Notes under the pieces: model-generated | The model's input: only the letters and a program-made list of their open reading frames with translations | Databases searched by the model: none | Told to the model about the DNA's origin: nothing | Part shown: piece after piece, positions 1-64,000 of the stretch | Layout of the letters: every line of letters begins with the position of its first letter | Position numbering within the stretch: the first letter of the stretch is position 1 | Translations under genes and position numbers: made by a program | Source of the DNA: Candidatus Saccharimonadota bacterium | Lineage (GTDB): Bacteria > Patescibacteriota > Saccharimonadia > Saccharimonadales > Saccharimonadaceae | Reading direction: 5' to 3' | DNA length: 64,000 nucleotides | NCBI GenBank assembly: GCA_026395405.1 | Contig: JAPLYU010000001.1 | Span: 502,696-566,695, forward strand

Positions 1-1
1 C

Positions 2-217
2 GACTATTTTCACACTCGTGCCGAAGACGATTACATTTTTATTTTTGCCGCCATTGTTGCGCCACTAGTAATTGCAATTATTGGGACAGTAATTGGTTTA
101 ATCACTCGCAATGAGAAAAATGCATATAAGTGGCAAGTTGTCGGTTTTGCAATACCCTCCATAGTTGCGATTACATATTTGTTTTCATATCTTTTGCTGA
201 TGAATGTGGCGGAGTAG
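2..217 (+). CDS. C-terminal part of a membrane protein, cut by window start
   Basis: An open frame runs from the first bases to a TAG stop at 215-217; the start lies outside the window. The visible 71 residues begin with a polar stretch rich in acidic residues, followed by a hydrophobic segment (about residues 13-34), a short charged loop (TRNEKNAYKW) and a second hydrophobic segment (about 46-67). This is a two-helix membrane tail. The next gene starts 3 nt after the stop, so the two are probably one transcript. I recognise no family; function is unknown. Confidence 0.6.
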   Translation, partial: DYFHTRAEDDYIFIFAAIVAPLVIAIIGTVIGLITRNEKNAYKWQVVGFAIPSIVAITYLFSYLLLMNVAE

Positions 218-220
218 GGC

Positions 221-415
221 ATGCCAAGAAAAAATAGAATAAATAAACATCAACCACTTCAGCTGGAAAAACTGGTTTGTAATAAAAAACGCTATGACAG
301 CGACCGGGAAGCCCAAAAAGCAGCTGAAACTCAAATGCTGGAAAATATGAACCTTGAGCTATCCGTATATAGGTGTGATACCTGCAGATACTGGCACTTA
401 ACAAGAAAAAAATAA
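221..415 (+). CDS. Small basic protein with a CxxC pair
   Basis: A 64-residue, lysine/arginine-rich protein starting 3 nt after the preceding stop, so probably co-translated. It carries one Cys at about residue 20 (VCNKK) and a C-terminal CDTCR pair followed by WHLTRKK. The Cys layout suggests a small metal-binding or zinc-ribbon-like fold, possibly nucleic-acid binding given the charge. Short proteins ending in a Cys-x-x-Cys-x-x-W/H pattern are frequent as conserved hypotheticals in Patescibacteria and Actinobacteria (recollection, not searched). No function is assigned. Confidence 0.6.
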   Translation: MPRKNRINKHQPLQLEKLVCNKKRYDSDREAQKAAETQMLENMNLELSVYRCDTCRYWHLTRKK

Positions 416-442
416 TTAATATCACTATGCTATAGTGACCTG

Positions 443-556
443 GTGAGCATTAAAAGATGGCACGGAAAAGATAAAGTACTAATTTATGCGTTATTTGCAG
501 TTGTATATTTTTCATTAATAGTTTTTATCTTTGCCATCGTATATCTTCAAAAATAA
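443..556 (+). CDS. Possible 37-residue single-TM peptide
   Basis: A GTG-started frame gives a short basic N-terminus (SIKRWHGKDK), one strong hydrophobic helix of about 22 residues and a short polar end, stopping at TAA 554-556, just before a terminator. The topology is that of a small single-pass membrane peptide. There is no clear ribosome binding site and a peptide this short could be chance, so the call is tentative. Confidence 0.3.
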   Translation: MSIKRWHGKDKVLIYALFAVVYFSLIVFIFAIVYLQK

Positions 557-580
557 AATTATAAATTGAAATAAATATAG

Positions 581-603
581 CCAGCAAAAATTGCTGGTTT
601 TTT
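581..603 (+). terminator. Intrinsic terminator
   Basis: A perfect 7 bp stem CCAGCAA/TTGCTGG with a 3-nt A loop is followed by six T on the + strand. It closes the small-gene cluster at the window start. The other strand has no T-run, so it acts in one direction. Confidence 0.8.
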
Positions 604-655
604 CGGGCATCAACTCTAACAGGACGAGTAATTAATTTTATTTGATTGGGTTTAC

Positions 656-952
656 TTATGCAGCTGCGTGTCTTTTTGAAAATCGCTGTACTTTTGCTGG
701 TTTTGTTGATTTGTAAAACGCCTTCTTTGGCTCTTTGGTAGAATATAACTTCCTCATCTTTTTGTTTTGCCTTTTAAATTCGCGCCTCATGTCATAAATA
801 GTTTCGGCCATTTCGATTTCAATTTCTGCTGACATCTTGGCATCAATTTCACTATCAAATGGTTCAATGGTGGTCTCAATATAGTCGTCTTGGTTTATTT
901 TTAAGTTTCCGTGTTGGTTATTGCTTTCGCCCTGAAAATCATAACGCACCAT
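656..952 (-). CDS. Hypothetical charged protein
   Basis: A 98-residue protein with an acidic N-terminal half (glutamate/aspartate-rich, residues 20-50) and a strongly basic C-terminal third full of Lys and Arg. No membrane segment or signal peptide is seen. An AGGGAG ribosome binding site lies 6 nt before the ATG, which supports the start. The gene stands alone between the terminator at 581-603 and a divergent promoter region. The bipartite charge suggests binding to RNA, DNA or the ribosome, but that is only inference. I do not recognise the family. Confidence 0.6.
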   Translation of the reverse strand: MVRYDFQGESNNQHGNLKINQDDYIETTIEPFDSEIDAKMSAEIEIEMAETIYDMRREFKRQNKKMRKLYSTKEPKKAFYKSTKPAKVQRFSKRHAAA

Positions 953-1152
953 AACTGTCTCCCTAATTTGTTAAGAATTTATATTTACTCGAATAAACTC
1001 TATTCCCTATACACCTCCCTTCACTTACACCCTCGCATTTGTTCATAACATCACTATAACGAGTTATTAGCGCGATGTATGTGAAGATTATTACATTTTT
1101 ATAATGAATATTTGCTTAGAATAAAAGTGATAGATAAGTTAGGAGGAAAATG

Positions 1153-1491
1153 ATGTCAAAATATATGATTTTACACAACGCCCCCGAACCCTCGGGTGAG
1201 TTTATGGCACATTCAAGCCCGGAGGATATGAAGAGGGGGATGGACGATTGGATGAGGTGGAAGGACGAAGCCGAAAAAACTGTAAAATTCGAATTTGGAA
1301 TGCCCCTTCAGGCGGTAGCTCGAATTTACACAGATAAAGTCACCGACAGCGATAATCCAGCCGGTGGCTATTCGATGATAGAGGCTGACTCAAAACAGCA
1401 GGTAATTGATGTCTTGCGAAACCACCCACACCTAGGACGTATGGGCACAAGTATCGATGTCCTGGAAATAATCCCAATGCCTGGAATATGA
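1153..1491 (+). CDS. YCII-related domain protein
   Basis: A 112-residue soluble protein starting MSKYMILHN, with a Pro/Ser loop, a helix DMKRGMDDWMRWKDEAE and a C-terminal GxxSMIEADSKQQVIDVLRNHPH block. This is the alpha/beta ferredoxin-like pattern of YCII-related proteins, whose roles are mostly unknown. Two ATG codons are adjacent (1150 and 1153). The perfect AGGAGG at 1141-1146 sits 3 nt from the first and 6 nt from the second, so 1153 is preferred. The strong ribosome binding site contrasts with the leaderless genes nearby. Confidence 0.75.
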   Translation: MSKYMILHNAPEPSGEFMAHSSPEDMKRGMDDWMRWKDEAEKTVKFEFGMPLQAVARIYTDKVTDSDNPAGGYSMIEADSKQQVIDVLRNHPHLGRMGTSIDVLEIIPMPGI

Positions 1492-1493
1492 AT

Positions 1494-1721
1494 CTAATAG
1501 CCTAAGAAAATCGAACCGGCAAAAAACATATGAATTATGGCGATTGAAAATGAAACGATAACCATTGTCGGGTGAAACTTGAAGGGTAGATGGTTCTTTG
1601 TATTCTTGTAATTGGTATAGCCTATGAAAGCAGTAAATGCGAACGAAAGAAGTGTCAAGAACCCTAAACATGCAGCAAAAGGAACATTAAACAACGTCGA
1701 AAGTGCAATTTGGTGAATCAT
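1494..1721 (-). CDS. Two-helix membrane protein coupled to cupredoxin
   Basis: The ATG overlaps the stop of the upstream cupredoxin gene in an ATGA arrangement, so I choose this start (75 residues) over a longer upstream frame. Two hydrophobic helices are visible (about residues 10-34 and 48-72). The second holds two histidines 14 residues apart (FHPTMVIV...IIHMF), a spacing that in b-type cytochromes allows heme ligation; here it is only suggestive. Translational coupling implies that this protein and the cupredoxin work together, perhaps in copper handling or electron transfer at the membrane. Confidence 0.65.
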   Translation of the reverse strand: MIHQIALSTLFNVPFAACLGFLTLLSFAFTAFIGYTNYKNTKNHLPFKFHPTMVIVSFSIAIIHMFFAGSIFLGY

Positions 1722-2110
1722 TTTACGATAACCATTCCTTTCATAAATGTATGAATTGAACAATGATATTTAAACGTCCCAACCGTATCAAACGTACGTT
1801 GAACCTTGGCACCGCCCGCTATTGTCCCTAGATCGAATGAGCCATCGTCCGCTACGACAGTATGGTCAATTGAATCGTTGTTTTGCCATGTAACCGTTTC
1901 GCCTTTGTTGACAGTAATAGTACCAGGTTTAAACGTCTCTTGTGAGATTACAACCGTACCTGCCGGTACAGGGTTGTTGTTATTGCCGTTACTATTGCTA
2001 CCGCTACTTGAATTATTAGCGCTATTGCCATTTAACGCAAAATATCCTCCAACCCCCAAGATTAGAACGACAACAATCCCAATAATGACGTACATTAATC
2101 GTTTATTCAT
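1718..2110 (-). CDS. Membrane-anchored cupredoxin (plastocyanin-like)
   Basis: A 130-residue protein: an N-terminal hydrophobic anchor (residues 5-27), a low-complexity Asn/Ser/Gly linker (28-47) and a cupredoxin domain to the end. Copper ligands are visible as DHTVV, then YHCSIHTFMKGM, giving the His-Cys-His-Met type 1 copper set. The preceding VTWQNNDS stretch is typical of the fold. The protein should sit outside the membrane and carry single electrons or bind copper. It is translationally coupled to the two-helix protein downstream. An AGGAGG-like site (GGAGGG) lies before the ATG. Confidence 0.85.
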   Translation of the reverse strand: MNKRLMYVIIGIVVVLILGVGGYFALNGNSANNSSSGSNSNGNNNNPVPAGTVVISQETFKPGTITVNKGETVTWQNNDSIDHTVVADDGSFDLGTIAGGAKVQRTFDTVGTFKYHCSIHTFMKGMVIVK

Positions 2111-2302
2111 ATAGCCCTCCTTACATACTAATTATACTCTGAATACCCACCTTTATACATTGCTCGTGATAGATACTCTATTATATAAAACTTCCTTTGG
2201 CCTTAGGCTAAACCCACGATAGTTCTTATGTATTGCTAAAATATTATTTTAGTACTATATTGAAATTAGTACTATTTTATGGTGGGAGAGGGAAAAGGGA
2301 AT

Positions 2303-2614
2303 ATGAAAGAATTAACAATTAAAAAGGTGAGGACTTCTTCTCTGGCTGGCTTCTATGCGGTTGGATTTGGAATCGTCGGATTCGTGCTGGGCGCACTTTG
2401 GGCTATGTCGGCTACTATTCATTTTGGCGCAGAAACTCAAAGCGTATTAAAAGGACTTGCATTTGGTTTGACGGCTGGCTTTTTGGAGCTATTTTTTGTC
2501 ACCGTAGTTTACGCAATGATTGGTGCAATTGTAGGTTTTGTTAACGCACTCATCTTCAACCTGATCTCTATGTCATCAGGTGGCATTACAATCAATGTCA
2601 AAGAAGAAAAGTAA
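2303..2614 (+). CDS. Small membrane protein, unknown family
   Basis: Starting at the ATG at 2303, which follows a purine-rich AAAGGG site, the protein has 103 residues. A basic N-terminus with KKVRTSS leads into one hydrophobic helix (about 18-38), a polar loop and a long hydrophobic segment (about 50-85), then a short charged tail. An in-frame GTG/ATG at 2279 would add nine residues, but the purine-rich stretch is better placed for 2303. It resembles DUF3566-type two-helix proteins in layout only. A terminator follows. Confidence 0.6.
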   Translation: MKELTIKKVRTSSLAGFYAVGFGIVGFVLGALWAMSATIHFGAETQSVLKGLAFGLTAGFLELFFVTVVYAMIGAIVGFVNALIFNLISMSSGGITINVKEEK

Positions 2615-2631
2615 AAACTGATTTAAGTAAA

Positions 2632-2660
2632 AAAGGGCTCATTAACCTGAGCTCTTTTTT
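2632..2660 (+). terminator. Intrinsic terminator
   Basis: A stem AGGGCTC/GAGCTCT, closed by an 8-nt loop, runs into six T. It ends the preceding membrane-protein transcript. The -10 box of the next gene (TATACT at 2663-2668) begins 3 nt later. Confidence 0.75.
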
Positions 2661-2674
2661 GTTATACTATGTTT

Positions 2675-3226
2675 ATGATAAAGCCAAGAACTATATTGAC
2701 GATTGTGTCCTTAGTTGTAATAACTATTATTTTTGGCACTATGTATATTAGCCAACAGCAACTACTTCGGATTAGTGCAAACAGTCCACAAATTCAATTA
2801 GCCCAAGATACTGCAGCTGAATTAAATTCCGGCACAAGCCCGGCTAGTCTTACTAAAAACAGGATTGACATTGGCAATAGCCTTGCGCCATTTGTAATAA
2901 TTTACAGCAGATCTGGACAATTAGTAAGCGGCAACGGCTATTTGAACGGTAAAATACCAACGGTCCCTATCGGGGTATTACAACACTCTAACGGCAAAGA
3001 TTACAGTTTTGTAACCTGGCAACCACAAGATAACGTTAGGATAGCTTCGGTCAGTGTATCTGCAAATAATTATTACGTTCTTGCCGGCAGGTCGCTTAAA
3101 GAAGTTGAAAAACAAGAAAATTCTCAGCTTCAGTTTGCAATGTTTGGGTGGATTGTGTCGGTTGTGGTAATTATTTTTGGCAATTTTGTCGGTAAATTCT
3201 TTCGTTTTAAAACACCCAAAAAATGA
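2675..3226 (+). CDS. Extracytoplasmic protein with two membrane helices
   Basis: A TATACT box ends 6 nt before the ATG at 2675, so the mRNA is probably leaderless; an ATG at 2669 abuts the box and is unlikely. The 183-residue protein has an N-terminal helix (about 6-26), a soluble domain of about 120 residues and a C-terminal helix (about 150-172) ending in basic residues. The topology matches a sensor-like extracellular domain between two helices, as in the input part of a histidine kinase, but no kinase follows. It overlaps the phosphoesterase gene by ATGA, so the two may be functionally linked. Confidence 0.65.
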   Translation: MIKPRTILTIVSLVVITIIFGTMYISQQQLLRISANSPQIQLAQDTAAELNSGTSPASLTKNRIDIGNSLAPFVIIYSRSGQLVSGNGYLNGKIPTVPIGVLQHSNGKDYSFVTWQPQDNVRIASVSVSANNYYVLAGRSLKEVEKQENSQLQFAMFGWIVSVVVIIFGNFVGKFFRFKTPKK

Positions 3227-4152
3227 TTAATACTAAAAAACACATAAAATTAGGAGTAAAGTCATTTATTCTTATCGTGATTCTGACGGTTGCATTATCT
3301 GTTGCTATTTCTTTGCCTAATTCTACAAATAAAGGCGATTTAAATCAGGTCGACGTTTTGAGGCTAAACTATAATATTGACCACATCGTAATAATAGTCG
3401 ATGAAAATAGATCATTTTCGGAAATAGTAAACAACCCACAGGCGCCTTATATTAACCAAATTATGCAGCAGGGCTCTTATGCTGCAAATTATAAAGCTGT
3501 TTCAAAGAATCCATATATCGCCTTGACTAGTGGATCTTTAACCCATATCCCCAATATATGTGATCCTCAAGTTGCAAAATGTCAGACTCTAGTTGCTAAT
3601 ATAACAGATGAGATTGAAGCGTCCGCCAGAACCTGGGATATGTATGCTGAAAGTATGCCCAAATCTTGCGATTTCAAGGACACTAAAAAATACACAGTCA
3701 GGCATAACCCATTTCTGTTTTATCCTAGTATAAGCGGGAATGTAAAGCAGTGTAAAAACCAAATTGTATCATACGGTGATTTCCAGTCGGATATGGATAA
3801 TAAAAAATTGCCAAACTACTCATTTATCAGCCCGAACCTTTGCAACGACATGCATAATTGCGATATAAGCACCGGTGATAAGTGGTTGGCTAAAAACGTT
3901 CCAAAAATTTTATCTTCTTATGCATTTACTAAACAAAATTCTCTGCTTATCGTAACCTGGGATGAAGGTAGCAAATACGACAATAGGGTACTGACAATTT
4001 TTCTGGGACCAGCTGCAAAGCAGGGATATGTTTCTCACAATCCATATAACCACTATTCCATTTTAAGTACCGTAGAAACTGTATGGAAACTAAAACCACT
4101 AACGTCTAATGATAAAAATGCGCTTGTTATGAGTGATATGCTAAAAAATTAA
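3223..4152 (+). CDS. Secreted phosphoesterase family protein (PF04185-like)
   Basis: A 309-residue protein with an N-terminal signal anchor (residues 11-31) followed by a domain that opens with IDHIVIIVDENRSF, the characteristic start of the phosphoesterase family that includes AcpA acid phosphatases and phospholipase C. TSGSLTHI near residue 105 and VTWDEG near 245 fit the metal-site regions of this alkaline-phosphatase-like fold. Six Cys outside the anchor suggest disulfides and an extracellular location. Likely substrates are phosphomonoesters or phospholipids. The start overlaps the upstream stop (ATGA). The 3' end overlaps the convergent exchanger gene by 12 bp. Confidence 0.8.
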   Translation: MINTKKHIKLGVKSFILIVILTVALSVAISLPNSTNKGDLNQVDVLRLNYNIDHIVIIVDENRSFSEIVNNPQAPYINQIMQQGSYAANYKAVSKNPYIALTSGSLTHIPNICDPQVAKCQTLVANITDEIEASARTWDMYAESMPKSCDFKDTKKYTVRHNPFLFYPSISGNVKQCKNQIVSYGDFQSDMDNKKLPNYSFISPNLCNDMHNCDISTGDKWLAKNVPKILSSYAFTKQNSLLIVTWDEGSKYDNRVLTIFLGPAAKQGYVSHNPYNHYSILSTVETVWKLKPLTSNDKNALVMSDMLKN

Positions 4153-5175
4153 CAAGACTCCAACGAAATATAATACAACTACGAAAATTGAATCAATTCC
4201 AAGTCGAGCATAAACATGTTTTGGACGAACAATTAGACTAATGATATATACTGTCGTAAGCAAAATACCGAGTGCTGCAAACCAAATATCTGTTGCAGTA
4301 GCGTTTCGAAGGACCGCATTTCCACTGATAATATCGCAAATTACAAAAAGTGCCGGCATAAATGCATTGCCACCGAATATGTCACTCATAGCTAAACTGT
4401 AATCTTTAATTTTAATTGAAGCCAGGCCGGTGCTGATATTCGGTAACGCCCCAACAAGCGCAATAAAGGTTGCAGCAAAAATCGCGCCATTAATATGGAA
4501 TATCGATGAAATTTCGGCTCCTGTTGTTGCTAATCCATAGCCAGCGATTAAAGTGGCGACACTTGCGACAAACAAAACGCCAAATATCTTTGGCATATTA
4601 GCTGAGCGTAGAGCAGGATGATTAATTACAGCACGCCGTTCATGATGTTTGCGGCCCGGGGAAGCATCAATCGCCTCGGCTTTCCAGGGCAGACCGTTTC
4701 TGGCTTTGAATACAATCCACAGACCAATTAACCATAGGACAACGATTCCAACCGATGCAAGGCTAATAAAAGTGCCTGGAATTAGTACTGGTGTTTTAAT
4801 AGCGATTAGCGAACCCGCTGTCACCAGAACCACAAAACTTGCTTCCAAGACTAACGTAAGCGAAGCAGCTGAAAAAGACAGTGAATGTTTTGTGCCGTTT
4901 TTGTAATCGAATATGGCAAGAACTACAGTCTGTATTGCTATACCGCCGAGTAAGGTGCCGATAATAATATCGTAATGTTGTTGTATCGCGGCAGTAATAA
5001 CAATCGCAATTTCAGGTAAGCTTGTAACAACCCCAAGTATCAATAAACCACCGAAAGCACTACCAAGTTTGTATTTGCTATCAATAGCATCAGTCGAATG
5101 AACCAGCCAAATTCCTGCAACCCAAACAATAATACTAAAGAGAATAAATTCCGCTAATACTATCATTGTTGCCAT
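4141..5175 (-). CDS. Sodium/calcium exchanger family membrane protein
   Basis: A 344-residue, roughly ten-helix membrane protein with two inverted alpha-repeats: TSLPEIAIVITAAI...GTLLGG in the first half and GALPNISTGLASI...DIFGGNAF in the second. These are the ion-binding repeats of the CaCA superfamily (YrbG/CAX-like), which exchange Ca2+ or similar cations for Na+ or H+. The centre holds a charged cytoplasmic loop (DASPGRKHHERRAV). A TATTAT box lies 7 nt upstream of the ATG at 5175, so a leaderless start is chosen over the TTG at 5178. Confidence 0.85.
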   Translation of the reverse strand: MATMIVLAEFILFSIIVWVAGIWLVHSTDAIDSKYKLGSAFGGLLILGVVTSLPEIAIVITAAIQQHYDIIIGTLLGGIAIQTVVLAIFDYKNGTKHSLSFSAASLTLVLEASFVVLVTAGSLIAIKTPVLIPGTFISLASVGIVVLWLIGLWIVFKARNGLPWKAEAIDASPGRKHHERRAVINHPALRSANMPKIFGVLFVASVATLIAGYGLATTGAEISSIFHINGAIFAATFIALVGALPNISTGLASIKIKDYSLAMSDIFGGNAFMPALFVICDIISGNAVLRNATATDIWFAALGILLTTVYIISLIVRPKHVYARLGIDSIFVVVLYFVGVLLIF

Positions 5176-5277
5176 CAAGCTAATAATAGCAGAATTGATA
5201 AAAGTGTGTAAAACTACTAAATTGATATCGGATTTTTAATGGAATATTAATGATAGTTAAAGTAAAATAAGTAATAT

Positions 5278-6033
5278 ATGAAGCTAGTAGAAGTACGCGA
5301 TTTAAAGAAACGTTACGGCGATAAACAAGCCGTTGATGGTGTAAGTTTTAGTATTGAAAAAGGTGAAATATTTGGTATCTTGGGCCCCAATGGCGCCGGA
5401 AAAACAACTACACTGGAAATGATGGAAACCTTGCGTCCAATTGACAGTGGAACTGTAAAAATCGACGGAATAGACGTAGCAAAAAATCCTCAATCCGTTA
5501 AACGACTAATTGGAGTTCAGCCGCAATCACCAGCTTTCCAAGATAAAACAAAGCTAACAGAAGTTATCGAAATGTTTTCCGCTGCTTATGGCGAGAAAGT
5601 TGACGTTATGAAGTTCCTTCGCGACGTAGAACTTGAGGAAAAAGCCAAAAGTTACGTAGAGGACTTGTCTGGTGGTCAAAAACAGCGCCTTAGCATTACT
5701 ACGGCACTTGTACACGGTCCAAAGGTCTTTTTCCTAGATGAACCCACAACAGGCCTTGACCCTCAAGCAAGACGTCACCTATGGAAATTAATCGAGAATG
5801 TTCGTGACAAAGGTATTAGTGTCATCATGACGACCCATTACATGGATGAGGCTGAGGTATTGTGCGATCGGATAGCTATAATGGACGAAGGAAAAATAGT
5901 AGCAACCGGTTCACCCAAGGGTTTAATTAAACTTTTATTGTCCAAAGGGTTTACTAAAAAGCAACATGTCGAGCAAGCGAACCTTGAAGATGTATTTATT
6001 GCACTGACCGGAAAAGGACTTAGGGATGCTTAA
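5278..6033 (+). CDS. ABC transporter ATP-binding protein (ABC-2 exporter)
   Basis: A 251-residue ATPase with all signature elements: Walker A GPNGAGKTT (about 37-45), signature LSGGQKQRLS (about 135-144), Walker B VFFLDEPTTGLDP and the switch histidine in MTTHYMDEAE. The short form with a degenerate C-terminus fits the DrrA/CcmA-type group that powers ABC-2 permeases for drugs or surface polymers. It overlaps the permease gene by 8 nt, so the two form a complete half-transporter pair. A TAAAAT box sits 9 nt from the ATG with no Shine-Dalgarno sequence. Confidence 0.93.
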   Translation: MKLVEVRDLKKRYGDKQAVDGVSFSIEKGEIFGILGPNGAGKTTTLEMMETLRPIDSGTVKIDGIDVAKNPQSVKRLIGVQPQSPAFQDKTKLTEVIEMFSAAYGEKVDVMKFLRDVELEEKAKSYVEDLSGGQKQRLSITTALVHGPKVFFLDEPTTGLDPQARRHLWKLIENVRDKGISVIMTTHYMDEAEVLCDRIAIMDEGKIVATGSPKGLIKLLLSKGFTKKQHVEQANLEDVFIALTGKGLRDA

Positions 6034-7147
6034 TCGGACAAAAAAACCACTTTTCACGGTATATACGTTTGCAAAAATCAATACCAGGCGATTCTTCCGC
6101 GACAGAACCGCACTATTTTTTACTATTGGTTTTCCCTTGATATTCTTACTTGTATTCGGAAGTCTGAATAGCGGCAATAAAGGCGTTTCTTTCAAGGTTG
6201 CAATCATCAATAATTCTAATAGTTCATTCGCAAAACAGTTCGAAACAAACCTGGATAAAACTTCAATCCTTAAGGTTAACAAAGACGTAAAAGACCTTAA
6301 TGCAGCCAAAGATAAAATGAGCCGTTCAGAACTTGATGCGGCAATCGTTTTACCTGCTAATTTTGGTACCGTCGCCAAAGGGGATAGGTTCCCAAGTGGT
6401 CAGGCTACTATTCAATATACACAAAATAATCAACAATCAGCTACAGCCCTAAGTAGCATATTGGATACACAGTTCAAGTTTATAAATTCAAAATTTGTTA
6501 AAAACGAAACACCATTTACTGTTGTTTCAAAACAATTCAACGAGAACAGCTTGTCGGCTTTTGATTATTCGTTCGCTGGACTACTGGGTTTCGCAATAGT
6601 TGGAATGGGTATATTTGGACCAGTAAATGTATTTCCGGAACTTAAAAAAATGGGGATATTACGACGCTTGTCGACAACACCACTTAGGGTTTGGCAATAT
6701 TTCCTGTCAACTATGATAGGGCAGGCAATAATCGGAATATTAAGTCTTTCGATAATGTTTATCGTGGCATTTTTGGTATTCCACCTAACAATAGTTGGGA
6801 ATTGGTATGTACTGATACCATTCCTTATTTACAGTATTGTGATGATACTTGGCATTGGTCTGGCGCTGGGGGGTTGGGCCAAGAACGAACGACAAGTTGC
6901 ACCACTGGCAAATATAGTTGTTTTTCCTATGATGTTTTTGTCCGGTACATTTTTCCCACGATTTTTGATGCCAGAATGGCTGCAAAATATTTCGGCGTTC
7001 TTGCCACTCACCCCTGTTATTGACGGCATAAGGTTAATTGCCAGTGAGGGTAAAAATTTCTCAGAGATTTTGCCTCAACTCGGTCTGATTACAATTTGGT
7101 TTGTAGTTATTTACTTTATTGCCTTCAGGGTATTCCGCTGGGAGTAG
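6026..7147 (+). CDS. ABC-2 type permease
   Basis: A 373-residue protein: basic N-terminus, one helix (about 31-49), an external domain of about 130 residues and a cluster of five helices in the second half (from about 185). The arrangement and the charged pair FFRDRT before the first helix are typical of ABC2_membrane_3 permeases. Together with the ATPase it overlaps, it should export a hydrophobic compound, peptide or surface polymer; the substrate cannot be read. The stop lies 1 nt from the convergent GGDEF gene's stop. Confidence 0.9.
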   Translation: MLNRTKKPLFTVYTFAKINTRRFFRDRTALFFTIGFPLIFLLVFGSLNSGNKGVSFKVAIINNSNSSFAKQFETNLDKTSILKVNKDVKDLNAAKDKMSRSELDAAIVLPANFGTVAKGDRFPSGQATIQYTQNNQQSATALSSILDTQFKFINSKFVKNETPFTVVSKQFNENSLSAFDYSFAGLLGFAIVGMGIFGPVNVFPELKKMGILRRLSTTPLRVWQYFLSTMIGQAIIGILSLSIMFIVAFLVFHLTIVGNWYVLIPFLIYSIVMILGIGLALGGWAKNERQVAPLANIVVFPMMFLSGTFFPRFLMPEWLQNISAFLPLTPVIDGIRLIASEGKNFSEILPQLGLITIWFVVIYFIAFRVFRWE

Positions 7148-7148
7148 G

Positions 7149-8387
7149 CTACTCTTCCAGTATAGGCCTCAATTCATCTACTGATATTTCACCTTTTTTG
7201 GTTCTTTTCTGATCATACATCCTAGCTTCTGCTCTACTTCGGGCTGAATAAAGCCCCTTACTTTTGGTGGCCGTTGCAACTCCAATTGAGACTGAAAGTG
7301 GGGTGTTTCGGTCCAACCTATGACCCATGAATGCGTTATTTATTCTTTCTACGACTTTTTGAGCTACCTGATAGGACGTATGTCTAAGTATAAATATAAA
7401 CTCGTCACCGCCGTATCGAGCAAGAAAATCTTCCCGTCGAGACTTTCCACAACGTATAAGACTAGCAATATCCTGAAGGGCTGCATCGCCCGCATCGTGA
7501 CCCCCTGGACCATCGTTTATATCCTTGAAATTGTCAGCATCAATAAATAGGATGCTGACAGGGTAGTGTACCATTCGTCGACCTTCTTTTCTTAGGAATT
7601 CTAACTCTTCTTTTGCCCTACCGGGGTTATAAAGTCCCGTCAATGCATCATGTTCGCTTTTATCTTCCAACTCTTGTTTTACTTCTTCTAGTTTTTCGAC
7701 AGCGGCTGCTAATTTCGCATTTTTTTCTTCAAGTTCAATTTGTTGCTCTTTAGATAGTGTAATATCACGTAGCGCGACTACAAAACCACATGGTTCACCC
7801 TCGTCACGAAGCATATTACTTGTTGCTTGCAACCATTTTGCGTTGCCATTAATATCGTTTATCCTAAAGTCTAACGGTTTTATAACCCCATCCTCAGCCT
7901 CCTTAAACGCATTTGTGACCCTTTCTGCATCGTCGGGGTCTACTATTTGGCTAATATTCATATCAAGGAATGCATCAGCGCCTAAACCAGTTATTGGCGT
8001 AATCGCGTCATTAATAAGCGAGATATATCCATCCGGATTCAGGTCCATAAACACTTCATGGATACCCCCGGTCAAGTCAGAAAGTCTTTCCAGTGATTTT
8101 CTAACGTTTTCATTTGCCCTATGAAGGCTCGCTAGCTCGGGTATATCATCTTCTTCTTCTCTGACCCTAAATAATCTTGACAATATCTGACCGGCTTCGG
8201 GATTTTCTACACCAAAAGTAGATGCTCTAATTATTGCAGCCTGCGCTAATACCCGTTTTTCATAATCGGAGCTTTTAAAATACTTTTCCGCTGTTCTAAT
8301 TTCATCAGAGATAGAGCCCCATACCTCAATTGGCACGGCTTCTGCTGCTTTGTCTGGCTTGTCCCCACCAGCATCCCGCTCAGTCAT
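7149..8387 (-). CDS. PAS-GGDEF diguanylate cyclase
   Basis: A 412-residue soluble protein. Residues 1-95 are a helical region, 100-215 a PAS domain (DLNPDGYISLINDAI ... NMLRDEGEPCGFVVALRDIT), then a coiled coil (about 216-245, EKNAKLAAAVEKLEEVKQEL) and a GGDEF domain to about 400. The active-site motif RYGGDEF is intact, and RRED five residues before it matches the inhibitory I-site for product feedback. It should make c-di-GMP in response to a PAS-sensed cue. No partner EAL, PilZ or HD-GYP gene is in the window. The ATG has no strong ribosome site. Confidence 0.92.
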   Translation of the reverse strand: MTERDAGGDKPDKAAEAVPIEVWGSISDEIRTAEKYFKSSDYEKRVLAQAAIIRASTFGVENPEAGQILSRLFRVREEEDDIPELASLHRANENVRKSLERLSDLTGGIHEVFMDLNPDGYISLINDAITPITGLGADAFLDMNISQIVDPDDAERVTNAFKEAEDGVIKPLDFRINDINGNAKWLQATSNMLRDEGEPCGFVVALRDITLSKEQQIELEEKNAKLAAAVEKLEEVKQELEDKSEHDALTGLYNPGRAKEELEFLRKEGRRMVHYPVSILFIDADNFKDINDGPGGHDAGDAALQDIASLIRCGKSRREDFLARYGGDEFIFILRHTSYQVAQKVVERINNAFMGHRLDRNTPLSVSIGVATATKSKGLYSARSRAEARMYDQKRTKKGEISVDELRPILEE

Positions 8388-8531
8388 GTTTCCATCCTAT
8401 CTGGAACCGACAACTTTGTTAAATGGTTCGGTTTCGCTATTAACTAAATGTTACACAAGCGACCAAATACGCGTAACACCTTATCGTTTTACTATAATAT
8501 ACCACTTTTTTATAAGCTAGTAAAATTTGTT

Positions 8532-9917
8532 CTAGTGAAGCTTGCCAGTTACAAGGAAGTAAAACAATGCCAGGACAGCCGCTGCCATAACAACAAATGT
8601 AATTCTAACAAAAATATTCGCGAGTATCCCGTTTTTATGTTCACCCATAATACTTTCGTTATTACCAATTTTCGCAATCATCCATATCAGAGGCACTGCA
8701 GCTATACCGTTAAACACGGCCGTGAAGATTAAGGCTTGTATTGGATCTATGCCAAAAAAGTTAATAGCCAGGCCGATAACAGTGGCGACAATAATTACCG
8801 CATAAAAGCCAATTGCTTTACTAAACTTACGATACAGACCCTCTTTCCAGCCTAAAGTTTCGGAAATTGCATAAGCAGATGACCCAGCGAGCGTAGGTAT
8901 TGCCAGCAGGCCAATTCCAATAATTCCAATCGAAAAAATAACCTTAGCAATAGTACCGGCGTAAGGAAAACCCTTGACAAGTGGCTCTAGTGCCTTGGCG
9001 GCATCGGCGGCAGTGCCTATATTATGAATTCCATTTTTAAATAACACGGAGGCGCAGACTATAACAATAAACCAGGCGATAATAGTTGAAAAGCTCATCC
9101 CAAAAATATTATCTAAACGAATGTCTTTCAAAAAACGCTTGCTAAGCTTAGGATCCTGGCCGCTAGTGCCGACCCGTTTGTGTGATATCTCTTCCTCGAC
9201 GGTTTCTGACGTATCCCAAAAGAAACAGTAAGGTGAAATCGTTGTTCCCAATATCCCAACTAGAATATATATAGTATCTGCGTTAATTGTCGGAAAAACG
9301 AAAAACGTATTTCGGAAAATTTCAGCCCAATCTTGCCCGACTAGGAATGTAGTAATTGGGTATGCCAATAACGCCAACGCCAACCATTTAAGAATCTTTA
9401 CGTATTTTTTATAACTGACAAAAACCATCATTAATATGATTAATATCGAATAAAACACAGCCAAGAGCGCATAGGGGATAGGAATGAACAACCTGGTAGT
9501 TGCAGCCATTGCCCCGAGGTCAGCGCCGATGTTCACGGTATTTGCTACGAAAACTAATACCACCGACATATAAAGAAGTTTTCTATTGTAATTCGATTTA
9601 ATAACTGCCGCCAAGCCTTTGCCGGTGACGGCACCTATTCGCGCGCATGATTCCTGTACGGCAGTCACCAAAGGAAACATAACGGGGAATGTCCACAAAA
9701 ATCCGTACCCATAACCAGCACCTGCCTGAGAATATGTGGCAATACCGGAACAATCATCATCAGCTGCACCAGTTACAATTCCCGGGCCTAAAATATTTAA
9801 TAGCCGACCGAACTGTCGATAAGAGCTGACACGTTTTAAGATGTTTTTTTTCGCATGACGTTCAACTTTTGAAAATTTATGCGTGAACTTTACGAATTTA
9901 CTCTGTTTTTTAGTCAT
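8532..9917 (-). CDS. Nramp family divalent metal transporter
   Basis: A 461-residue membrane protein with about eleven helices. The first helix carries ITGAADDDCSGIATYSQAG, the position of the Nramp DPGN metal-site motif, and the sixth carries TTISPYCFFWDTSETVEEE. These are the patterns of a divergent Nramp subgroup, in which the canonical MPH motif of the sixth helix is replaced, so Mn2+ or Fe2+ specificity cannot be assumed; Mg2+ or other ions are possible. The charged cytoplasmic N-terminus of about 35 residues is basic. Start: ATG at 9917. Confidence 0.85.
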   Translation of the reverse strand: MTKKQSKFVKFTHKFSKVERHAKKNILKRVSSYRQFGRLLNILGPGIVTGAADDDCSGIATYSQAGAGYGYGFLWTFPVMFPLVTAVQESCARIGAVTGKGLAAVIKSNYNRKLLYMSVVLVFVANTVNIGADLGAMAATTRLFIPIPYALLAVFYSILIILMMVFVSYKKYVKILKWLALALLAYPITTFLVGQDWAEIFRNTFFVFPTINADTIYILVGILGTTISPYCFFWDTSETVEEEISHKRVGTSGQDPKLSKRFLKDIRLDNIFGMSFSTIIAWFIVIVCASVLFKNGIHNIGTAADAAKALEPLVKGFPYAGTIAKVIFSIGIIGIGLLAIPTLAGSSAYAISETLGWKEGLYRKFSKAIGFYAVIIVATVIGLAINFFGIDPIQALIFTAVFNGIAAVPLIWMIAKIGNNESIMGEHKNGILANIFVRITFVVMAAAVLALFYFLVTGKLH

Positions 9918-10027
9918 TTAAAATTAGGACATGCTTATGTTTAATACTGATAGCATACTATATTGACCGAATAAATAATAGCTTATAGATGTTACATCTT
10001 TACAAAAGTAATGATATACTGTCATAT

Positions 10028-10621
10028 ATGAAACCAGCTGAAACCATCAAACCGCATTTGATCATCATGATTGGGATTCCTAGCTCGGGGAAAAGTTTTT
10101 TTGCTGAACATTTTGCCGAAACGTTCAAAGCTCCGATTGTAAGTTATGATATTTTGCGAAAAGAGTTTTTTAAGGAACCAACATTTAGTACGGACGAAGA
10201 CGATATGATTAGAAAAGTATCGAACTATATTCTGTCAGAGTTCCTAAAAACTAAAAAAACAGTTATTTTTGAGGGCCAAACTAACCTTCGGGCAGAACGT
10301 TTTGAAATTGCAAAAGGCGCTCGATCTGCCGGATACGAACCACTATTTATATGGGTGCAGACCGAAACAATGACAGCTCGAAAACGCGCTACAAAAGCCA
10401 ACCATGACAAACCCGCATTAACCGATGATGAATTTGATGCTAAATTGAAAAAATTCAATTCGCCAAATAAAAATGAGCAGTTTATCGTAATCAGCGGCAA
10501 ACATACATACGCTAGCCAACTAAAAATAGTTCTAAAACACCTTATTCAACCACGACCAGAATTAAACGAACAAAAAATCAGACTTCAAACCCCAAAACCC
10601 CGAAGTTTTTTGATACGTTAA
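10028..10621 (+). CDS. P-loop kinase (AAA_33 / zeta-like)
   Basis: Starting at the ATG 7 nt after a TATACT box, the protein has 197 residues. Walker A is IGIPSSGKSFF (about 15-25). Further on are an acidic VSYDILRKEFF, EGQTNLRAER and RKRATKA, matching the small nucleoside/nucleotide kinase-like fold of AAA_33 and polynucleotide-kinase 5' domains. The substrate is unknown; possibilities include sugars, nucleosides or RNA ends. Upstream in-frame start codons (from 9989) precede the promoter box and are rejected. The YgjP-like gene follows 12 nt downstream, so the two likely share a transcript. Confidence 0.75.
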   Translation: MKPAETIKPHLIIMIGIPSSGKSFFAEHFAETFKAPIVSYDILRKEFFKEPTFSTDEDDMIRKVSNYILSEFLKTKKTVIFEGQTNLRAERFEIAKGARSAGYEPLFIWVQTETMTARKRATKANHDKPALTDDEFDAKLKKFNSPNKNEQFIVISGKHTYASQLKIVLKHLIQPRPELNEQKIRLQTPKPRSFLIR

Positions 10622-10633
10622 GAAAGAGTTGGA

Positions 10634-11329
10634 ATGCCTGTAATTCAAGATAAGGAATTTGGCAAAATTACTGTACGGCGAAGCGCTGCTGCAACCCAAA
10701 TACGCGTAAGAGTTGCTCCGGATGGAACTTTACGCGCGTCACTGCCGATGCGCGCACCAATGTTTTTAGTTAAACACCTAATAAAAACTTCTCGTGACGA
10801 GCTGCGAACTATATTGGCGCAATCAAAACCGATTTATGAATACGCAGACGGCCAAAGGATTGGGAAAAGCCATACATTAGTAATTCAACACTCAACAGGT
10901 CAAGAGTTTAGCGTTACCAGGCGAAAACTTCAAATAATCGTTAGCTTACCATTCGATAAACTTGTCAGTAATCCTGATATTTCCAGAAAAATTCGCGACG
11001 CTATCATCGCTGCACTCAGAATTGAAGCAAAAAGCTATCTACCAAACCGTCTTTCTTATCTGGCAAACAAGTACGGACTTACTTATGATAAAGTACGCTT
11101 TTCACACGCCAGTGGTAGATGGGGTAGTTACAGCAGTAACGGGACAGTTAGTTTGAATATCGCTCTCATGAAACTGCCATTTGAACTGATTGATTACATC
11201 ATTATCCATGAACTGGCGCATTCAAAACAGATGAACCACAGCAAGGTTTTTTGGCTATTAGTCGAATCAGCGGATCCGAACTATCGAATACATCGCAGAG
11301 AATTAAAACAGCACACTCCTTCTATATAA
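10634..11329 (+). CDS. YgjP-like metallopeptidase domain protein (DUF45)
   Basis: A 231-residue soluble protein. The C-terminal half contains SGRWGSYS and the zinc motif HELAHSKQMNHSKVFW, with HExxH and a further His, as in the YgjP/SprT-like WLM clan. The N-terminal half is a beta-rich domain typical of DUF45 proteins. YgjP has been described in E. coli as a UTP pyrophosphatase, but other members are assumed proteases, so the reaction is open. The purine stretch AAGAAAGAGTTGG precedes the ATG. It follows the P-loop kinase gene closely. Confidence 0.85.
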   Translation: MPVIQDKEFGKITVRRSAAATQIRVRVAPDGTLRASLPMRAPMFLVKHLIKTSRDELRTILAQSKPIYEYADGQRIGKSHTLVIQHSTGQEFSVTRRKLQIIVSLPFDKLVSNPDISRKIRDAIIAALRIEAKSYLPNRLSYLANKYGLTYDKVRFSHASGRWGSYSSNGTVSLNIALMKLPFELIDYIIIHELAHSKQMNHSKVFWLLVESADPNYRIHRRELKQHTPSI

Positions 11330-11362
11330 AAAATTAATAGCTCAGTGTATAATAACCATAAG

Positions 11363-12997
11363 ATGCATAAGGGTGGATCCAAAGAAAAAAAGCCACGCTC
11401 GGTTAAGGTAATCAGATATTCTGGGTTGTTTATTCCTGTGGCGTTAATTATTTATTTTGTCTTTATGCAAATTGGAATAATCAATAACACCCATATGATT
11501 GACGGTTTCGGGCTGTTTATGTTTTGTTTTTTGTGGGTATTCGTTGGAATTATTCAGTTACTATTTCCGATTACTACCAAGCTTGATACGTTCTTACGGT
11601 TTACCGCCTTCTATTTATTAACTGGGGCTTCGTTGATATTTATTTCCGGGGTGTCGACACCTTTTGCTGCGTTTTGGGTTGTGTTAGTACTAACAACTTA
11701 CATTCACTACTCAAACAACGGTTTGGCGTTTAGCTTACTCGCCCTGGCTTTTGTAGTAGTAGTTGATATTAATTTTTGGTATGTAGTAGATAAGTCAGTG
11801 TTAATTAATGACCTCGTGACCCTAGTTGCTGTCTTAATAATGAGCGCTATAATTCTGTTAATTTTTAAATTTCAACAAATATCTGAAAGGGAACTGGACA
11901 CCAGCAAAGCCCAAGAATCCCTACAGCGCGACCGTGTTTCGACTATTATTAACAATCTGTCAGATGCCGTCCTTAGTACTAATATGGATGGAATAATTAA
12001 AGTTTATAATGCATCCAGCTTGAATCTACTGGACACCAATATCAGTCTGAATGGCCATCATATTGATGATATCCTGCCCTTATCCGACCAGGAGGGGAAT
12101 GAGATTAGTGTATTCAAACTATTAAAAGACGCAAAAACAGTAATCAAACGTGATGATCTTAATTATGTTTTTGATGCCGATGACAAGATGCGTCTGGAAA
12201 TTACATTTTCACCAATCCGCAGTAGTTATAGTCGTTCGAAAAAATCCGAGACCCATGATGGATACATAATTATCATGCGTGATATCACAAAAGCAAAAAG
12301 CCTGGAAGAGGAAAGAGACGAGTTTATAAGTGTAATCAGCCATGAACTACGGACCCCAATTGCTATCGCTGAAGGAACTGTATCGAACGTACAGGTAATG
12401 ATGCAGCACCCGGATGCAACCACGAAAATGCTGACAGATGCCGTTGGTGTTGCACACGAACAGATTTTGTTCTTAGCCAGTATGGTTAACGACCTCAGTA
12501 CACTATCGCGAGCAGAACGAGGCGTGGCTGATAGCTCAGAAGATATTAATATTCGTGAGTTGGCAAACGAGTTACATAAAAAATATTCCGACGCGGCCCA
12601 AGCCAAAAAATTGCATTTAAATTTGGATTTATCGGCAAAAATCGACCATGTGTTTGTCAGCCGATTATATCTGGAAGAACTTTTGCAGAACTTGATTACA
12701 AACGCAATAAAATACACCAACAAGGGTAGTGTGACGATTATCATAAAGCAAAAGGCAGATGTAATTACGCTTGCGGTCAAAGATACCGGAATTGGTATCA
12801 GCAAATCTGATCAGCAAAAGGTATTTGGTAAATTTTACCGAAGCGAAGACTATCGGACCCGCGAAAGCAGTGGTACGGGACTTGGTTTATATGTCGCTCA
12901 AAAACTGTCACACAAAATTGGTACCAAGATAGTTTTGAAAAGCCGTTTGAATTTTGGTTCGACCTTTAGCATCACATTACCAGCGGTGAAACAATAG
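11363..12997 (+). CDS. Membrane sensor histidine kinase with PAS domain
   Basis: TATAAT lies 9 nt before the ATG at 11363, so I start there (544 residues) and reject a GTG at 11345 that overlaps the box. Five or six helices fill residues 20-175, then a PAS domain (about 185-310), the H-box ISVISHELRTPIAIAEG and a complete ATPase domain: N-box NLITNAIKYT, G1 DTGIGIS and G2 GTGLGLY. No response regulator is adjacent, making it an orphan in this window. The regulator at 30969 already has its own kinase. The ligand or cue is unknown. Confidence 0.9.
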   Translation: MHKGGSKEKKPRSVKVIRYSGLFIPVALIIYFVFMQIGIINNTHMIDGFGLFMFCFLWVFVGIIQLLFPITTKLDTFLRFTAFYLLTGASLIFISGVSTPFAAFWVVLVLTTYIHYSNNGLAFSLLALAFVVVVDINFWYVVDKSVLINDLVTLVAVLIMSAIILLIFKFQQISERELDTSKAQESLQRDRVSTIINNLSDAVLSTNMDGIIKVYNASSLNLLDTNISLNGHHIDDILPLSDQEGNEISVFKLLKDAKTVIKRDDLNYVFDADDKMRLEITFSPIRSSYSRSKKSETHDGYIIIMRDITKAKSLEEERDEFISVISHELRTPIAIAEGTVSNVQVMMQHPDATTKMLTDAVGVAHEQILFLASMVNDLSTLSRAERGVADSSEDINIRELANELHKKYSDAAQAKKLHLNLDLSAKIDHVFVSRLYLEELLQNLITNAIKYTNKGSVTIIIKQKADVITLAVKDTGIGISKSDQQKVFGKFYRSEDYRTRESSGTGLGLYVAQKLSHKIGTKIVLKSRLNFGSTFSITLPAVKQ

Positions 12998-13004
12998 CTT
13001 GTTA

Positions 13005-13033
13005 TTGACTAATCACCACGCTTCGTATATATT
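13005..13033 (+). promoter_or_regulatory. Sigma70-type promoter of secE-nusG-rplK
   Basis: TTGACT at 13005-13010 and TATATT at 13028-13033 are separated by 17 bp. Transcription should begin near 13040, giving a leader of about 55 nt before secE. Confidence 0.7.
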
Positions 13034-13042
13034 AATAGTTGA

Positions 13043-13069
13043 CAGTCTGCTAAGCAGACTATTTTGTTT
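13043..13069 (+). terminator. Terminator-like hairpin in the secE leader
   Basis: A perfect 7 bp stem AGTCTGC/GCAGACT with a 4-nt loop is followed by ATTTTGTTTG. It lies between the mapped promoter and the secE start, so it may attenuate the operon or protect the 5' end. The interrupted T-run makes it a weak terminator. Confidence 0.5.
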
Positions 13070-13094
13070 GCCTAAAAGGTGAGGAGAGTGCCAA

Positions 13095-13364
13095 GTGCCC
13101 ACAAAGAATAAAAAAACCGTCAAAACTTCAGTAACAAAAGTTGTTCAGCCCGAAAAGAAAAGGAATAAACTACTGGTCCCGTTTTTTTCTATCGGTGGTT
13201 ATTTCAAAGGGTCTTGGCGAGAACTACGTCTAGTACGTTGGCCAAATCGTAAAGCAACCTGGGGCTTAACCGCTGCGGTGCTTATTTTTACTGGACTATT
13301 TGTCGCCCTAATCACGTTTTTAGATTGGGTTTTCAGTACGTTATTTAAACTAATTATAAAATAA
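13095..13364 (+). CDS. secE: Preprotein translocase subunit SecE
   Basis: An 89-residue protein with a basic N-terminal extension, the conserved amphipathic element GSWRELRLVRWPNRKATW and a single C-terminal helix, the exact short form of bacterial SecE. It clamps SecY in the translocon. The start is a GTG, 8 nt after GAGGAG; another GTG at 13088 is out of frame. It precedes nusG by 8 nt, the usual secE-nusG-rplK-rplA order. The Lys-rich N-terminal 30 residues are longer than in minimal SecE. Confidence 0.95.
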   Translation: MPTKNKKTVKTSVTKVVQPEKKRNKLLVPFFSIGGYFKGSWRELRLVRWPNRKATWGLTAAVLIFTGLFVALITFLDWVFSTLFKLIIK

Positions 13365-13372
13365 AGGAAATT

Positions 13373-13918
13373 ATGTCAAAGAATCGATACGACTCATCAC
13401 GTCAATGGTATGCAATCCACACCTACAGTGGATATGAAGAGAAAGTTGCCGAAAGTATCAGACAGCGCATCAATGCTGTAGATATGGCTGATAAAATTTT
13501 CGATGTTATGGTGCCAAAGGAAAAACAGATTGAAATTAAAAACGGCAAGCGAAAAGTTGTTGAAAAACGAATATTCCAGGGATACGCGCTGGTAGAAATG
13601 AAACTGACTGACGAAACTTGGTATATTATTCGAAATACTCCAGGAGTAACCGGATTCGTTGGCACCGGCACCGAACCAACACCGGTTTCAGAGCCTGAAA
13701 TTGTCAAAATCAAACGTCGAATGGGTGTCGAAGATCCAAAACACAACATCGATTTCGAACTAGGTGAAGTTATCAGCATTACCGATGGACCATTCAAGGG
13801 GTTTGACGGTTCAATTGCCGAAATTGACACTCAAAAGGGCAAAGTAAAAGTAATGGTCAGTATGTTCGGTCGTGACACTTCTGTCGAACTTGACGCTTTA
13901 CAGGTGCGTAAGGTATAA
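13373..13918 (+). CDS. nusG: Transcription termination/antitermination factor NusG
   Basis: A 181-residue NusG of normal length. The NGN domain starts WYAIHTYSGYEEKV and contains IFQGYALVEM and NTPGVTGFVG. The KOW domain at the C-terminus contains ITDGPFKGFDGSIAEID and the closing VSMFGRDTSVELD. It binds RNA polymerase and couples it to the ribosome or Rho. AAGGAAATT precedes the ATG. It lies between secE and rplK, in the classical position. Confidence 0.97.
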   Translation: MSKNRYDSSRQWYAIHTYSGYEEKVAESIRQRINAVDMADKIFDVMVPKEKQIEIKNGKRKVVEKRIFQGYALVEMKLTDETWYIIRNTPGVTGFVGTGTEPTPVSEPEIVKIKRRMGVEDPKHNIDFELGEVISITDGPFKGFDGSIAEIDTQKGKVKVMVSMFGRDTSVELDALQVRKV

Positions 13919-13973
13919 TACCCCAGTTACGCACTAAAATTGCTTCAAATTAATTTTAGTAAAGAAAGTTATT

Positions 13974-14399
13974 ATGGCAAAAAAAGTTATTGGAAATCTT
14001 AAATTACGTATTCCTGCTGGTCGCGCAACGGCTGGGCCCCCGGTTGGCTCCACATTGGGTCAATGGGGTCTAAATATGATGGATTTTATTAATCCTTTCA
14101 ATGAAGCAACTAAGGGTTTGATGGGCAAGGACGTTATTGTTCATTTGCAGGTTTTTGAAGACCGTTCGTTCGCTTGGAAATCACTTGGTCAACCGGTTGA
14201 CGATTTAATCCTGGAAAAGACCGGCCTTAAAAAAGGAAGCGGCAAACCGCACAGCGAAAAAGTCGGGAAAATCACTCGTGCCCAATTGGCTGAAATTGCT
14301 GAACTTAAAAAAGATCAGTTAAATGCAGTCGACGAAGAAGGACGAATCAAGATTATCGCCGGCACTGCCCGTTCTATGGGTGTTGAAGTCGAAGGTTAA
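13974..14399 (+). CDS. rplK: 50S ribosomal protein L11
   Basis: A 141-residue L11: N-terminal KLRIPAGRATAGPPVGSTLGQWG carries the proline/glycine-rich stringent-factor surface (split here to keep motifs short), and the RNA-binding C-terminal domain ends with GTARSMGVEVEG. It forms the GTPase-associated centre with 23S rRNA. Unlike the classical operon, L11 is closed by its own terminator before rplA, so L1 is transcribed separately at least in part. Confidence 0.97.
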   Translation: MAKKVIGNLKLRIPAGRATAGPPVGSTLGQWGLNMMDFINPFNEATKGLMGKDVIVHLQVFEDRSFAWKSLGQPVDDLILEKTGLKKGSGKPHSEKVGKITRAQLAEIAELKKDQLNAVDEEGRIKIIAGTARSMGVEVEG

Positions 14400-14414
14400 T
14401 TCTTAGTTTTATCT

Positions 14415-14443
14415 AAAAAATCGCTCAAAGGGGCGATTTTTTA
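14415..14443 (+). terminator. Intrinsic terminator after rplK
   Basis: AAAAAATCGC and GCGATTTTTT pair around a short loop and end in a T-run. The A-run on the 5' side could let it work in both directions. It separates rplK from rplA. A TATAAT box at 14485-14490 is a candidate start for rplA transcription, although no good -35 is seen. Confidence 0.8.
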
Positions 14444-14559
14444 TTTGGACCTTATGGGATATGGATTTATTGTTATATATCTGTTATAATTGCAGGATTA
14501 CAATCAATGATGGGAGATGTCAAAAACATCGTTAATACCACAGAAAGGGTTCACTAAAA

Positions 14560-15591
14560 ATGGCTAAGAAACCAGAACTTCTGGAACGAGCAAAAAAACT
14601 TAAATTAGAGGTCACTCATAAAAACACGATTGCTGAAATTGAAGAGGCGATTAAGTCCGCAGAGGCTTTGCTGAAACCTGAAAAAGTAGCAAAAATCGAG
14701 AAGGAAACGGCAGTTAAGACTGATGCGCCCGAATCCGATGCAAAACTCGCCAAAGCCGGCAAACGCAGCGAAAAGGCTATCAAAGAAGAGATCGAAAAAA
14801 TTGCCAAAGAAGAGCGCAAAGAAAAGGGCGAAACCGCCCCACAATCTGCCGAAGCTACATCTCATACTAAAAAAGGTCCAAAACCAGTCACTCGTCCATT
14901 AATTGAACGTCGTGGGAAAAATTATCGCAAAGCCGCAGAATTCGTTGATAAAGCAGTAGTATACCCTCTGTACGAAGCCTTGGAAATTGCAGTCAAAACT
15001 AATCCTAGCAAATTCGACGCAAGTTTAGAGATGCACGTAAAACTTGGTGTTGACCCTCGTCAAGCCGATCAAAACATTCGAGCAACCGTCAGTCTGCCAA
15101 ACGGAACCGGTAAAGTAGTTCGAGTAGCCGTTTTTGCCCCTGACAGCGAACACGCTGCTGCTACAAAAGCCGGCGCTGATATTGTTGGTGACGAGGAATT
15201 CTTGCAAAAATTAGATAAAGAGGAAATTAACTTTGATATTTTGGTTGCAACACCTCAATATATGCCAAAACTTGGTAAATACGCCCGATTACTTGGACCA
15301 CGCGGTCTGATGCCAAATCCAAAAAGCGGAACGGTTGCGGCTAATGTTGCCAAGGCGGTTACCGAAGCCAAAGCCGGAAAAGTTGAATACCGTGTCGACA
15401 AACAAGGTATCATACACCTAAGTATCGGTAAGGTATCGTTTGGCGCCAAGAAGCTAGAAGAAAACGCCAATGCATTCTTTGACAGCTTAAAATCTCAAAA
15501 ACCTACCGGTTTAAAGGGTGTTTATGTAAAGACTACGTCTATCAGCGCCACCCAAGGCCCTGGTATTAAGATAGAAAACATTGTAAGCTAA
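14560..15591 (+). CDS. rplA: 50S ribosomal protein L1 with N-terminal extension
   Basis: Residues from about 112 to 343 are a normal bacterial L1 (starting [14 protein letters not shown], with the [14 protein letters not shown] signature). L1 binds 23S rRNA at the stalk that moves the E-site tRNA. About 110 residues precede it: a short helical unit at 5-37 with [18 protein letters not shown], resembling a SAP/HeH nucleic-acid-binding motif, then a Lys/Glu/Ala-rich linker. Standard L1 has about 230 residues, so this is a real extension; the ATG follows AGAAAGGG, which supports the long form. Confidence 0.95.
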
Positions 15592-15614
15592 CTCATATAA
15601 CACCTGGAGTTGAT

Positions 15615-16277
15615 ATGCCTAAAAATCACGTTGAATCAGAGGTAGGAATACAACATAAAATTTCAGAGCGAGGCGTTCTTGGAAACGGCTCTAGCCCAGA
15701 GGCTCGCTTTGTCGGCAACCAGGCCAAGCTTGGAGAATATGTTGATGCACTCAGAACTTTGCAACAAAGGATCGTTTTAACATCTGGCACATTCGATTTA
15801 TTACATGTCGGACATGCTAAGTACCTTGAGGTGGCAAAATCTTACGGAGATGTTTTGATTGTTGGAGTAGACAGCGACGAGAAAGTCCGAGCCAGAAAGG
15901 GACCAGATCGACCGGTTGTACCCGAAGAGGAGAGAATAAATATGTTAGCTCACTTACGATCGGTTGATATCATAACTATTAAACATCCTGACGATGAGCG
16001 TTGGTCACTGATAAAAAGTATCAAGCCAGACACCTTAATAGTTACCCAAGAAACTTATGACGACGAAACAGTCGAAGAACTTGAAGAAATATGCGGAAAA
16101 GTCGTTGTGCTTGAGCCGCAAGCAACCACTTCTACATCTGCTCAAATCAGACGACTACAAATAGGATTTTATGGAAAAGTCGAAAAACCCATAGAAGAGC
16201 TTTTAGAGGAATATGATGCCCATCCAGACCTTCGTAGGAAAATAGGTAGTATCCTAGGCAACCGAAGAGATGAGTAA
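15615..16277 (+). CDS. Cytidylyltransferase-like nucleotidyltransferase
   Basis: A 220-residue protein. After a 50-residue N-terminal extension comes a nucleotidyltransferase Rossmann domain: TSGTFDLLHVGHAKYL, with the HxGH motif, then GVDSDEKVRARKG and late ATTSTSAQIRRLQ in place of the ISSTxIR motif. Its closest familiar relatives are the RfaE/HldE C-terminal adenylyltransferases and glycerol-3-phosphate cytidylyltransferases. The substrate is unknown. GGAG lies 6 nt before the ATG. It overlaps the deaminase-domain gene by 8 nt, so the two products likely act together. Confidence 0.8.
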   Translation: MPKNHVESEVGIQHKISERGVLGNGSSPEARFVGNQAKLGEYVDALRTLQQRIVLTSGTFDLLHVGHAKYLEVAKSYGDVLIVGVDSDEKVRARKGPDRPVVPEEERINMLAHLRSVDIITIKHPDDERWSLIKSIKPDTLIVTQETYDDETVEELEEICGKVVVLEPQATTSTSAQIRRLQIGFYGKVEKPIEELLEEYDAHPDLRRKIGSILGNRRDE

Positions 16278-17145
16278 AAAAGTTGAATTATTTGCCGGAT
16301 ATATTCCTGTAATTCACGATGGATATATTAAAGCAATCGATCGTCATCCAGATGCTGAAATTGGGGTATTTAACGGTGAAATCTTAGACAAACTGCCGTA
16401 TTTGCGCAAGGACATCCGAGCCCTTAGCCCAGAGGATGCAAAAAAAGCAATTGATGGACTTGGACGCAGAAGTGTAATAATGGGGCAGTCGGCTCTAAAC
16501 AGAGCATTAAAAAGCCCAATAATTATGCCCGATGACGATATTACTAGAATGATCATCGAAGCCAACCCGAACGCAGACATCACTACAGAGCCGATTTTTC
16601 TGAGATGGGATAGGGATAATTCGACAGAGAAACTAGCGATAGAACCAGATAGAGTCGTATCTATGGATGAAAACGACCCAATTGTAATTGCATTGAATGA
16701 TGAATTGTCTAAAAGTACAAATTGGTGGAGGCATCTGGGGGCAGTAATAGTTGATCGAGATAGTAATATAGCCCTGCAAGCACACAACTCCTCGGTACCG
16801 ACCGAATACACTTCTTTAATTGAAAGCGATCCCAGAATTACAGCTAAGAGGGGTGAATCAATTGAGCGAACAATCGACATGCACGCTGAGGCCCAAATTT
16901 TCGCCGAAGCTTCAAAGCATGGAATTGCACTAGAGGGGTGTTCTATTTGCGTCAGCACATTCCCATGTCCAACTTGCGCAAAACTTATAGCACATAGCGG
17001 CATGAAAGCATGTTATTACATTGAAGGCTATGCTATGTTGGACGGACAGAGTATTTTAAGGGATTTTGGTGTAGAAATTATAAAAATCGACACAAATCTT
17101 AAACCAGAAGACCCACGAACACTAAAACCTTACCCGTCTAACTAA
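16270..17145 (+). CDS. Deoxycytidylate/cytidine deaminase-fold protein with novel N-terminus
   Basis: A 291-residue protein. The C-terminal half (about 140-275) is a zinc-dependent deaminase domain: DMHAEAQIFAEA provides the His and catalytic Glu and STFPCPTCAKLI the two Cys ligands, the dCMP-deaminase pattern. The N-terminal 130 residues begin VELFAGYIPVIHDGYI and look like a degenerate nucleotidyltransferase-type fold; I do not recognise them. If it deaminates dCMP, it would supply dUMP to the thyA gene 1.9 kb away, but the fused N-terminus suggests a different or modified substrate. It overlaps its upstream partner by 8 nt. Confidence 0.75.
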   Translation: MSKKVELFAGYIPVIHDGYIKAIDRHPDAEIGVFNGEILDKLPYLRKDIRALSPEDAKKAIDGLGRRSVIMGQSALNRALKSPIIMPDDDITRMIIEANPNADITTEPIFLRWDRDNSTEKLAIEPDRVVSMDENDPIVIALNDELSKSTNWWRHLGAVIVDRDSNIALQAHNSSVPTEYTSLIESDPRITAKRGESIERTIDMHAEAQIFAEASKHGIALEGCSICVSTFPCPTCAKLIAHSGMKACYYIEGYAMLDGQSILRDFGVEIIKIDTNLKPEDPRTLKPYPSN

Positions 17146-17584
17146 TCTTGAATCTGACCTTTTCGTCAGCGGGTTTATCGTGGGATGGAACGATTAGGTG
17201 AACATGCAAATGATTCACTGTGGCACCATTACTTGTCATATCACCAAAACGCATACCAATACCGCCAGTAATAATATCAAATTCCTTTTCCGCCCAAACC
17301 ATATGCCCCTGAAGTTCATCAAAAGCACCCGCTTTTAAGTCTGATAATTTTTCAGCATGATAATTTAATATTGCTAACAAATGGACATCCGTATATTTAT
17401 AAGGCCATTGATTTTTGGTGATAGTCCAATGTTTTCCTTTTCTAAGCGTTTTTTGCTTGTGGTATTTCGAGATATTTTCCTGGCAAAAAGGACATTCTTG
17501 GTTTTCAACAATATCTTCCATAACCCTGCGCTGTTCATCAAGCCTGGCGTTGTTCAAATTGACATATGGTTTATCTTTTTTCAT
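17138..17584 (-). CDS. HIT family protein
   Basis: A 148-residue protein ending with the histidine triad NHLHVHLIVP, preceded by GGIGMRFGDM. The CPFC pair near residue 33, with later His, matches the zinc site seen in many HIT hydrolases. The family cleaves nucleoside phosphoramidates or dinucleoside polyphosphates. It overlaps the DHFR gene by 14 nt, so it belongs to the thyA-folA-HIT run. Its 3' end overlaps the convergent deaminase gene by 8 nt. Confidence 0.85.
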   Translation of the reverse strand: MKKDKPYVNLNNARLDEQRRVMEDIVENQECPFCQENISKYHKQKTLRKGKHWTITKNQWPYKYTDVHLLAILNYHAEKLSDLKAGAFDELQGHMVWAEKEFDIITGGIGMRFGDMTSNGATVNHLHVHLIVPSHDKPADEKVRFKIS

Positions 17585-18062
17585 AGGTTACAAAACTATA
17601 TGGATATATATTATCATTATCTACTGGAAATTGTTCCTCGCTAGTTTTTTGCCAAGCGGGGTCAAGTTTCGGAAAAAAAACATCCGCTCCTGAAATCGAC
17701 ACATCTACCTCTGTAGCGTAGATTTTTTCGACGTCATTTAGTGCTTGTTTGTAAATCTCACCTCCGCCCATAATGAAAGCATCTTTATAGTCATCGGCAA
17801 TCGCGAATGCTTCCTCTAAAGAGTGAGCGGTTTTAATACCGGGGATTTCGATATCTTTACCCCTGGTAACTACTATGTTCTGGCGATTTGGAAGAGCAAC
17901 ACCTATAGAATCGAGTGTCTTTCGTCCCATAATAACCGCCGATCCAGTAGTCAACTCTTTAAAATGGGTGATATCACCATGCATTTCTCCTCGACCCCAC
18001 AATAATCCACCACTCATACCAATGGCACGTTCGCGGTCATAGGCGACAACGATGCTTTTTAT
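17571..18062 (-). CDS. folA: Dihydrofolate reductase with apparent ATA start
   Basis: A 163-residue DHFR. The conserved first strand IKSIVVAYDRERAIG lies upstream of the first in-frame ATG (18017), so starting at that ATG would remove the essential beta-strand A. No ATG, GTG or TTG occurs in frame between; the codon at the expected place is ATA at 18060-18062, overlapping the thyA stop as ATAA. GGGGGGA lies 8 nt before it. Downstream motifs are normal: AVIMGRKTLDS, NIVVTRG, FIMGGGEIYKQAL. The enzyme regenerates tetrahydrofolate after ThyA. Function is clear; the start is inferred. Confidence 0.8.
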   Translation of the reverse strand: MKSIVVAYDRERAIGMSGGLLWGRGEMHGDITHFKELTTGSAVIMGRKTLDSIGVALPNRQNIVVTRGKDIEIPGIKTAHSLEEAFAIADDYKDAFIMGGGEIYKQALNDVEKIYATEVDVSISGADVFFPKLDPAWQKTSEEQFPVDNDNIYPYSFVTYEKR

Positions 18063-19048
18063 ACTGGCGTTCCCCCCATATTCATCGGTGGATGAGCAAC
18101 ATAATCTTGAATTTTAAAATGTTCAACCCTAAAATCTTCAAGTTTTGTTATTGCCGGGTCAAGCGTTAGCCTTGGGAATGCGTAAGGCTCACGGTCCAAC
18201 AACTCATCGACTTTTTCAAAATGTTGATCATAAATATGAGCGTTTGAAATCTGAAAGACAAGTTCTTTGGGTTTATACCCAGTAACTTGTCCAACCATCA
18301 TCAAAAGGGCTGCGTAGTGAACCATATTAAATGGGAGTCCAACTGGGACATCCGCACTCCGTTGCCAGTGGACCAATGAAATTTCTTTGTTCTCGGTATC
18401 GATATTATAGTGCTGTAATCCGTGACACGGAACAATCAGTACTTCTTGTTGACGACCGGGTGCACGACTTATTTTAGGAGGAATAAAAGGGCTGATTATA
18501 TGTGTTCTAAGTTCCGGTCGGTCTTTGATTTGTTCAATCATAGCCTGATACTGGTCAAATGTCTTGTCGCCATCAGGAAAATCATGAAACGCAGCCCCAT
18601 ACGAACCCGGTCCTAAATCGCCGACTTCAAGTCCTCGCTTTTTTGCTTTTCGCTCAGCCTCTTCTCCAACGGTCCATGGCTTCCACCAATTACACCCATA
18701 CTCTTCAAGCTCTTCTTGGGTTCTAGCTCCATGCATAAATCCAATTACTTCACCAAGGGCCTGTTTAATTGGACCTACTACGGTCCGTAATTCAGGGTTT
18801 GGTTTATAAGATGCGATAATTTCATCAGACGTCCCCATAGTAAGGTCGCGTTCAGTAATAAGCGGGAAGCCCCCTTCAGCCAAATCGAATCGCATCATAT
18901 GTCCCAACACCTCAGCAGAGCTGGAATCCATTCCTGAAAGTGCTTTTTTTCCCGTTTTTCGTATCCTTAATAACAAATCGTGATACTGTAAATCAGGCTC
19001 GCGGTCAGTTTTATATGTAAACGGTTCGACTTTTTCTATATCTACCAC
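18059..19048 (-). CDS. thyA: Thymidylate synthase
   Basis: A 329-residue ThyA converting dUMP to dTMP with methylene-tetrahydrofolate. Visible motifs: catalytic Cys in VPCHGLQHY, the dUMP-binding WQRSADVPVGLPFN and SNAHIYDQHFEKV. It is longer than the usual 264 residues because of an N-terminal part and an insertion around residues 110-145. The start is GTG after GAGGGG. A TGGTATAAT extended -10 on this strand at 19087-19092 is its likely promoter. DHFR follows with an overlapping start, which couples production of the two enzymes. Confidence 0.93.
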   Translation of the reverse strand: MVDIEKVEPFTYKTDREPDLQYHDLLLRIRKTGKKALSGMDSSSAEVLGHMMRFDLAEGGFPLITERDLTMGTSDEIIASYKPNPELRTVVGPIKQALGEVIGFMHGARTQEELEEYGCNWWKPWTVGEEAERKAKKRGLEVGDLGPGSYGAAFHDFPDGDKTFDQYQAMIEQIKDRPELRTHIISPFIPPKISRAPGRQQEVLIVPCHGLQHYNIDTENKEISLVHWQRSADVPVGLPFNMVHYAALLMMVGQVTGYKPKELVFQISNAHIYDQHFEKVDELLDREPYAFPRLTLDPAITKLEDFRVEHFKIQDYVAHPPMNMGGTPV

Positions 19049-19132
19049 TCTTTACCCCTCATATGTTCTTGATTAATTCTGTTATTATTATACCAGTATT
19101 TTTTGCTGAATTAACTATCAGATACTGCATTA

Positions 19133-19162
19133 TTGACAACAGATGGGCATATTTGGTATACT
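19133..19162 (+). promoter_or_regulatory. Promoter of rplJ-rplL
   Basis: TTGACA at 19133-19138 and TATACT at 19157-19162 with an 18 bp spacer. It drives the L10 leader and rplJL, divergently from thyA. Confidence 0.8.
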
Positions 19163-19164
19163 AC

Positions 19165-19300
19165 CGAAGGACATTCACCAAAGACAGTAGCCGTGGAAAC
19201 ACTTAATTTGCTACCTAGGATTATGTATACACATTTTTTTGGATTTTAGTCTTTGGCAATGCGAGCACCAAGGACTTTTTTGTTCTCTCGCAATGCCGTC
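19165..19300 (+). promoter_or_regulatory. Ribosomal protein L10 leader with attenuator
   Basis: The first part (about 19175-19221) carries AAAGACAGTAGCCGTGG and TTAATTTGCTACCTAGG, in the order typical of the L10 leader that binds the L10(L12)4 complex. A terminator follows: stem AGTCTTTGG (19248-19256) with CCAAGGACT (19268-19276) and a T-run to 19281. An overlapping alternative pairs GGCAATGCGAG (19255-19265) with CTCGCAATGCC (19287-19297) and would prevent the terminator. Excess L10 would thus stop transcription before rplJ. The motif match is by eye. Confidence 0.8.
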
Positions 19301-19358
19301 TGAACATTTACAATTTGGTCAAATAATATACGAAATATCAACTAAAGAAAGGATTTTT

Positions 19359-19886
19359 ATGGCAATTACCCGCGATAAAAAGAATACTTTGGTTGCAGAA
19401 TTAGCTGAATTATTCGCTGACGCAAAAGGCTCAGTCGGTGCTGCCTATACAGGACTGACCGTTGCTGATATGCAAAAACTTCGTGCAGCAGCCAGGGCAG
19501 AAAACGTAACGATCAAAGTAGCTAAAAACCGCTTGGTTCGCGTTGCCCTAGGTGCCGATACGAAATTTAAGTCAGCTGATACGAGTTTGCTGACTGGACA
19601 ATTAGTTTACGCTTTTTCAAGCGTTGACGAAGTTGCTCCGGCTCAAGTTTTGGCAAAATTTGCCAAAAGCCACCCAGCACTAAAACTGATTATCGGTTTT
19701 GACGGCACGGGTGACATCCTTGATACGGCAACTGTGACTGCACTAGCAGCACTACCAACCAAAGACCAACTTCGTGGTCAGCTGGTCAGTGTCATTGCTG
19801 GACCACTAAGCGGATTCCTAAATGTCGCAAGTGGCGCACAACGTGGATTCACTCAAGTATTGTCTCAGCATGCTGAATCAATTTAA
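19359..19886 (+). CDS. rplJ: 50S ribosomal protein L10
   Basis: A 175-residue L10 starting MAITRDKKNTLVAELAEL, with AAYTGLTVADMQKLRAAAR and KVAKNRLVR typical of the rRNA-binding domain. The C-terminal helix that carries L7/L12 dimers ends the protein. AAAGAAAGGA lies before this ATG; in-frame codons upstream (from 19239) fall inside the regulatory leader and are rejected. rplL follows 44 nt later, and both are controlled by the L10 leader. Confidence 0.97.
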   Translation: MAITRDKKNTLVAELAELFADAKGSVGAAYTGLTVADMQKLRAAARAENVTIKVAKNRLVRVALGADTKFKSADTSLLTGQLVYAFSSVDEVAPAQVLAKFAKSHPALKLIIGFDGTGDILDTATVTALAALPTKDQLRGQLVSVIAGPLSGFLNVASGAQRGFTQVLSQHAESI

Positions 19887-19930
19887 AACTAATTTTGTAA
19901 CTATATAATTAAACTAAGGAGAATATAATC

Positions 19931-20332
19931 ATGGCTGATAAAGAAGTCAAACTTTCCGCTGCACAGACAAAGATTGTTGATGAACTTAACAAACTTTCTG
20001 CATTGGAACTAAGTCAAATCGTAAAACACCTGGAAGGTGAGTGGGGCGTAAGCGCTGCTGCTCCTGCTGCAGCTGTTGCTGCCGTAGCCGCTGAAGCTGC
20101 TCCTGCAGAAGAAGAAGGTAAAACAGAATTTACCATCAATCTAAAAGAAGCCGGTAATCAAAAAGTTGCTGTCATCAAGGCAGTCAAAGAAATCACAGGC
20201 CTTGGACTAGGTGAAGCAAAAGCTATCGTTGATGGCGTTCCTTCAACAGTCAAAGAAAAAGCCAACAAAGAAGAAGCTGAAAATGCTAAAAAACTGCTTG
20301 AAGAAGCAGGCGCAACAGTCGAATTAGCATAA
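19931..20332 (+). CDS. rplL: 50S ribosomal protein L7/L12
   Basis: A 133-residue L7/L12: N-terminal dimerisation helices ([19 protein letters not shown]), an Ala/Pro hinge with many Ala-Ala-Pro units, and the conserved C-terminal domain with [20 protein letters not shown] and [13 protein letters not shown]. It recruits elongation factors. AAGGAG lies 8 nt before the ATG, fitting a high translation rate. An intrinsic terminator follows. Confidence 0.98.
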
Positions 20333-20374
20333 TTTTTACATCTGTTATTTGACCATATATTGTAATGAGCATTT

Positions 20375-20404
20375 ATACCGTCCATTTGTTTGGACGGTAT
20401 TTTT
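20375..20404 (+). terminator. Intrinsic terminator after rplL
   Basis: A perfect 10 bp stem ATACCGTCCA/TGGACGGTAT with a 6-nt loop, followed by TTTTG. It ends the rplJL transcript. Confidence 0.9.
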
Positions 20405-20481
20405 GTTGTATAGGCAAGGATAAAATATACAACGCTTTACGCGATACATCATAAAATCGTGTGGAAAACATCATTTGTATA

Positions 20482-20510
20482 TTGACTTTGTCTACCAAAA
20501 TTGGTATATA
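20482..20510 (+). promoter_or_regulatory. Sigma70-type promoter
   Basis: TTGACT at 20482-20487 and TATATA at 20505-20510 with a 17 bp spacer, upstream of the conserved hypothetical gene at 20560. Confidence 0.65.
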
Positions 20511-20559
20511 TAAAGTAATATCAGGGCAAAAATAAAGACAAAAGGAATTGCGAGTTACC

Positions 20560-21078
20560 ATGTCTGAATTACCAGAGAAACAAATTAAACGATTACACAG
20601 CCTCATGCAAGATGCTGAGACTAACCTTGCTGCAGCTAGGGAACTACTAATCAGTATTACGGGCGACGACGGCGCCCCTATTACACCAAAGTCCAGCAAT
20701 ACAGAGGACGTTAAGGGCAAAGTCATTGAGGGCGTTTTTGACGGTCAGCGAATGGCCGGACCAGATGGCAAAGAGTATCCTGTACCTGCAAATTACGCCA
20801 GTAAATCAAAGCTGGTAGAGGGCGACATCTTGAAACTTACTATCACAGATGACGGTGGTTTTGTATACAAGCAAATCAGTCCAATTGAACGAAAACAAAT
20901 TATTGGTACATTAGTCCAACATGACGGCGCATATTATGTCGAAGCTAACGGACGCGAATATCGAATTCTACTAGCTAGTGTAACTTACTTCCGTATTAAC
21001 GTCGGCGATCAAGTCACTATTATCATTCCGGCCGACAATCCAGATGCCGATTGGGCAGCAGTCGAAGCCGCTTTATAG
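20560..21078 (+). CDS. Conserved hypothetical with N-terminal helix and beta-rich domain
   Basis: A 172-residue soluble protein. The first 40 residues form a charged helix (EKQIKRLHSLMQDAETNLAA), then a linker, then a beta-rich part with VKGKVIEGVFDGQRMAGPDG and VEGDILKLTITDDG, ending PADNPDADWAAVEAAL. The beta part resembles an OB-like nucleic-acid-binding barrel, but I cannot name it. I start at the ATG at 20560; an in-frame TTG at 20548 sits directly on the purine stretch and is less likely. It has its own promoter between rplL and dnaX. Confidence 0.7.
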   Translation: MSELPEKQIKRLHSLMQDAETNLAAARELLISITGDDGAPITPKSSNTEDVKGKVIEGVFDGQRMAGPDGKEYPVPANYASKSKLVEGDILKLTITDDGGFVYKQISPIERKQIIGTLVQHDGAYYVEANGREYRILLASVTYFRINVGDQVTIIIPADNPDADWAAVEAAL

Positions 21079-21149
21079 ATTCACTCTGTACAAAAAGAAG
21101 GTAATAGCATAAGCTTTTATTATAATGTTAAAAATAATAAAGGGGTATT

Positions 21150-21746
21150 ATGCAGCCTGATTCAACGCCGCAAAATTATACAAATATCGAAATGTCTTCA
21201 CCGCCAAAAAGCGGACGTAATTGGAAAAGGATTTTATTGTTTGTTTTAGTGGCAGCGATAGCGGGAGCGTTGTCGGGTGTTGCCGTATGGGCATACATGA
21301 ATAGCCAAAATGAAAGCAAAGCCAAAGAATTAAATGTTCAAATAACCTCAAAAACCACTAGGATAAATAGTTTGCAGTCTAATGTGAAAAGTCTAGAAAC
21401 TCAGGTTGCCACCAAAACCACAACAGCTACAAGTTCGACTCAGCAAACGACTAGCCAAACAGGCATATATGAATCGCTATTAAACTATTGCAAGACCGAT
21501 AACAAAACTGTAGGGTTTGCCACTTTATCAAACAACACACCAAACGGTGCGGCTCAGAAATACTTTGGAAGCTGTTCTGTTGCACCAGCAGGAGCACTGA
21601 CTGGCGGATATGTAATAACTGCAGTTTATACAAATAATGCATGGCAAGAGCTGTTTAAGGCTCAGCAGGCCACACCAACCACAGACGCGATTTGCACAAA
21701 GAATCATATTCCATACGAACTACTTACTTGCACTCAAAATAATTAA
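21150..21746 (+). CDS. Membrane-anchored protein with coiled coil
   Basis: A 198-residue protein: cytoplasmic Pro/Ser-rich N-terminus (1-25), one helix (about 27-48), a coiled coil (about 55-90, NVQITSKTTRINSLQSNVKS), a Thr/Ser linker and an extracellular C-terminal domain with four Cys (YCKTD, GSCSV, ICTKN, LTCTQ) that could form two disulfides. AAAGGGG lies 6 nt before the ATG. No family is recognised; a surface role is inferred from topology. Confidence 0.65.
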   Translation: MQPDSTPQNYTNIEMSSPPKSGRNWKRILLFVLVAAIAGALSGVAVWAYMNSQNESKAKELNVQITSKTTRINSLQSNVKSLETQVATKTTTATSSTQQTTSQTGIYESLLNYCKTDNKTVGFATLSNNTPNGAAQKYFGSCSVAPAGALTGGYVITAVYTNNAWQELFKAQQATPTTDAICTKNHIPYELLTCTQNN

Positions 21747-21788
21747 ATAAGTTGTGTAATCGATAGAACGGTCCGACCAACTGTTTTG

Positions 21789-21816
21789 TTGACATTGAGA
21801 AAAAAAGCGCTATACT
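21789..21816 (+). promoter_or_regulatory. Promoter upstream of dnaX
   Basis: TTGACA at 21789-21794 and TATACT at 21811-21816 with a 16 bp spacer. The leader before dnaX is about 100 nt and includes a seven-codon reading frame starting at an ATG after AGGTGAAAACAAAA, which could be a leader peptide. Confidence 0.65.
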
Positions 21817-21861
21817 GGAGTTATTCACAGAGGTGAAAACAAAAATGGTAAAAAATACGAC

Positions 21862-21889
21862 ATTATAAGCACGCGAATGTGCGTATAAT
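21862..21889 (+). repeat. Inverted repeat in the dnaX leader
   Basis: ATTATAAGCAC and GTGCGTATAAT are complementary except for one mismatch, around a 6-nt loop. The right arm contains a TATAAT, so the element could be an RNA hairpin in the leader or an operator over a second dnaX promoter. Confidence 0.5.
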
Positions 21890-21923
21890 CGAAACAGATA
21901 GTTGAGTTGGGAGAAAACAAACA

Positions 21924-23516
21924 GTGTCAAAAGCATTGTACCGAAAATATCGCAGCAAGTCGCTCGATGAGGTAATAGGTCAAAAGCATATTACGGATAT
22001 TTTATCGCGCGCTGTTTCTGAAGGACACATTTCTCACGCGTATCTGTTGTCAGGACCACGCGGAGTAGGCAAGACATCGGTTGCTCGCATTCTAGCCCAT
22101 GAAATAAATAAATTAAAATACGACGAAGAAATTACAAACTTAGACATTATTGAAATTGATGCGGCCAGTAATAACGGTGTCGAAGACGTCCGCGACCTAC
22201 GCGAAAAAGTTCAAATTGCTCCATTTTCAGCAGACAAAAAAATATATATCATCGATGAAGTTCATATGTTATCAAAAGCTGCTTTTAATGCGCTTCTTAA
22301 AACCCTGGAAGAACCCCCAGAACACGTTATTTTCATCTTGGCTACTACCAATGTTGAAAAATTACCGGCAACAATTATAAGTCGTGTTCAAAGGTTTAGT
22401 TTTCGCCCTATCAGAGTCGAAGATGCAGTCAAACACTTGTCGTATATTGCTAAATCTGAAGGTATTAAAATTTCCGACGATGCATTAAAACTTATTGCAA
22501 TTCGTAGCGACGGAAGTTTCAGAGACAGTATCAGCCTATTAGATCAATTATCGAGTTTGGCCGGATCTGATTCTAAAACGATATCCGTTAAATTAATCGA
22601 GGACATGTTGGGTATTGCTCCAACCGAAACTATTGACCAAATTCTGGATGCGGTTGAAAAGCACGACTTAGAGTTGGTTATTAAACTATTGAATCGCACC
22701 TTCGACGAGGGCGTCGACAGCACAGTAATAGTCAACCAACTGACGAACAATATAAGCGAACATATCTCTGAAAAACCTCAACTTATTCCGCTCCTGGACG
22801 CACTAATCGACGTAGCAAAAAGCCCACAACCCCAACTAAAACTACTTAGTGTTTTAGGTATGGCAACTCAATCAAAACACTCACCAAAATCAGCAGCATT
22901 GCTAGCCTCAACACACGAATTCAGCGCATCTATTGAAGAATTGAAGAAAAAAGCATCCGAAGATAGGCCGTCTGATACTGCAGAATCGGTCGTTGATGCA
23001 CTTCCATCAAAGACACTGCTTCACGCCAGATCTGACTCGGGCCCCGGCGTCGGGTCAGATTTGGGCTCCAGGGTGTCATCGACGAAAGTGCCATCAACGA
23101 CCAGCAAGTCACGGGTGACGGTTGGCGGGGCAGCACCCGATTCCGCGGACACTAAAAGTGGCCGAGAATCAGGGGCGGACCAACCGGCAGGACCCGCCAA
23201 GAAGAGCGTTTTTAATTGGTCTAAACTCCTTGACTACACCCGTAAAAACCACATTGCACTTTACTGCGTCCTTTCTAATTGCGGACATAAACTAGACGGT
23301 GGCAATTTGACAATTTATACAAATTCCAAATTTTACAAGAAAAAATTGGATGATACAAAATACAGTGTACTACTTTCAAAATGCCTGCAAGAAATTGGTA
23401 TTTTTGGACTTGATATCCACACGATTCCCACACCTCTTCCACCCCAGAATAGCCAAGCTGCTGCCGTAGCTGTTATTATGGGTGGAGGAGAAGAGGTCTC
23501 GTTAGAGTCCATTTAA
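21924..23516 (+). CDS. dnaX: DNA polymerase III subunit gamma/tau, zinc module absent
   Basis: A 530-residue DnaX, GTG start after GGGAGA. The clamp-loader AAA+ part is intact: LYRKYRSKSLDEVIGQ, Walker A GPRGVGKTS, Walker B YIIDEVHMLS, sensor TTNVEKLPATIISR. Between Walker A and IEIDAASNNGV the usual Cys4 zinc insertion is missing; only a short EINKLKYDEEI stretch remains. Residues about 345-430 are a low-complexity linker encoded by unusually GC-rich DNA with a palindrome at 23030-23060. The C-terminal domain (about 430-530) would bind polymerase. dnaB follows 12 nt later. Confidence 0.93.
   Translation: MSKALYRKYRSKSLDEVIGQKHITDILSRAVSEGHISHAYLLSGPRGVGKTSVARILAHEINKLKYDEEITNLDIIEIDAASNNGVEDVRDLREKVQIAPFSADKKIYIIDEVHMLSKAAFNALLKTLEEPPEHVIFILATTNVEKLPATIISRVQRFSFRPIRVEDAVKHLSYIAKSEGIKISDDALKLIAIRSDGSFRDSISLLDQLSSLAGSDSKTISVKLIEDMLGIAPTETIDQILDAVEKHDLELVIKLLNRTFDEGVDSTVIVNQLTNNISEHISEKPQLIPLLDALIDVAKSPQPQLKLLSVLGMATQSKHSPKSAALLASTHEFSASIEELKKKASEDRPSDTAESVVDALPSKTLLHARSDSGPGVGSDLGSRVSSTKVPSTTSKSRVTVGGAAPDSADTKSGRESGADQPAGPAKKSVFNWSKLLDYTRKNHIALYCVLSNCGHKLDGGNLTIYTNSKFYKKKLDDTKYSVLLSKCLQEIGIFGLDIHTIPTPLPPQNSQAAAVAVIMGGGEEVSLESI
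23030..23060. repeat. GC-rich palindrome inside the dnaX linker
   Basis: ATCTGACTCG and CGGGTCAGAT pair with one mismatch around a GC-rich centre. It lies in the GC-rich stretch 22970-23210 that encodes the interdomain linker and stays in frame. Confidence 0.6.
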
Positions 23517-23528
23517 GCAATAGAGTCA

Positions 23529-24878
23529 ATGGCAACCAAAGAAGTTATAGCGGGGAAAATTCCACCACAAAATATTGACGCCGAGAAGAGTTTACTTGGC
23601 GCGGTTTTAATTGACGAAGAAACCCTAGCTGATATTTCTGAACACGTTACCATAAAGGATTTTTACGAAAAACGTCATAGTACTATCTTCGGTGCAATGA
23701 TGAATTTATATGAAAAGCACAAACCGGTAGATTTACTGACCCTTACTGATGAATTAAAGCGTAAAAAAGAACTAGATATTATCGGTGGTTCAGCCTATTT
23801 AACCGACTTAACCAATTACGTTCCAACCTCTGCCCACGCCGAAGCCTATGCTCAGCTAGTTGCTCAAAAAGCAGTTCGGCGCCGGCTAATAAAGGCTAGT
23901 AGCGATATATCAGAACTTGGATATAACGAAGAGACTTCTACGGAGGAGCTGTTAGAAAAAGCCGAATCCGAACTATTTTCAGTCAGCGACCAGTCACTAA
24001 AACAAGATATTGTCAGTATCGAAAGTATTTTAACCGAGAGTTTCGACCGTATGGAGGAACTTCATCGGAACAAAGGTGCACTCCGAGGCGTTAGAACTGG
24101 TTATCGTGATTTAGATACTATGACAGCTGGGCTGCAACGAAGTGATTTGATTGTACTGGCATCTAGGCCAGCGATGGGTAAGACTACTCTAGTTACAAAC
24201 TTGGCATATAATGTTGCCACAGTTGCGAAACAGCCGGTTTTGTTTTTCAGCCTAGAAATGAGTAAGGAACAGCTGGTTGACCGCATGCTAGCAGATTCAT
24301 CTGGCGTAGACGCCTGGAATATTCGAACAGGTAATTTATCCGACGAAGATTTTAGCAAATTATCCGAGGCGATGGGCGAATTGGCCGAAGCCCCAATATT
24401 CATTGACGATACTCCGGGATTGTCAGTGTTAGAAATGCGCACTAAAGCACGTCGTGCCAATCACGAACAACCACTCGGTTTGGTTATTGTAGATTACCTT
24501 CAGCTAATGCAAGGAAGTGGTCGAAGCGATGGTAACCGTGTTCAAGAAGTTGGTGAAATATCCAGGGGCCTTAAGTTAATCGCCCGCGAATTAAACGTAC
24601 CAGTTATCGGATTAAGCCAATTATCTCGCTCGGTTGAATCGCGCAGCCCTCAAATTCCTCAACTGGCAGATCTTCGCGAATCAGGGTCTATTGAACAAGA
24701 CGCCGACATCGTAATGTTTATTTACCGCGAAGCCTATTACAATCCTGAAACCGAACGCGAAAACATCACCGACTTGTTTATTGCTAAACACCGAAACGGA
24801 CCAACTGGCAAAGTAGAGCTTTACTTTGACCCTGAACGTCTACGTTTTACCTCTCTTGACCGCAAACACGACGCCTAA
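23529..24878 (+). CDS. dnaB: Replicative DNA helicase DnaB
   Basis: A 449-residue hexameric helicase. The N-terminal helical domain starts PPQNIDAEKSLLGAVLIDEE. The RecA-like domain has Walker A ASRPAMGKTTL, Walker B VIVDYLQLM and SQLSRSVESR, with the arginine-finger region ADLRESGSIEQDADIVMF. No intein is present. It unwinds DNA ahead of the polymerase loaded through DnaX, its direct neighbour 12 nt upstream. There is no Shine-Dalgarno sequence, so translation is probably coupled to dnaX. Confidence 0.97.
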   Translation: MATKEVIAGKIPPQNIDAEKSLLGAVLIDEETLADISEHVTIKDFYEKRHSTIFGAMMNLYEKHKPVDLLTLTDELKRKKELDIIGGSAYLTDLTNYVPTSAHAEAYAQLVAQKAVRRRLIKASSDISELGYNEETSTEELLEKAESELFSVSDQSLKQDIVSIESILTESFDRMEELHRNKGALRGVRTGYRDLDTMTAGLQRSDLIVLASRPAMGKTTLVTNLAYNVATVAKQPVLFFSLEMSKEQLVDRMLADSSGVDAWNIRTGNLSDEDFSKLSEAMGELAEAPIFIDDTPGLSVLEMRTKARRANHEQPLGLVIVDYLQLMQGSGRSDGNRVQEVGEISRGLKLIARELNVPVIGLSQLSRSVESRSPQIPQLADLRESGSIEQDADIVMFIYREAYYNPETERENITDLFIAKHRNGPTGKVELYFDPERLRFTSLDRKHDA

Positions 24879-24910
24879 AATATACCCTTTAGCGTGATAT
24901 AATTAGACTA

Positions 24911-26335
24911 ATGAATATTGGTAGATTTAAAATATCTGAATTTTTTGTATATAAATGGCGATATTACATTGGTTACGGGCTTTTAGCAATCGGGCTTTTG
25001 TTGATATTAATAATAATCGGCAGATTTTTACCCGGAGGCCTTTCGAACCTTGAAACGCAGTCAGTAGTAAAAAGCGCCTCAATAATATACAAAGATTTTT
25101 GGTCAGCTAATGCGATAAACTTGCCGTATCATCTGGCTCAGCATATCTGTTTTGCCTTATTCGGAATTTCGGTTTTTACGATTAAATTGCCCTCGATTAT
25201 TTTGGGGTTTTTAACAGCTGTTGGTTTAGTTTTACTGCTGCGACAATGGTTCAAGCCGGGGATAGCTATATTAACTTCACTAATCGCCATCACAACAGGT
25301 CAATTCCTGTTTTTTGCACAAAACGGAACACCAGACATACTATTCCTGTTCTGGCCAGTTTGGATCATTTATATAGCCAGCTTAATTACAAATCAATCTA
25401 GGTTTAGAAAATCATTAATCGCTGTGTTTTTCGTTCTAGCCGCATTAAGTTTATATACTCCTATCAGCGTATACATCCTACTGGTAATTTTTGGGTCAAT
25501 TGCAATTCATCCACACCTGCGTTTTTTGATTAAGAAAATACAACCGTACAGGCTTGCGGTCGGAGGTGTCGTTCTATTACTGCTAATTGCTCCTTTGGCA
25601 TTTGCGATAATAAAAACCCCTCAATTAGGATTTACTTTGCTGGGGATTCCGCCAAGCTGGCCAGATTTTGGCGCCAACCTCGCAATAATTGGAAGCCAGT
25701 ATTTTGGTTTTATTGGCGGCGGGCATGGAATAATTATTACGCCGTTTTTCGAATTAGGTTCATTGCTTTTGATTGCGCTAGGGGCATACTTTGTTATTAA
25801 AACTCGAGTGACTGCGAAAAATTATATAGTAACAATATGGGTCCTGTTATTAATACCTATCGTCATACTTAACCCCAGCTACACAGCAATTACTTTTCTA
25901 CCTTTGGTGATTTTACTATCTTCGGGCCTTGAAGGACTGCTATCTCATTGGTATCAGTTATTCCCACGCAATCCATATGCCAGAATTGGCGGATTAATAC
26001 CCGTAATTTTACTGGTTCTGATTTTGGTATCATCTGGAATGAATAGGTATATATATGGGTATCTTTACAACCCAAATATCGTTCCAAATTTCAGTAAAGA
26101 TCTTGAATTAATACCAAAAGGAACGCACAATATCGTCGTAAGTAGTAGCGAACAGTCATTTTATAATGTAGTAGCCGAATATAAAAAGCAAATGGTAATT
26201 TCAACTACTCCAGTAAGCGACACCTTTTTGGCGACACGTGACGCCAAAGCCGACTACACCGGGTACAAAATCGACAGAATAATCACATCTTCAACCAGTC
26301 AGAATGGCGATAGATTTTATATATACAAAAGGTAA
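24911..26335 (+). CDS. GT-C family membrane glycosyltransferase (ArnT/PMT-like)
   Basis: A 474-residue protein with about eleven helices and a C-terminal soluble tail of about 90 residues. A conserved acidic first loop, as in dolichyl-phosphate-mannose or lipid-linked sugar transferases, would follow the first helix; FWSANAINLPYHLAQHICFALFG occupies the place of the family's H-xx-PP-Y element but is degenerate, so activity is uncertain. TGATATAAT lies 7 nt before the ATG: a leaderless transcript with an extended -10. It would transfer sugars to surface proteins or lipids. Confidence 0.7.
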   Translation: MNIGRFKISEFFVYKWRYYIGYGLLAIGLLLILIIIGRFLPGGLSNLETQSVVKSASIIYKDFWSANAINLPYHLAQHICFALFGISVFTIKLPSIILGFLTAVGLVLLLRQWFKPGIAILTSLIAITTGQFLFFAQNGTPDILFLFWPVWIIYIASLITNQSRFRKSLIAVFFVLAALSLYTPISVYILLVIFGSIAIHPHLRFLIKKIQPYRLAVGGVVLLLLIAPLAFAIIKTPQLGFTLLGIPPSWPDFGANLAIIGSQYFGFIGGGHGIIITPFFELGSLLLIALGAYFVIKTRVTAKNYIVTIWVLLLIPIVILNPSYTAITFLPLVILLSSGLEGLLSHWYQLFPRNPYARIGGLIPVILLVLILVSSGMNRYIYGYLYNPNIVPNFSKDLELIPKGTHNIVVSSSEQSFYNVVAEYKKQMVISTTPVSDTFLATRDAKADYTGYKIDRIITSSTSQNGDRFYIYKR

Positions 26336-26389
26336 CAGATTAACGTATACTAATAGATGAAACATATTACAAATTAAGGAGTAAATATT

Positions 26390-26680
26390 ATGGCATTTGA
26401 TCAAGTAAAAATGATGAATAATTTGCGTAAAGCGCAAAATGAATTAAAAAAGGAAATTATCGAAGTTGAGGCAGGCGATGGAGCAGTCGTAGTCCAGGTC
26501 ACTGGCGAATTAAAGATAAAGAATATATCCATCGACCCCGAGCAGGTTGACTTAGACGATATCGAACAATTAGAACATTGGCTTGAAATTGCATTACGTG
26601 ACGGCCTTGCAAAGGCCCAAGAAGTGGCTGCAGAAAAGATGAAACCACTTATGGGAAGTTTGGGAAACTTAGGTTTATAG
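26390..26680 (+). CDS. YbaB/EbfC nucleoid-associated protein
   Basis: A 96-residue YbaB: coiled-coil N-terminus MMNNLRKAQNELKKEI, central beta core with GDGAVVVQVTGELKIKNI and a C-terminal helix with AEKMKPLMG. It binds DNA as a dimer and is commonly found before recR, as here with a 9 nt gap. AAGGAG precedes the ATG. The dnaX-ybaB-recR association is classical, although dnaB and a glycosyltransferase are inserted here. Confidence 0.93.
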   Translation: MAFDQVKMMNNLRKAQNELKKEIIEVEAGDGAVVVQVTGELKIKNISIDPEQVDLDDIEQLEHWLEIALRDGLAKAQEVAAEKMKPLMGSLGNLGL

Positions 26681-26689
26681 GAATCAAAA

Positions 26690-27304
26690 TTGACACAATT
26701 ACTTCCATCTGCACTAGTTGATACAATTGATGAACTAGGCAATCTGCCCGGTGTTGGTTCGCGTACTGCTGAAAGATACGCCTATTATTTACTGCGAAGC
26801 GACAAACACATTAGCAAAAAACTGGCAGATTCCGTGTTGAAACTTCACAGCGGCGTAAAAAGTTGCCCAGTCACATTTGCGCTTATAGATTCCAACGAAT
26901 CAATTTCGCCGTTATATAGTGACCCCTATAGGGATAAAACACTCGTTGCTGTCGTTGAAGAACCACTAGATATTGTTGCGCTGGAACGAACGGGTCAATT
27001 TAATGGGACCTACCATGTCCTCGGCGGAGCAATTAGCCCAATTGACGGTATAGGGCCCGAACAACTGCATATCCCGGAACTTTTAAAAAGAATAAAAAAG
27101 GATAAAGTTGAGGAAGTAATAATTGCCACCAACGCAAGCGTCGAAGGTGAGTCAACCGCTTTATTTTTGCAAAAGAATATAAACGATTCCGGAATTAAGA
27201 TTAAATTAACTAGGCTAGCCAGGGGTATCCCAGTTGGAGTTGATTTGGAGTATGCCGGACAAATTACCCTTACGCACGCCCTTGAAGGCAGAAGGTTGTT
27301 TTGA
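26690..27304 (+). CDS. recR: Recombination protein RecR, zinc finger degenerate
   Basis: A 204-residue RecR with TTG start preceded by AGGAATC. The N-terminal helix-hairpin-helix is normal (LGNLPGVGSRTAERYAYYLL). The Cys4 zinc finger expected at about residues 55-75 is gone: only one Cys remains in SGVKSCPVTFALID. The Toprim domain follows normally (VVEEPLDIVALERTG, YHVLGGAISPIDGIGPE). It loads RecA at gaps with RecF/RecO. Its stop overlaps the ATG of the DHH gene by one base (TGATG). Confidence 0.93.
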   Translation: MTQLLPSALVDTIDELGNLPGVGSRTAERYAYYLLRSDKHISKKLADSVLKLHSGVKSCPVTFALIDSNESISPLYSDPYRDKTLVAVVEEPLDIVALERTGQFNGTYHVLGGAISPIDGIGPEQLHIPELLKRIKKDKVEEVIIATNASVEGESTALFLQKNINDSGIKIKLTRLARGIPVGVDLEYAGQITLTHALEGRRLF

Positions 27305-28302
27305 TGTACGATAGCGCGAAACAACTGATTGATTCAGCTAAAAAAATTATTATTGTTCAAGCCGAAAATCCAGATGGCGACTCGCTTGGAAGCGCTTTGG
27401 CATTAGAAGAAATCTTGGGTGATTTGGGAAAAGAAATCAATTTGTATTGCCCGGTTGAAATCCCAAAATATATGCGCTACATAAAAGGCTGGGATAGGGT
27501 TGAGACTAACTTCGACACTTCATTCGATTTAGCAATTGTAGTTGATACTATGGCCGAGGTATTGCTGACAAGAGTACTTGATACTCCCGGGGTTAGGAGC
27601 TTTTTTGAATCTCATCCCATAATAGTAATCGACCATCACGCTACAGATTCAAATCTTAGTTTTGAACATACTGCAGTCGTCGAGGAAGCTGTTGCCACCA
27701 GTGAGATTATTTATGAACTTGCTACTCGTTCAAACTGGACGATAAATGAACAAGCTGCAGAGAATCTGCTTGTCGCAATCTTAAGTGACAGTTTAGGTTT
27801 TACTGTTCAAAAAGTGACCCCAAAAACCTTCTTTATTTCAGGAAAGCTTACCGAACTCGGGGCAAGTAGTTCGAATATCGAAAAACGACGACGTGATTAT
27901 ATGAAGAAATCCGCTGAAATATTGAAATACAAAGGTGAATTGATTGAAAGAATTGAGTATTTCTTGGACGGCAAACTAGCACTGATTCGTATACCATGGG
28001 AAGAAATACAAGCCTACAGCGACCAATATAACCCCAGTGTTCTGGTGCTAGACGAAATGCGTTTAGTTGAAAATGTCGAAGTTGGAGTCGCAATAAAAAC
28101 ATATCCTGATGGCAAACTAACGGGAAAACTCCGAAGCAACCTCCCAATTTCGGCGATTATTGCAGGCTTTTTTGGCGGAGGTGGACATGATTATGCGGCT
28201 GGTTTTCGTGTATACGAACCGATTGATACTATAATTCCCGAGATTCTTGATGCTACCGATAAAGCAATAAAAGGATACGACAATGACACTAAGGTTTCAT
28301 AA
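27304..28302 (+). CDS. DHH phosphoesterase, NrnA-like
   Basis: A 332-residue protein with the DHH set of metal motifs: NPDGDSLGSALALEE, a central VVDTM, VIDHHATDSN and the DHHA1 substrate-binding GGGGHDYAAGF near the end. This is the bifunctional oligoribonuclease/pAp phosphatase layout (NrnA), which clears nanoRNAs. The start overlaps the recR stop as TGATG, which decides it over the TTG at 27301. The end overlaps cysS by 20 nt. Confidence 0.9.
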   Translation: MYDSAKQLIDSAKKIIIVQAENPDGDSLGSALALEEILGDLGKEINLYCPVEIPKYMRYIKGWDRVETNFDTSFDLAIVVDTMAEVLLTRVLDTPGVRSFFESHPIIVIDHHATDSNLSFEHTAVVEEAVATSEIIYELATRSNWTINEQAAENLLVAILSDSLGFTVQKVTPKTFFISGKLTELGASSSNIEKRRRDYMKKSAEILKYKGELIERIEYFLDGKLALIRIPWEEIQAYSDQYNPSVLVLDEMRLVENVEVGVAIKTYPDGKLTGKLRSNLPISAIIAGFFGGGGHDYAAGFRVYEPIDTIIPEILDATDKAIKGYDNDTKVS

Positions 28303-29746
28303 CACACTTACCGGCAACATTGATGAATTTGTGCCACAAACTCCAGGAAAGGCTCTTATCTATACCTGTGGACCAACTGTCTATGATTACGCCACAATCG
28401 GAAACCTTGCCAGTTATATCTATTGGGATACACTTGTCCGAATACTTATGGCAAACGACTTCGAAGTAGTGAGGGTTATGAATATAACTGATGTTGGCCA
28501 TTTAACCAGCGATGCCGACGAGGGCGAGGATAAACTGGAAAAAGGCGCCAAACGTGATGGGAAAACCGCCTGGGAAATAGCATCATTTTACACCGCCGCT
28601 TTTATTGACGCGATGAATCAATTAAATTTGATAAAGCCTCAATATCTGGCAAAAGCGACAGACTACATTCAAGACCAATTGAATCTGGTACGAAAACTAA
28701 AAGATAAAGGATTTACATATCAAATTAGTGACGGCATTTATTTTGACACATCAAAGTTCCCATCGTATGCAGATTTTGCTCATTTGGACCTGGATGCTCA
28801 GAAGGCTGGCGCTCGTGTCGAATTCAATCCCGAAAAACGAAACCATAGTGATTTTGCGCTTTGGAAATTTACGCCGACGGGTACAAAACGCGACATGGAA
28901 TGGGAAACTCCAGCAGATTTAATCGAAGAAAGCGATGAAAAGGTGATGGGATTTCCGGGTTGGCATTTGGAATGTAGTGCTATATCTATGTCAATCTTGG
29001 GTGAAACACTAGACATCCACACGGGAGGAATCGATCATATACCGGTTCATCACAGTAACGAAATAGCTCAATCAGAAGCGGTAACCGGCAAAAGATTTAG
29101 TAACTTCTGGCTTCATAACGAGTTTTTAAAAGTCAATGGAACAAAAATTAGCAAATCACTTGGCAACTTTTTTACATTGGCAGACTTAGAAAATAAGGGT
29201 TTCACCCCAATTGATTTCCGAATGTTTGTTTTGCAAGGCAATTATAGAAACGAAGGAAATTTTACACTTGAAGGCCTGGCTGCGGCAAAGAACCGATTGC
29301 ATAACTGGCGCAACGTTGCAGCGCTTCGTCACCAAACTCATGATACAATTCAGGCGGACGAAGAAAAAAACCAAAATGAGAAAACCGTTTCATTGTATGC
29401 ATCATCACAGGCAATAATTGAAGCTATCAGTAATGATCTGGGTACCCCCGAAGCGTTGCGAATCATAGATGATTCTTTCACAAAAATACTAAAAGCAAGG
29501 CTGAAGAATATCAACCATCAAACGTTAATTAAGTTTCTAAGCACAATTGACTATACGTTAGGATTACGGCTGGTTGATTCGACACCTGACATAAACGATG
29601 ACTTGAAACAACTTATTATTGAACGGAATTCTGCACGTATTGCCAAAAATTGGGACAAGGCAGACGAATTACGTAAAAAACTGCTTGAACGCGGAATTGT
29701 CTTGCGAGACAACGAAAACGAAAGTATCTGGGAATACAAGGACTAG
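28283..29746 (+). CDS. cysS: Cysteinyl-tRNA synthetase
   Basis: A 487-residue class I synthetase. CGPTVYDYATIGN carries the first zinc Cys and the HIGH-equivalent, WHLECSAIS the second Cys, and GIDHIPVHHSNEIAQSE the zinc His/Glu. KISKSLGN is the KMSKS loop. So zinc is retained here even though DnaX and RecR lost theirs. The C-terminal helical anticodon domain is complete. It overlaps the DHH gene by 20 nt, and no separate ribosome site is needed if coupled. Confidence 0.97.
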   Translation: MTLRFHNTLTGNIDEFVPQTPGKALIYTCGPTVYDYATIGNLASYIYWDTLVRILMANDFEVVRVMNITDVGHLTSDADEGEDKLEKGAKRDGKTAWEIASFYTAAFIDAMNQLNLIKPQYLAKATDYIQDQLNLVRKLKDKGFTYQISDGIYFDTSKFPSYADFAHLDLDAQKAGARVEFNPEKRNHSDFALWKFTPTGTKRDMEWETPADLIEESDEKVMGFPGWHLECSAISMSILGETLDIHTGGIDHIPVHHSNEIAQSEAVTGKRFSNFWLHNEFLKVNGTKISKSLGNFFTLADLENKGFTPIDFRMFVLQGNYRNEGNFTLEGLAAAKNRLHNWRNVAALRHQTHDTIQADEEKNQNEKTVSLYASSQAIIEAISNDLGTPEALRIIDDSFTKILKARLKNINHQTLIKFLSTIDYTLGLRLVDSTPDINDDLKQLIIERNSARIAKNWDKADELRKKLLERGIVLRDNENESIWEYKD

Positions 29747-29754
29747 TTAAAAAT

Positions 29755-30837
29755 TCAGTCCGTACTTAGTTTTTTATTTTTCGAAAGGCGATCTTCAACC
29801 AAAACATCAATACAACCGGCAATCGGTATCGATATGATGCCACCAATAATTCCAAACAGGTAGATGCCAACCGTTACTGCTATAAGAATCGTAAGGACCG
29901 TTAAATCGTTCCGCTTTGATTGAATTTTAGGTGAAATATAGTTTGCTTCAATTTGTTGGTAAATAATAAAGAATATCAGAAATATAATTGCTGCCGTAAC
30001 ATTGTTGATCGCCAAAATTGAAGTAACAAAAAGTGATCCAACCGTCTCGCCGAAAAGCGGTATAAGTGAGAATAAGAAAATTAGAGCCGCAGCGGGTATT
30101 GCCAGGTTTGTCGGTATAATATATATTACGCTCAAAATCAAGACTAGTAACCCCGCAACGAGGCCCGCAATCGTTGACACCGACAATTGACCAACCACAT
30201 AGTTGGTAACAGACTTGTACATTTTTCCAACGACTTTTCGATGATGTTCCATATGACTTTTATCGTGATAAAGACTCCATAATCTTTCCATCCACGCCGG
30301 TCCCTCTACTAGCATCAAGAAGGTTAGAGCTATTATCAAAATAGTGGCTGTAACGACAGATACTACAGACCCAATACCATAAATAATGACAGATCCAATT
30401 CCAGACACAAAGTGTGTCGAGTAATTCTTAATTGACTCAAATACCTTATCAACCTCTGGCTGTAAGTGATATTGTCTAATAAAGTCACTGATACCTGTTG
30501 ATTGATTTGTAGCGGAGTTAATTAAACTTGGTATATTTTGAGTAAACTTTGCAGTCTGTTCTACAATCGGTGGAACTATAAGAAAAAGTACTGTACCAAG
30601 AATTAGTATTACGATGAAGTACGAGATTGCCGTACCTAACACACGACTTTTACCAGGAAGTATTTTAGCTAGCCTGTTTACTGGTGGACTAAGTGCTATT
30701 GCCAAGAAAAAAGCTGTTCCTATGATAATCAACGCTGTTCGTGCGCTATATATAAGAAATGCCGCCAATGCAAATCCAATTACCACCAACCAAAATCTTA
30801 CAAATGTTCGAGTGTCTATTTCTATTTTTACTTTCAT
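29755..30837 (-). CDS. AI-2E family transporter (UPF0118)
   Basis: A 360-residue membrane protein with two N-terminal helices, a soluble helical domain (about 95-150) and five to six C-terminal helices. The conserved segments FLFSLIPLFGETVGS and QQIEANYISPKIQSK are typical of the family, whose members include YdbI/TqsA and cation exchangers; the substrate is unknown. TGTATAAT lies 7 nt before the ATG, a clear leaderless start. Confidence 0.9.
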   Translation of the reverse strand: MKVKIEIDTRTFVRFWLVVIGFALAAFLIYSARTALIIIGTAFFLAIALSPPVNRLAKILPGKSRVLGTAISYFIVILILGTVLFLIVPPIVEQTAKFTQNIPSLINSATNQSTGISDFIRQYHLQPEVDKVFESIKNYSTHFVSGIGSVIIYGIGSVVSVVTATILIIALTFLMLVEGPAWMERLWSLYHDKSHMEHHRKVVGKMYKSVTNYVVGQLSVSTIAGLVAGLLVLILSVIYIIPTNLAIPAAALIFLFSLIPLFGETVGSLFVTSILAINNVTAAIIFLIFFIIYQQIEANYISPKIQSKRNDLTVLTILIAVTVGIYLFGIIGGIISIPIAGCIDVLVEDRLSKNKKLSTD

Positions 30838-30968
30838 AAAACGTATTATACACTAATTTCGTTTTCTTATCCTTTTGGCTGATTTAATACTTAGTTTTAA
30901 GCATAAAGTTGACAAAATTACCTATTTCTTAAGCAAACACTAAGCACATAAGGGTGTATAATATATAT

Positions 30969-31643
30969 ATGAGAGTTTTAATTATCGAGGATGAGCACAA
31001 AATTGCACAAGCATTAAAAAAAGCTTTGCAACAAGAGAATTATGCCGTCGACGTATCTTATGATGGTGACGATGGGTACGCCATGGCTACAACTGAACCT
31101 TATGATTTGTGTATAATTGACTGGATGATTCCGGGTGAATACGATGGTGTTGCGATTGTAAAAGCCATGCGCAAGGAAAAAATTCATACACCCGTGTTGA
31201 TACTTACCGCAAAGGGGAGCGTCAACGACAGAACAGCCGGGCTTGATTCAGGTGCTGATGACTACCTTGCAAAGCCTTTTGCCCTAGAAGAACTTTTGGC
31301 ACGTGTACGCGCTCTACTAAGGCGTCCTGTTGAGGTCCAGCAAACCGTTTTAACCGTAGGAGATTTAACATTAAACACGGTAACTTTCGAAGTAAAGCGT
31401 GGTGAGACTCAAATTAATTTAACCGGTAAAGAATTTGCATTGTTGGAATTTCTTTTGCGTAATCAGGGCAGGCCCAGCAACAAAGATACGATTATTAGCC
31501 ACGTCTGGGACTATAACGCCGATGTACTTCCGAACACAGTCGAGGTGTATATGAAATACCTTCGTCAAAAGATTGACGATCCTTTCAAAACGCACCTACT
31601 TCACACTATCAGGGGGTTCGGTTACAAAATTGAAGCAAAATAA
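30969..31643 (+). CDS. OmpR-family response regulator
   Basis: A 224-residue regulator. The receiver has the acidic pocket EDE (residues 7-9), phospho-acceptor Asp in IIDWMIPG, the Thr/Ser in LTAKG and Lys in AKPF. The winged-helix domain ends KYLRQKIDDP...TIRGFGYKIE. TGTATAAT sits 6 nt before the ATG at 30969, so I reject the longer frame. It is followed 13 nt later by its histidine kinase. It probably controls its own operon, but no repeat operator is obvious. Confidence 0.95.
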   Translation: MRVLIIEDEHKIAQALKKALQQENYAVDVSYDGDDGYAMATTEPYDLCIIDWMIPGEYDGVAIVKAMRKEKIHTPVLILTAKGSVNDRTAGLDSGADDYLAKPFALEELLARVRALLRRPVEVQQTVLTVGDLTLNTVTFEVKRGETQINLTGKEFALLEFLLRNQGRPSNKDTIISHVWDYNADVLPNTVEVYMKYLRQKIDDPFKTHLLHTIRGFGYKIEAK

Positions 31644-31656
31644 GAATTTACCGGCC

Positions 31657-32682
31657 ATGTTTAGGTCCGCAACACTCCGCCTGACGGGGTGGTATTTATT
31701 AACTCTGATGCTTTTTAGTGTTATTTTTAGCGTCATCATTTTTCAAGTAGCCACAAATGAATTAGGCGCGAGGCTAGAAAGACTGGAAACAAGTTTTGAG
31801 GGCTCTAGCAACATTAATCCAAACCAGCAGCCCGGGCGTCCATTAACATTAGCAACCCTAAGATTAATCGAGCAAGACAAAGCGTCAACGAACCTGTCGG
31901 TGGAATTACTTTATATAAACCTATTCGTCCTGGTTATTGCCGGTTTTGGAAGTTATTTCTTTGCTCGTCGAAGCTTGGCACCAATTGAAAAGGCTCATGA
32001 AGCTCAGTCAAGATTTACCAGCGATGCCAGCCATGAACTTCGAACACCATTAGCGGTTATGAAGACCGAACTTGAGGTTGCACTCCGCGACAAAAATGCA
32101 ACATCGGAAACTTTAAAAGAAGTATTATCAAGCAACCTCGAAGAAGTAGATAAACTAACACAATTATCCGAAATGCTGCTTAGTCTGTCGCGTCTGGATA
32201 GCGTGAAATTGAAACTTGGATCCGTAAACTTGAATAAAATTACAAAAGATATTCTCAAAAAATATAAACTATCTGCAAACCGCGTATCCATAAAGGCCAA
32301 AGGACAACAAATTGTTCACGGAAATGAAACAGCGATCGCAGACTTGATAAAAGTACTGGTAGATAATGCTTTACAATACAGCCCAAACGAATCGACAATT
32401 GAAGTTAGTATCGACAAACAAGACCAGTCTGCTTTGTTTGAAATACGAAACAGCGGCCAGGGTATTAGCCCGGAAAAGCTTCCGTATATTTTTGACAGAT
32501 TTTATAGAGCTGATTCGTCCCGGACAAGTGGCGAGCATAAAGGTTACGGCCTGGGGCTGGCATTAGCAAAAAGCATTGTAGATATCCATGATGGAGAACT
32601 GAAAGTATCAAGCACACCAAATGAAGAAACGACATTTACGCTTTTATTACCCTTAAATTCTGGAAATCAATCTAAAGGCTAA
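31657..32682 (+). CDS. Sensor histidine kinase
   Basis: From the ATG at 31657 the protein has 341 residues: two helices (about 10-32 and 88-108) flank a short external region of about 55 residues, then the H-box SDASHELRTPLAVMKTE, N-box DNALQYSPNES, G1 SGQGISPEK and G2 GYGLGLALA. It should phosphorylate the regulator encoded 13 nt upstream. A TTG overlapping the regulator's end (31630) is an alternative start adding nine residues. Confidence 0.92.
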   Translation: MFRSATLRLTGWYLLTLMLFSVIFSVIIFQVATNELGARLERLETSFEGSSNINPNQQPGRPLTLATLRLIEQDKASTNLSVELLYINLFVLVIAGFGSYFFARRSLAPIEKAHEAQSRFTSDASHELRTPLAVMKTELEVALRDKNATSETLKEVLSSNLEEVDKLTQLSEMLLSLSRLDSVKLKLGSVNLNKITKDILKKYKLSANRVSIKAKGQQIVHGNETAIADLIKVLVDNALQYSPNESTIEVSIDKQDQSALFEIRNSGQGISPEKLPYIFDRFYRADSSRTSGEHKGYGLGLALAKSIVDIHDGELKVSSTPNEETTFTLLLPLNSGNQSKG

Positions 32683-32718
32683 AATAAAATAAACAATCGG
32701 CGCTACAAGACCTACAGG

Positions 32719-35028
32719 TTAGTCTTGCAATCTAATCCGTTTGCCGGCTCGACCTGCGATAATCCATTGTAAAATCGCTGTCCCGAAAACCACGACTAGC
32801 AAGGGCCACGTACTTCGACCGGCTGGCATTGAAAAGTTAAAGAAATCTCTAAAATAATCAAATCCAAAGCTCACAGAAATTACCGCTAAAACTGCCACGG
32901 TGTACAAGATTCGCGCGATTTGTGATTTACGATTATTTTTGACATTGAACATCCTTGGAACTAAATACACCAGATAAACCCCAAAGAAAGTCGCAATAAT
33001 TACAGTGGTCGTAGAAACACCCATAGCGTCATTCGGGTGCATTATGTGAAGCAAAGTATATGCAGAAGTAATCATAACGCCCGATAAAACAGCAATAGGC
33101 GCTACCGCCAAAAGGGTATCACGCCAAAAATGGCGTGGAGACAGTCTTTGTTGAGGCGAAGGTGGGAATAGCGTCCACATTAACGTAGGCATCGTAACTA
33201 AAAGAATATTCATAAATGTAATATGTCTAGGTTCGAGGGGATAAACAAACCCGAATATTAGTGTAGTCAAAATCAAAACCAGCCCAAAAATAATTTTGTG
33301 AAAAAATAGCGTTGCTATAAGTTCAATTGCTTGAATTATTCGATTACCCAAACGCATCCCGATAGGTAATGAGTTGAACGAATTATCAAGAAGGACTATG
33401 TCTGCAACGCGTCTAGTGGCGACTGCTCCCGAGTACATCGCAACTCCTAGGTCTGATTTTTTGAGCGCCAACGCATCATTAACTCCGTCTCCAACCATAC
33501 CCGTAAAGTTATTCAGTTCTTTAAATGTTTCTATCAGCTTTTCTTTTTGTTCTGGTAAAACACGAGCAAAAATTGTGGTCTCCGAAACTACTTTATTCCA
33601 GTTTCTTTTGTTAATTTTTTGAAGCTCAGCACCCGTCAGAACGCTTCCGTTGTTGGCGATTCCGGCCATACTAGCGATATATTTAACAGTATTTGGATTA
33701 TCTCCACTTATAACGCGCAAGCTGACTCCGTTTTTTTGTAAATAGTTAATTGTTTTTTCTACGCCAACTCTTAAATCGTTCGATAGAATCAGTAGCCCCA
33801 TTGCTTGCCCGGATCCGTCCTTTAAATCTTTGACGGACGATTTTGCCTCCCTTGATAACCCGACCAAAAGCACACGTTTGCCTTCGTTTGTAAGCATTTC
33901 CACCCGTTGTTTTTGAGAGGAGTCCAAAGGGGCAAATTTAGATACATATTCAGGCGCCCCTATAATGATATTAAATACATTACCAGCCAATTCAACCTTG
34001 ACTCCGCTCATTTTCCGCGCAGACGAAAACGCAAGAGTTTGCATAATTTTGTAACGACCGTGGGGTTTTAATCCTTTTTGTAGAGCTTCGCTCGTTGAGC
34101 TGCCGCTACTGGTTTCATTAACTGCGATGCCTACCAAATCTAAAATTTTCGGTTCGCTTGTATTAAATTCTTCATAAGCCTCGAATTTTATCTCGTCGCT
34201 GGTTAGGGTACCGGTTTTATCAACACACAGAACATCCAGCAGCGCCATAGCCTCTATGGCAGCAAGTTTTTGTGGTAATACCTTTGCCTGGGCGAGTTTT
34301 AGCGATCCATATGCAAACAACAGTGAACTTGCTAGCAATAGGCCCTCGGGCACAATTACCACTGCTCCCGACGCAATAGTTTTGAAAATTATCACTGCAT
34401 CTTGACCAGAAAAATAATATACAACCAATATTAAGACCGACAGACCGAGTGCACCGAAAGTTAACCAGGTTATTGCGACCGAAATAGAGTGTTGGATTGG
34501 TGTTAAAACGGGACTATATCGCTTTAGGGTTGAAGCCATCGTGCCGACCTTGGTGTTTTGACCAACAAATTCAACCTTCATGGTTGCACTTCCGGCAACA
34601 ACCGCACTGGCCGCATAGACCATTGATCCCTTGTTTTTTTCTATCGGTGCCGATTCACCGGTTAAAATGCCTTCGTCTGCCTCTAGGCCTGCGCTGGTAA
34701 TTATTTTGCCATCTGCCGGGATTTCATCACCAAGATTAAGGCTTATCAGATTACCGGGTATTAGTTTGTCGAATAATATTTCTTCAGTGCTACCATCGCT
34801 ATTTATGCGCCGAGCAGTTGGCGCGCTCATTAGTTCAAGTTTTTTTAGTACACGGGCCGCGCGAACCTCTTGAATTATTGCAAGTAACGTATTAACGACA
34901 ATAACGACCGATAAAAACCAAGCATCTCTGAAATCCCCAAGAATCATCAGTATTATTGCCAATATTAATATCGCAATAACAATAGGAGACAAGGTATTAC
35001 GCCTAAAGATTACAAAAAAATCCCTCAT
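32719..35028 (-). CDS. P-type cation-transporting ATPase (CtpE-like)
   Basis: A 769-residue P-type ATPase. The phosphorylation motif is CVDKTGTLTSDE, the actuator loop ILTGESAPIEK, the hinge MVGDGVNDALALKKSDLG, and the fourth helix carries VPEGLLL, the PEGL type found in Ca2+-ATPases and in mycobacterial CtpE. It lacks N-terminal heavy-metal domains. Calcium or another cation is pumped out; the ion cannot be read. TATAAT is 11 nt before this ATG; a GTG at 35034 is 5 nt after the box, so the start is uncertain by two residues. Confidence 0.9.
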   Translation of the reverse strand: MRDFFVIFRRNTLSPIVIAILILAIILMILGDFRDAWFLSVVIVVNTLLAIIQEVRAARVLKKLELMSAPTARRINSDGSTEEILFDKLIPGNLISLNLGDEIPADGKIITSAGLEADEGILTGESAPIEKNKGSMVYAASAVVAGSATMKVEFVGQNTKVGTMASTLKRYSPVLTPIQHSISVAITWLTFGALGLSVLILVVYYFSGQDAVIIFKTIASGAVVIVPEGLLLASSLLFAYGSLKLAQAKVLPQKLAAIEAMALLDVLCVDKTGTLTSDEIKFEAYEEFNTSEPKILDLVGIAVNETSSGSSTSEALQKGLKPHGRYKIMQTLAFSSARKMSGVKVELAGNVFNIIIGAPEYVSKFAPLDSSQKQRVEMLTNEGKRVLLVGLSREAKSSVKDLKDGSGQAMGLLILSNDLRVGVEKTINYLQKNGVSLRVISGDNPNTVKYIASMAGIANNGSVLTGAELQKINKRNWNKVVSETTIFARVLPEQKEKLIETFKELNNFTGMVGDGVNDALALKKSDLGVAMYSGAVATRRVADIVLLDNSFNSLPIGMRLGNRIIQAIELIATLFFHKIIFGLVLILTTLIFGFVYPLEPRHITFMNILLVTMPTLMWTLFPPSPQQRLSPRHFWRDTLLAVAPIAVLSGVMITSAYTLLHIMHPNDAMGVSTTTVIIATFFGVYLVYLVPRMFNVKNNRKSQIARILYTVAVLAVISVSFGFDYFRDFFNFSMPAGRSTWPLLVVVFGTAILQWIIAGRAGKRIRLQD

Positions 35029-35160
35029 ATTCACTAATTATTATAAGGTTATTACGCTTTAATAGCCATATAATATAAAATCATTGGTTCTAAGCTTTGC
35101 TTCAGTTTAGTCTGCAATAATGAAGACACGAAAACAATAACACACGGGAGGATTCAATAT

Positions 35161-35640
35161 ATGAACACCACCATCAGTAAAGACAAAATCACATTTCTTA
35201 GCAAAAAAGGCATAAAAGAACTAAAAAAGGAGATTATCCTGTTAGAAAACGACAAGCAAAAAGTATTAAAATCACTTCGAGAACTTGATAAGACACAAGG
35301 TCGTGACGAAAGACTTAGTCGGATTGAAATGCTAGCAGAGCTTGATATCATCGATTCAAAGATTGATGATAAAAAATTAATTCTATCAACTTCAAAACTT
35401 TTACCTAAAAAACGCTCACAACTTAGAGTGGCAATCGGCTCTGTTGTTGATTTAATCGATAAACGCGGACACCTGTTCCAGTTCAAGATTGTAGATAGCA
35501 TCGAAGCTGACCCTAGCGACGGACGAATATCAACCCTAAGTCCGCTTGGACAAAACTTAATCGGTAAATCACTTAAAGATACGGTAGAGTGGGGGAATGG
35601 TAAGAGGATAAATAGATTTAAATTAGTCCGTATAACCTAA
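35161..35640 (+). CDS. GreA/GreB-family transcription factor, divergent
   Basis: A 159-residue protein: N-terminal coiled coil (about 12-80, KGIKELKKEIILLENDK) and a C-terminal FKBP-like domain with the diagnostic ISTLSPLGQNLIGKSLKDTVEW. The fold is GreA-like, but the coiled-coil tip, where GreA has GDLxENAEY, reads QGRDERLSRIEML, so the acidic pair that activates RNA polymerase cleavage is not clearly conserved. It may be a Gre homologue with altered activity, such as Gfh- or Rnk-like proteins. ACGGGAGGATTC gives a good ribosome site. Confidence 0.8.
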   Translation: MNTTISKDKITFLSKKGIKELKKEIILLENDKQKVLKSLRELDKTQGRDERLSRIEMLAELDIIDSKIDDKKLILSTSKLLPKKRSQLRVAIGSVVDLIDKRGHLFQFKIVDSIEADPSDGRISTLSPLGQNLIGKSLKDTVEWGNGKRINRFKLVRIT

Positions 35641-35667
35641 ATTAGCAATAAGCCCAACATCCTTTTC

Positions 35668-35697
35668 AAAAAGCCAATCTGTAAAGATTGGCTTTTT
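35668..35697. terminator. Bidirectional terminator
   Basis: AAAAAGCCAATCT and AGATTGGCTTTTT form a perfect 13 bp arm pair around a 4-nt loop. The A-run and T-run on both sides let it stop the gre transcript on + and the ABC exporter transcript on -. Confidence 0.9.
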
Positions 35698-35715
35698 ATG
35701 TTTTTTATGAAATGG

Positions 35716-37560
35716 CTAGTTGTGAGTAAATTGGCTATTATAAAGTTCTGAATAATACCCATTTTTATCAAGCAAACTTTCGTGAGTTCCATACTCGACA
35801 ATATTTCCATCTCGCATGACTAATATTACGTCGGCATTGCGAATCGTTGACAGACGGTGGGCAATCACAAAACTTGTGCGGCCATGACTAAGTTTATCCA
35901 TTGCGGATTGAATTAGCAGTTCGGTTCGAGTATCAACAGAGCTAGTTGCCTCATCCAAGATTAACATTGGTGCATCGGCCAGAATTGCCCTGGCAATCGT
36001 TAATAGTTGCTTTTCACCGGCCGAAATACTGTCGGCTGTCTCGCTGATAATGGTTTTATAGCCTTTCGGTAGGGTATTAATCAAATGATCGACATGGGCT
36101 GCCTTGGCGGCCTCGACTATCTCTTCATGGGTAGCATTCGGCCTACCATAAGCAATATTTTCTGCAATCGTTCCCTGGAACAACCAGGTATCCTGAAGAA
36201 CCATGCCGAATAGCTGACGAACGTCATGCCTATTCATATCTTTGGTATCAACACCGTCAATTTTGATTGTTCCGCTGTCAATATCATAAAACCTCATAAG
36301 TAAGTTCACGATAGTAGTCTTACCGGCTCCGGTTGGGCCGACAATTGCCATATTTTGTTTAGGTTTAATTTGAACCGTAAAATCTTTAATGATTGGCTGG
36401 TCTTTGTCATAGCCAAAATTTACTTTATCAAATATCACTTCGCCCTTGATCAACTCGGGGTTAATTGTTTCACGATCTTTCTCTTTCTTTTCCTCTTTGG
36501 CATCTAGAAAATTAAAAATCCGTTCAGCGGCTGCCGCAGTTGCCTGTAGTACGTTTGCTATATTTGCTGTCTGGGAAATAGGCTGGGTAAACTGACTCAT
36601 ATATTGGATAAACGCCTGAATATCACCAATTGTTACCTTACCATTAATTGCCAGCCATCCGCCGACAACCGCAACTGCAACGTACCCCAAGTTGCTAATA
36701 AACTGCATTATTGGCATCATTAGACCTGACCAGAACTGGGACTTCCAGCCGTTATTATGTAGTTTTTTGTTAATATGATTGAAAGTTTTTATTGCTTGCT
36801 CTTCGCCGTTAAAGGTCTTGACGATTGCATGGTTACTGAACATCTCATCTATATGCCCATCAATTTCACCCAAGGCGGCCTGTTGCTTGGTATAGTAACG
36901 CTGTGAACGTTTGACGATGGCCGTTATTATCAGCATGCTTGTTGGCAGAATCAATACGGCTATCAATGTTAACTGCCAGCTTATAGATAACATCATGATT
37001 AAAATTCCCACAATCATTACAATTGAAGTTATCAGCTGGGTCATACTCTGGTTTAAATTCTGGCTGATAGTCTCGACGTCATTTGTAATATGACTGACGA
37101 TGTCACCGTTTTCGTGCCTATCAAAATAATGAAGTGGTAAACGACCAACTTTTTCGGATATATCCCTTCGAAACTTGTAGGTTATTTTTTGCGATATCGC
37201 TGCCATAATCCAGCTTGCAAGATAGTTAAATATTGCACTCATGGTATAAAGACCAATCAACCAAAAACCGATTACTGCAACGTTATAAAAGTTGATACCC
37301 TTAGGACTAAATAACCCATTAATTATTTCATCGGTCATATTACCCAGAACCTTAGGGCTAGCAATTGCAAACGATGTGCTGATAATTGCGCAGATAAGGA
37401 CAACTCCCATATATATCCAATAAGGTCTCAGATACTTTAGGACAGTTAGCATAGTTTTTTTGAAATTTTTTGGTTTTTCGGGTTTACCACCAATAGCCAT
37501 AGGTCCACCCCTAAACCCCATCATTGGTCGCTTGGGTTGCTGTGCTGGTTTATTTTCCAT
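35716..37560 (-). CDS. ABC exporter half-transporter (second subunit)
   Basis: A 614-residue fused permease-ATPase with six helices (about 35-340) and an ATPase with Walker A GPTGAGKTT, signature DSISAGEKQLL and Walker B MLILDEATSSVD. The signature begins SISAGE rather than LSGGQ, while the partner has NISGGQ, which suggests one degenerate and one consensus site, as in heterodimeric exporters. A 25-residue Pro/Gly/Lys-rich N-terminus precedes the first helix. The gene starts 2 nt after the partner's stop. Exports an unknown lipid, drug or peptide. Confidence 0.92.
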   Translation of the reverse strand: MENKPAQQPKRPMMGFRGGPMAIGGKPEKPKNFKKTMLTVLKYLRPYWIYMGVVLICAIISTSFAIASPKVLGNMTDEIINGLFSPKGINFYNVAVIGFWLIGLYTMSAIFNYLASWIMAAISQKITYKFRRDISEKVGRLPLHYFDRHENGDIVSHITNDVETISQNLNQSMTQLITSIVMIVGILIMMLSISWQLTLIAVLILPTSMLIITAIVKRSQRYYTKQQAALGEIDGHIDEMFSNHAIVKTFNGEEQAIKTFNHINKKLHNNGWKSQFWSGLMMPIMQFISNLGYVAVAVVGGWLAINGKVTIGDIQAFIQYMSQFTQPISQTANIANVLQATAAAAERIFNFLDAKEEKKEKDRETINPELIKGEVIFDKVNFGYDKDQPIIKDFTVQIKPKQNMAIVGPTGAGKTTIVNLLMRFYDIDSGTIKIDGVDTKDMNRHDVRQLFGMVLQDTWLFQGTIAENIAYGRPNATHEEIVEAAKAAHVDHLINTLPKGYKTIISETADSISAGEKQLLTIARAILADAPMLILDEATSSVDTRTELLIQSAMDKLSHGRTSFVIAHRLSTIRNADVILVMRDGNIVEYGTHESLLDKNGYYSELYNSQFTHN

Positions 37561-37562
37561 GA

Positions 37563-39302
37563 CTAATTTACCCCCTGTAATTCGCGGTCAGACAACTGAG
37601 ACTGCGCAATTTCCCGATAAACAGACGATTTTTTAAGAAGTTCATGATGGGTGCCAACACCCACAATCTTGCCTTCGTCCAAAACAACAATTTTATCGGC
37701 ATGCATAATCGTACTAATCCGCTGGGCAACAATAATGAGGGTGGCTTTTGATATCTCGTTTTTTAATGCACTTCGTAACCGCGAGTCGGTTTTAAAATCA
37801 AGGGCCGAAAAGCTATCATCAAACAAGTAAATTTCAGGTTTTTTCGCCAGTGCCCTGGCAATAGACAAGCGTTGTTTCTGACCACCGGATATATTGCTCC
37901 CGGCCTGTGAAATGGGATTGTCCATACCGTCAGCAAGATTATTGATAAATTCCATAGCCTGAGCTGTCTCGGCAGCCTTTTCAATTTCTTTATCGTCAGC
38001 GCCCGGACGTCCGTATGCAATATTACTGCCGACGGTACCTGAAAATAGTGATGCTTTTTGGGGAATATAACCAACGTGACTATGGAGTTCCGCTTGGGCT
38101 AGTTCACGAATATCTATTCCGTCGATTGCAATCGAACCCTTTGACACATCATAAAGCCTAGGGATAAGGTTTAATATGGTCGATTTTCCACTACCGGTTC
38201 CACCAATGATTGCCGTTGTTTGTCCAGGCATTGCAGTAAATGATATGCCAGACAATACGGGCTGTTCTGAACCCACATATCCAAATTCAACTTTATCAAA
38301 TTCAACCTCACCGTTTATTCTTTCTGGCAAAGAGGCAGGGGATAAAGGTTCGACGATTGTCGGTTCTGTAGCCAATACTTCGTTGATACGCCGTCCCGAC
38401 ACAGCTGCCCTAGGCACCATAATAAACATCATTGAAATCATAAGGAATGCAAAGATTGTTTGCATGACGTACTGCATTAATGCAAAAAGACTGCCAACCT
38501 GCAAACTACCGTCATTTATTAAATACGCGCCGACCCAAACAACAGCAAGAGACGCCAGCCCCATGACAAGTGTCATAACCGGCATCATCAGTGACATTAC
38601 GCGATTTACGAAAATATTCAGTTTTACTGACTCAAGATTGGTTTTATTAAATTTTTCCTGTTGAACCTCGTCGTTATTATAAGCTCGTATAACCCGGACA
38701 CCAGTCAGCATTTCTCGAGTCTGTAGGCTTAATTTATCAACTAATTTTTGAATGGTTGTAAATTTCGGGATTACCACAATAAACAGCATAAATATAAGAG
38801 CAACCATAACCCCGATTGCTGCGGCCATAATCCATGTCATTGAAGGGGCTAATTGATAAGCTTTGATAATAGCTCCAATGCCCATAAAAGGTCCCAGCAG
38901 AGCCATTCGAAGGACCATAGCCATAACATTTTGGATTTGTTGCATATCGTTGGTTGATCTGGTAATCAAGGATGATGAAGAAAAACTATTAAATTCATTC
39001 AACGAAAAACTTTCGACCTTTTTAAATACAGCTCCGCGCAATCGATGCGTATAGCCGGCAGATATTCTGGCTGCTAAAAATCCAACGATAATTGTAAAAA
39101 TACCACCAAGTAATGTCAGCAAAAGCATTGCGACGCCGTTACTCCATACAGCGCTCAAATCTTTTTGGACTATGCCGTTAGTAATTATTTTTGACATATA
39201 ATCAGGCAGAGCCAGATTAACAAAAGCCTGCCCCCAAACAAATAGGATTAAAATAATCAACAAGAAAATATACGGTTTGAAGTACTTTACTAAATATCGC
39301 AC
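37563..39302 (-). CDS. ABC exporter half-transporter (first subunit)
   Basis: A 579-residue permease-ATPase: six helices (about 12-315), Walker A GGTGSGKST, signature NISGGQKQRLS and Walker B YLFDDSFSALD. In Walker B the usual catalytic Glu is Asp (FDDS), so this subunit probably forms a weak site, and its partner, with LDEA, provides the other. This is the asymmetry known for TmrAB/LmrCD-type pairs. Start GTG with AAGGG upstream; the partner gene follows 2 nt after the stop. Confidence 0.92.
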   Translation of the reverse strand: MRYLVKYFKPYIFLLIILILFVWGQAFVNLALPDYMSKIITNGIVQKDLSAVWSNGVAMLLLTLLGGIFTIIVGFLAARISAGYTHRLRGAVFKKVESFSLNEFNSFSSSSLITRSTNDMQQIQNVMAMVLRMALLGPFMGIGAIIKAYQLAPSMTWIMAAAIGVMVALIFMLFIVVIPKFTTIQKLVDKLSLQTREMLTGVRVIRAYNNDEVQQEKFNKTNLESVKLNIFVNRVMSLMMPVMTLVMGLASLAVVWVGAYLINDGSLQVGSLFALMQYVMQTIFAFLMISMMFIMVPRAAVSGRRINEVLATEPTIVEPLSPASLPERINGEVEFDKVEFGYVGSEQPVLSGISFTAMPGQTTAIIGGTGSGKSTILNLIPRLYDVSKGSIAIDGIDIRELAQAELHSHVGYIPQKASLFSGTVGSNIAYGRPGADDKEIEKAAETAQAMEFINNLADGMDNPISQAGSNISGGQKQRLSIARALAKKPEIYLFDDSFSALDFKTDSRLRSALKNEISKATLIIVAQRISTIMHADKIVVLDEGKIVGVGTHHELLKKSSVYREIAQSQLSDRELQGVN

Positions 39303-39386
39303 AAAAAAATTTACCCTTTCAAGATATTTATGATTTCATACTTATCATACTAATGATACACTGTTTTTTTATTTGTGTCTATGCTT

Positions 39387-40694
39387 TTAACGAATAATTA
39401 CTTGGTCGCGCTGTGGACCAACGCCTATCATTTTAATCGACACACCAGTTTTTCCTTCGATAAACTTAATGTAGTCTTGGGCATTTTTCGGTAAATTTTC
39501 AAACTTTCTAACACCTCTAATATCCTCAGTCCAATTTGGAAGATATTCATAGATTGGTTTACTTTGTTCCAATTTATATGCAGCGTCTGGAGCAATTTCG
39601 AGTGTTTTACCCTTGCGTTCATACGCAACACAGATTGGAATTTTTTCACCAAAACGCTGGACCCAGTCAAGTTTTGACAGTGCCATAGCAAGCTTGTCAT
39701 CTTCGCCATTGACCATAAGGGCTCGACGTACTTGAGGCAAATCAAAACAACCAAGTCGTCTGATTCGACCGGTTGTAGTGCCTTTTTCGGCATCTATTGT
39801 GCTCATATCGCCATGTAGTTTTTGTAGAACATCCTTGTCGGAAATTTCTGTAACAAAAGGTCCACCACCCACATGGGATTGTACGGCTTTGGCAACACCG
39901 GTAACCTTGTCGATAAACGATGCCGGCACGCCCAACCCACTGGCCACACCACCGGCCGTTGTTGAGCTGGAACTAGTATATGGATACATGCCATGATCTA
40001 TGTCCAGTAAGAACGCTTGTGCACCTTCGGCCAATACTTTTGCTGGTTGAGGTTTTCGCAACTGTTGATTCAAATAAAAAACCGTGTCAGTTATAAATTC
40101 CGCTAAAATACCGGCGTTTTCAACGTAGTTTTTTGTGACCTCTTCTTCATCAATAGGAGATAGGCCTGCCGCATCGCGTAGCGGACGCTGGACCTTTAAT
40201 CCTTCAGATACAATTTCCGCTAGTTTTTTCAAATCATTTTTAATAATTTCAGTTCGTACGCCGGTTCGCATTGATTTGCCCGATGAGACCTGTGCAATTC
40301 CTGCCTTGGTACTGCCTTGACCGCCTTTTCCGGATTCTCGAATCTCGTCGTCGTATATGTGATGAGGAAGTATCAAATGCGCAGCAGAACTAATTTTTAG
40401 ATTATCCCGCGATACATTGATGCCCTTTGATTTAATGTCAGCAATTTCTTCGTTTAATTTTACGGGGTTTATCAAAGTTCCATTGCCAATAATATTCATT
40501 GCATGCGGGTGAGCAATTCCTGATGGAACCAAATGTAGTGCCAGGTCGCGACCATCTGGCAAGACTACCGTATGTCCAGCATTATTACCACCGTTAAATC
40601 GAGCCACAATATCATGGGTTTCCGAAAGCATGTCAACAAAACGACCCTTGCCCTCGTCACCACGTTGAAGTCCAATAATTACATCTACTGCCAC
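39387..40694 (-). CDS. purA: Adenylosuccinate synthetase
   Basis: A 435-residue PurA that makes adenylosuccinate from IMP, GTP and aspartate. GDEGKGRFVD carries the catalytic Asp, NNAGHTVVLPDG the catalytic His, and GTTTGRIRRLGCFD the IMP/Mg loop. The residue before GDEGKG is Arg where most enzymes have Trp. Start GTG lies 8 nt after TATACT, so leaderless. No purB is in the window; presence of purA implies IMP is salvaged or imported. Confidence 0.95.
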   Translation of the reverse strand: MAVDVIIGLQRGDEGKGRFVDMLSETHDIVARFNGGNNAGHTVVLPDGRDLALHLVPSGIAHPHAMNIIGNGTLINPVKLNEEIADIKSKGINVSRDNLKISSAAHLILPHHIYDDEIRESGKGGQGSTKAGIAQVSSGKSMRTGVRTEIIKNDLKKLAEIVSEGLKVQRPLRDAAGLSPIDEEEVTKNYVENAGILAEFITDTVFYLNQQLRKPQPAKVLAEGAQAFLLDIDHGMYPYTSSSSTTAGGVASGLGVPASFIDKVTGVAKAVQSHVGGGPFVTEISDKDVLQKLHGDMSTIDAEKGTTTGRIRRLGCFDLPQVRRALMVNGEDDKLAMALSKLDWVQRFGEKIPICVAYERKGKTLEIAPDAAYKLEQSKPIYEYLPNWTEDIRGVRKFENLPKNAQDYIKFIEGKTGVSIKMIGVGPQRDQVIIR

Positions 40695-40784
40695 GGCTAC
40701 TCAGTATAGTAAAGCTGCTGTGAATTTACAACTTTGATATTTATCGATATAATTTTAATCGATGCGTATAAATAGGGGGAGGTT

Positions 40785-41945
40785 ATGATAGAAATCATCA
40801 AGAATATGTGGCGTCGAAAAATGCGTACAATACTTACGATTTTTGGTATTGCAATCGGAATATTAGCACTAGTAGTTATGGGTTCAATGGCTGAAAAGTT
40901 AAATTTACTGGTTGATGGCGGTGTCAAATATTATCAAGATAAAGTCCAGATAACTTCCGGCACAATGGGCATGTCATTAGTCCCACTTAAATTAGACACA
41001 AAAGCTGAAATTGAAAAAATCGATGGCGTTGGATACGTTTCACCGATTATATATACAACGCTTGAAAAAGATTCAAGTGCCGTCAGTTTCGGACCACCCG
41101 CCTCAATTACGGCGGGGGATATGAACGCAATCAAATATGAAAGTTTCAAGATGTCACTTGCTAGCGGCCGACGGCTGACAAACGATGATAAGGGAAAAAT
41201 AGTTATCGGTTATGATTTAGTAAAGAAACTTGACGCTAAGGTAGGTGAAAAAGTAAAAATTAGAGGCAATAAATATGAAGTTGTCGGCATTTGGGATAAA
41301 ACTTTCACAGCACCAGACACAAGCGTCTCAATGGTATTATCCGACGGGCAGCAAGTAGTATATAACGATTTACCACCTATAATAAAATCGTCCGTTAAAC
41401 CAAGTGATATTGTTTCCGGTTTTGTCGCATATCCAAAAAAAGGTGCTGATCCAAACGTTCTTGCAATTCGAATTCAAAAACAAGTCGAAGGAATTACCGC
41501 AACCGGACCCAAACAGTTCCAAGAACAAGTCGTAAATTCCGTAAAGATGTTCAACTCGATTATCTACGGAATCGCGATTATATCTCTATTGGTCGGCTCG
41601 CTTTCGATTATTAACACCATGACCATGTCGGTCAGCGAACGCACCAAAGAAATCGGCATCAAAAAGGCGGTTGGTGCAAAAACCAGCTCGATACTGGGTG
41701 AATATCTAACTGAGGCTGGAATAATCGGGCTAATCGGCGGATTGGTTGGAATAGGTCTTGGAGCACTGATAGTCAACGCAATCAATACAGCGATGGAGAA
41801 AAACGGAGACAAACTATTCCTACTGACACCAAGACTAGCGTTGGGGGCGCTAGCGTTTGCGATAGTTTTGGGTGTTATCGCTGGAATTATACCTGCGGTA
41901 CACGCTACGAAAATTGACATAGTCAAATCATTGAGGGAGGAATAA
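40785..41945 (+). CDS. MacB/FtsX-type ABC permease
   Basis: A 386-residue protein: N-terminal cytoplasmic MWRRKMRTILTIFGIAIG with the first helix, an external MacB-like domain of about 200 residues and three C-terminal helices, with the hallmark NTMTMSVSERTKEIGIKKAVGA between the second and third. MacB-type systems work as mechanotransmitters that export peptides or toxins or extract lipoproteins. GGGGGAGG is close before the ATG. The ATPase follows 1 nt after its stop. No MacA adaptor is seen. Confidence 0.92.
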   Translation: MIEIIKNMWRRKMRTILTIFGIAIGILALVVMGSMAEKLNLLVDGGVKYYQDKVQITSGTMGMSLVPLKLDTKAEIEKIDGVGYVSPIIYTTLEKDSSAVSFGPPASITAGDMNAIKYESFKMSLASGRRLTNDDKGKIVIGYDLVKKLDAKVGEKVKIRGNKYEVVGIWDKTFTAPDTSVSMVLSDGQQVVYNDLPPIIKSSVKPSDIVSGFVAYPKKGADPNVLAIRIQKQVEGITATGPKQFQEQVVNSVKMFNSIIYGIAIISLLVGSLSIINTMTMSVSERTKEIGIKKAVGAKTSSILGEYLTEAGIIGLIGGLVGIGLGALIVNAINTAMEKNGDKLFLLTPRLALGALAFAIVLGVIAGIIPAVHATKIDIVKSLREE

Positions 41946-41946
41946 A

Positions 41947-42825
41947 ATGGCTGAGTCGATCTTGAAACTCAACAATCTTCGGAAGGTATATATAGTTGGC
42001 AACTTGAAAACCGCCAAAAAAGCTCAAAAAGAAATTCAAAAACTTCATAAAAAATACGAGAGGATCTGCTGCCAAGAGGGGACGGCATATAAGGAGGTAG
42101 AAAAAGAACTCGACCATGCCCAAAAACTATTTTCCGAGGAGAAATATGAGGAAAGTTATACATATTTAACTAGGCGCGGTATCAAACGCGGCCGTCGCGA
42201 CAAAGGCGTAGTTGTACATGCGTTGAATGGCGTAAACCTAGACATTAAATCAGGTGAAATGGTCGCCATAATGGGACCGTCGGGTTCAGGCAAATCAACG
42301 CTTCTTAATATGTTAGGACTGTTGGACACCCCAACGACTGGTCAGATTTTTCTGCGTGGTAAAAACGTTACAAGTATTAAAAATAGTAAATTGCCAAATA
42401 TTCGATCAACTGAGCTGGGGTTTGTCTTTCAATCATTTAATCTAATCCCAACACTAACTGCGATTGAAAATGTGATGCTACCGTTAAAATATTCCAGAAC
42501 TCCGATAATGGAACGTCGTCGACTGGCAGAGGAAGCGCTGGACATGGTAGGACTATCCGACAGAATGCATCATACGCCAAATGAACTTTCCGGTGGTCAA
42601 AAACAGCGCGTCGCTATTGCTAGGTCCATCGTCAATAAACCGGCAATAATCTTTGGTGATGAACTGACTGGTGAACTTGATACCAAGATGACCAAGGAGG
42701 TCATGCAACTGGTTGTTGATTTGAATAAAAAAGGCCAGACCTTCATAATCGTTACTCACAACCCCGAAGTTGCGAAACTTTGCGGTCGAACAATTACAAT
42801 AATTGACGGGAAGGTAGCAAAATGA
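41947..42825 (+). CDS. MacB-type ABC ATPase with inserted helical region
   Basis: A 292-residue ATPase: Walker A GPSGSGKST, signature LSGGQKQRVA and Walker B IIFGDELTGELD (the usual DEPTGALD is DELTGELD). An unusual insert of about 60 residues lies between the first strand (LRKVYIVGN) and the VVHALNGVNLDI strand: a Lys/Glu-rich helical stretch with two adjacent Cys (RICCQEG) and a YLTRRGIKRGRR end. Typical LolD/MacB ATPases have only a few residues there. It overlaps the next gene by ATGA. Confidence 0.9.
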   Translation: MAESILKLNNLRKVYIVGNLKTAKKAQKEIQKLHKKYERICCQEGTAYKEVEKELDHAQKLFSEEKYEESYTYLTRRGIKRGRRDKGVVVHALNGVNLDIKSGEMVAIMGPSGSGKSTLLNMLGLLDTPTTGQIFLRGKNVTSIKNSKLPNIRSTELGFVFQSFNLIPTLTAIENVMLPLKYSRTPIMERRRLAEEALDMVGLSDRMHHTPNELSGGQKQRVAIARSIVNKPAIIFGDELTGELDTKMTKEVMQLVVDLNKKGQTFIIVTHNPEVAKLCGRTITIIDGKVAK

Positions 42826-43067
42826 GTGAAAAAAAGACCGAAGAATTCGTTCTTAATGGCGAGGAAGTACTTGCCAAAATAAAAGAGTTAATTAATGAAG
42901 GAAATATTCGAAGAATTATCATCAAGAATATGGATGACAAAACTTTGATTGAAATCCCACTAACTGTTGGTGTAGTAGTCGCATTGTTAGCACCAGTTTT
43001 GGCTGCAGTCGGCGCCCTAGCTGCAATTGTCACAAAATGCAAGATTATTGTTGAAAAGAAAGATTAA
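42822..43067 (+). CDS. DUF4342-domain protein
   Basis: An 81-residue protein overlapping the ATPase by ATGA. N-terminal FVLNGEEVLAKIKELINEGN, then IRRIIIKNMDDKTLIEIPLTVGVV and a hydrophobic segment (about 50-70). The pattern matches DUF4342, whose function is unknown. Here it is the third gene of a MacB-type operon, so it may be a regulator or small membrane subunit of that exporter. Confidence 0.85.
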   Translation: MSEKKTEEFVLNGEEVLAKIKELINEGNIRRIIIKNMDDKTLIEIPLTVGVVVALLAPVLAAVGALAAIVTKCKIIVEKKD

Positions 43068-43138
43068 CCCACAGCTAGCTGTACAGTAATCCTAAGGTGT
43101 TATAAAATAGGGAACACGGACAACAAGTCCGCATTTGT

Positions 43139-43213
43139 TGGGGATTGGCCAAGTGGTAAGGCACGTGGTTCTGGTCCACGCATTCGGGGGTTCGGATCCC
43201 TCATCCCCAGCCA
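43139..43213 (+). tRNA. tRNA-Gln (anticodon CTG), CCA encoded
   Basis: A complete cloverleaf: acceptor TGGGGAT/ATCCCCA, D-stem GCC/GGC, anticodon stem CGTGG/CCACG with loop TTCTGGT (anticodon CTG at 43171-43173), T-stem GGGGG with CCCTC, discriminator G and a genomic CCA. It reads CAG. Its 3' end is copied exactly 229 bp downstream and degenerately several more times through 49.5 kb. Confidence 0.95.
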
Positions 43214-43215
43214 AA
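43196..43215 (+). repeat. Putative attachment core, tRNA copy
   Basis: The 20 bp from the T-loop through the CCA end and two further A is repeated exactly at 43425-43444. Integrases often use this part of tRNA genes as attachment site. The role is inferred; no integrase gene is visible. Confidence 0.7.
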
Positions 43216-43249
43216 ATAAATTACGACCCGCGTGGTCGTTATTTATTTT
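43213..43249 (+). terminator. Long hairpin after tRNA-Gln
   Basis: AAAATAAATTACGACC and GGTCGTTATTTATTTT pair over 16 positions with one mismatch around CGCGT. It directly follows the CCA end and probably terminates or processes the tRNA transcript. Confidence 0.75.
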
Positions 43250-43424
43250 GAACTAAGGAATCGGGTTTTGAACCCACGGTTTTGCTAAGCAAAACGAAGG
43301 GGGTTCGGTGTAGTGCAGCGAAATAAAAATGTGTTTACATATTTTTATGAGCAAACGGAAGAGGCTTTAGCCGATATCCCTCATCTTGCTGTCGTAAAAT
43401 CGTGGGGTCGCGGAACGTGACCGA
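43250..43424. other. Gene-free spacer with tRNA fragments and palindromes
   Basis: No reading frame is convincing here. It holds GGGTTTTGAACCC, the 17 nt palindrome GTTTTGCTAAGCAAAAC, a copy of the tRNA T-stem GGGGGTTCGG at 43299-43308 and a partial 3' end TATCCCTCATC at 43375-43385. It looks like scrambled tRNA-derived debris between two exact copies of the tRNA end. Confidence 0.55.
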
Positions 43425-43444
43425 ATCCCTCATCCCCAGCCAAA
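43425..43444 (+). repeat. Exact copy of the tRNA-Gln 3' end
   Basis: This is the second copy of the 20 bp found at 43196-43215, 229 bp apart. It ends 27 bp before the first pilin-headed gene and marks the left edge of the cassette-like array. Confidence 0.85.
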
Positions 43445-43471
43445 CCTAATTACTTATGCTAAACTTAAAAT

Positions 43472-44887
43472 ATGAAATCTGTTCGCAGGTCTGATTCTTC
43501 TGGTTTTACTATTGTTGAACTTTTGGTTGTTATTGTAGTAATCGGTATTTTAGCGGCGATTACGATTGTGTCTTATGCTGGAATATCTAAAAAAGCCACT
43601 GAAGTTGGTTTGCAAACTGATCTGACAAGTGCGGCTAATAAACTTAAGATGTATTACGCAGAGTATGGTGTTTACCCGGACTCGCTTGATGGCAGTGGCT
43701 GTCCGACCGGATCGGTTACACCAGCTGATGCAAAGTATTGCGTGAAAGTTAGTCCTGGCAATACATTTTTATATTCTTCATCTAGTCCATATTCGACTTT
43801 TACTCTGAATGAGACTAATACGGCTAGTACGACAACTTACCAAATTGCTAACAACACAGCACCAATATATGTTCCGCCACACACGGGTATTTTGACGGCT
43901 TTGGGGACTCCGACAATAGCAGCTGGGGCTGGTCCATATAGTATTGTTGTATCGGCCGATGGAAGCTCGGTTTATGCCGCCAACTACAGTAATAATACGG
44001 TATCGATGTACAGCCGCAACACTAGCACTGGTTTGTTGACTGCCCTGGGTACGCCTACGATAGCAACCGGATCATATCCAATGAATCTTGCCATTTCAGC
44101 TGATGGTACCTCGGTGTATGTAGTCAACGCCGTCAGTTATACTATTTCTATGTACAGCCGTAACACTGGCACAGGTGCACTTACGGCTTTAGGTACGCCG
44201 ACGATAGCAACTGGAACGAGTCCATGGGGCGTTGCCATTTCAGCTGATGGTACCTCGGTCTATGCCGTTAACGCCAACGATAATACTATTTCGATGTACA
44301 GCCGTAACACTGGCACTGGTGCACTTACGGCCTTAGGTACGCCTACTATTGCAGATCCTACTCGGCCACGCAACATTGTCGTATCACATGATGGCTCTTC
44401 GGTATATACGGCAAATGCAACTTCAAACAATATTTCGATGTACAGCCGTAACACTGGTACAGGTGCTCTTACGGCCTTAGGTACGCCGACAATTGCAGCG
44501 GCAGGCACCCCATATAGCCTAGCAATATCAGTAGATGGATCTTCGGTTTACGCTGTCAATTCTAGCGGTGATTCCATCTCGATGTACAGCCGTAACACTG
44601 GCACTGGTGCACTTACAGCCTTAGGAACGCCGACGATAGCAGCAGGAACTACTCCGTACGGCCTGGATATATCGTCTGATGGTTCTTCGGTTTACGTTAT
44701 CAATCAAAACGGTGATTCCATATCGATGTACAGCCGCAACACCGGTACCGGTGCACTTACGGCCTTAGGTACGCCGACGATAGCAACTGGATCAAACCCA
44801 ATGACCCTAGCCATATCACCTGACGGTAATCATGTATATGCTGTGAATGGCTTCGGCAATACAATATCTATGTATGCACGCAATTAA
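43472..44887 (+). CDS. Pilin-headed seven-bladed beta-propeller surface protein
   Basis: A 471-residue protein. A type III prepilin signal ends SSG before FTIVELLVVIVVIGILA, with Glu at +5, so prepilin peptidase should cut it and the helix join a type IV pilus-like fibre. Residues 30-125 are a small pilin-like domain with two Cys. From about 135, seven repeats of about 48 residues (core ISADGTSVYAVN, linker MYSRNTGTGALTALG) form a YVTN/lactonase-like propeller. TAAACT is 6 nt before the ATG (extended TGCTAAACT), so leaderless. It is a paralogue of the next gene. Confidence 0.88.
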   Translation: MKSVRRSDSSGFTIVELLVVIVVIGILAAITIVSYAGISKKATEVGLQTDLTSAANKLKMYYAEYGVYPDSLDGSGCPTGSVTPADAKYCVKVSPGNTFLYSSSSPYSTFTLNETNTASTTTYQIANNTAPIYVPPHTGILTALGTPTIAAGAGPYSIVVSADGSSVYAANYSNNTVSMYSRNTSTGLLTALGTPTIATGSYPMNLAISADGTSVYVVNAVSYTISMYSRNTGTGALTALGTPTIATGTSPWGVAISADGTSVYAVNANDNTISMYSRNTGTGALTALGTPTIADPTRPRNIVVSHDGSSVYTANATSNNISMYSRNTGTGALTALGTPTIAAAGTPYSLAISVDGSSVYAVNSSGDSISMYSRNTGTGALTALGTPTIAAGTTPYGLDISSDGSSVYVINQNGDSISMYSRNTGTGALTALGTPTIATGSNPMTLAISPDGNHVYAVNGFGNTISMYARN

Positions 44888-44892
44888 ATTAT

Positions 44893-44923
44893 TCCTGAAA
44901 CACATCCACCAGCCCCAGCCAAG
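44893..44923 (+). repeat. Cassette-boundary repeat copy 1
   Basis: Reads TCCTGAAACACATCC then ACCAGCCCCAGCCAAG. It begins 5 nt after the pilin-propeller stop. The right half matches the tRNA-Gln 3' end at 16 of 20 positions. Confidence 0.75.
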
Positions 44924-44950
44924 CATATGTACTTATGTTAAACTTAAAAT

Positions 44951-46366
44951 ATGAAATCTGCTCGCAGGTCTAAATCTTCTGGCTTTACTATCGTCGAACT
45001 TTTGGTTGTAATAGTAGTGATTGGTATCTTGGCAGCTATTACCGTTGTTTCATATAGCGGCATAGCTAAGAAGGCTACTGAAGTTGGTTTGCAATCAGAC
45101 CTGTCTAATAATTCTAAAAAACTTAAATTGTATTATACCGAATATGGCACATACCCTGACTCGCTTGACACCAACGGTTGTCCTACCGGAAATGTTACAC
45201 CAGCTGACGCTAAGTATTGTATTAAGGTTATTACGGGCAACACGTTTGTATATTCTTCATCTAGTCCATATTCAACTTTTACTTTAAATGAGACTAATAC
45301 AGCCAGTACGACAACATATCGAATTGCTAATAACACGGCACCAACCTATGTTGTACCTCACACCGGAATATTAACTGCTTTGGGGACACCGACGATAGCG
45401 ACAGGTGCTGGCCCGCGAGGGCTGGTAATCTCACCGGATGGCAAATCGGCTTACGTTACAAATAATGATGATGGAACCGTATCAATGTTTGGTTGTGATA
45501 TCAATACAGGGTTACTGAGTCCGCTGTCGCCAGCAACAATTGCCGCTTCGGCGGGCACTCCCTACGGTATTGCTGTGTCGCCTGACGGTAAATTTGTGTA
45601 TGTTGCAAATTCAAGTACGCCATCCATATCGCAGTTTAGTCGCGACACTAGTACTGGTCTTTTAACTGCTTTGTCGCCAGCATCAGTTGTTACTACAGGT
45701 GTTAATCCGTACAAGATTGCCATATCGACTGACGGCAAGAACCTTTATTCGACTGGTGGCACCAACTCGGTTGTCCAGCTTAGCCGAAATACTAGCACAG
45801 GCCTTTTGACCCTCTTATCGCCAGCATCGATTGCGTTCGCCGCCACACCTTGGGCGATTACCATATCTCCTGATGGAAGTTCGGTATATGCAACTGATGC
45901 TGGCGGTTTCAGTGTAGTGCAATTTAACCGCAACAGCGGCACTGGTTTGCTTACAACAGTAATTGGCACGCCTGTTACAGGAACGCCTTATAGTGTTGCA
46001 ATATCGCCAGATGGTAATTCAGTCTATGTTCCCGGTTGTAGCGGTAATGTAATAAAAATGTTTAGCCGTGACGGAACCGGAGCTTTAACAGTCTTGTCTC
46101 CTGCGACAATTGCGACCGGTCCATGCCCGATAGATGTTGCCGTGTCAATTGACGGAGGCTCTGTTTACTCAGCTAATAACAATGGCGCCAGTAGTAATAT
46201 ATCGATGTTCAGTCGCAACACAGGAACCGGAGCTTTAACCGCACTGTCGCCAGCGACAATTGCGACCGGAAATAATCCACAATACATCGTCGTTTCTAAT
46301 GATGGCAATTTTGTCTATGCAACCAACCAAAGTGCGAATACGGTATCGATGTACGCTCGTAATTAA
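44951..46366 (+). CDS. Pilin-headed seven-bladed beta-propeller surface protein, paralogue
   Basis: Also 471 residues, with a nearly identical first 30 residues and promoter (TGTTAAACT, 6 nt before ATG). The pilin-like part is closely similar to the first copy, including NTASTTTYRIANNTAP. The propeller again has seven blades, but blade sequences differ more (linker FSRNTGTGALTALSPATI) and the blades are less uniform. The two genes probably arose by duplication of a whole cassette followed by divergence of the extracellular part. The likely role is adhesion or recognition on the fibre; no enzymatic residues are evident. Confidence 0.88.
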   Translation: MKSARRSKSSGFTIVELLVVIVVIGILAAITVVSYSGIAKKATEVGLQSDLSNNSKKLKLYYTEYGTYPDSLDTNGCPTGNVTPADAKYCIKVITGNTFVYSSSSPYSTFTLNETNTASTTTYRIANNTAPTYVVPHTGILTALGTPTIATGAGPRGLVISPDGKSAYVTNNDDGTVSMFGCDINTGLLSPLSPATIAASAGTPYGIAVSPDGKFVYVANSSTPSISQFSRDTSTGLLTALSPASVVTTGVNPYKIAISTDGKNLYSTGGTNSVVQLSRNTSTGLLTLLSPASIAFAATPWAITISPDGSSVYATDAGGFSVVQFNRNSGTGLLTTVIGTPVTGTPYSVAISPDGNSVYVPGCSGNVIKMFSRDGTGALTVLSPATIATGPCPIDVAVSIDGGSVYSANNNGASSNISMFSRNTGTGALTALSPATIATGNNPQYIVVSNDGNFVYATNQSANTVSMYARN

Positions 46367-46371
46367 TCCCT

Positions 46372-46402
46372 TCCTGAAACACATCCACTAGCCCCAGCCA
46401 AG
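46372..46402 (+). repeat. Cassette-boundary repeat copy 2
   Basis: Same sequence as copy 1 except ACT for ACC in the middle, again 5 nt after a stop codon. It separates the second propeller gene from the GC-rich block. Confidence 0.75.
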
Positions 46403-46443
46403 TATAAGCACTGTTAATCATGTGCTTATACTTGATTTCACCA

Positions 46444-46473
46444 AATAAAATAACCCCTATATCGCTAGGGGTT
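46444..46473 (-). terminator. Terminator of the GC-rich two-gene block
   Basis: On the minus strand AACCCCTA and TAGGGGTT pair around a short loop and run into ATTTTATTT. It ends the transcript that starts near 47650. Confidence 0.8.
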
Positions 46474-46544
46474 AGTGCGTTCGGAATTGGACCGAAACCT
46501 CGTAAGGAGGCTGTTAAAGCTAGTTGCATCGAAGCGTGTTGACG

Positions 46545-47117
46545 CTACTTCTTGTAGGGCGCCTGCAGTTCGGGGTTGTTGACGAGTGAATCGTCGAGCA
46601 AGTACTCGAATGCCTCGGCTCTCTCCTCGCAATACCACGGACTGACCGTCTTGGACACAGGATCGCTCCTCAGAATCCAAGTCGCTTCCGAGCTGGGGGA
46701 ATGGAACAGACCATCCGGGTCCATCTGTGCTACCACCGACGACTCCCAGTGGGCCTTGTTGGCCAGCTTGTCTGGGTTGGTGTATTCGGTGGAGTAGGGG
46801 ATGGGGTAGCCCATGGACTGGCAGACGAAGGTGAACTTGCCGGTCATGGGGCTGAAGATGTACGTGTAGGTGACCAGGTGAGCCTGATCACACAACTCGT
46901 AGATTGCCTTCAGGCTCCTCTTGACCTGGAAACGCGTAATGGCCGGCATACCGACAGCGTCGTTGGCCTGCTGGGCCAGTTGCTCCTGAGCATCGTTCAT
47001 CTTCGAATCGGACGCGCTCGAGTTCCCGCAACTCTCCGCCGAACATACGACGAAAACGAGTGCGAGCAGAGCGATCACGATGGCGACAGTGTAGACGCGC
47101 TTGGACTTGAACTTCAT
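46545..47117 (-). CDS. Lipoprotein-like or membrane-anchored protein in GC-rich block
   Basis: From the ATG at 47117, preceded by AAGGGAAG, the protein has 190 residues; upstream in-frame codons overlap the previous gene and are rejected. A hydrophobic helix (about 8-25) ends VCSAESCGNSS, so it may be a signal peptide or lipoprotein-type leader. The rest is soluble with several Cys (ICDQAH, FVCQSM, WYCEE). Base composition and codon choice (GGC, CTG, GTG, CGC) are far from the AT-rich neighbours. No family is recognised; it is co-transcribed with the gene 11 nt upstream. Confidence 0.7.
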   Translation of the reverse strand: MKFKSKRVYTVAIVIALLALVFVVCSAESCGNSSASDSKMNDAQEQLAQQANDAVGMPAITRFQVKRSLKAIYELCDQAHLVTYTYIFSPMTGKFTFVCQSMGYPIPYSTEYTNPDKLANKAHWESSVVAQMDPDGLFHSPSSEATWILRSDPVSKTVSPWYCEERAEAFEYLLDDSLVNNPELQAPYKK

Positions 47118-47128
47118 GTTCTTCCCTT

Positions 47129-47536
47129 TCAGAATCCGTTGTCGGACGGGGTCGTTGAGTTCGGACCGCCGGGCTGGATGCTTTCCAGCCAAGCGCGAAG
47201 ATTGGGCGTGCAGGCATCCCAGATGCTCTGGGGCCAGTCGGCGTCGTTGTGGTTCATCAGGTCAGCGATGGCCGCTTTCTCGGCCTTGTTGTCTGTCGCC
47301 AACCATTCTGTCCACGATTGTCCAGCCTGCTGGATTTGTCCCTGCTGGAACGTCTTAGTCTGCTCGAAGATCTGGCGCTGGACGTTGGCCGTCTTGACGC
47401 CAAAGACTTTGAGCATGAAAAAGTTGTTGCCCTGCACCACCCAGGTGATGCCCAGCGCGACCACCACTATCACTAGAAAGGTGAGAATGAGGGCCACTAT
47501 GTCTGAGACACCATCTTGGTTGCGGAGTCTTTTCAC
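47129..47536 (-). CDS. Single-helix protein with Gln-rich stalk in GC-rich block
   Basis: A 135-residue protein with GTG start after a perfect GAGGAGG. The N-terminus is RLRNQDGVSDIVALI, then a single helix (about 10-33), then an amphipathic Gln-rich stretch (QTKTFQQGQIQQAGQ) and a Trp-containing C-terminal part. The short basic leader before a long hydrophobic segment resembles pilin/archaellin-type anchors, but there is no Glu at the +5 place. The encoding DNA is GC-rich, like the next gene. Function is unknown. Confidence 0.65.
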   Translation of the reverse strand: MKRLRNQDGVSDIVALILTFLVIVVVALGITWVVQGNNFFMLKVFGVKTANVQRQIFEQTKTFQQGQIQQAGQSWTEWLATDNKAEKAAIADLMNHNDADWPQSIWDACTPNLRAWLESIQPGGPNSTTPSDNGF

Positions 47537-47612
47537 TTCGTCCTCCTCGAACGATTGTTGGTCATTGCATTACTAACTTTAAAGAGCGTGCACCTCCCGT
47601 ATTTTGGGCATA

Positions 47613-47633
47613 GAAAAAGCCATACCTCTATGG
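47613..47633 (-). terminator. Terminator-like hairpin in the leader of the GC-rich block
   Basis: On the minus strand CCATA and TATGG pair around GAGG and are followed by CTTTTTC. It lies between the promoter at 47657-47685 and the first gene, so it could attenuate the transcript. Confidence 0.5.
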
Positions 47634-47656
47634 AATGACTTATGCACTAGTTGTAT

Positions 47657-47685
47657 ATTCTAGCACTCTTTCATATATTTGTCAA
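47657..47685 (-). promoter_or_regulatory. Sigma70 promoter of the GC-rich block
   Basis: On the minus strand TTGACA (47685-47680) and TAGAAT (47662-47657) are 17 bp apart, a near-consensus promoter with a leader of about 115 nt. The adjacent repeat copy at 47694 lies just upstream of the -35. Confidence 0.8.
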
Positions 47686-47693
47686 CAGTATTC

Positions 47694-47722
47694 TTCTGAA
47701 ACACATCCACTAGCCCCAGCCA
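47694..47722 (+). repeat. Cassette-boundary repeat copy 3
   Basis: TTCTGAAACACATCC followed by ACTAGCCCCAGCCA. It is identical to copy 2 across 28 positions except near the left edge. It sits between the GC-rich block promoter and the small membrane-protein gene. Confidence 0.75.
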
Positions 47723-47732
47723 TGCACTGCCG

Positions 47733-47981
47733 CTATTTTCTTTGTCTTGCTAACTCTTCTTTTTCTTCCTTATCTAAGGCCGCCTCGGCTGTTCGATCAT
47801 CAATAATATCCTGAGCAGTTTTTGTTTTATCTGTTAATAGGTAGGCCACAATCAAAGCTATGACAAAGAAAAATAAACTTAGAATAAAAAATAATACAAA
47901 ACTATAGCCCTTCCTCCTGGCAACGAAAGCAGGCCAAAAGGCAAAAATTATCCATCCAATTGCTCCTAGTAAAAACCACAT
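47733..47981 (-). CDS. Small two-helix membrane protein
   Basis: An 82-residue protein with two helices (about 2-20 and 28-50), a basic ARRKGYS turn between them and a charged C-terminal tail (AALDKEEKEELARQRK). AAGGGA lies 9 nt before the ATG. It is the only gene between repeat copies 3 and 4, so by itself it makes up one unit of the array. No function is known. Confidence 0.6.
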   Translation of the reverse strand: MWFLLGAIGWIIFAFWPAFVARRKGYSFVLFFILSLFFFVIALIVAYLLTDKTKTAQDIIDDRTAEAALDKEEKEELARQRK

Positions 47982-48073
47982 ATTTATAATCCCTTGTTTA
48001 CTTTATATATTTTTACTATAGCACAGCTATTGGAATGATATTCGTGCAAGCTTGATAACCGACTTAAAATAAT

Positions 48074-48103
48074 TCTTGAAACACATCCAGTCGCCACTGC
48101 CAA
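48074..48103 (+). repeat. Cassette-boundary repeat copy 4 (degenerate)
   Basis: TCTTGAAACACATCC followed by AGTCGCCACTGCCAA. The left half is conserved, the right half has several changes against the tRNA end. It lies 62 bp before the FISUMP gene's promoter region. Confidence 0.65.
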
Positions 48104-48164
48104 AAAGAGTATTAAATAACTTCTTAAATGTCTTTTTCTAAAATACTTATGTTAAACTGAGTAC

Positions 48165-49091
48165 ATGAAATCTGCTCGCAGATCTAAATCTTTTGGATTT
48201 ACTATTGTTGAATTATTAGTGGTCATAGTTGTCATCGGCATCTTGGCTGCCGTTTCCATTGTCGGTTATTCCGGCATTACTCAAAAAGCCGTAAATAGTT
48301 CGCTACAATCCGACCTAACCAGCGCTTCAAAGCAACTAAAACTTTTCCAGGTCGATAACAGTAATTACCCAACTACCATAAGGTGTGATATAGCCGATAG
48401 CAACGTTAACAAATGCTTGAGGACTAGTTCTGGTAACAGTTTTGGTTATTCGGTCAGTAACGCAACTAATGCTCAAACCTTCTTATTAACTGATACCAAT
48501 GGTGCTAATGTCTATAGTCTAACCAATGATTCTGCACCAAAATCTTGGATTATTATTGGCTCTCAAACTTGGGCACCGTATAATCTAAACGTTGGTACAA
48601 AAGTTCTGGGTTCAACAAATCAAACCAATAACTCAGTAGTTGAGAAATTCTGTTACAACGACCTAGAGTCAAACTGTACTACCTATGGAGGTTTATATCA
48701 ATGGAACGAAATGATGCAGTACGTTACGACAGAAGGAACACAAGGCATTTGTCCAACAGGCTCGCATCTGCCCTCAGATAATGAATGGAAAACCTTGGAT
48801 AAAGCGCTAGGGATGGATCAAGCTACGGCCGACTTAACTGGCTGGCGTGGTACAGACCAGGGGACTCAAGTAAAAGCCGGGGGCACATCAGGGCTTAATT
48901 TCCCGATGGCTGGTTATCGGAATTTAACTCCATCGTGGATGAGCATCGATGCGCGTGAGTTGATTTGGTCTAGCACCGAAAATGGCGCTGCGGCCTGGCT
49001 CCGCAACACAGATTTGGCCAATGCTCAATTCCGTCGGGATGGCGGGAATGACAAGATGCAAGGTTTTTCGGTTCGTTGTCTCAATAATTAA
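48165..49091 (+). CDS. Pilin-headed FISUMP-domain protein
   Basis: A 308-residue protein. The first 35 residues repeat the prepilin head of the two propeller proteins (KSFGFTIVELLVVIVVIGIL, Glu at +5). Residues 36-125 are a pilin-like domain with a Cys pair. From about 130 comes a Fibrobacter succinogenes major paralogous domain: QTWAPYNLNVGTKV, GGLYQWNEMMQYV, GICPTGSHLPSDNEWKTLD and the closing GFSVRCLNN. FISUMP domains are related to C-type-lectin folds and are extracellular. TAAACT lies 6 nt before the ATG, so leaderless. Confidence 0.88.
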   Translation: MKSARRSKSFGFTIVELLVVIVVIGILAAVSIVGYSGITQKAVNSSLQSDLTSASKQLKLFQVDNSNYPTTIRCDIADSNVNKCLRTSSGNSFGYSVSNATNAQTFLLTDTNGANVYSLTNDSAPKSWIIIGSQTWAPYNLNVGTKVLGSTNQTNNSVVEKFCYNDLESNCTTYGGLYQWNEMMQYVTTEGTQGICPTGSHLPSDNEWKTLDKALGMDQATADLTGWRGTDQGTQVKAGGTSGLNFPMAGYRNLTPSWMSIDARELIWSSTENGAAAWLRNTDLANAQFRRDGGNDKMQGFSVRCLNN

Positions 49092-49182
49092 GATGTATTT
49101 TAGAGGTTTTGTAGATTAGGGTAATTTAATTTCCAGAGTGAAGTATTGACTATTTTTAATATAATGTTACAGTAATTGTATT

Positions 49183-49500
49183 ATGGATAAACCGTCGCAG
49201 CCGTCACCAGAATTTTCAGAACAAAAAGATAAACTATTACCCCAGGTAAGCCAGAAGGTAATTGACGCCTATGCCGAAGATGTGGGTAATTTTGATGAAT
49301 TAGCAATATTAAAAGCTATGGAATCGGAAAACCCAGGACTTACAGACGTGGTTAGGGGGTATATTTATGCAATTTATGAAAAAGATAAAGACCCTAACAA
49401 AATGAGAGATATGTGTACGTCGGCTGCACTAGTGTACAAACTCCTTAGAACTCAGGCCGAAGTTGATTTGATGAATCGCTCTGCTGTCGCAGACAAATAA
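49183..49500 (+). CDS. Hypothetical acidic helical protein
   Basis: A 105-residue soluble protein, mostly helical, rich in Asp/Glu/Lys, with one Cys (DMCTSAALVY). No signal or membrane segment. TTGACT then TACAGT with 16 bp between, and 9 nt to the ATG, suggests a leaderless start. The stop is 4 nt before repeat copy 5, so it is the last unit of the array. The function is not recognisable. Confidence 0.6.
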   Translation: MDKPSQPSPEFSEQKDKLLPQVSQKVIDAYAEDVGNFDELAILKAMESENPGLTDVVRGYIYAIYEKDKDPNKMRDMCTSAALVYKLLRTQAEVDLMNRSAVADK

Positions 49501-49504
49501 TTTT

Positions 49505-49530
49505 TGTAATACACCCACAATCCCAGCCAA
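49505..49530 (+). repeat. Cassette-boundary repeat copy 5 (degenerate)
   Basis: TGTAATACACCC then ACAATCCCAGCCAA. It keeps the CCCAGCCAA end and the distance of a few bases from a stop codon. It closes the array before the glutamine synthetase gene. Confidence 0.6.
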
Positions 49531-49644
49531 AAGTATCTTGTTTTAATTAATTGTGCTATAAATAGACATAAGTATTTATAGTTTTATATTAATTATAAAT
49601 TCAATAGATACTATTATTACATTATTTAAATATATGGGAGTTAC

Positions 49645-51078
49645 ATGGGGGAAGATATAAACGGTTCACTAAAGCAGTTCTTGGAATTATCGTATGATGA
49701 GCTAGAAGAACTAAACTTGGCTGCGCGCCAAATAACCGATCCTAAAACAGCAGAAAAGAAACATGCGGCATATATTGCGAGTGAAAAACAGATTAAAGCC
49801 GTTACTGTTTTCTTTTCCGACATAGAGGGCCGACTACATATGCTAGATTACGATAAGCGATTCTTTTTGGGCTCACTGGACGGGCTTACTTTTGATGGAT
49901 CGTCCATTAAAGGCCTTAGCGAAATCCAAGAGTCTGACCTCAGGCTAGTAATTGACTGGACCAGCTTTACTTATTTACCAGCAGATGTTTTTGGTTCGGG
50001 TAAAGTCGCGGTTTTTGCAAACATTTGCAACCGGGATTTGTCTCCATACGAATCTGATTATCGCAGCCAATTACAAGCCTATGCTCGCATGCTTTTTGAA
50101 AAAGATGGAACGATTGCCTATATGGCGCCAGAAATTGAGGGTTTTTTGTTAAAAGGCACTGACGCCGAACAGCAATACGATGAAAGTAGGGGATTCGAGT
50201 TGATTTCGACTGGTGGTTATTACCACTCGTTGCCACTAGATGATTTACGACATTTTATAGATAATGTTGCCGAAGCCCAGCGTGTGATGGGTTTTCAAAA
50301 TGAAAAAGACCACCCGGAGGTCGCTCCATCACAGTTTGAGATGAACTATTCTTATACGGAAGTGGTGCGCGCATGCGACCAAGCGCAGTTATACAAGTTA
50401 GTTTGTCGTCAAATAGCAGCCAGCATGGGTATGACGGCAACTTTTTTACCAAAACCCATACAAAAAATTAACGGAAATGGTATGCATTTGAATTTTTCGG
50501 TTGTTAAAGACGGTAAAAATATTTTTTACGACCCTAAGGGTCAAGATGGTTTATCTGACATTGGTTGGCAATATGTTGAAAGGTTGTTGTACCGCGCCTC
50601 GGACCTTTGTTTAATATTTAATCCTAGCATTAATTCATACCGAAGGCTTGATCCCAATTTTGAGGCACCCAACCAAATAAAAGTTTCGGCGATTGATCGC
50701 AGTTCGATGATTCGCATACCGCTTGCTAATAGTCGTTCTTCTCGTATTGAAATTCGTTCAGTTGCACCAGATGCCAATCCCTATTTGGCTATGTTTGTAA
50801 TATTAAAAACAGGGCTCGAAGACAAAGCAGTTAAAAGGTCCAAAGATAAGCGCGAACGCCTACGGTTTTTGCCAGGTACCATAACTGACGCTATTCGGTT
50901 ATTTCAGGCTAGTGACTATACCACTAAAATTTTAGGTGAATCGGCTAAAAATAAGTATCTGGAACAAAAAAAGGTTGTCCGTGACCGCAACCCTCGGGAA
51001 CTTGGAACGACAATTAAAGACTCCGAGGTAATTTATCATCACGAGATTACAAACCAGTACCTTTGGAACCAATTCTAA
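49645..51078 (+). CDS. Glutamine synthetase family protein
   Basis: A 477-residue protein of GS type I length. Motifs: FDGSSIKGLSEIQESD (beta-grasp domain), the metal Glu pair in APEIEGFL, EVAPSQFEMNYSYT, the ATP/glutamate loop NGNGMHLNFS and ANPYLAMF. The NGSGMHxHxS loop has Asn where the second His is expected, and RIEFR is RIEIRS, so the active site is slightly divergent. It may be a true GS or a gamma-glutamyl-amine ligase. TGGGAG precedes the ATG. It lies next to the tRNA-Gln array, perhaps by chance. Confidence 0.85.
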   Translation: MGEDINGSLKQFLELSYDELEELNLAARQITDPKTAEKKHAAYIASEKQIKAVTVFFSDIEGRLHMLDYDKRFFLGSLDGLTFDGSSIKGLSEIQESDLRLVIDWTSFTYLPADVFGSGKVAVFANICNRDLSPYESDYRSQLQAYARMLFEKDGTIAYMAPEIEGFLLKGTDAEQQYDESRGFELISTGGYYHSLPLDDLRHFIDNVAEAQRVMGFQNEKDHPEVAPSQFEMNYSYTEVVRACDQAQLYKLVCRQIAASMGMTATFLPKPIQKINGNGMHLNFSVVKDGKNIFYDPKGQDGLSDIGWQYVERLLYRASDLCLIFNPSINSYRRLDPNFEAPNQIKVSAIDRSSMIRIPLANSRSSRIEIRSVAPDANPYLAMFVILKTGLEDKAVKRSKDKRERLRFLPGTITDAIRLFQASDYTTKILGESAKNKYLEQKKVVRDRNPRELGTTIKDSEVIYHHEITNQYLWNQF

Positions 51079-51150
51079 AAAATAGAATATCTTTGGATAT
51101 ATTGTCTCTACCAGTTCCAACCAGCACTTTGTTTGATGTATAATATTTTT

Positions 51151-51543
51151 ATGAATAATACAGAAATTGTTATGGGATTATATAAATCGTTCGGTGAACG
51201 AGATATTAAAACAATCATTAATATTTTAAGCCCGGAAGTAGAGTGGGGAGAACCGAATAACCCATTGAATCCGGCCGGTGGTACAAGGCATGGTCATGCA
51301 GGTTTTTTGGAATGGTTAGAAGTTGGTAGGCAATCAGAGGACATTCTTGAATTAACCCCCAGTAAATTTATTTCGCAGGATGATATGGTCGCGGTTGTCG
51401 GCCATACTAAATGTCTGGCTAAACCGACCGGTAAAACATATGAGACAGATTTTATACACCTGATAGCCATCAAAGACGGGAAAGTAATTCGCTTTCAAGA
51501 ATTCTTTGACACTTACGCCGCAGCCGAAGCCTTTCGCCCATAA
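51151..51543 (+). CDS. SnoaL-like / NTF2-fold protein
   Basis: Starting at the ATG 6 nt after TGTATAAT, the protein has 130 residues. MGLYKSFGERDIKTIINILSPEVEWGEP at the start, GHAGFLEWLEV and the final KDGKVIRFQEFFDTYAAAEAF are the classical SnoaL-like polyketide-cyclase/NTF2-like pattern (a cone-shaped small-molecule pocket). The ligand or reaction is unknown. It stands alone. Confidence 0.85.
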   Translation: MNNTEIVMGLYKSFGERDIKTIINILSPEVEWGEPNNPLNPAGGTRHGHAGFLEWLEVGRQSEDILELTPSKFISQDDMVAVVGHTKCLAKPTGKTYETDFIHLIAIKDGKVIRFQEFFDTYAAAEAFRP

Positions 51544-51668
51544 ACCTCACATTACCAAAATATAATGATTAAACCCCAGCTAGGCTTTTTGTGTTCCATA
51601 AAGCTTATGGTTTAAGATGAATCCTTACTGTGATATAGTAAAAATATCAGTTAATAAAAGGAGGAAAA

Positions 51669-52208
51669 ATGCAAAAGGAAGTACATAGCGTTGCTTGGGC
51701 GCTAGGAATCTGGGGGGCGTTATCAGTTGTTTTTGGTGGGATAATATTTGCGTGGCCAGGAATTACTTTAAAGATTTTCTTGGTTATTTTAGGTCTGTAT
51801 TTTGTATTGAGCGGTTTAGTAATGCTAGTCGGCTCATTAATCCATCATCAAGGAAAATGGATTACAGGTGCAGTTCTCGGTGGTCTTACTGCTGTTGCAG
51901 GTTTGTATGTGCTGGCAAATCCGCAAATTAGCGGACTTGTTGCGCTATATGTCATTGCTCTTTGGGCAATTACAGCTGGACTGTTACAGGTAGTAGCCGG
52001 TTTCGAAGAAGGCAACAGTTGGTGGCTAGTTGTTTCCGGTGTAATTTACGCGCTGTTTGGATTCTACATCTTTGCTAACCCTGCCGGTGGCGCACTTGCA
52101 CTGATTTGGTTTATCGGCCTAAGCGTAATCATAGGTGGTATTTCACTTATCATAACTGCATTTGAGATAAACAAAGACAGTAAAAAACTTTCAGCTAAAA
52201 AAGCATAG
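51669..52208 (+). CDS. HdeD-like membrane protein (DUF308)
   Basis: A 179-residue protein with six helices and two DUF308 repeats, each with a short Gly-rich loop (LYFVLSGLVMLVG; ALFGFYIFANPAGGALAL). HdeD in E. coli is linked with acid resistance, but the biochemical role is unknown. AAGGAGG lies 5 nt before the ATG. A terminator follows. Confidence 0.88.
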   Translation: MQKEVHSVAWALGIWGALSVVFGGIIFAWPGITLKIFLVILGLYFVLSGLVMLVGSLIHHQGKWITGAVLGGLTAVAGLYVLANPQISGLVALYVIALWAITAGLLQVVAGFEEGNSWWLVVSGVIYALFGFYIFANPAGGALALIWFIGLSVIIGGISLIITAFEINKDSKKLSAKKA

Positions 52209-52225
52209 CAGAGTTTGCATTTAGT

Positions 52226-52257
52226 AAAAAGGATTGCCGTCATGGCAATCCTTTTTG
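52226..52257 (+). terminator. Intrinsic terminator
   Basis: GGATTGCC and GGCAATCC pair around GTCAT, flanked by an A-run and a T-run. It may act on both strands, because the convergent membrane-protein gene ends 8 bp away. Confidence 0.85.
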
Positions 52258-52264
52258 TTAGTAT

Positions 52265-53584
52265 CTATTTTGTTGTTTTTTTGGTTTGTCGTTTTTTTGG
52301 TTTTCTTGTACTACTTTTCAAGCTTAGCAGTGCGATACATATAATACCAACCACGACAAACAGTGTCAGCAGATACCAAACACTATTTATTAATGGAAAA
52401 ACTGTCAGTAAAAATGTGGCGATTAGTAATCCGGTAATAATGTAGTTTGTGTTTTTAACTGTCCATTTAACTGCAGGGTAGTCAGATTTTGATTCAAATA
52501 TTTTTGATATCTGAGTACGAATCCATACCGAAGATTTTGCCGGTCCAGCCAAGAATGCGAATAGCACCAAAACTAACATCGACACAATCGCTATGCGATC
52601 ATAATAAACCAAGTCCTTTGTGTATATATTGAAGATTGCCGTAGCAGACGCGCTGTTCGAATTCTGAAGTGCGTTGTTTAATCCTGAAATAAACGGATAT
52701 TGAGCCAAGTATACTGACTGAACATTAAGTATTAGTAGAATTATACTTGAAATACCGAAAATCATCAGACCCTTACGTTTACTTTTGGCTAGTAATAACC
52801 CTCCGATGCCAAAAATTAACATCGGTATAATCATTAAAAGTGCGGCTTTGTTAATTATATTAAAGGCAAACAACACCGTAGGCATCTGTTTTACCGTTGC
52901 TATTTTTATCTGTTTATTGACACTGTCCGGTAATACGCCACTTACTGCCGACAATTTACCCGAAGATAGTCTAGTCTTAATATTTGTATAGACAGGGTTA
53001 ATGTTAAGCATTAAATTGTCGCCACTAAAATACAGAAGGTCATTGTTATTTAAACTATTTGTTTGGGCTTTTTGCAGACTATTTATTAATCCGCTATGGG
53101 CCTGTCTGTTTAGTTTTTCCCAAGCTTTAATAAATGCCTGACTTTGCATAATTTTGTTTATTTGAGTCTGCGTAAAGCTCTGTAGGTTGTTGCTGATTGG
53201 ACCAGCCAAAGGTTTAGCCCTGTCGGGAAGCAGGTCGGATACATATCCGTTCACATCGAATTTTGAAAAAATCGCATTCGATAGGGAAGTAGATACATCG
53301 CTGCGAACACTTGGGGTTTGGATTACTTCACTTGTCTTGCTGACCCAAACATCGGTGTTTACTATATTAGACTTTAGCCAATAACCGGCTATTGAAAATA
53401 CAAAAAATATCGAAGAAACCACAATCAATATAGATGATAGCCAAAAAATTAACTTTTTATGATCATTACTTTTTTTGGTTTGAACTGCTTTTTTTATCAT
53501 AACAACCTCACTTTCTAATTTAGATAGGCGCTTTTCTAAATCAACACTTCTGATATTGTTTGATTTATGAGGTGTAGGCTCCAT
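52265..53584 (-). CDS. Integral membrane protein, actinobacterial-like architecture
   Basis: From the ATG at 53584, 7 nt after TACAAT, the protein has 439 residues; an upstream ATG would precede the promoter box. Residues 10-40 form a coiled coil, then a helix (about 50-70), an external helical domain (about 75-200) starting NIVNTDVWVSKTSEVI, and four to five helices to the end, closing with a Lys/Arg-rich tail. The order and the NTDxWV start resemble integral membrane proteins common in Actinobacteria (from memory). Function is unknown. Confidence 0.7.
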   Translation of the reverse strand: MEPTPHKSNNIRSVDLEKRLSKLESEVVMIKKAVQTKKSNDHKKLIFWLSSILIVVSSIFFVFSIAGYWLKSNIVNTDVWVSKTSEVIQTPSVRSDVSTSLSNAIFSKFDVNGYVSDLLPDRAKPLAGPISNNLQSFTQTQINKIMQSQAFIKAWEKLNRQAHSGLINSLQKAQTNSLNNNDLLYFSGDNLMLNINPVYTNIKTRLSSGKLSAVSGVLPDSVNKQIKIATVKQMPTVLFAFNIINKAALLMIIPMLIFGIGGLLLAKSKRKGLMIFGISSIILLILNVQSVYLAQYPFISGLNNALQNSNSASATAIFNIYTKDLVYYDRIAIVSMLVLVLFAFLAGPAKSSVWIRTQISKIFESKSDYPAVKWTVKNTNYIITGLLIATFLLTVFPLINSVWYLLTLFVVVGIICIALLSLKSSTRKPKKRQTKKTTK

Positions 53585-53694
53585 AGAATTTATTGTATGC
53601 CCTTTGCATGCAAAAACAAGCATAAGGACATTAATTATTTTAGCCCCGATGTTAAATTATTTGATGGTTTTTTCATTTGATACAATAAAACAGT

Positions 53695-54231
53695 ATGAAA
53701 TACGTAGCATTACTTCGCGGAATAAATGTTGGCGGTAAGTCAAAAGTTGAAATGATTAAACTGAAATCGACTTTCGAATCCGTTGGCTGCAAAAAAGTTT
53801 CGACATATATTAATTCCGGAAACGTTATTTTTTCAGATGAACGCCCAACGAATCAACTTGTTCCGATTATTAAAAAGGGGATTGAAAATGATTTTGGTCT
53901 AAACGTCCGAATTGTTCTTCGCGACCACGTGACTATTCATAAACTTTGCAAAACCATTCCGATTGATTGGACCAACGATACAAAGCAAAGAACGGATGTG
54001 TTGTTTTTATGGGATGAAATAAATAAACCGGAAATATTAAAAAGCATAAAATTCAATCCCGACATAGAGAACATGATGTTTATTGATGGGGCGGTGGTCT
54101 GGAATATCGGCCGAGAAAATGTAATGCGTGGCGGTGGAGTTAAATTAATTAAAACTGATTTATATAAACATATGACTATTCGTAATATAAATACAGTTAG
54201 AAAATTAGACGAATTGATGCGAGATGAATAA
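53695..54231 (+). CDS. DUF1697 family protein
   Basis: A 178-residue soluble protein with the diagnostic start YVALLRGINVGGKSKVEM, then KVSTYINSGNVIFS and the late WNIGRENVMRGGG. DUF1697 is widespread and of unknown biochemical role. TACAAT is 8 nt before the ATG with no Shine-Dalgarno, so leaderless. It overlaps the next gene by 8 nt. Confidence 0.9.
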   Translation: MKYVALLRGINVGGKSKVEMIKLKSTFESVGCKKVSTYINSGNVIFSDERPTNQLVPIIKKGIENDFGLNVRIVLRDHVTIHKLCKTIPIDWTNDTKQRTDVLFLWDEINKPEILKSIKFNPDIENMMFIDGAVVWNIGRENVMRGGGVKLIKTDLYKHMTIRNINTVRKLDELMRDE

Positions 54232-54826
54232 ATTTATATTTGACGAATTACCCAGCGCCCAGCTTCGTTTAATACAAAACGGAGGAGTTGGAGTTTTACC
54301 GACGGATACAATATATGGAATAGTCACACAAGTACGCAACACGGATTCCGTGAAAAGATTATACTCACTCAAGAGTCGCGAAAACAAACCGGGCACAATT
54401 ATAGCCTCAAGCATTCAACAAATAATAGACCTGGGGGTCGACCCAAGCTATGTCGAAAAAGTACGAGTTTTTTGGCCAAACCCGATTAGCATAATTATTC
54501 CAGTCGATGACTCATTGTCGCACGTACATCTCGGGATGAAGAGTCTGGCTTTTCGGGTTGTTTCTGACCCGGAAATCGCGAAACTTCTTGATAAAACAGG
54601 CCCTTTGTTAACTTCTAGCGCCAACGAACCTGGCAAGCCTGTTGCTAGTACCATCAAAGAGGCGGCTGCATATTTTGGAAGCCAAGTAGATTTTTATATC
54701 GATGGCGATAATCTTGCCAACTCCGCAGCCTCGGCTGTAATCATGATTGACGAAAACGGAGTTAAAATTCTACGAGACAGCCCAAAGTTACAAGAATTAT
54801 CAAAATCTATAGAAGTGATTGCGTAG
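54224..54826 (+). CDS. Threonylcarbamoyl-AMP synthase family (Sua5/YrdC/YciO)
   Basis: A 200-residue protein with GGVGVLPTDTIYGIV, LKSRENKPGTIIA, AFRVVSDPEIAKLL and LLTSSANEPGKPVA, the substrate-binding elements of the family. It would make the carbamoyl intermediate for t6A on ANN-reading tRNAs. It is TsaC-length without the Sua5 extra domain. It overlaps DUF1697 by 8 nt at the start and the convergent glycosidase gene by 20 nt at the end. Confidence 0.9.
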   Translation: MNKFIFDELPSAQLRLIQNGGVGVLPTDTIYGIVTQVRNTDSVKRLYSLKSRENKPGTIIASSIQQIIDLGVDPSYVEKVRVFWPNPISIIIPVDDSLSHVHLGMKSLAFRVVSDPEIAKLLDKTGPLLTSSANEPGKPVASTIKEAAAYFGSQVDFYIDGDNLANSAASAVIMIDENGVKILRDSPKLQELSKSIEVIA

Positions 54827-55961
54827 GATCTTCAAAATATTGGCTAGCGCCAACGGCCCAAAGTTGCGGTTGGTTACCAGCGGGCTTAAAGCCACAGGTA
54901 GGATCAATTAATTCAGGAAAAGTATCAATAAAATCAGTTATTCTGGCCGCAACCTGTGCACTTTTATCAAGGGAGTGTCTTTTTGATGCGGCGTGCAGTA
55001 ATGCTTGTTCATGTGTCCAAATATAGCGCGTGTGGTAGTCATCAATACCGTCCTTGCAGGCTATTCCAGTTAAGTATCCAGCCCTTGTTTCAAGCATTTT
55101 CATATAATTTTCAACACTCTCGGCATATCCTTCCGGAATATTATCGGGGTTAATGTATAACAAACAATATAGCGAGTCGCTACTGAACGGGTCGATACTG
55201 ATACCGTTCCCATCACGAGCTACAATAAAATGATCGCCCGCCCATAAATGTTCAACACCCTTGTCCATCATATTCCTAGAAATATCGACCAGGTCTGAAC
55301 GGTGTAAAGCTTGGCCAATAGCCTCAACCGCTGCCGCGTTTTGGAAGTGAGCCAGTGAATAAACAATCGGATAACAAGGTTTTAATTCCTTATCGTTCAT
55401 TTCCGAATCCTTCCAATAAGTAACCTTTAGCGCATAGTCGGAGGCACCGCTATAACAGGGGTCTTCGTAAAACAAACCGTCATGTACGTGGTTTTCAATA
55501 TATTCCAGCCCAGCCTTAATGTTTTTAGCGTACAATCCCAACACCTCTTCATGGCCGGCATTATATAAATTTGAAATAGCTAGCAAAAATAGGGCAGTCG
55601 TATCGCAGGCATTATAGGCGGAACTTTTATTGTTCATAACTACCGCAGGTAGTTCATGATGAATTTTCCCGGGTTCTTCACCTGTTATTGAGTTAAGCCT
55701 TTTGCCCTGATGTTTAGCCGAAAATTTAACTTGTGCACGCAAAGCTTTGGGATCCCCAGATAACATGCCGTAAATTAAACTATCCCGAGAAAAATTACCG
55801 GGATAACCGGGATAGGCTGCCATAAATAATCTTTTGCCCTTGATACGCAATTTTGCTAAAGCTTTTGCGGTTTCGAGTCTGACTTTTGGCTCGCGCACCA
55901 ACGTAAAAAGCCCGAGTACACCTCTTTTAAGTGGTATTTTTATTTTATTCATCGATACCAT
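54807..55961 (-). CDS. (alpha/alpha)6 glycosidase-like protein (GDE-C-type)
   Basis: A 384-residue protein of helical repeats, with NFSRDSLIYGMLSGDP and ITGEEPGKIHHELPAV near residues 55-105, similar to glycogen-debranching amylo-alpha-1,6-glucosidase domains, and WTHEQALLHAASKRHS, PTCGFKPAGNQPQLWAVGA near the end. No signal peptide is seen, so it should act in the cytoplasm on an oligosaccharide. The catalytic acids are not certain. Two in-frame ATGs (55961, 55952) are possible starts. Confidence 0.75.
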   Translation of the reverse strand: MVSMNKIKIPLKRGVLGLFTLVREPKVRLETAKALAKLRIKGKRLFMAAYPGYPGNFSRDSLIYGMLSGDPKALRAQVKFSAKHQGKRLNSITGEEPGKIHHELPAVVMNNKSSAYNACDTTALFLLAISNLYNAGHEEVLGLYAKNIKAGLEYIENHVHDGLFYEDPCYSGASDYALKVTYWKDSEMNDKELKPCYPIVYSLAHFQNAAAVEAIGQALHRSDLVDISRNMMDKGVEHLWAGDHFIVARDGNGISIDPFSSDSLYCLLYINPDNIPEGYAESVENYMKMLETRAGYLTGIACKDGIDDYHTRYIWTHEQALLHAASKRHSLDKSAQVAARITDFIDTFPELIDPTCGFKPAGNQPQLWAVGASQYFEDPTQSLL

Positions 55962-56061
55962 ACAGGGGCTTAATTTACACCATTAGCACGATTATTTCAA
56001 GTTTTACACAATTTAACAACAAAGAGTATAATATAAGTATAAATTAAGGGAGGACGGGTAT

Positions 56062-57228
56062 ATGAAATATATAAAAATTATTGCCCTCAGCCTGAGTCTT
56101 GTGTTCGTGTCAACGCTGGTTTTTGTCGGCCTTGCAAGTGCACAAAGCTTCAAGGCAGGCGAGACTGTCGGAGTTGCGGCGACCGAGACGGTCAACAGTA
56201 TGTTATTCGCCGCAGGTAACAACGTTGATATTGCTGGAACGGTTAATGGCGACGTTTATTGTGCAGGTCAAACCCTGACAATCAGCGGCACGGTTAATGG
56301 TGATGTCATTTGCGCCGGACAGACCATCGTTATTAGTGGACCGGTTAATGGTAGTATCCGCGTTGCAGGACAAACCATTACCCTAAGTAACACAGTTAGT
56401 GGCAGTGCCACGATTGGCGCTCAAACACTTGTCATTGACAAAAACGCTTCAATAGGACGCGATTTGTTGGGTGGCAGTACGAACGTAACGATTAACGGCA
56501 AGGTTGGTCGTGACATAGTCGCAGGTGCGCGCGATTTGAGTATCAACGGCACGGTAGGTGGAAATATCAAAGGCGCTACTGAAAACCTAAATATCGGTTC
56601 GACCGGTCTGGTTGGCGGAAACGTCGAATATACCAGCAATAATGATCCGGTAATCGCAACCGGAGGAAAAATTGTGGGAACCGTTACTAGGACAGTTCCT
56701 AAAAAAGAATCAAAAGCAGTCCTTCTGGCACCGGCAGTATTTTCCTTCGGCTGGTTTGTCTACAGCCTAATTGCCTGGATTGTACTGGCGTTGGTGTTGG
56801 TTGCCTTGTCTCCACGTATTTTTGGCGAAGCTACAGAACTGGCCAAGAAGAAACCTGGAATAACAACCCTGATAGGCGTACTGGGCGCAATCTTGATACC
56901 GATACTAGTTGTTATGCTGTTCATTTCAATCATCGGAATGCCTCTGGCAATTCTAACTCTGCTTTTATGGTTCACGATTATGCTGTTAACCACGCCATTT
57001 GCTGGTTACATGTTGGGACAATTGATTATGCCTAAATCAAAACAGCCGTTTGGAATCATGGCGTTAGGTACTGGCATACTTGTTGTTACTTACTTTATCC
57101 CGATTATCGGCTTCTTTACATTACTGGCTGCGTATTTGTTCGGAATGGGTATGATTTTAACCCGAGGCAAACAATTACTTGAACGTGCAAAAGTTGTAAC
57201 GCTAAAGCCGAAAACTAAAAAAGCCTAA
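56062..57228 (+). CDS. Bactofilin-like domain protein with membrane helices
   Basis: A 388-residue protein. A signal peptide (about 1-28) ends at LASAQS, then about 170 residues of short beta-helical repeats with Gly-Thr-Val-Asn-Gly-Asp units (TVNGDVYCAGQTLTISG), the polymer-forming (DUF583/bactofilin) pattern, then four helices (about 220-375) and a Lys-rich tail. The polymer-like domain should be outside the cell, unlike cytoplasmic bactofilins. AAGGGAGGACGG lies before the ATG. Confidence 0.85.
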   Translation: MKYIKIIALSLSLVFVSTLVFVGLASAQSFKAGETVGVAATETVNSMLFAAGNNVDIAGTVNGDVYCAGQTLTISGTVNGDVICAGQTIVISGPVNGSIRVAGQTITLSNTVSGSATIGAQTLVIDKNASIGRDLLGGSTNVTINGKVGRDIVAGARDLSINGTVGGNIKGATENLNIGSTGLVGGNVEYTSNNDPVIATGGKIVGTVTRTVPKKESKAVLLAPAVFSFGWFVYSLIAWIVLALVLVALSPRIFGEATELAKKKPGITTLIGVLGAILIPILVVMLFISIIGMPLAILTLLLWFTIMLLTTPFAGYMLGQLIMPKSKQPFGIMALGTGILVVTYFIPIIGFFTLLAAYLFGMGMILTRGKQLLERAKVVTLKPKTKKA

Positions 57229-57243
57229 ATATAGGCATGAGAT

Positions 57244-57278
57244 AAAAAAATGGCCGGTGTCCGTGTAGGACACCGGCC
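57244..57278 (-). terminator. Strong terminator of GC-rich island 2
   Basis: On the minus strand GGCCGGTGTCC and GGACACCGGCC form an 11 bp GC-rich stem followed by ATTTTTTT. There is no T-run on the plus strand, so it terminates minus-strand transcription. Confidence 0.88.
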
Positions 57279-57345
57279 CCGGACGGTAAGAACACCGGTC
57301 CGGTTCGGAGCTAGACGGTGACGTGGGGGCCTAAGTGCAAAGGGT

Positions 57346-57546
57346 CTATTGGGGTGCTTGTACCCCTTCGATGCCAGAACACTTGGCGCAGCATACTGCC
57401 GCCGCTCCTATGACCCACGGGAGTGGGTCACTGGGGGCAGGTACGCAGGCTGACGTTTCCGTCTGCCCGGATTGTACCTGTTCTTCGCGTGACGCGGGTA
57501 AATTGCAGTCCTCGGATGCGAGGCCTACAGTTTGTACGGACACCAC
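57346..57546 (-). CDS. Uncertain Cys-containing small ORF in GC-rich island
   Basis: A 66-residue frame with GTG start. It contains five Cys (EDCN, SACVP, CCAKC) and a hydrophobic PWVIGAAAV stretch before CCAKC, which recalls small secreted or modified peptides. However, the best ribosome site here (GGGAGG, then ATG at 57557) opens a different frame of only ten codons ending at 57525. The DNA may therefore be noncoding and structured. Low confidence. Confidence 0.25.
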   Translation of the reverse strand: MVSVQTVGLASEDCNLPASREEQVQSGQTETSACVPAPSDPLPWVIGAAAVCCAKCSGIEGVQAPQ

Positions 57547-57633
57547 TTATAGTGCATTCGTCCTCCCTTGTCGAGGTTGTCACCTGACGACGTCGATGAC
57601 GTCAGGTCTGGGGGGCGCTGAGGCCGTCGGCGA

Positions 57634-57729
57634 TCACGCCGCCGCGCCGCCGCTGCCGGAGATCCAGAGGGTCGTGCTGGCGTCTAACGTTTGCATCGGG
57701 GTGAGACTCGTTCGTCGGATACGGCTCAT
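57634..57729 (-). CDS. 31-residue small ORF with perfect ribosome site
   Basis: GGAGGT lies 6 nt before the ATG, the best ribosome site in the window. The frame reads SRIRRTSLTPMQTLD with a Gly/Ala-rich end and stops at TGA 57634-57636. It is the first reading frame of the GC-rich island transcript. No family is recognised. It could be a real small protein or a leader peptide. Confidence 0.4.
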   Translation of the reverse strand: MSRIRRTSLTPMQTLDASTTLWISGSGGAAA

Positions 57730-57779
57730 ATAGCCACCTCCAGTTCGCTTCTCAAGCGGGATACTCGAGACTGAGAAAT

Positions 57780-57808
57780 ATCTTAACACAAACGTAATCA
57801 TAAGTCAA
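57780..57808 (-). promoter_or_regulatory. Promoter of GC-rich island 2
   Basis: On the minus strand TTGACT (57808-57803) and TAAGAT (57785-57780) are 17 bp apart. It is back to back with the leaderless promoter of the gene at 57829. Confidence 0.65.
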
Positions 57809-57828
57809 TACTTATGTATAATAAAATT

Positions 57829-57984
57829 ATGAATAAAGATTGGCATCAAAAAAACAGAATGCCCGTTAACGCTACGGATGAACAGAGGGCAAAGTGGCAT
57901 ATCGAACATCTAAAAAACTGCGATTGCCGAAAACCAACAGCAAATATCCAAAAACTGATTGATAAGTATCGGGCAGAAAAGTAA
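57829..57984 (+). CDS. Small His/Cys protein, conserved-hypothetical type
   Basis: A 51-residue protein: NKDWHQKNRMPVNATDEQR, then AKWHIEHLKNCDCRKP and a Lys-rich helix. The WHxxHxxNCxCR centre could bind a metal. Very similar short proteins with MPxNATxEQR and WHxxHxxNCxCR are, as I recall, common conserved hypotheticals in Patescibacteria. TGTATAAT ends 6 nt before the ATG, so leaderless, which supports a real gene. Confidence 0.7.
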   Translation: MNKDWHQKNRMPVNATDEQRAKWHIEHLKNCDCRKPTANIQKLIDKYRAEK

Positions 57985-58006
57985 TAACTCGGCTATAATA
58001 GAGGTA

Positions 58007-58648
58007 ATGGTTAAATCCGACTCCAATAAGCCTGTAGTAAAAATAGTTGAAGAGATTTTTAACAGTATCACGCACGGACTCGGGGCGATTGCCGCAATAG
58101 TGGGGCTGGTATTAGGAGTTATCTTGATGGTCTCATCAATATCATTCAAGGTGGGATTTATTATCTATGCGTCCAGTCTGATAATTTTGATGCTGTCATC
58201 AACGCTATATCACGCGTTGGCGTTTACAAAAGCGAACAAAGTATTCCAGGCAATCGACCATAGCAGTATTTTTATACTTATCGCCGGCAGTTTCACGCCG
58301 TTTATTATTTATTTATACAAAGGATGGGCTGAGGTGTTTTTTTTGTCTGCGGTTTGGCTGATTGCCGCCACTGGAATCGCTGTTACGACCACGCTAGTTC
58401 TTCCCAGAAAAATGAAATTAACAGGAGTAATATTGTACATAGGTTTTGGTTGGATGGGAATTTTCTTAATCCCGAAAATGGGGTTGGTCAGCTCAACAGT
58501 TATATGGCTGCTGATTATCGGAGGGGTATTGTATACGGTCGGGACCATACCTTTTGCCTTTAAAAAACCTTTTGCACATTTTTCTTGGCATTTATTCGTA
58601 ATTGCTGCTGCTGCCTTTCAATTTTTCGCAATTATTAAGTTAGCTTAG
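58007..58648 (+). CDS. Hemolysin III family membrane protein (PAQR)
   Basis: A 213-residue protein from the ATG 7 nt after TATAAT. EEIFNSITHGLGAIAA begins the family signature, followed by seven helices with conserved SSTLYHAL, AIDHSSIFILIAGSFTPF and the final SWHLFVIAAAAFQFFAI. His residues in the helices form a zinc site in PAQR proteins. The physiological role in bacteria is unclear (membrane fluidity or lipid hydrolase). The upstream frame start at 57959 is rejected because it lies before the promoter. Confidence 0.9.
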   Translation: MVKSDSNKPVVKIVEEIFNSITHGLGAIAAIVGLVLGVILMVSSISFKVGFIIYASSLIILMLSSTLYHALAFTKANKVFQAIDHSSIFILIAGSFTPFIIYLYKGWAEVFFLSAVWLIAATGIAVTTTLVLPRKMKLTGVILYIGFGWMGIFLIPKMGLVSSTVIWLLIIGGVLYTVGTIPFAFKKPFAHFSWHLFVIAAAAFQFFAIIKLA

Positions 58649-58691
58649 CGCTTGTACTTGCAAAAAATATTCAATATGGCATTCTGGAGTG

Positions 58692-59198
58692 ATGGAACAC
58701 CCAAAACAGGCTGCAGTTGAATCAAACGAGACCCAGGAATCTAAATTAGAGCGACAAAAACGTCGCAGATTAAACCGACGTCAAAATGAACTTGCCCAGT
58801 CACTGTATATTGATCCCAGACTACTGCGAGGGCTTGAACTATGCAAAACCTGTCGAGGTGATGGTGAGTTGGTTGGTACTAACCTGGCCAGGGTCGCATT
58901 TACGTCTGATGATTTTTGTATTACAGATTTTGTACCGGACGGGGATTGTGGGGATTGTGGAGGAACCGGATTTGAATATGGCGACCCAAGTCTGACCGCT
59001 CATGAATGGATTAAGATTAGTATAAATAATAAAATCGGTGTTACGATTGAACCCAGATTACGCCCGGAGGCAAGCGAACAAACACCAGACGAACCTATCG
59101 ATAGGGTGGCCGTAGAAAAACAAATTAGAGGAATTAGAAACGGTCATAACCAAGTAAATAAAACAAAGCAACACGGTCGTCATTATAAAGGCAAATAA
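58692..59198 (+). CDS. Hypothetical with DnaJ-type CxxCxGxG pair
   Basis: A 168-residue protein: basic N-terminal helix (about 15-38), then LCKTCRGDGEL near residue 54 and GDCGDCGGTGFEYG near 93, two halves of one DnaJ-like zinc centre, and a charged basic C-terminus. No J domain is present. It may be an RNA- or protein-binding adapter. The ATG at 58692 follows GGAG by 4 nt; a GTG directly before it is a less likely start. Confidence 0.65.
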   Translation: MEHPKQAAVESNETQESKLERQKRRRLNRRQNELAQSLYIDPRLLRGLELCKTCRGDGELVGTNLARVAFTSDDFCITDFVPDGDCGDCGGTGFEYGDPSLTAHEWIKISINNKIGVTIEPRLRPEASEQTPDEPIDRVAVEKQIRGIRNGHNQVNKTKQHGRHYKGK

Positions 59199-59218
59199 AA
59201 GAGGCTATAATAATATCT

Positions 59219-59932
59219 ATGGCATATTATATTAAGTTGTTAAAAAAAGAAGTGGTTGCCCGTGACACAATGGCATTTTACTGGGAAAAACCGGAAGGTT
59301 TCGAGTTTATTGCCGGTCAAAATGGCGATTTCGCGTTAATTGAACCGCCGGAAACAGATGAGAAGGGCGACCTTCGAACTTTTTCGTTTGTCGGCGCACC
59401 TTTCGAAGAAAACCTAGTAACTGCCACGCGAATGCGTAACAGTGCATTCAAGCACGTTCTGAAAAACTTGCCGATTGGCACTGAGGTAAAGATGGCTGCA
59501 CCTCATGATGATTTTAAGCTCCATAAAACAGCGACGACGCCGGCAGTTTTCTTGATTGGTGGGATCGGCATTACGCCAATCCGTAGCATTATCGCGGACG
59601 CTACGCACAACCATTTGCCACACAAAATTACTCTTATTTATTCGAACCGAACCCCATCAGATGCTGCATTTACAGATGATTTACAAGAATATGCAAAAAC
59701 AAACCAGAATTTTACTTTCGTTCCTGTTTTTACGGACAAAACCGTGGAGGGGCGGAATGGTGAGCGGGGACATATTGACTCAGAAATGGTTAAAAAATAC
59801 GTTACAGATATTGAAACTCCGATTTATTATCTATCGGGTCCGCCGGAAATGGTCAAATCCATGCGCAACCTGCTGATTGAAATAGGTGCAAACGAAGACA
59901 ATATCCGATCAGAAGAGTTTGATGGTTATTAG
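59219..59932 (+). CDS. Ferredoxin-NADP reductase-like FAD oxidoreductase
   Basis: A 237-residue flavoprotein. The FAD domain has FIAGQNGDFALIEPP and RTFSFVGAP (the RxYS-type FAD motif). The NAD(P) domain has FLIGGIGITPIRSI and YYLSGPPEMVKSM, and the end EEFDGY closes the active site. No iron-sulphur domain is attached. It would shuttle electrons between NAD(P)H and a carrier. TATAAT is 7 nt before the ATG, so leaderless. The methyltransferase follows with no gap. Confidence 0.92.
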   Translation: MAYYIKLLKKEVVARDTMAFYWEKPEGFEFIAGQNGDFALIEPPETDEKGDLRTFSFVGAPFEENLVTATRMRNSAFKHVLKNLPIGTEVKMAAPHDDFKLHKTATTPAVFLIGGIGITPIRSIIADATHNHLPHKITLIYSNRTPSDAAFTDDLQEYAKTNQNFTFVPVFTDKTVEGRNGERGHIDSEMVKKYVTDIETPIYYLSGPPEMVKSMRNLLIEIGANEDNIRSEEFDGY

Positions 59933-61249
59933 ATGACTAAAAAAACTTTTCCTATAATTACAGTCAAACTGGATAAAATAGTAGGTGGCGGACAGACAAT
60001 CGCGACTGACGATAATGGTCGTAAAGTATTCGTTTGGGGCGGATTACCAGGTGAGCTGGTTGAAGTCCAATTGACTAAAAAAAAGTCAAAACTGGCTCAA
60101 GGGGTAGTGGTTAATGTCTTAGAACCCAGCGACAAGCGCATTGACCCCCGCGACCCTAATAGTTTTCTGTCGACTAGCCCATGGCAAATAATGGATTTTG
60201 AAAATGAACAACACTTTAAATCTGCCCTTATTGAAGAGGCTTTTGAACTGCATAATATCGTTTTGCCGGAACCAATCGAAGTTTTTTCCGATAATAAACA
60301 GTACGAATATCGCAATAAAATCGAATTCAGTTGGTGGTGGGATAAGGAAACCCAGCAACTGGACTTAGCTTTTTTCAGACGCGGAAGTCACGGAAAAATC
60401 CCAGTTGAAGGTACAGGCTTGGCCCACCCCTGTATTAATAAAGCAGCGCTGGCCCTGCGCGACTTACTGCGGACAAAACCCGACCTACATGGTTTTATGT
60501 TAAAAACAGTCATCGTCAGGTGCGACCAAAGGGGAAATGTCGCAATGCAGCTATATGTAAAAGACACCTCGATTGCACAGCTGACAGAATCGGATTTAGA
60601 ATCTCTAAAAGAATCGGCAAATATTACTGGTTTTGAATTGATTTTTTCTAACCCACTTAGCCCGGCCAGCGTTATCACAAAACGCCTGCAGTCATGGGGG
60701 GCTGATAGTTTAACCGACCAAATTCTTGATATACCATTTACGTACACAGTGGATGGTTTTTTCCAGATTAACATTCCCGTATATTGTCAGGCACTGCAGG
60801 ATATGAAGCGGTGGGTGGTCAAAGGCAAACCGACTCTGGATTTATACAGCGGGGTCGGCACGATAGGATTAACTATAGGTGGCGATGACGTTACCTTAGT
60901 AGAAATCAATGAAAATGCCGTTAATGAAACAAGGCGAAACGTTCAAACACTTTCAAATAAAATAACCGCTAAAGTAATTTTGGCGTCAAGTGAAAATGCG
61001 CTTGAATATATTAAAAGTAACAGCACGATAATCGTCGACCCGCCCCGCGCAGGTTTACACAAGGACGTAGTTTTAAAATTGTTAGATGAATTACCGGAAA
61101 GAATTATCTACCTTTCATGTAATCCCGTGACTCAAGCTCGTGATGTTGCGTTATTGTCCGAAAAATACGGAGTCCGCTACCATAGGGGCTATAACTTTTT
61201 TCCCAGAACACCTCATATTGAGCACCTTGTTATATTAGATATAAGATAA
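59933..61249 (+). CDS. RNA uracil-C5 methyltransferase (RumA/TrmA family)
   Basis: A 438-residue protein with N-terminal TRAM domain (about 8-65, VGGGQTIATDDNGRKVFVWG), a central domain and a Rossmann methyltransferase with DLYSGVGTIGL, the DPPRAGLHKDV active site and the catalytic Cys in YLSCNPVTQARDV. The Cys4 iron-sulphur site of RlmD is not seen, only one Cys (AHPCINK) in that part. It methylates U in 23S rRNA or tRNA to m5U. The start abuts the preceding stop. Confidence 0.93.
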   Translation: MTKKTFPIITVKLDKIVGGGQTIATDDNGRKVFVWGGLPGELVEVQLTKKKSKLAQGVVVNVLEPSDKRIDPRDPNSFLSTSPWQIMDFENEQHFKSALIEEAFELHNIVLPEPIEVFSDNKQYEYRNKIEFSWWWDKETQQLDLAFFRRGSHGKIPVEGTGLAHPCINKAALALRDLLRTKPDLHGFMLKTVIVRCDQRGNVAMQLYVKDTSIAQLTESDLESLKESANITGFELIFSNPLSPASVITKRLQSWGADSLTDQILDIPFTYTVDGFFQINIPVYCQALQDMKRWVVKGKPTLDLYSGVGTIGLTIGGDDVTLVEINENAVNETRRNVQTLSNKITAKVILASSENALEYIKSNSTIIVDPPRAGLHKDVVLKLLDELPERIIYLSCNPVTQARDVALLSEKYGVRYHRGYNFFPRTPHIEHLVILDIR

Positions 61250-61262
61250 CTGTATATAGGTG

Positions 61263-61292
61263 TTGCATTTGTAGACGTATGCTTGTTATAAT
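61263..61292 (+). promoter_or_regulatory. Promoter upstream of the 61360 gene
   Basis: TTGCAT at 61263-61268 and TATAAT at 61287-61292 with an 18 bp spacer. It would drive the small anchored protein and the long pilin gene that follows. Confidence 0.6.
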
Positions 61293-61359
61293 ACGGTCAT
61301 GTTAATAATCACAAGCGTTTAGCTTGGATTATAATTTAAAAAGGGGTTAAGTAGGGTTT

Positions 61360-61689
61360 ATGACAAGAAATAAAAAAATTATTATTTCTGCGGTAGTCGT
61401 AGTGGTGCTAATTGTTTTAATTTGTGTCGGGACAATTTTTACAATTGGTTTAATAGATAAAAACAACAATACTAAAAAGGTAATTAAAGTTACTCCGACC
61501 ACAAAAACAGTTACAGACCTTAGGGCAAACGCTGAAAAAGCACGCGCAAGTGGTAATAAAGAAGATGCAAAAACTTTACTGACACAGGCCCAGCAACAAG
61601 TTGAGGCCCTTCCAAAAACCGACCAAAACACGAACGCGAAGGTTGATATTCAGGCACAGCTGTTTCTTCTGGAACACGCAAATAAATAA
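61360..61689 (+). CDS. Small membrane-anchored helical protein
   Basis: A 109-residue protein with one helix (about 7-31), a Lys/Thr linker and two amphipathic helices: LRANAEKARASGNKEDAKTLL followed by a similar stretch, recalling one TPR-like unit. The soluble part is outside. AAGGGG lies before the ATG. The long pilin gene starts 13 nt later, so this may be an accessory to that pilin's assembly. Confidence 0.6.
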   Translation: MTRNKKIIISAVVVVVLIVLICVGTIFTIGLIDKNNNTKKVIKVTPTTKTVTDLRANAEKARASGNKEDAKTLLTQAQQQVEALPKTDQNTNAKVDIQAQLFLLEHANK

Positions 61690-61702
61690 AAGGAATTAAT
61701 TT

Positions 61703-64000
61703 GTGAAAAAAATCGCCGCTAGGGGATACACCGTAATAGAACTGGTAGTGGTAGTCGCTATTATTGGAGTACTAGCAGCGATAACAATTGTCGGATATTC
61801 TTCTGTGCAACAGGGAGCTAGAAATACTCAGCGATCTACGGGTTTAGTAGCTGTCTCGGAGTCACTTGAAAAATATTATATTAAAAACGGAGAATATCCA
61901 TCCTGTGCTGCGATTGTTTCGCCACAAACACCAACCCAAGTTGTAGCTAACACTTTGGTTGGACTTGACCCAACTGATTTGACATCTCCAACAGATGCCG
62001 CTAACACAAATTCATTAACATGTGCAGACCCAACAACTCCCGCACAGTATGGTTATGTTGGAGGATTAACAACTTATACTCTGAAATACAAAGAGGAAGG
62101 TGGTGGAGTTAAGGTTGCAGCTGTGGCACGACATACGGTGCCATCATCAAACTTTACTTTGGCAGTAAGGGTTGATCCTACAACTCCGTGGGGCAGCGTT
62201 AGTGGCGGCGGTTCATTCGTATCCGGAGCAACGCCAACTATAACGGCGGCGCCTGGCTCATGGTATTCTTTCGATAAGTGGAACACGAGTGCAGATACAT
62301 GGCCCTCAAGTGCAACAGATTGCTATTCACCCACAAATACGGCTAGTCACACCGTTACTATAGACACTCACAAGACTTGTGTTGCGAAATTCAAGGTTAC
62401 ACCCGTAACAGCACCTTCGACACCTACGGTTTCACAAAATACCGTTGGTGCAACCACGACCTGGTCCTGGGGCGTTGCTAGCTGTAGTGGCGGTAACACG
62501 CCTCAGTATAGATATGAATATACAATTCAACCATCAGGTTTTGATTCAGGTTGGGTAGGCACTGGAACACCTTCGGTAGCGTTAACTACTTCAACCGAAG
62601 GTCAAACTTACGACATTGCGGTTCAGGCTCAATGTGCCAACCCGGTAACGACCAGTGCCTGGAGTGCATCAAGTGCATCGAGTCCTTATTATCGAGCGGT
62701 GACAACACCGACAATCTCGGCTACAACGGCGTCCAGTACATCAATTGACGTATCTTGGCCAGCTAACTCATTTGCAATCAGTTACACGATGGACCGGTCA
62801 CTTAGTTCATCGTTTACTAGCCCAACGACGATTACACAGGCGGGTACGACATATACGTCAACGGGATTAGCCCAAGGTACAACATATTATTTCCGAGTTA
62901 AAACAAATGCCGGTAGTGGGTCCAGTGCTTATTCAACCACGGCAAATGCAACTACAACGATTGATCCTTGTACGGTGCCGGTAGACAATGCCAACACCGT
63001 AGGCGCTACCACAACCTGGACATGGAGCGCCCCAACTTGTCCTGGCGGAACATCTATCCGCTACCAATATCGTTATACAATTACGCCGTCCATGTTTGAC
63101 TCCGGTTGGACGGCAACAGCCGGAACATCAGTTGCATTTACGACATCATCCCAGGGACAAACATATAATGTGGCTTTGCAAGCCCAAGCCTACATCGGGG
63201 GAGTATCAAGTGCCTGGACTGCATCTGACAACGATAGTTATTACAGACCTAATACATATCTGTTAACTATAAATGCTGGTGCTAATGGTACGGTTAATGC
63301 AGGTGGTACGTATGATGAAGCAACAAACCAGACAATTACAGCCACACCAAATACATACTATTCATTCAGTAGCTGGACTGGAAGCACGGGGTGTAGTGGT
63401 ATAGCCAGCCATACCATACTCATGGATGCCGCCAAGACATGTACGGCCAACTTTACGCCTACCCCAATCTCTGCACCATCTGCTCCAACCGTTTCACAAA
63501 ATACCGTTGGTGCAACTACAACTTGGTCATGGGGCGCAGTATCTTGCCCGGGGAACTCTGTTAGGTATCAATACCGCAACACAAATGCTCCATCTGGATT
63601 CGACAGTGGTTGGGTTGGACCGCAAGCCGGAACCACTGTTGCACTTACTACCAGCACCGCTGGACAAACCTATACCGTGGCGGTCCAAGCCCAGTGTTAC
63701 AATACAGCTACTAGCAGCAGTTGGAGCGGATCTGGTTCGGCCGGATACTACAGCCCGTATTACACGCTAACCCTTGTTGCTGGAACATATGTCGGAATTA
63801 TCAGTGGCGGTGGTTCATCATATAGCTACAACGATACCGTCACAATGACTGCAGGCCCTGTCCAGACATATTACGAATGGGTAGGTTGGTCTGGCGATGT
63901 TGGGTGTAATGGTCTTATAAGCCATACAATAACTATGAACGCGAACAAAACATGCACAGCCTACGCTGATGCCGGGGTAGGCTGGTATCCTGGGCAGGGA
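61703..64000 (+). CDS. Long pilin-headed adhesin with repeated domains, cut by window end
   Basis: A GTG-started frame stays open for 766 codons to the last base. AAGGAATTAATTT precedes it. The N-terminus has a prepilin signal (AARG before YTVIELVVVVAIIGVLA, Glu at +5) and a pilin-like part (about 35-125). Then alternate InlB-type beta units (SGGGSFVSGATPTITAAPGS; AGANGTVNAGGTYDEATN; ends CVAKF/CTANF) and fibronectin-like units beginning VSQNTVGATTTWSWG, each with a Cys. At least three copies of each are visible. This is a modular surface adhesin; the C-terminus is outside the window. Confidence 0.88.
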   Translation, partial: MKKIAARGYTVIELVVVVAIIGVLAAITIVGYSSVQQGARNTQRSTGLVAVSESLEKYYIKNGEYPSCAAIVSPQTPTQVVANTLVGLDPTDLTSPTDAANTNSLTCADPTTPAQYGYVGGLTTYTLKYKEEGGGVKVAAVARHTVPSSNFTLAVRVDPTTPWGSVSGGGSFVSGATPTITAAPGSWYSFDKWNTSADTWPSSATDCYSPTNTASHTVTIDTHKTCVAKFKVTPVTAPSTPTVSQNTVGATTTWSWGVASCSGGNTPQYRYEYTIQPSGFDSGWVGTGTPSVALTTSTEGQTYDIAVQAQCANPVTTSAWSASSASSPYYRAVTTPTISATTASSTSIDVSWPANSFAISYTMDRSLSSSFTSPTTITQAGTTYTSTGLAQGTTYYFRVKTNAGSGSSAYSTTANATTTIDPCTVPVDNANTVGATTTWTWSAPTCPGGTSIRYQYRYTITPSMFDSGWTATAGTSVAFTTSSQGQTYNVALQAQAYIGGVSSAWTASDNDSYYRPNTYLLTINAGANGTVNAGGTYDEATNQTITATPNTYYSFSSWTGSTGCSGIASHTILMDAAKTCTANFTPTPISAPSAPTVSQNTVGATTTWSWGAVSCPGNSVRYQYRNTNAPSGFDSGWVGPQAGTTVALTTSTAGQTYTVAVQAQCYNTATSSSWSGSGSAGYYSPYYTLTLVAGTYVGIISGGGSSYSYNDTVTMTAGPVQTYYEWVGWSGDVGCNGLISHTITMNANKTCTAYADAGVGWYPGQG

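Follow-up and report, generated by a model that had tools for sequence, protein, structure and literature searches.

In the 64,000-nucleotide stretch of DNA analysed here (the window), from a Candidatus Saccharibacteria genome, five modules lie behind a tRNA-Gln(CTG) gene, and each ends in a 30-bp repeat, hereafter R, whose fifth copy is degenerate. The locus contains the following features:

43139..43213, + strand: tRNA-Gln(CTG), identified by ARAGORN, on which the array is anchored; the shared core is the CCCAGCC(A) at its 3' end
43213..43441, + strand: structured element, with a terminator hairpin, several hairpins and a copy of the tRNA 3' end
43425..43444, + strand: exact 20-bp copy of the tRNA-Gln 3' end
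43442..44920, + strand: cassette 1, 1479 bp; gene at 43472-44887 with a pilin-type N-terminus fused to a beta-propeller
44893..44923, + strand: R site 1, matching CTGAAACACATCCACTAGCCCCAGCC from 44895 with 1 mismatch; found by the R profile
44921..46399, + strand: cassette 2, 1479 bp; gene at 44951-46366, a paralogue of the cassette 1 gene
46372..46402, + strand: R site 2, equal to the consensus, matching CTGAAACACATCCACTAGCCCCAGCC from 46374 with 0 mismatches; found by the R profile
46400..47721, - strand: cassette 3, 1322 bp, GC 0.53; two minus-strand ORFs at 46545-47192 and 47129-47536
47694..47724, + strand: R site 3, matching CTGAAACACATCCACTAGCCCCAGCC from 47696 with 0 mismatches; found by the R profile
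47722..48101, - strand: cassette 4, 380 bp; 82-aa protein at 47733-47981
48074..48104, + strand: R site 4, diverged; R-profile copy at 48076, 21 bits, E 4e-4
48102..49528, + strand: cassette 5; gene at 48165-49091 with a pilin-type N-terminus and a Fib_succ_major domain, and a 105-aa gene at 49183-49500
49502..49531, + strand: terminal R site, degenerate, recognised by eye

The array had been described beforehand from the letters of the DNA (the sequence-only reading), and the observation as a whole was confirmed, with the repeats lying far above chance. The copies placed at 44893, 46372 and 47694 all matched CTGAAACACATCCACTAGCCCCAGCC, while 100 shuffles of the window gave no match. The repeat reported at 48074 was recovered by the R profile; the one reported at 49505 (49502-49531) is absent from the R-profile matches at 8 bits or more and was accepted solely by its position, immediately following a stop codon where the array ends. 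Three copies do start 4-5 nt after a stop when the original start points are used, the stops ending at 44887, 46366 and 49500, and the 20-bp end of tRNA-Gln (43196-43215) recurs exactly at 43425-43444, its first 19 nt being also recovered by search. The window cassettes measure about 0.4-1.5 kb and the modules differ in base composition, as had been stated, with GC values from 0.36 to 0.53 against 0.41 for the window. Cassette 3 shows promoter-like (47685-47657) and terminator-like (46474-46451) sequences on the minus strand.

The first unit (43213-43441), originally taken as a gene cassette, proved to be a structured non-coding element, a separate entity with a tRNA tail. This covarying element of 229 bp was found at eleven tRNA types, and its tail is a whole or partial copy of the host tRNA. 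A covariance model, R1, matched 43214-43442 with an E value of 4.6e-11, and a terminator-like hairpin lies within the element at 43223-43239. The first alignment of 21 elements gave a poor overall fold (-8.0 kcal/mol), after which 12 elements of one subtype were used. Rfam searches at gathering scores returned nothing but tRNAs at four loci.

The R consensus, TTCCTGAAACRCRTCCACTARCCCCAGCC, forms the 3' end of each cassette and is present in 16 of the 28 genus genomes (33 matches) and in 10 of 61 genomes drawn from the family (23 matches), both counts including the window's own genome; the reversed-pattern control gave 0 in either case. With the R profile, 58 sites reached E<=0.01, and no match at 17 bits or more came from the 70 mapped loci when these were read in reverse. 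On stretches with a tRNA-Gln gene, all 45 R sites (21 loci) are located downstream of it on the same strand; the other 13 sites are on stretches where no tRNA-Gln was found, one set lying between tig and clpP. Behind a single tRNA-Gln, genome G089 carries 7 sites at E<=0.01 plus 3 that are weaker. At 43 non-Gln tRNA genes on 18 stretches, the 8 nt preceding the final A were sought as exact copies downstream, and none of these genes had an R-type array; the matches came from tails of structured elements, from a repeat of about 23 bp at a distance of 8.4 kb (L271), and from chance. R probably derives from the tRNA, as first proposed: judged by eye, CCCAGCC and an in-register ATCC are common to R and tRNA-Gln, and one R (L169:7948-7972) starts with GTTCGAA as in the tRNA T-arm. 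Three copies of R folded on both strands (six strands) no better than shuffles (z from -0.3 to +0.9), and the idea of R as a folding site was dropped.

The modules are mostly single small genes whose stop falls just before R; in 21 of the 28 cassettes having a same-strand ORF, the distance from stop to cut is at most 70 nt. Their genes are of accessory kind and include NUDIX, GNAT, glyoxalase and DUF1697 proteins, all usual integron cassette genes; PADLOC analysis of 10 proteins gave one ThsC-like match. The order of the units was compared between relatives. Locus L069 carries cassette A followed by B, while L068 carries B, another unit and A, and the identity between the two loci begins 0-3 nt after CAGCC and stops at CAGCC or within 2 nt of it. 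Genome G034 has the second gene of cassette A as well, there following the structured element that belongs to the other isoacceptor (L059; 90% over 180 bp to L069), and a unit of about 470 bp is common to genera g1 (L068) and g63 (L163), with 84.6% identity and its left edge at the cut. In genome G017 a relative of window cassette 4, with no recognisable R, occupies the first gene position after tRNA-Gln(CTG) and the structured element of that tRNA. The sequence to the right of the cut is not conserved over all sites; a conserved right arm, AAGATGATTATGCTTAAA, was considered and dropped, being present in one cassette family with a related pattern in only 10 of 58 cases.

The sequence-only reading had proposed to check whether the cassettes lying between these repeats at tRNA-Gln differ among relatives. 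They do, in their order, in their content and in the tRNA-Gln gene that hosts them, and the homology ends at the repeat. The sequences themselves show the anchor, the orientation, the limits of the units, their reshuffling and their presence in more than one genus. The recurrence of units in altered order, behind more than one tRNA-Gln gene and across genera, together with the break of homology at the CAGCC of R, points to site-specific cassette exchange anchored on tRNA-Gln, which we regard as highly probable on these genomic grounds.

The relatives support the cassette-capture reading, except that the sites go together with a large serine recombinase (LSR) and not with the tyrosine recombinase that had been anticipated. 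In several genomes an LSR gene adjoins tRNA-Gln and R lies at the far end of the element. At L174, and at L173, which shares a contig with L012 (a Gln-LSR locus of CG2_30_41_52), the sequence beyond the tRNA was scanned from 50 nt onwards and the next exact CCCAGCC is the one in R, and the L011 LSR element holds CCCAGCC at its two ends only; at L169 the element may end in a site weaker than R. The LSR frame overlaps an opposite-strand tRNA gene in 17 of the 30 loci read out of 43 matches listed. Related LSRs are also located at tRNA-Asn. Resolvase, Recombinase and zinc-ribbon domains scored over the Pfam cut-offs in the L011 and L169 proteins, and among these three only Resolvase matched in L066. 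The best NCBIfam match of the L011 LSR was XisF (104 against a cut-off of 375), and relatives in viral contigs were found at 8 loci with 20-39% identity. Modelled circle junctions of 30 cassettes gave no dyad above shuffles when a two-sided palindromic site was sought, and four LSR-element junctions showed dyad peaks at different centres, with no shuffle comparison; the R arm and the cassette right arm as inverted repeats were discarded, these 30 cassette junctions being no better than shuffles.

In the mechanism that we infer, a cassette would be a short unit, usually of one or two genes, followed by R at its 3' end. A site-specific recombinase would insert circular cassettes at the CCCAGCC core, the target being either the tRNA-Gln 3' end or an R already within the array, so that the tRNA would retain its own 3' end and all tags would point in the same direction. 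The recombinase is most likely the LSR, carried by integrative elements with the same core and a terminal R; it would work in trans on cassettes lacking an LSR gene and would often be lost later. Site-specific exchange with the LSR as its enzyme appears reasonably probable.

An LSR close to that at tRNA-Gln (E below 1e-200) was detected in 4 of 38 genomes searched, and any related LSR at E<=1e-20 in 20 of 38; G089, despite its many R sites, has none at 1e-20. As most arrays lack an LSR close to the Gln clade, they might alternatively be debris, that is, LSR islands integrated serially at tRNA-Gln and then eroded to single genes and old attachment sites, with no independent movement of cassettes. 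The position of LSR elements at tRNA-Gln, their termination in R and the degeneration of some R copies fit this explanation. However, the small units are cleanly bounded at both ends, their stops lie close to the cut, and two units are found complete in a changed order, an outcome hardly to be expected of erosion; we therefore consider debris unlikely.

A cassette system run by a tyrosine recombinase, such as a resident Xer-like protein, seems slightly less likely still. A Phage_integrase-family protein occurs in 27 of 28 genomes of the genus and would thus be available in nearly every host. The eight tested tyrosine recombinases resemble XerC/XerD/XerA models, and three of them (L001, L134, L149) pass the cut-off of NF040815, a Xer-type model described as 'site-specific tyrosine recombinase/integron integrase'. 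Moreover, TTATGTTAAA, present at some cassette starts, resembles a Xer box. On the other hand, a pattern related to this box was found in just 10 of 58 cassette starts, and the crossover position is to its left. Judged by position, the 31 tyrosine-recombinase matches listed all fall outside the tRNA-Gln stretches considered here, whereas LSR elements adjoin the tRNA and end in R. Dif-like sites were no commoner than in the control, a result that favours neither side.

Module shuffling by homologous recombination between R copies, which are similar and in the same orientation, is very improbable: R is about 30 bp long and has only about 8 contiguous bp in common with the tRNA end, yet some units lie directly behind tRNA-Gln or its structured element. 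A plain terminator or a chance match has practically no likelihood as an explanation of R, which comes after stop codons but has no fold beyond shuffles, no T run and no counterpart in shuffled sequence. These alternatives partly overlap with the cassette system, and single arrays may have mixed histories.

Among known systems, the SCC elements of staphylococci (CcrAB/CcrC) likewise combine an LSR, repeated insertion at a single gene's 3' end and recombinase-free elements beside recombinase-bearing ones. SCC units, however, span tens of kb and target a protein gene, whereas the window units are far smaller and the target is a tRNA; the L011 LSR scored 47.9 bits against the CcrB cut-off of 900 and 24 against the CcrC cut-off of 900. 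Tycheposons integrate at a tRNA gene and restore it, and here too one end of the array lies at the 3' terminus of an intact tRNA. Genomic islands anchored at tRNA genes share this trait; the abstract of PMC4383910 names tyrosine integrases for them, with a displaced fragment of the tRNA at the opposite end, a description different from single-gene cassette arrays with a separate conserved tag. LSR integrative elements in general share the Resolvase, Recombinase and zinc-ribbon domain set; LSR targets have been grouped by protein gene clusters, the word tRNA being absent from the main text of that source as consulted (PMC10083194), whereas the present LSR family sits at tRNA ends. Searches of an open-licence library listed no account of such arrays in Saccharibacteria, and the words Patescibacteria, Saccharibacteria and CPR are absent from PMC9668308. 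A simple search for the R tag suffices to find the cassettes.

Integrons are, to our knowledge, the one well-known machine stringing single promiscuous genes into arrays. Their attC site is a folded imperfect hairpin with GTTRRRY and RYYYAAC boxes, which by eye are missing from the R consensus. Integrons and CALIN consist of tandem cassettes, mostly of one gene and a 3' recombination site, with one primary site, and arrays devoid of integrase exist (PMC8618304). The array described here has the same tandem one-gene cassettes with a 3' site, a primary site and arrays lacking a recombinase, and exchange at the recombination site is seen from genome comparison alone. It differs in being anchored on a tRNA gene and not on attI, in its short unfolded R, and in the serine recombinase found with its sites; none of the eight tyrosine recombinases tested from the genus reached the integron integrase cut-off (TIGR02249; best 148 bits against 265). 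We lend roughly even credence to a second gene-capture system unrelated to integrons, with a tRNA as landing site, a short double-stranded tRNA-derived tag on each cassette and the serine integrase of visiting elements as mover, which would have spread through Saccharibacteria and passed genes between genera of reduced-genome bacteria. If this is true, cassette capture would have more than one origin, the integron plan being matched by a system that relies on a tRNA gene and, probably, a serine integrase, and Saccharibacteria, with genomes near 0.6-1.2 Mb, would gain a route to changing their accessory genes, including pilin-like proteins as in the window. The array resembles a device for collecting genes, similar to an integron in how it works but made of other parts.

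Behind tRNA-Gln(CTG), the genome of the window (855 kb in 4 contigs) carries a 229-bp structured unit, whose 3' end repeats that of the tRNA exactly, followed by five gene modules (cassettes), each closed by a copy of the 30-bp repeat R:

43139-43213, tRNA-Gln(CTG)
43213-43441, structured element
43472-44887, cassette gene with a pilin-type product
44951-46366, cassette gene with a pilin-type product
46400-47721, cassette 3
48165-49091, cassette gene with a pilin-type product

The first three copies of R showed at most one mismatch to the consensus, and 100 shuffles yielded no such match, bearing out the tRNA-Gln-anchored repeat array described by the sequence-only reading. The fourth copy is diverged, yet was scored by the R profile, while the fifth is degenerate and was accepted from its position alone. 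The three pilin-type products share their N-terminus and differ in their outer domains (beta-propeller twice, Fib_succ_major once), and are possibly swappable surface proteins. ORFs were picked automatically and the pick for cassette 3 is doubtful, its genes being likely two minus-strand ORFs. This cassette has a GC content of 0.53 against 0.41 for the window. Its minus strand carries a promoter-like sequence close to the consensus as well as a strong hairpin resembling a terminator, and it looks like a self-contained unit, foreign in appearance.

R is widespread and specific. Searched with up to 3 mismatches, the pattern gave 33 matches in 16 of the 28 genomes of the genus and 23 matches in 10 of 61 family genomes (sampled from 60 genera; each count includes the window's own genome). 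As a control, the reversed pattern gave 0 matches in either set. An R profile, refined over three rounds and with many of the sites later counted in its training set, returned 58 sites at E<=0.01, all of at least 17 bits. When the 70 mapped loci (860 kb) were reversed, it gave a single match, of 6.5 bits. All 45 sites on loci with a tRNA-Gln (21 loci) lie downstream of the tRNA and on its strand; many of these stretches were taken chiefly from the downstream side of the tRNA, a bias toward "downstream" and not toward "same strand". Eleven of these loci (L008, L012, L017, L018, L162-L165, L169-L171) were taken around an R match, with both flanks where the contig allowed, and the remaining 13 sites fall on stretches without tRNA-Gln (L011, L013, L016, L166, L167, L168, L172). 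Within the genus, R accompanies 13 of 52 tRNA-Gln loci, or 11 of the 30 with at least 5 kb downstream, and both tRNA-Gln isoacceptors carry R arrays. Assembly breaks occur at or near tRNA-Gln in G033 (C22, C6, C28) and G032 (C1), as would be expected from population-variable arrays or repeat-confused assembly.

The order of the cassettes was compared between genomes. Behind tRNA-Gln(TTG), locus L069 (genome G030) carries cassette A and then B, while L068 (G031) carries B, a different unit and then A; the two copies are 92% identical over 1108 bp for A and 86% over 529 bp for B. Identity starts 0-3 nt past CAGCC and stops 0-2 nt from CAGCC, and the neighbours of A and B are not alike, being a structured-element tail on one side and R on the other. 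From these edges and the comparisons below, cassettes very probably move, the crossover falling in or beside CCCAGCC, which is common to tRNA-Gln and R. The tRNA retains its own 3' end and R travels as the 3' tail of the cassette. The core of the earlier cassette idea is upheld by this reordering of units with homology breaking at CAGCC. In G034 (L059), the second gene of A stands directly after tRNA-Gln(CTG) and the structured element (90% over 180 bp, up to the contig end). In G017 (L089), a relative of window cassette 4 is the first gene after the structured element (87% over 292 bp), without a recognisable R, and chromosome similarity past the array resumes about 6.4 kb earlier than in the window. 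A comparison of L016, L018 and L061 returned no clean left R in L016. Finally, a unit of about 470 bp is common to L068 (genus g1) and L163 (genus g63), with 84.6% identity and its left edge at the cut; blastn of the regions upstream of the TTG genes in the two genomes (L068 against L162) gave nothing at E<=1e-3, and conservation of the unit thus far exceeds that of these surroundings. The comparison points to a putative transfer between g1 and g63.

Most R-terminated intervals are short (36 of 51 at most 2.5 kb, median 774 bp), and the 36 short ones contain one ORF of at least 70 aa in 21 cases, two in 10, three in 2 and none in 3. Thirty-four of these ORFs run with the array and 13 opposite. 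Where a cassette has an ORF on the array strand (28 cassettes), the last stop is no more than 70 nt from the cut in 21. Twenty proteins, hand-picked from 47 in R-terminated intervals, were searched against Pfam, with matches to NUDIX (3, one slightly below the cut-off), glyoxalase, AHSA1, PRA-PH, CDP-alcohol transferase, DUF1801, DUF1697, RibD_C, nucleoside deoxyribosyltransferase, aminoacyl-tRNA editing, PCC, DUF2268, GNAT, AAA/zeta-like kinase and PEMT, and no match for 3 of the 20; a second mixed set of ten gave a match in 4. The largest array stands behind tRNA-Gln(TTG) in G089 (L162) and counts ten R sites, of which seven reach E<=0.01 and three are weaker; 9 of the 10 lie within 8 kb of the tRNA. 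Folding energies below -9 kcal/mol were obtained for the first 60 nt after tRNA-Gln in 53 of 58 mapped loci, compared with 163 of 278 random 60-mers, as if any unit entering there must supply a terminator; directly behind R the figure is 42 of 58.

The structured element extends beyond tRNA-Gln. Its model was positive in 24 of the 28 genus genomes, with 12 copies in the genome of the window. Among 20 copies outside tRNA-Gln loci, 15 start within 4 nt of a tRNA 3' end (Val, Lys, Arg, Ser, Glu, His, Ile, Gly, Met, Leu), and for the other 5 ARAGORN returned no tRNA in the stretch. The tails of these 15 copy the host tRNA 3' end, completely in five (L235, L244, L249, L252, L253) and partially in the rest. 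In Saccharibacteria the element generally measures about 190 nt, was seen at eleven tRNA types including Gln, and at times occurs in tandem; further examples are L074 and L098. The joint alignment of 21 copies folded poorly; in an alignment of 12 of them, selected by eye from a single subtype, 21 of 46 predicted pairs were changed on both sides. Pairing cells make up 96.9% of this alignment, compared with 83.8% after shuffling and 32-45% with the partner slid. Rfam at gathering score returned tRNA families alone for four element-carrying loci. The element covaries strongly and has the appearance of a novel RNA or of a small mobile element that is non-coding. No R-like array was found at 43 non-Gln tRNA genes examined, so gene cassettes appear to be special to tRNA-Gln.

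The recombinase genes accompanying the sites encode large serine recombinases (LSRs). Related LSRs occur in L011, L012, L067 and L169 (56-61% identity to that of L011); those of L011 and L169 show Resolvase, Recombinase and zinc-ribbon domains and stand next to a G2P-type replication gene, while the LSR adjoining tRNA-Gln in L066 gave no Recombinase domain match. In L012/L173 and L174 the LSR gene adjoins tRNA-Gln and R is the next exact CCCAGCC; in L175, the distance from the tRNA to R is 9.5 kb, and the sequence in between holds two chance-like CCCAGCC. The L174 element encodes, between tRNA-Gln and R, a 421-aa protein, reverse transcriptase-like by eye, and then a 270-aa protein. The LSR element in the genome of the window is located between tig and clpP (L011), bounded by an R-like sequence and R, with CCCAGCC only at these two bounds; clpP directly follows tig in several relatives, including G007, G008 and G016 (by eye), so the insertion site is empty there. 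Positions 3559-10240 of L011 comprise this element plus a cassette, and in G017 and G002 the gene right after tig is pilin-like (by eye).

The LSRs of this group are commonly found at tRNA ends: the LSR frame overlaps a tRNA gene on the opposite strand in 17 of 30 LSR loci read, among 43 matches listed (Gln, Ser, Trp, Gly, Asn, Lys, Glu, Arg, Leu, Pro, Met), and of 53 related loci, most of them from Patescibacteria and Dependentiae/Babeliales, about 40 by the author's count have a tRNA gene at the LSR end. Such frames run antisense into the tRNA 3' end (among L104-L133 and L173-L225; Patescibacteria and Dependentiae). Several findings speak against an LSR as the enzyme. Besides the L066 LSR without a Recombinase match, there is no general conservation to the right of the cut among R sites, and no dyad symmetry above shuffles was found at 30 cassette junctions. 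The LSR clade adjoining tRNA-Gln was present in 4 of 38 genomes, any LSR relative at E<=1e-20 in 20 of 38; given this scarcity, the arrays mostly stand without the enzyme and must borrow one or rest, like CALINs, which are arrays without their enzyme. A Xer-type tyrosine recombinase is a possible alternative enzyme, being nearly always present (27 of the 28 genus genomes).

The array works integron-like, yet by these tests it fails on the defining parts of an integron: none of 8 tyrosine recombinases reached the TIGR02249 cut-off (best 148 of 265), although three pass a Xer-type model that is described as integron integrase as well, and R showed no folding. SCC elements are closer than integrons in enzyme class, as they use a serine recombinase, but the LSR scores far under the Ccr cut-offs, and size and target are not the same. 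Precedents exist separately for serial LSR insertion and for cassette arrays; no description of their combination was found in the literature searched, and this array type would merit its own category if the enzyme were confirmed.

Follow-up and report, generated by a model that had tools for sequence, protein, structure and literature searches.

Genomic setting of a GC-rich island

The window analyzed here is a stretch of 64,000 nucleotides from an 855-kb genome (G000; four contigs, 97% complete, GC content about 41%). The relatives of this organism have genomes of 0.5-1.6 Mb, and two of them are lake metagenome bins, as would suit a Patescibacteria-like lineage. On the minus strand of the window, at 57808-57244, we found a unit composed of a clade-typical promoter, a GC-rich region of approximately 525 nt and an intrinsic terminator. 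The contrast between a GC-rich island and AT-rich surroundings, noted in an earlier sequence-only reading, is clear (0.61 vs about 0.41). The predicted noncoding transcript would extend from 57773 to 57244 (about 525-530 nt); its fold energy, its ortholog in a relative (G017) and the retention of structure beyond neutral expectation all point to it.

The neighbors of the island are cellular genes. The unit is divergent from a gene for a small protein of 51 amino acids with a CDC motif (57829-57984, plus strand), whose start faces the promoter of the unit, and from the HlyIII gene beyond it (57992-58648, plus strand). On the terminator side, it is convergent with a bactofilin-like gene (56062-57228, plus strand). 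There is no downstream gene inside the unit, and the element is present in one copy in the genome. The 51-aa protein, which contains MNKDWHQKNRMP and then HIEHLKNCDCRKP, is conserved in G017 (82%) and in a second relative, G024 (67%), was present in only three of 28 genus genomes, and had no confident match in a family search.

Other features of the window include a single tRNA, at 43139, and six imperfect 144-bp tandem repeats at 44003-44874 (plus strand) within a 471-codon open reading frame. A large open frame at 61703-64000 (plus strand) has an N-terminus like that of type IV pilins (GYTVIELVVVVAIIGVLAA), continues with long repeated extracellular-type domains and runs off the window.

Promoter and terminators

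The unit has the signals that the sequence-only reading had placed at its two ends. The promoter, TTGACT-17-TAAGAT at 57808-57780 (minus strand), has an extended -10 element (TTTGTG), with TG ahead of the -10, and is kept in G017. Allowing up to two mismatches, we found the promoter pattern TATTGACTTNNNATTACGTTTGTG in 52 of 295 family genomes, compared to none with a reversed-pattern control. In the two loci that were read (G034 and G030), the pattern is upstream of unrelated genes. Within G000, it occurs only at this locus, even with up to three mismatches. The promoter is of a lineage-wide type. Its conserved form, TATTGACTTTTYATTACGTTTGTGnTAwAAT, precedes unrelated genes elsewhere in the family (e.g., L032:2711-2741 and L033:2738-2770), and could serve to locate strongly expressed units in this lineage.

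At the other end, an intrinsic terminator with an 11-bp stem (nine GC pairs) and a run of seven Ts is located at 57278-57244. A second terminator-like hairpin, GCCTATATTTAGGC-T6 (57236-57217, minus strand), overlaps the end of the bactofilin gene. This second hairpin is also found in G017, where the first stem has no adjacent T-run. Promoter and terminator are both in the minus-strand orientation, and we infer that the transcript is made and is stable.

Relatives of the element

The element has an ortholog in G017 (L031:3200-3780), between the same neighbors and with a promoter and terminator. Identity between the two species is 62% in the element, compared to about 71% at the DNA level in the flanking genes. 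A third locus, in G024 (L057:1648-1853), has the same bactofilin and small-protein genes separated by a 206-bp spacer (38% GC) instead of the element. The element was therefore either gained before G000 and G017 split or lost in G024. The AT-rich spacer in G024 contains TATAAT-like and hairpin-like stretches, and may be an empty site or a relic.

Several searches defined the distribution of the element. G017 was the sole homolog in a DNA search of 60 relatives, and a 24-mer pattern in the 295 family genomes identified G000 and G017, plus two other matches with three mismatches. A search of GTDB contigs with HlyIII recovered the G017 and G024 loci only. A covariance model run against 28 genus, 374 family and 380 phylum genomes found no third member, with a first-look filter that may miss very diverged copies. 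Four patterns had no real match in viral contigs, and blastn against phages and plasmids gave only chance matches of 27-40 nt.

The sequence-only reading had noted that the GGGAGGACGAA start resembles a sequence in a first GC-rich block of the window, and had taken this as a hint of a common donor for the two islands. The likeness is real; it is uninformative, since the native AT-rich neighbor at 56062 carries ...aagggaggacgggATG. A common donor is not supported: the same Shine-Dalgarno sequence precedes a native gene, the first block appears to encode protein, and the ortholog in G017 means that the element is not a recent arrival in G000. The first island (46545-47536, minus strand) differs in kind from the RNA island and is probably foreign. 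It contains a lipoprotein-like ORF (46545-47192) that matches PHROG 24725 (E = 1.3e-27) and a protein of Synechococcus phage S-SRM01 (42% over 131 aa), adjoined by a small membrane protein (47129-47536).

The fold and its conservation

The hairpins of the island go beyond chance. The minimum free energy of the element is -234.6 kcal/mol (z = -6.45), and none of 100 dinucleotide shuffles was as low, indicating that GC content does not explain the fold. The element was also the lowest of 120 sampled 530-nt windows and strands (z about -6; grid mean -0.5, sd 1.2), and a further z value of -5.6 supports the fold.

We compared the fold in G017 to neutral expectation by relocating or permuting the observed substitutions on the G000 sequence (400 replicates each). 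The G017 element folds at -199.9 kcal/mol, below all 400 replicates of both nulls, which gave -160.3 (sd 7.0) and -163.5 (sd 6.4) kcal/mol. The same test on the flanking genes gave z values of -1.3 to +0.4 on five strands and -3.2 on the sixth.

Counting pairs on a plain MAFFT sequence alignment gave no excess, which we attribute to alignment errors in indel-rich stretches. Because this alignment had no signal, we wrote a Sankoff-type structure-aware aligner and ran it alongside 100 neutral simulations. It found 135 shared pairs with a score of 41152, compared to 28634 in the simulations (sd 3606, maximum 36749). There were 82 identically kept pairs, compared to 36-42 in the simulations. The aligner produces double changes even in simulated data (64 on average), so the 41 observed are not evidence by themselves; the score and the identically kept pairs are. 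In addition, a covariance model built from G000 57481-57307 alone found G017 at 78 bits. In the alignment of this 3' domain, which was fitted to the structure and so inflates the pairing numbers, 98.2% of the cells pair and 12 pairs are changed on both sides. None of 500 shuffles equaled this, and slid structures reached only 35-43% pairing.

Covarying stems, the kind of evidence for an RNA named in the sequence-only reading, were seen in G017 in one pairwise comparison; two homologs are too few for statistics of the R-scape type. Judged by these sequence comparisons, structure is conserved in the homolog beyond neutral expectation. The large structured RNA that had been one of two suggestions for the island gains support from the conserved promoter and terminator, the retention of the fold across 38% divergence and the covarying helices.

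Both strands of the element fold stably, the opposite strand as stably as the minus strand, and in G017 the opposite strand reaches a z of -9.7. Together with the presence or absence of the element at one locus, this could indicate a structured element that acts as DNA rather than an RNA gene, for example a mobile or recombination site that folds as a single strand. We consider this very improbable. The shared-structure score clearly favors the minus strand (41152 vs 32451 on the opposite strand), and six one-sided, wobble-preserving changes in the 3' domain pair only there (e.g., A-U to G-U, and C-G to U-G in the UCCC hairpin). Promoter and terminator point in the same direction, in agreement with this preference. 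The element has a single genomic copy, and no phage, plasmid or viral relatives were found in the searches described above.

Anatomy of the predicted RNA

All positions below are on the minus strand, from 5' to 3'. In the 5' hairpin, H1 (TCTCGAG / CTTGAGA, 57770-57750), an A-U pair has become G-C in G017 by a double change. The 31-codon frame follows (57741-57634, including its Shine-Dalgarno sequence), and its stop codon is in a hairpin, CGGCG-TGAT-CGCCG (57641-57628), that has a counterpart in G017. The next hairpin, CCTGACG...CGTCAGG (57606-57583), corresponds to TGACCC...GGGTCA in G017. A GCAY hairpin that changes on both sides in G017 (C-G to U-A style) lies under a ten-codon ORF with its GGGAGG (57567-57525).

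This region includes a 12-mer, TGGTGTCCGTAC (57545-57534), that is the same in both species. Nowhere in the RNA is there a better complement to it than the 3' arm of the terminator, again in both species (9/12 and 10/12). On this complementarity, the 12-mer could close off the 3' part of the RNA or hinder the terminator.

Further downstream, a two-tier hairpin (57480-57438; helices 1 and 2) has been heavily rewritten and is re-paired in G017, with seven double changes. It is followed by a 9-bp hairpin (57431-57410; helix 3) whose stem covaries and whose UCCC loop (57422-57419) is invariant in both species. At 62% identity, a four-base loop would be invariant by chance about one time in seven. 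The AGGAG that comes after this hairpin makes an H-type pseudoknot possible. The 3' domain (57408-57307; helices 4-7) consists of an outer helix, GGAGC-GGCGG ... CCGTC-TA-GCTCC, around a long arm with conserved internal loops.

Short reading frames

The three short frames described in the sequence-only reading are all present: a 31-codon ORF with GGAGGT, a ten-codon ORF with GGGAGG and a Cys-rich 66-codon frame. The second suggestion in that reading was that the unit encodes small peptides, secreted or modified. Two of the three have good Shine-Dalgarno sequences. None of them had a convincing protein family match, and they are not conserved as protein. The ten-codon ORF (MHYKWCPYKL, 57557-57525) lies over a compensatory hairpin, with the change from CAC..GTG to CAT..ATG falling on the two sides of one helix, and its Shine-Dalgarno sequence and stop position are lost in G017. 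The 66-codon frame, with five Cys (57546-57346), is rewritten in G017, and we consider it accidental. We therefore rejected the peptide unit, which we regard as the least probable of the explanations considered here, with hardly any chance of being correct.

The 31-codon frame (ATG at 57729, stop ending at 57634) has a somewhat better case. Its Shine-Dalgarno sequence (GGAGGTG, 57741-57735), start and stop position are common to both species, and the sole indel in the well-aligned part is 3 nt. This would fit a dual-function RNA, in which the frame is translated and important and the structured remainder acts as RNA. The differences between the two species are not those of a conserved peptide: 17 of the 18 differing codons are nonsynonymous and one is synonymous, the differences are distributed 13/11/6 over the codon positions, and frame 0 is aligned no better than the other frames. 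In addition, the Shine-Dalgarno sequence can pair with a downstream CACC in both species. A dual function seems improbable to us.

Proposed function

With the peptide reading set aside, the island is probably a structured noncoding RNA that acts in trans. Since no other gene follows within the unit, regulation in cis is unlikely, and the RNA most likely acts in trans. We propose that an independent gene, with its own lineage-type promoter and one or more terminators, would produce a structured RNA of approximately 525 nt. The covarying stems would present conserved unpaired stretches, namely the UCCC loop and the 12-mer. The C-rich loop might then pair with Shine-Dalgarno sequences of target mRNAs, in the style of Staphylococcus RNAIII, and the adjacent AGGAG could hold the loop back as a pseudoknot. 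Of the 39 window genes that were sampled, 12 had a Shine-Dalgarno core, compared to a background of 7%. A large riboregulator of the RNAIII style, with its UCCC loop aimed at Shine-Dalgarno sequences, is a weak guess that we hold tentatively; we put it forward as a working guess for the simple, testable prediction that it offers.

The same RNA might instead be an architectural or protein-scaffold RNA, forming an OLE-, ROOL- or GOLLD-like ribonucleoprotein or an RNA-only particle without antisense pairing. This is a serious alternative, although on balance we think it unlikely. It fits the size of the element, its own transcription unit, the conserved internal loops in the 3' domain, and the fast change of sequence under a kept fold (62% in the element, compared to about 71% in the flanking genes). 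OLE, ROOL and GOLLD likewise reportedly keep their stems without high sequence conservation (PMC12286853). However, the element had no Rfam match to such classes, is not associated with phage or tRNA islands, and has no identified partner protein. It is conceivable, though doubtful, that the element is the first representative of a new class of large, ornate RNAs in a lineage with small genomes (Patescibacteria-like), and that it works as an RNA machine or particle rather than as an ordinary antisense regulator. Keeping a half-kilobase RNA in a genome of 855 kb suggests a function worth its length, and the covariance model is now supplied for seeking relatives in metagenomes.

Comparison with known RNAs

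A search of Rfam 15 gave no match at the gathering score, and raising E to 10 returned only six short sub-threshold matches. We found nothing relevant in the literature on structured RNAs in Saccharibacteria, Patescibacteria or candidate phyla. To our knowledge, only a few bacterial noncoding RNAs combine a length above 500 nt with a complex fold, and most of these are unexplained. RNase P RNA and tmRNA resemble the element as large structured housekeeping RNAs; identity with either was rejected, as the true genes are elsewhere in the genome (G000:C2, 265 and 106 bits).

RNAIII of Staphylococcus aureus is about 514 nt long. The likeness to the element is that of a large multi-hairpin RNA from a free-standing unit that has UCCC in a hairpin loop and carries, near the 5' part, a short ORF and its Shine-Dalgarno sequence. 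UCCC is the motif by which RNAIII-type RNAs bind ribosome-binding sites (PMC2837412). In contrast to RNAIII, the element has one conserved UCCC loop only, no sequence or Rfam match, an ORF whose peptide is not conserved, and no known targets or quorum-sensing locus.

ROOL and GOLLD occur in prophages or phages, frequently close to tRNA islands, whereas the element is not near phage genes or tRNA islands and had no viral matches. It has no covariance-model match to OLE, ROOL or GOLLD and two members only, but it shares with them a size class, an elaborate fold and the drift of sequence under a kept structure (PMC12286853). On the sequence evidence, we regard the element as a genuine large structured RNA that is restricted to this lineage and has two known members; its sequence family is new, and its general kind is familiar.
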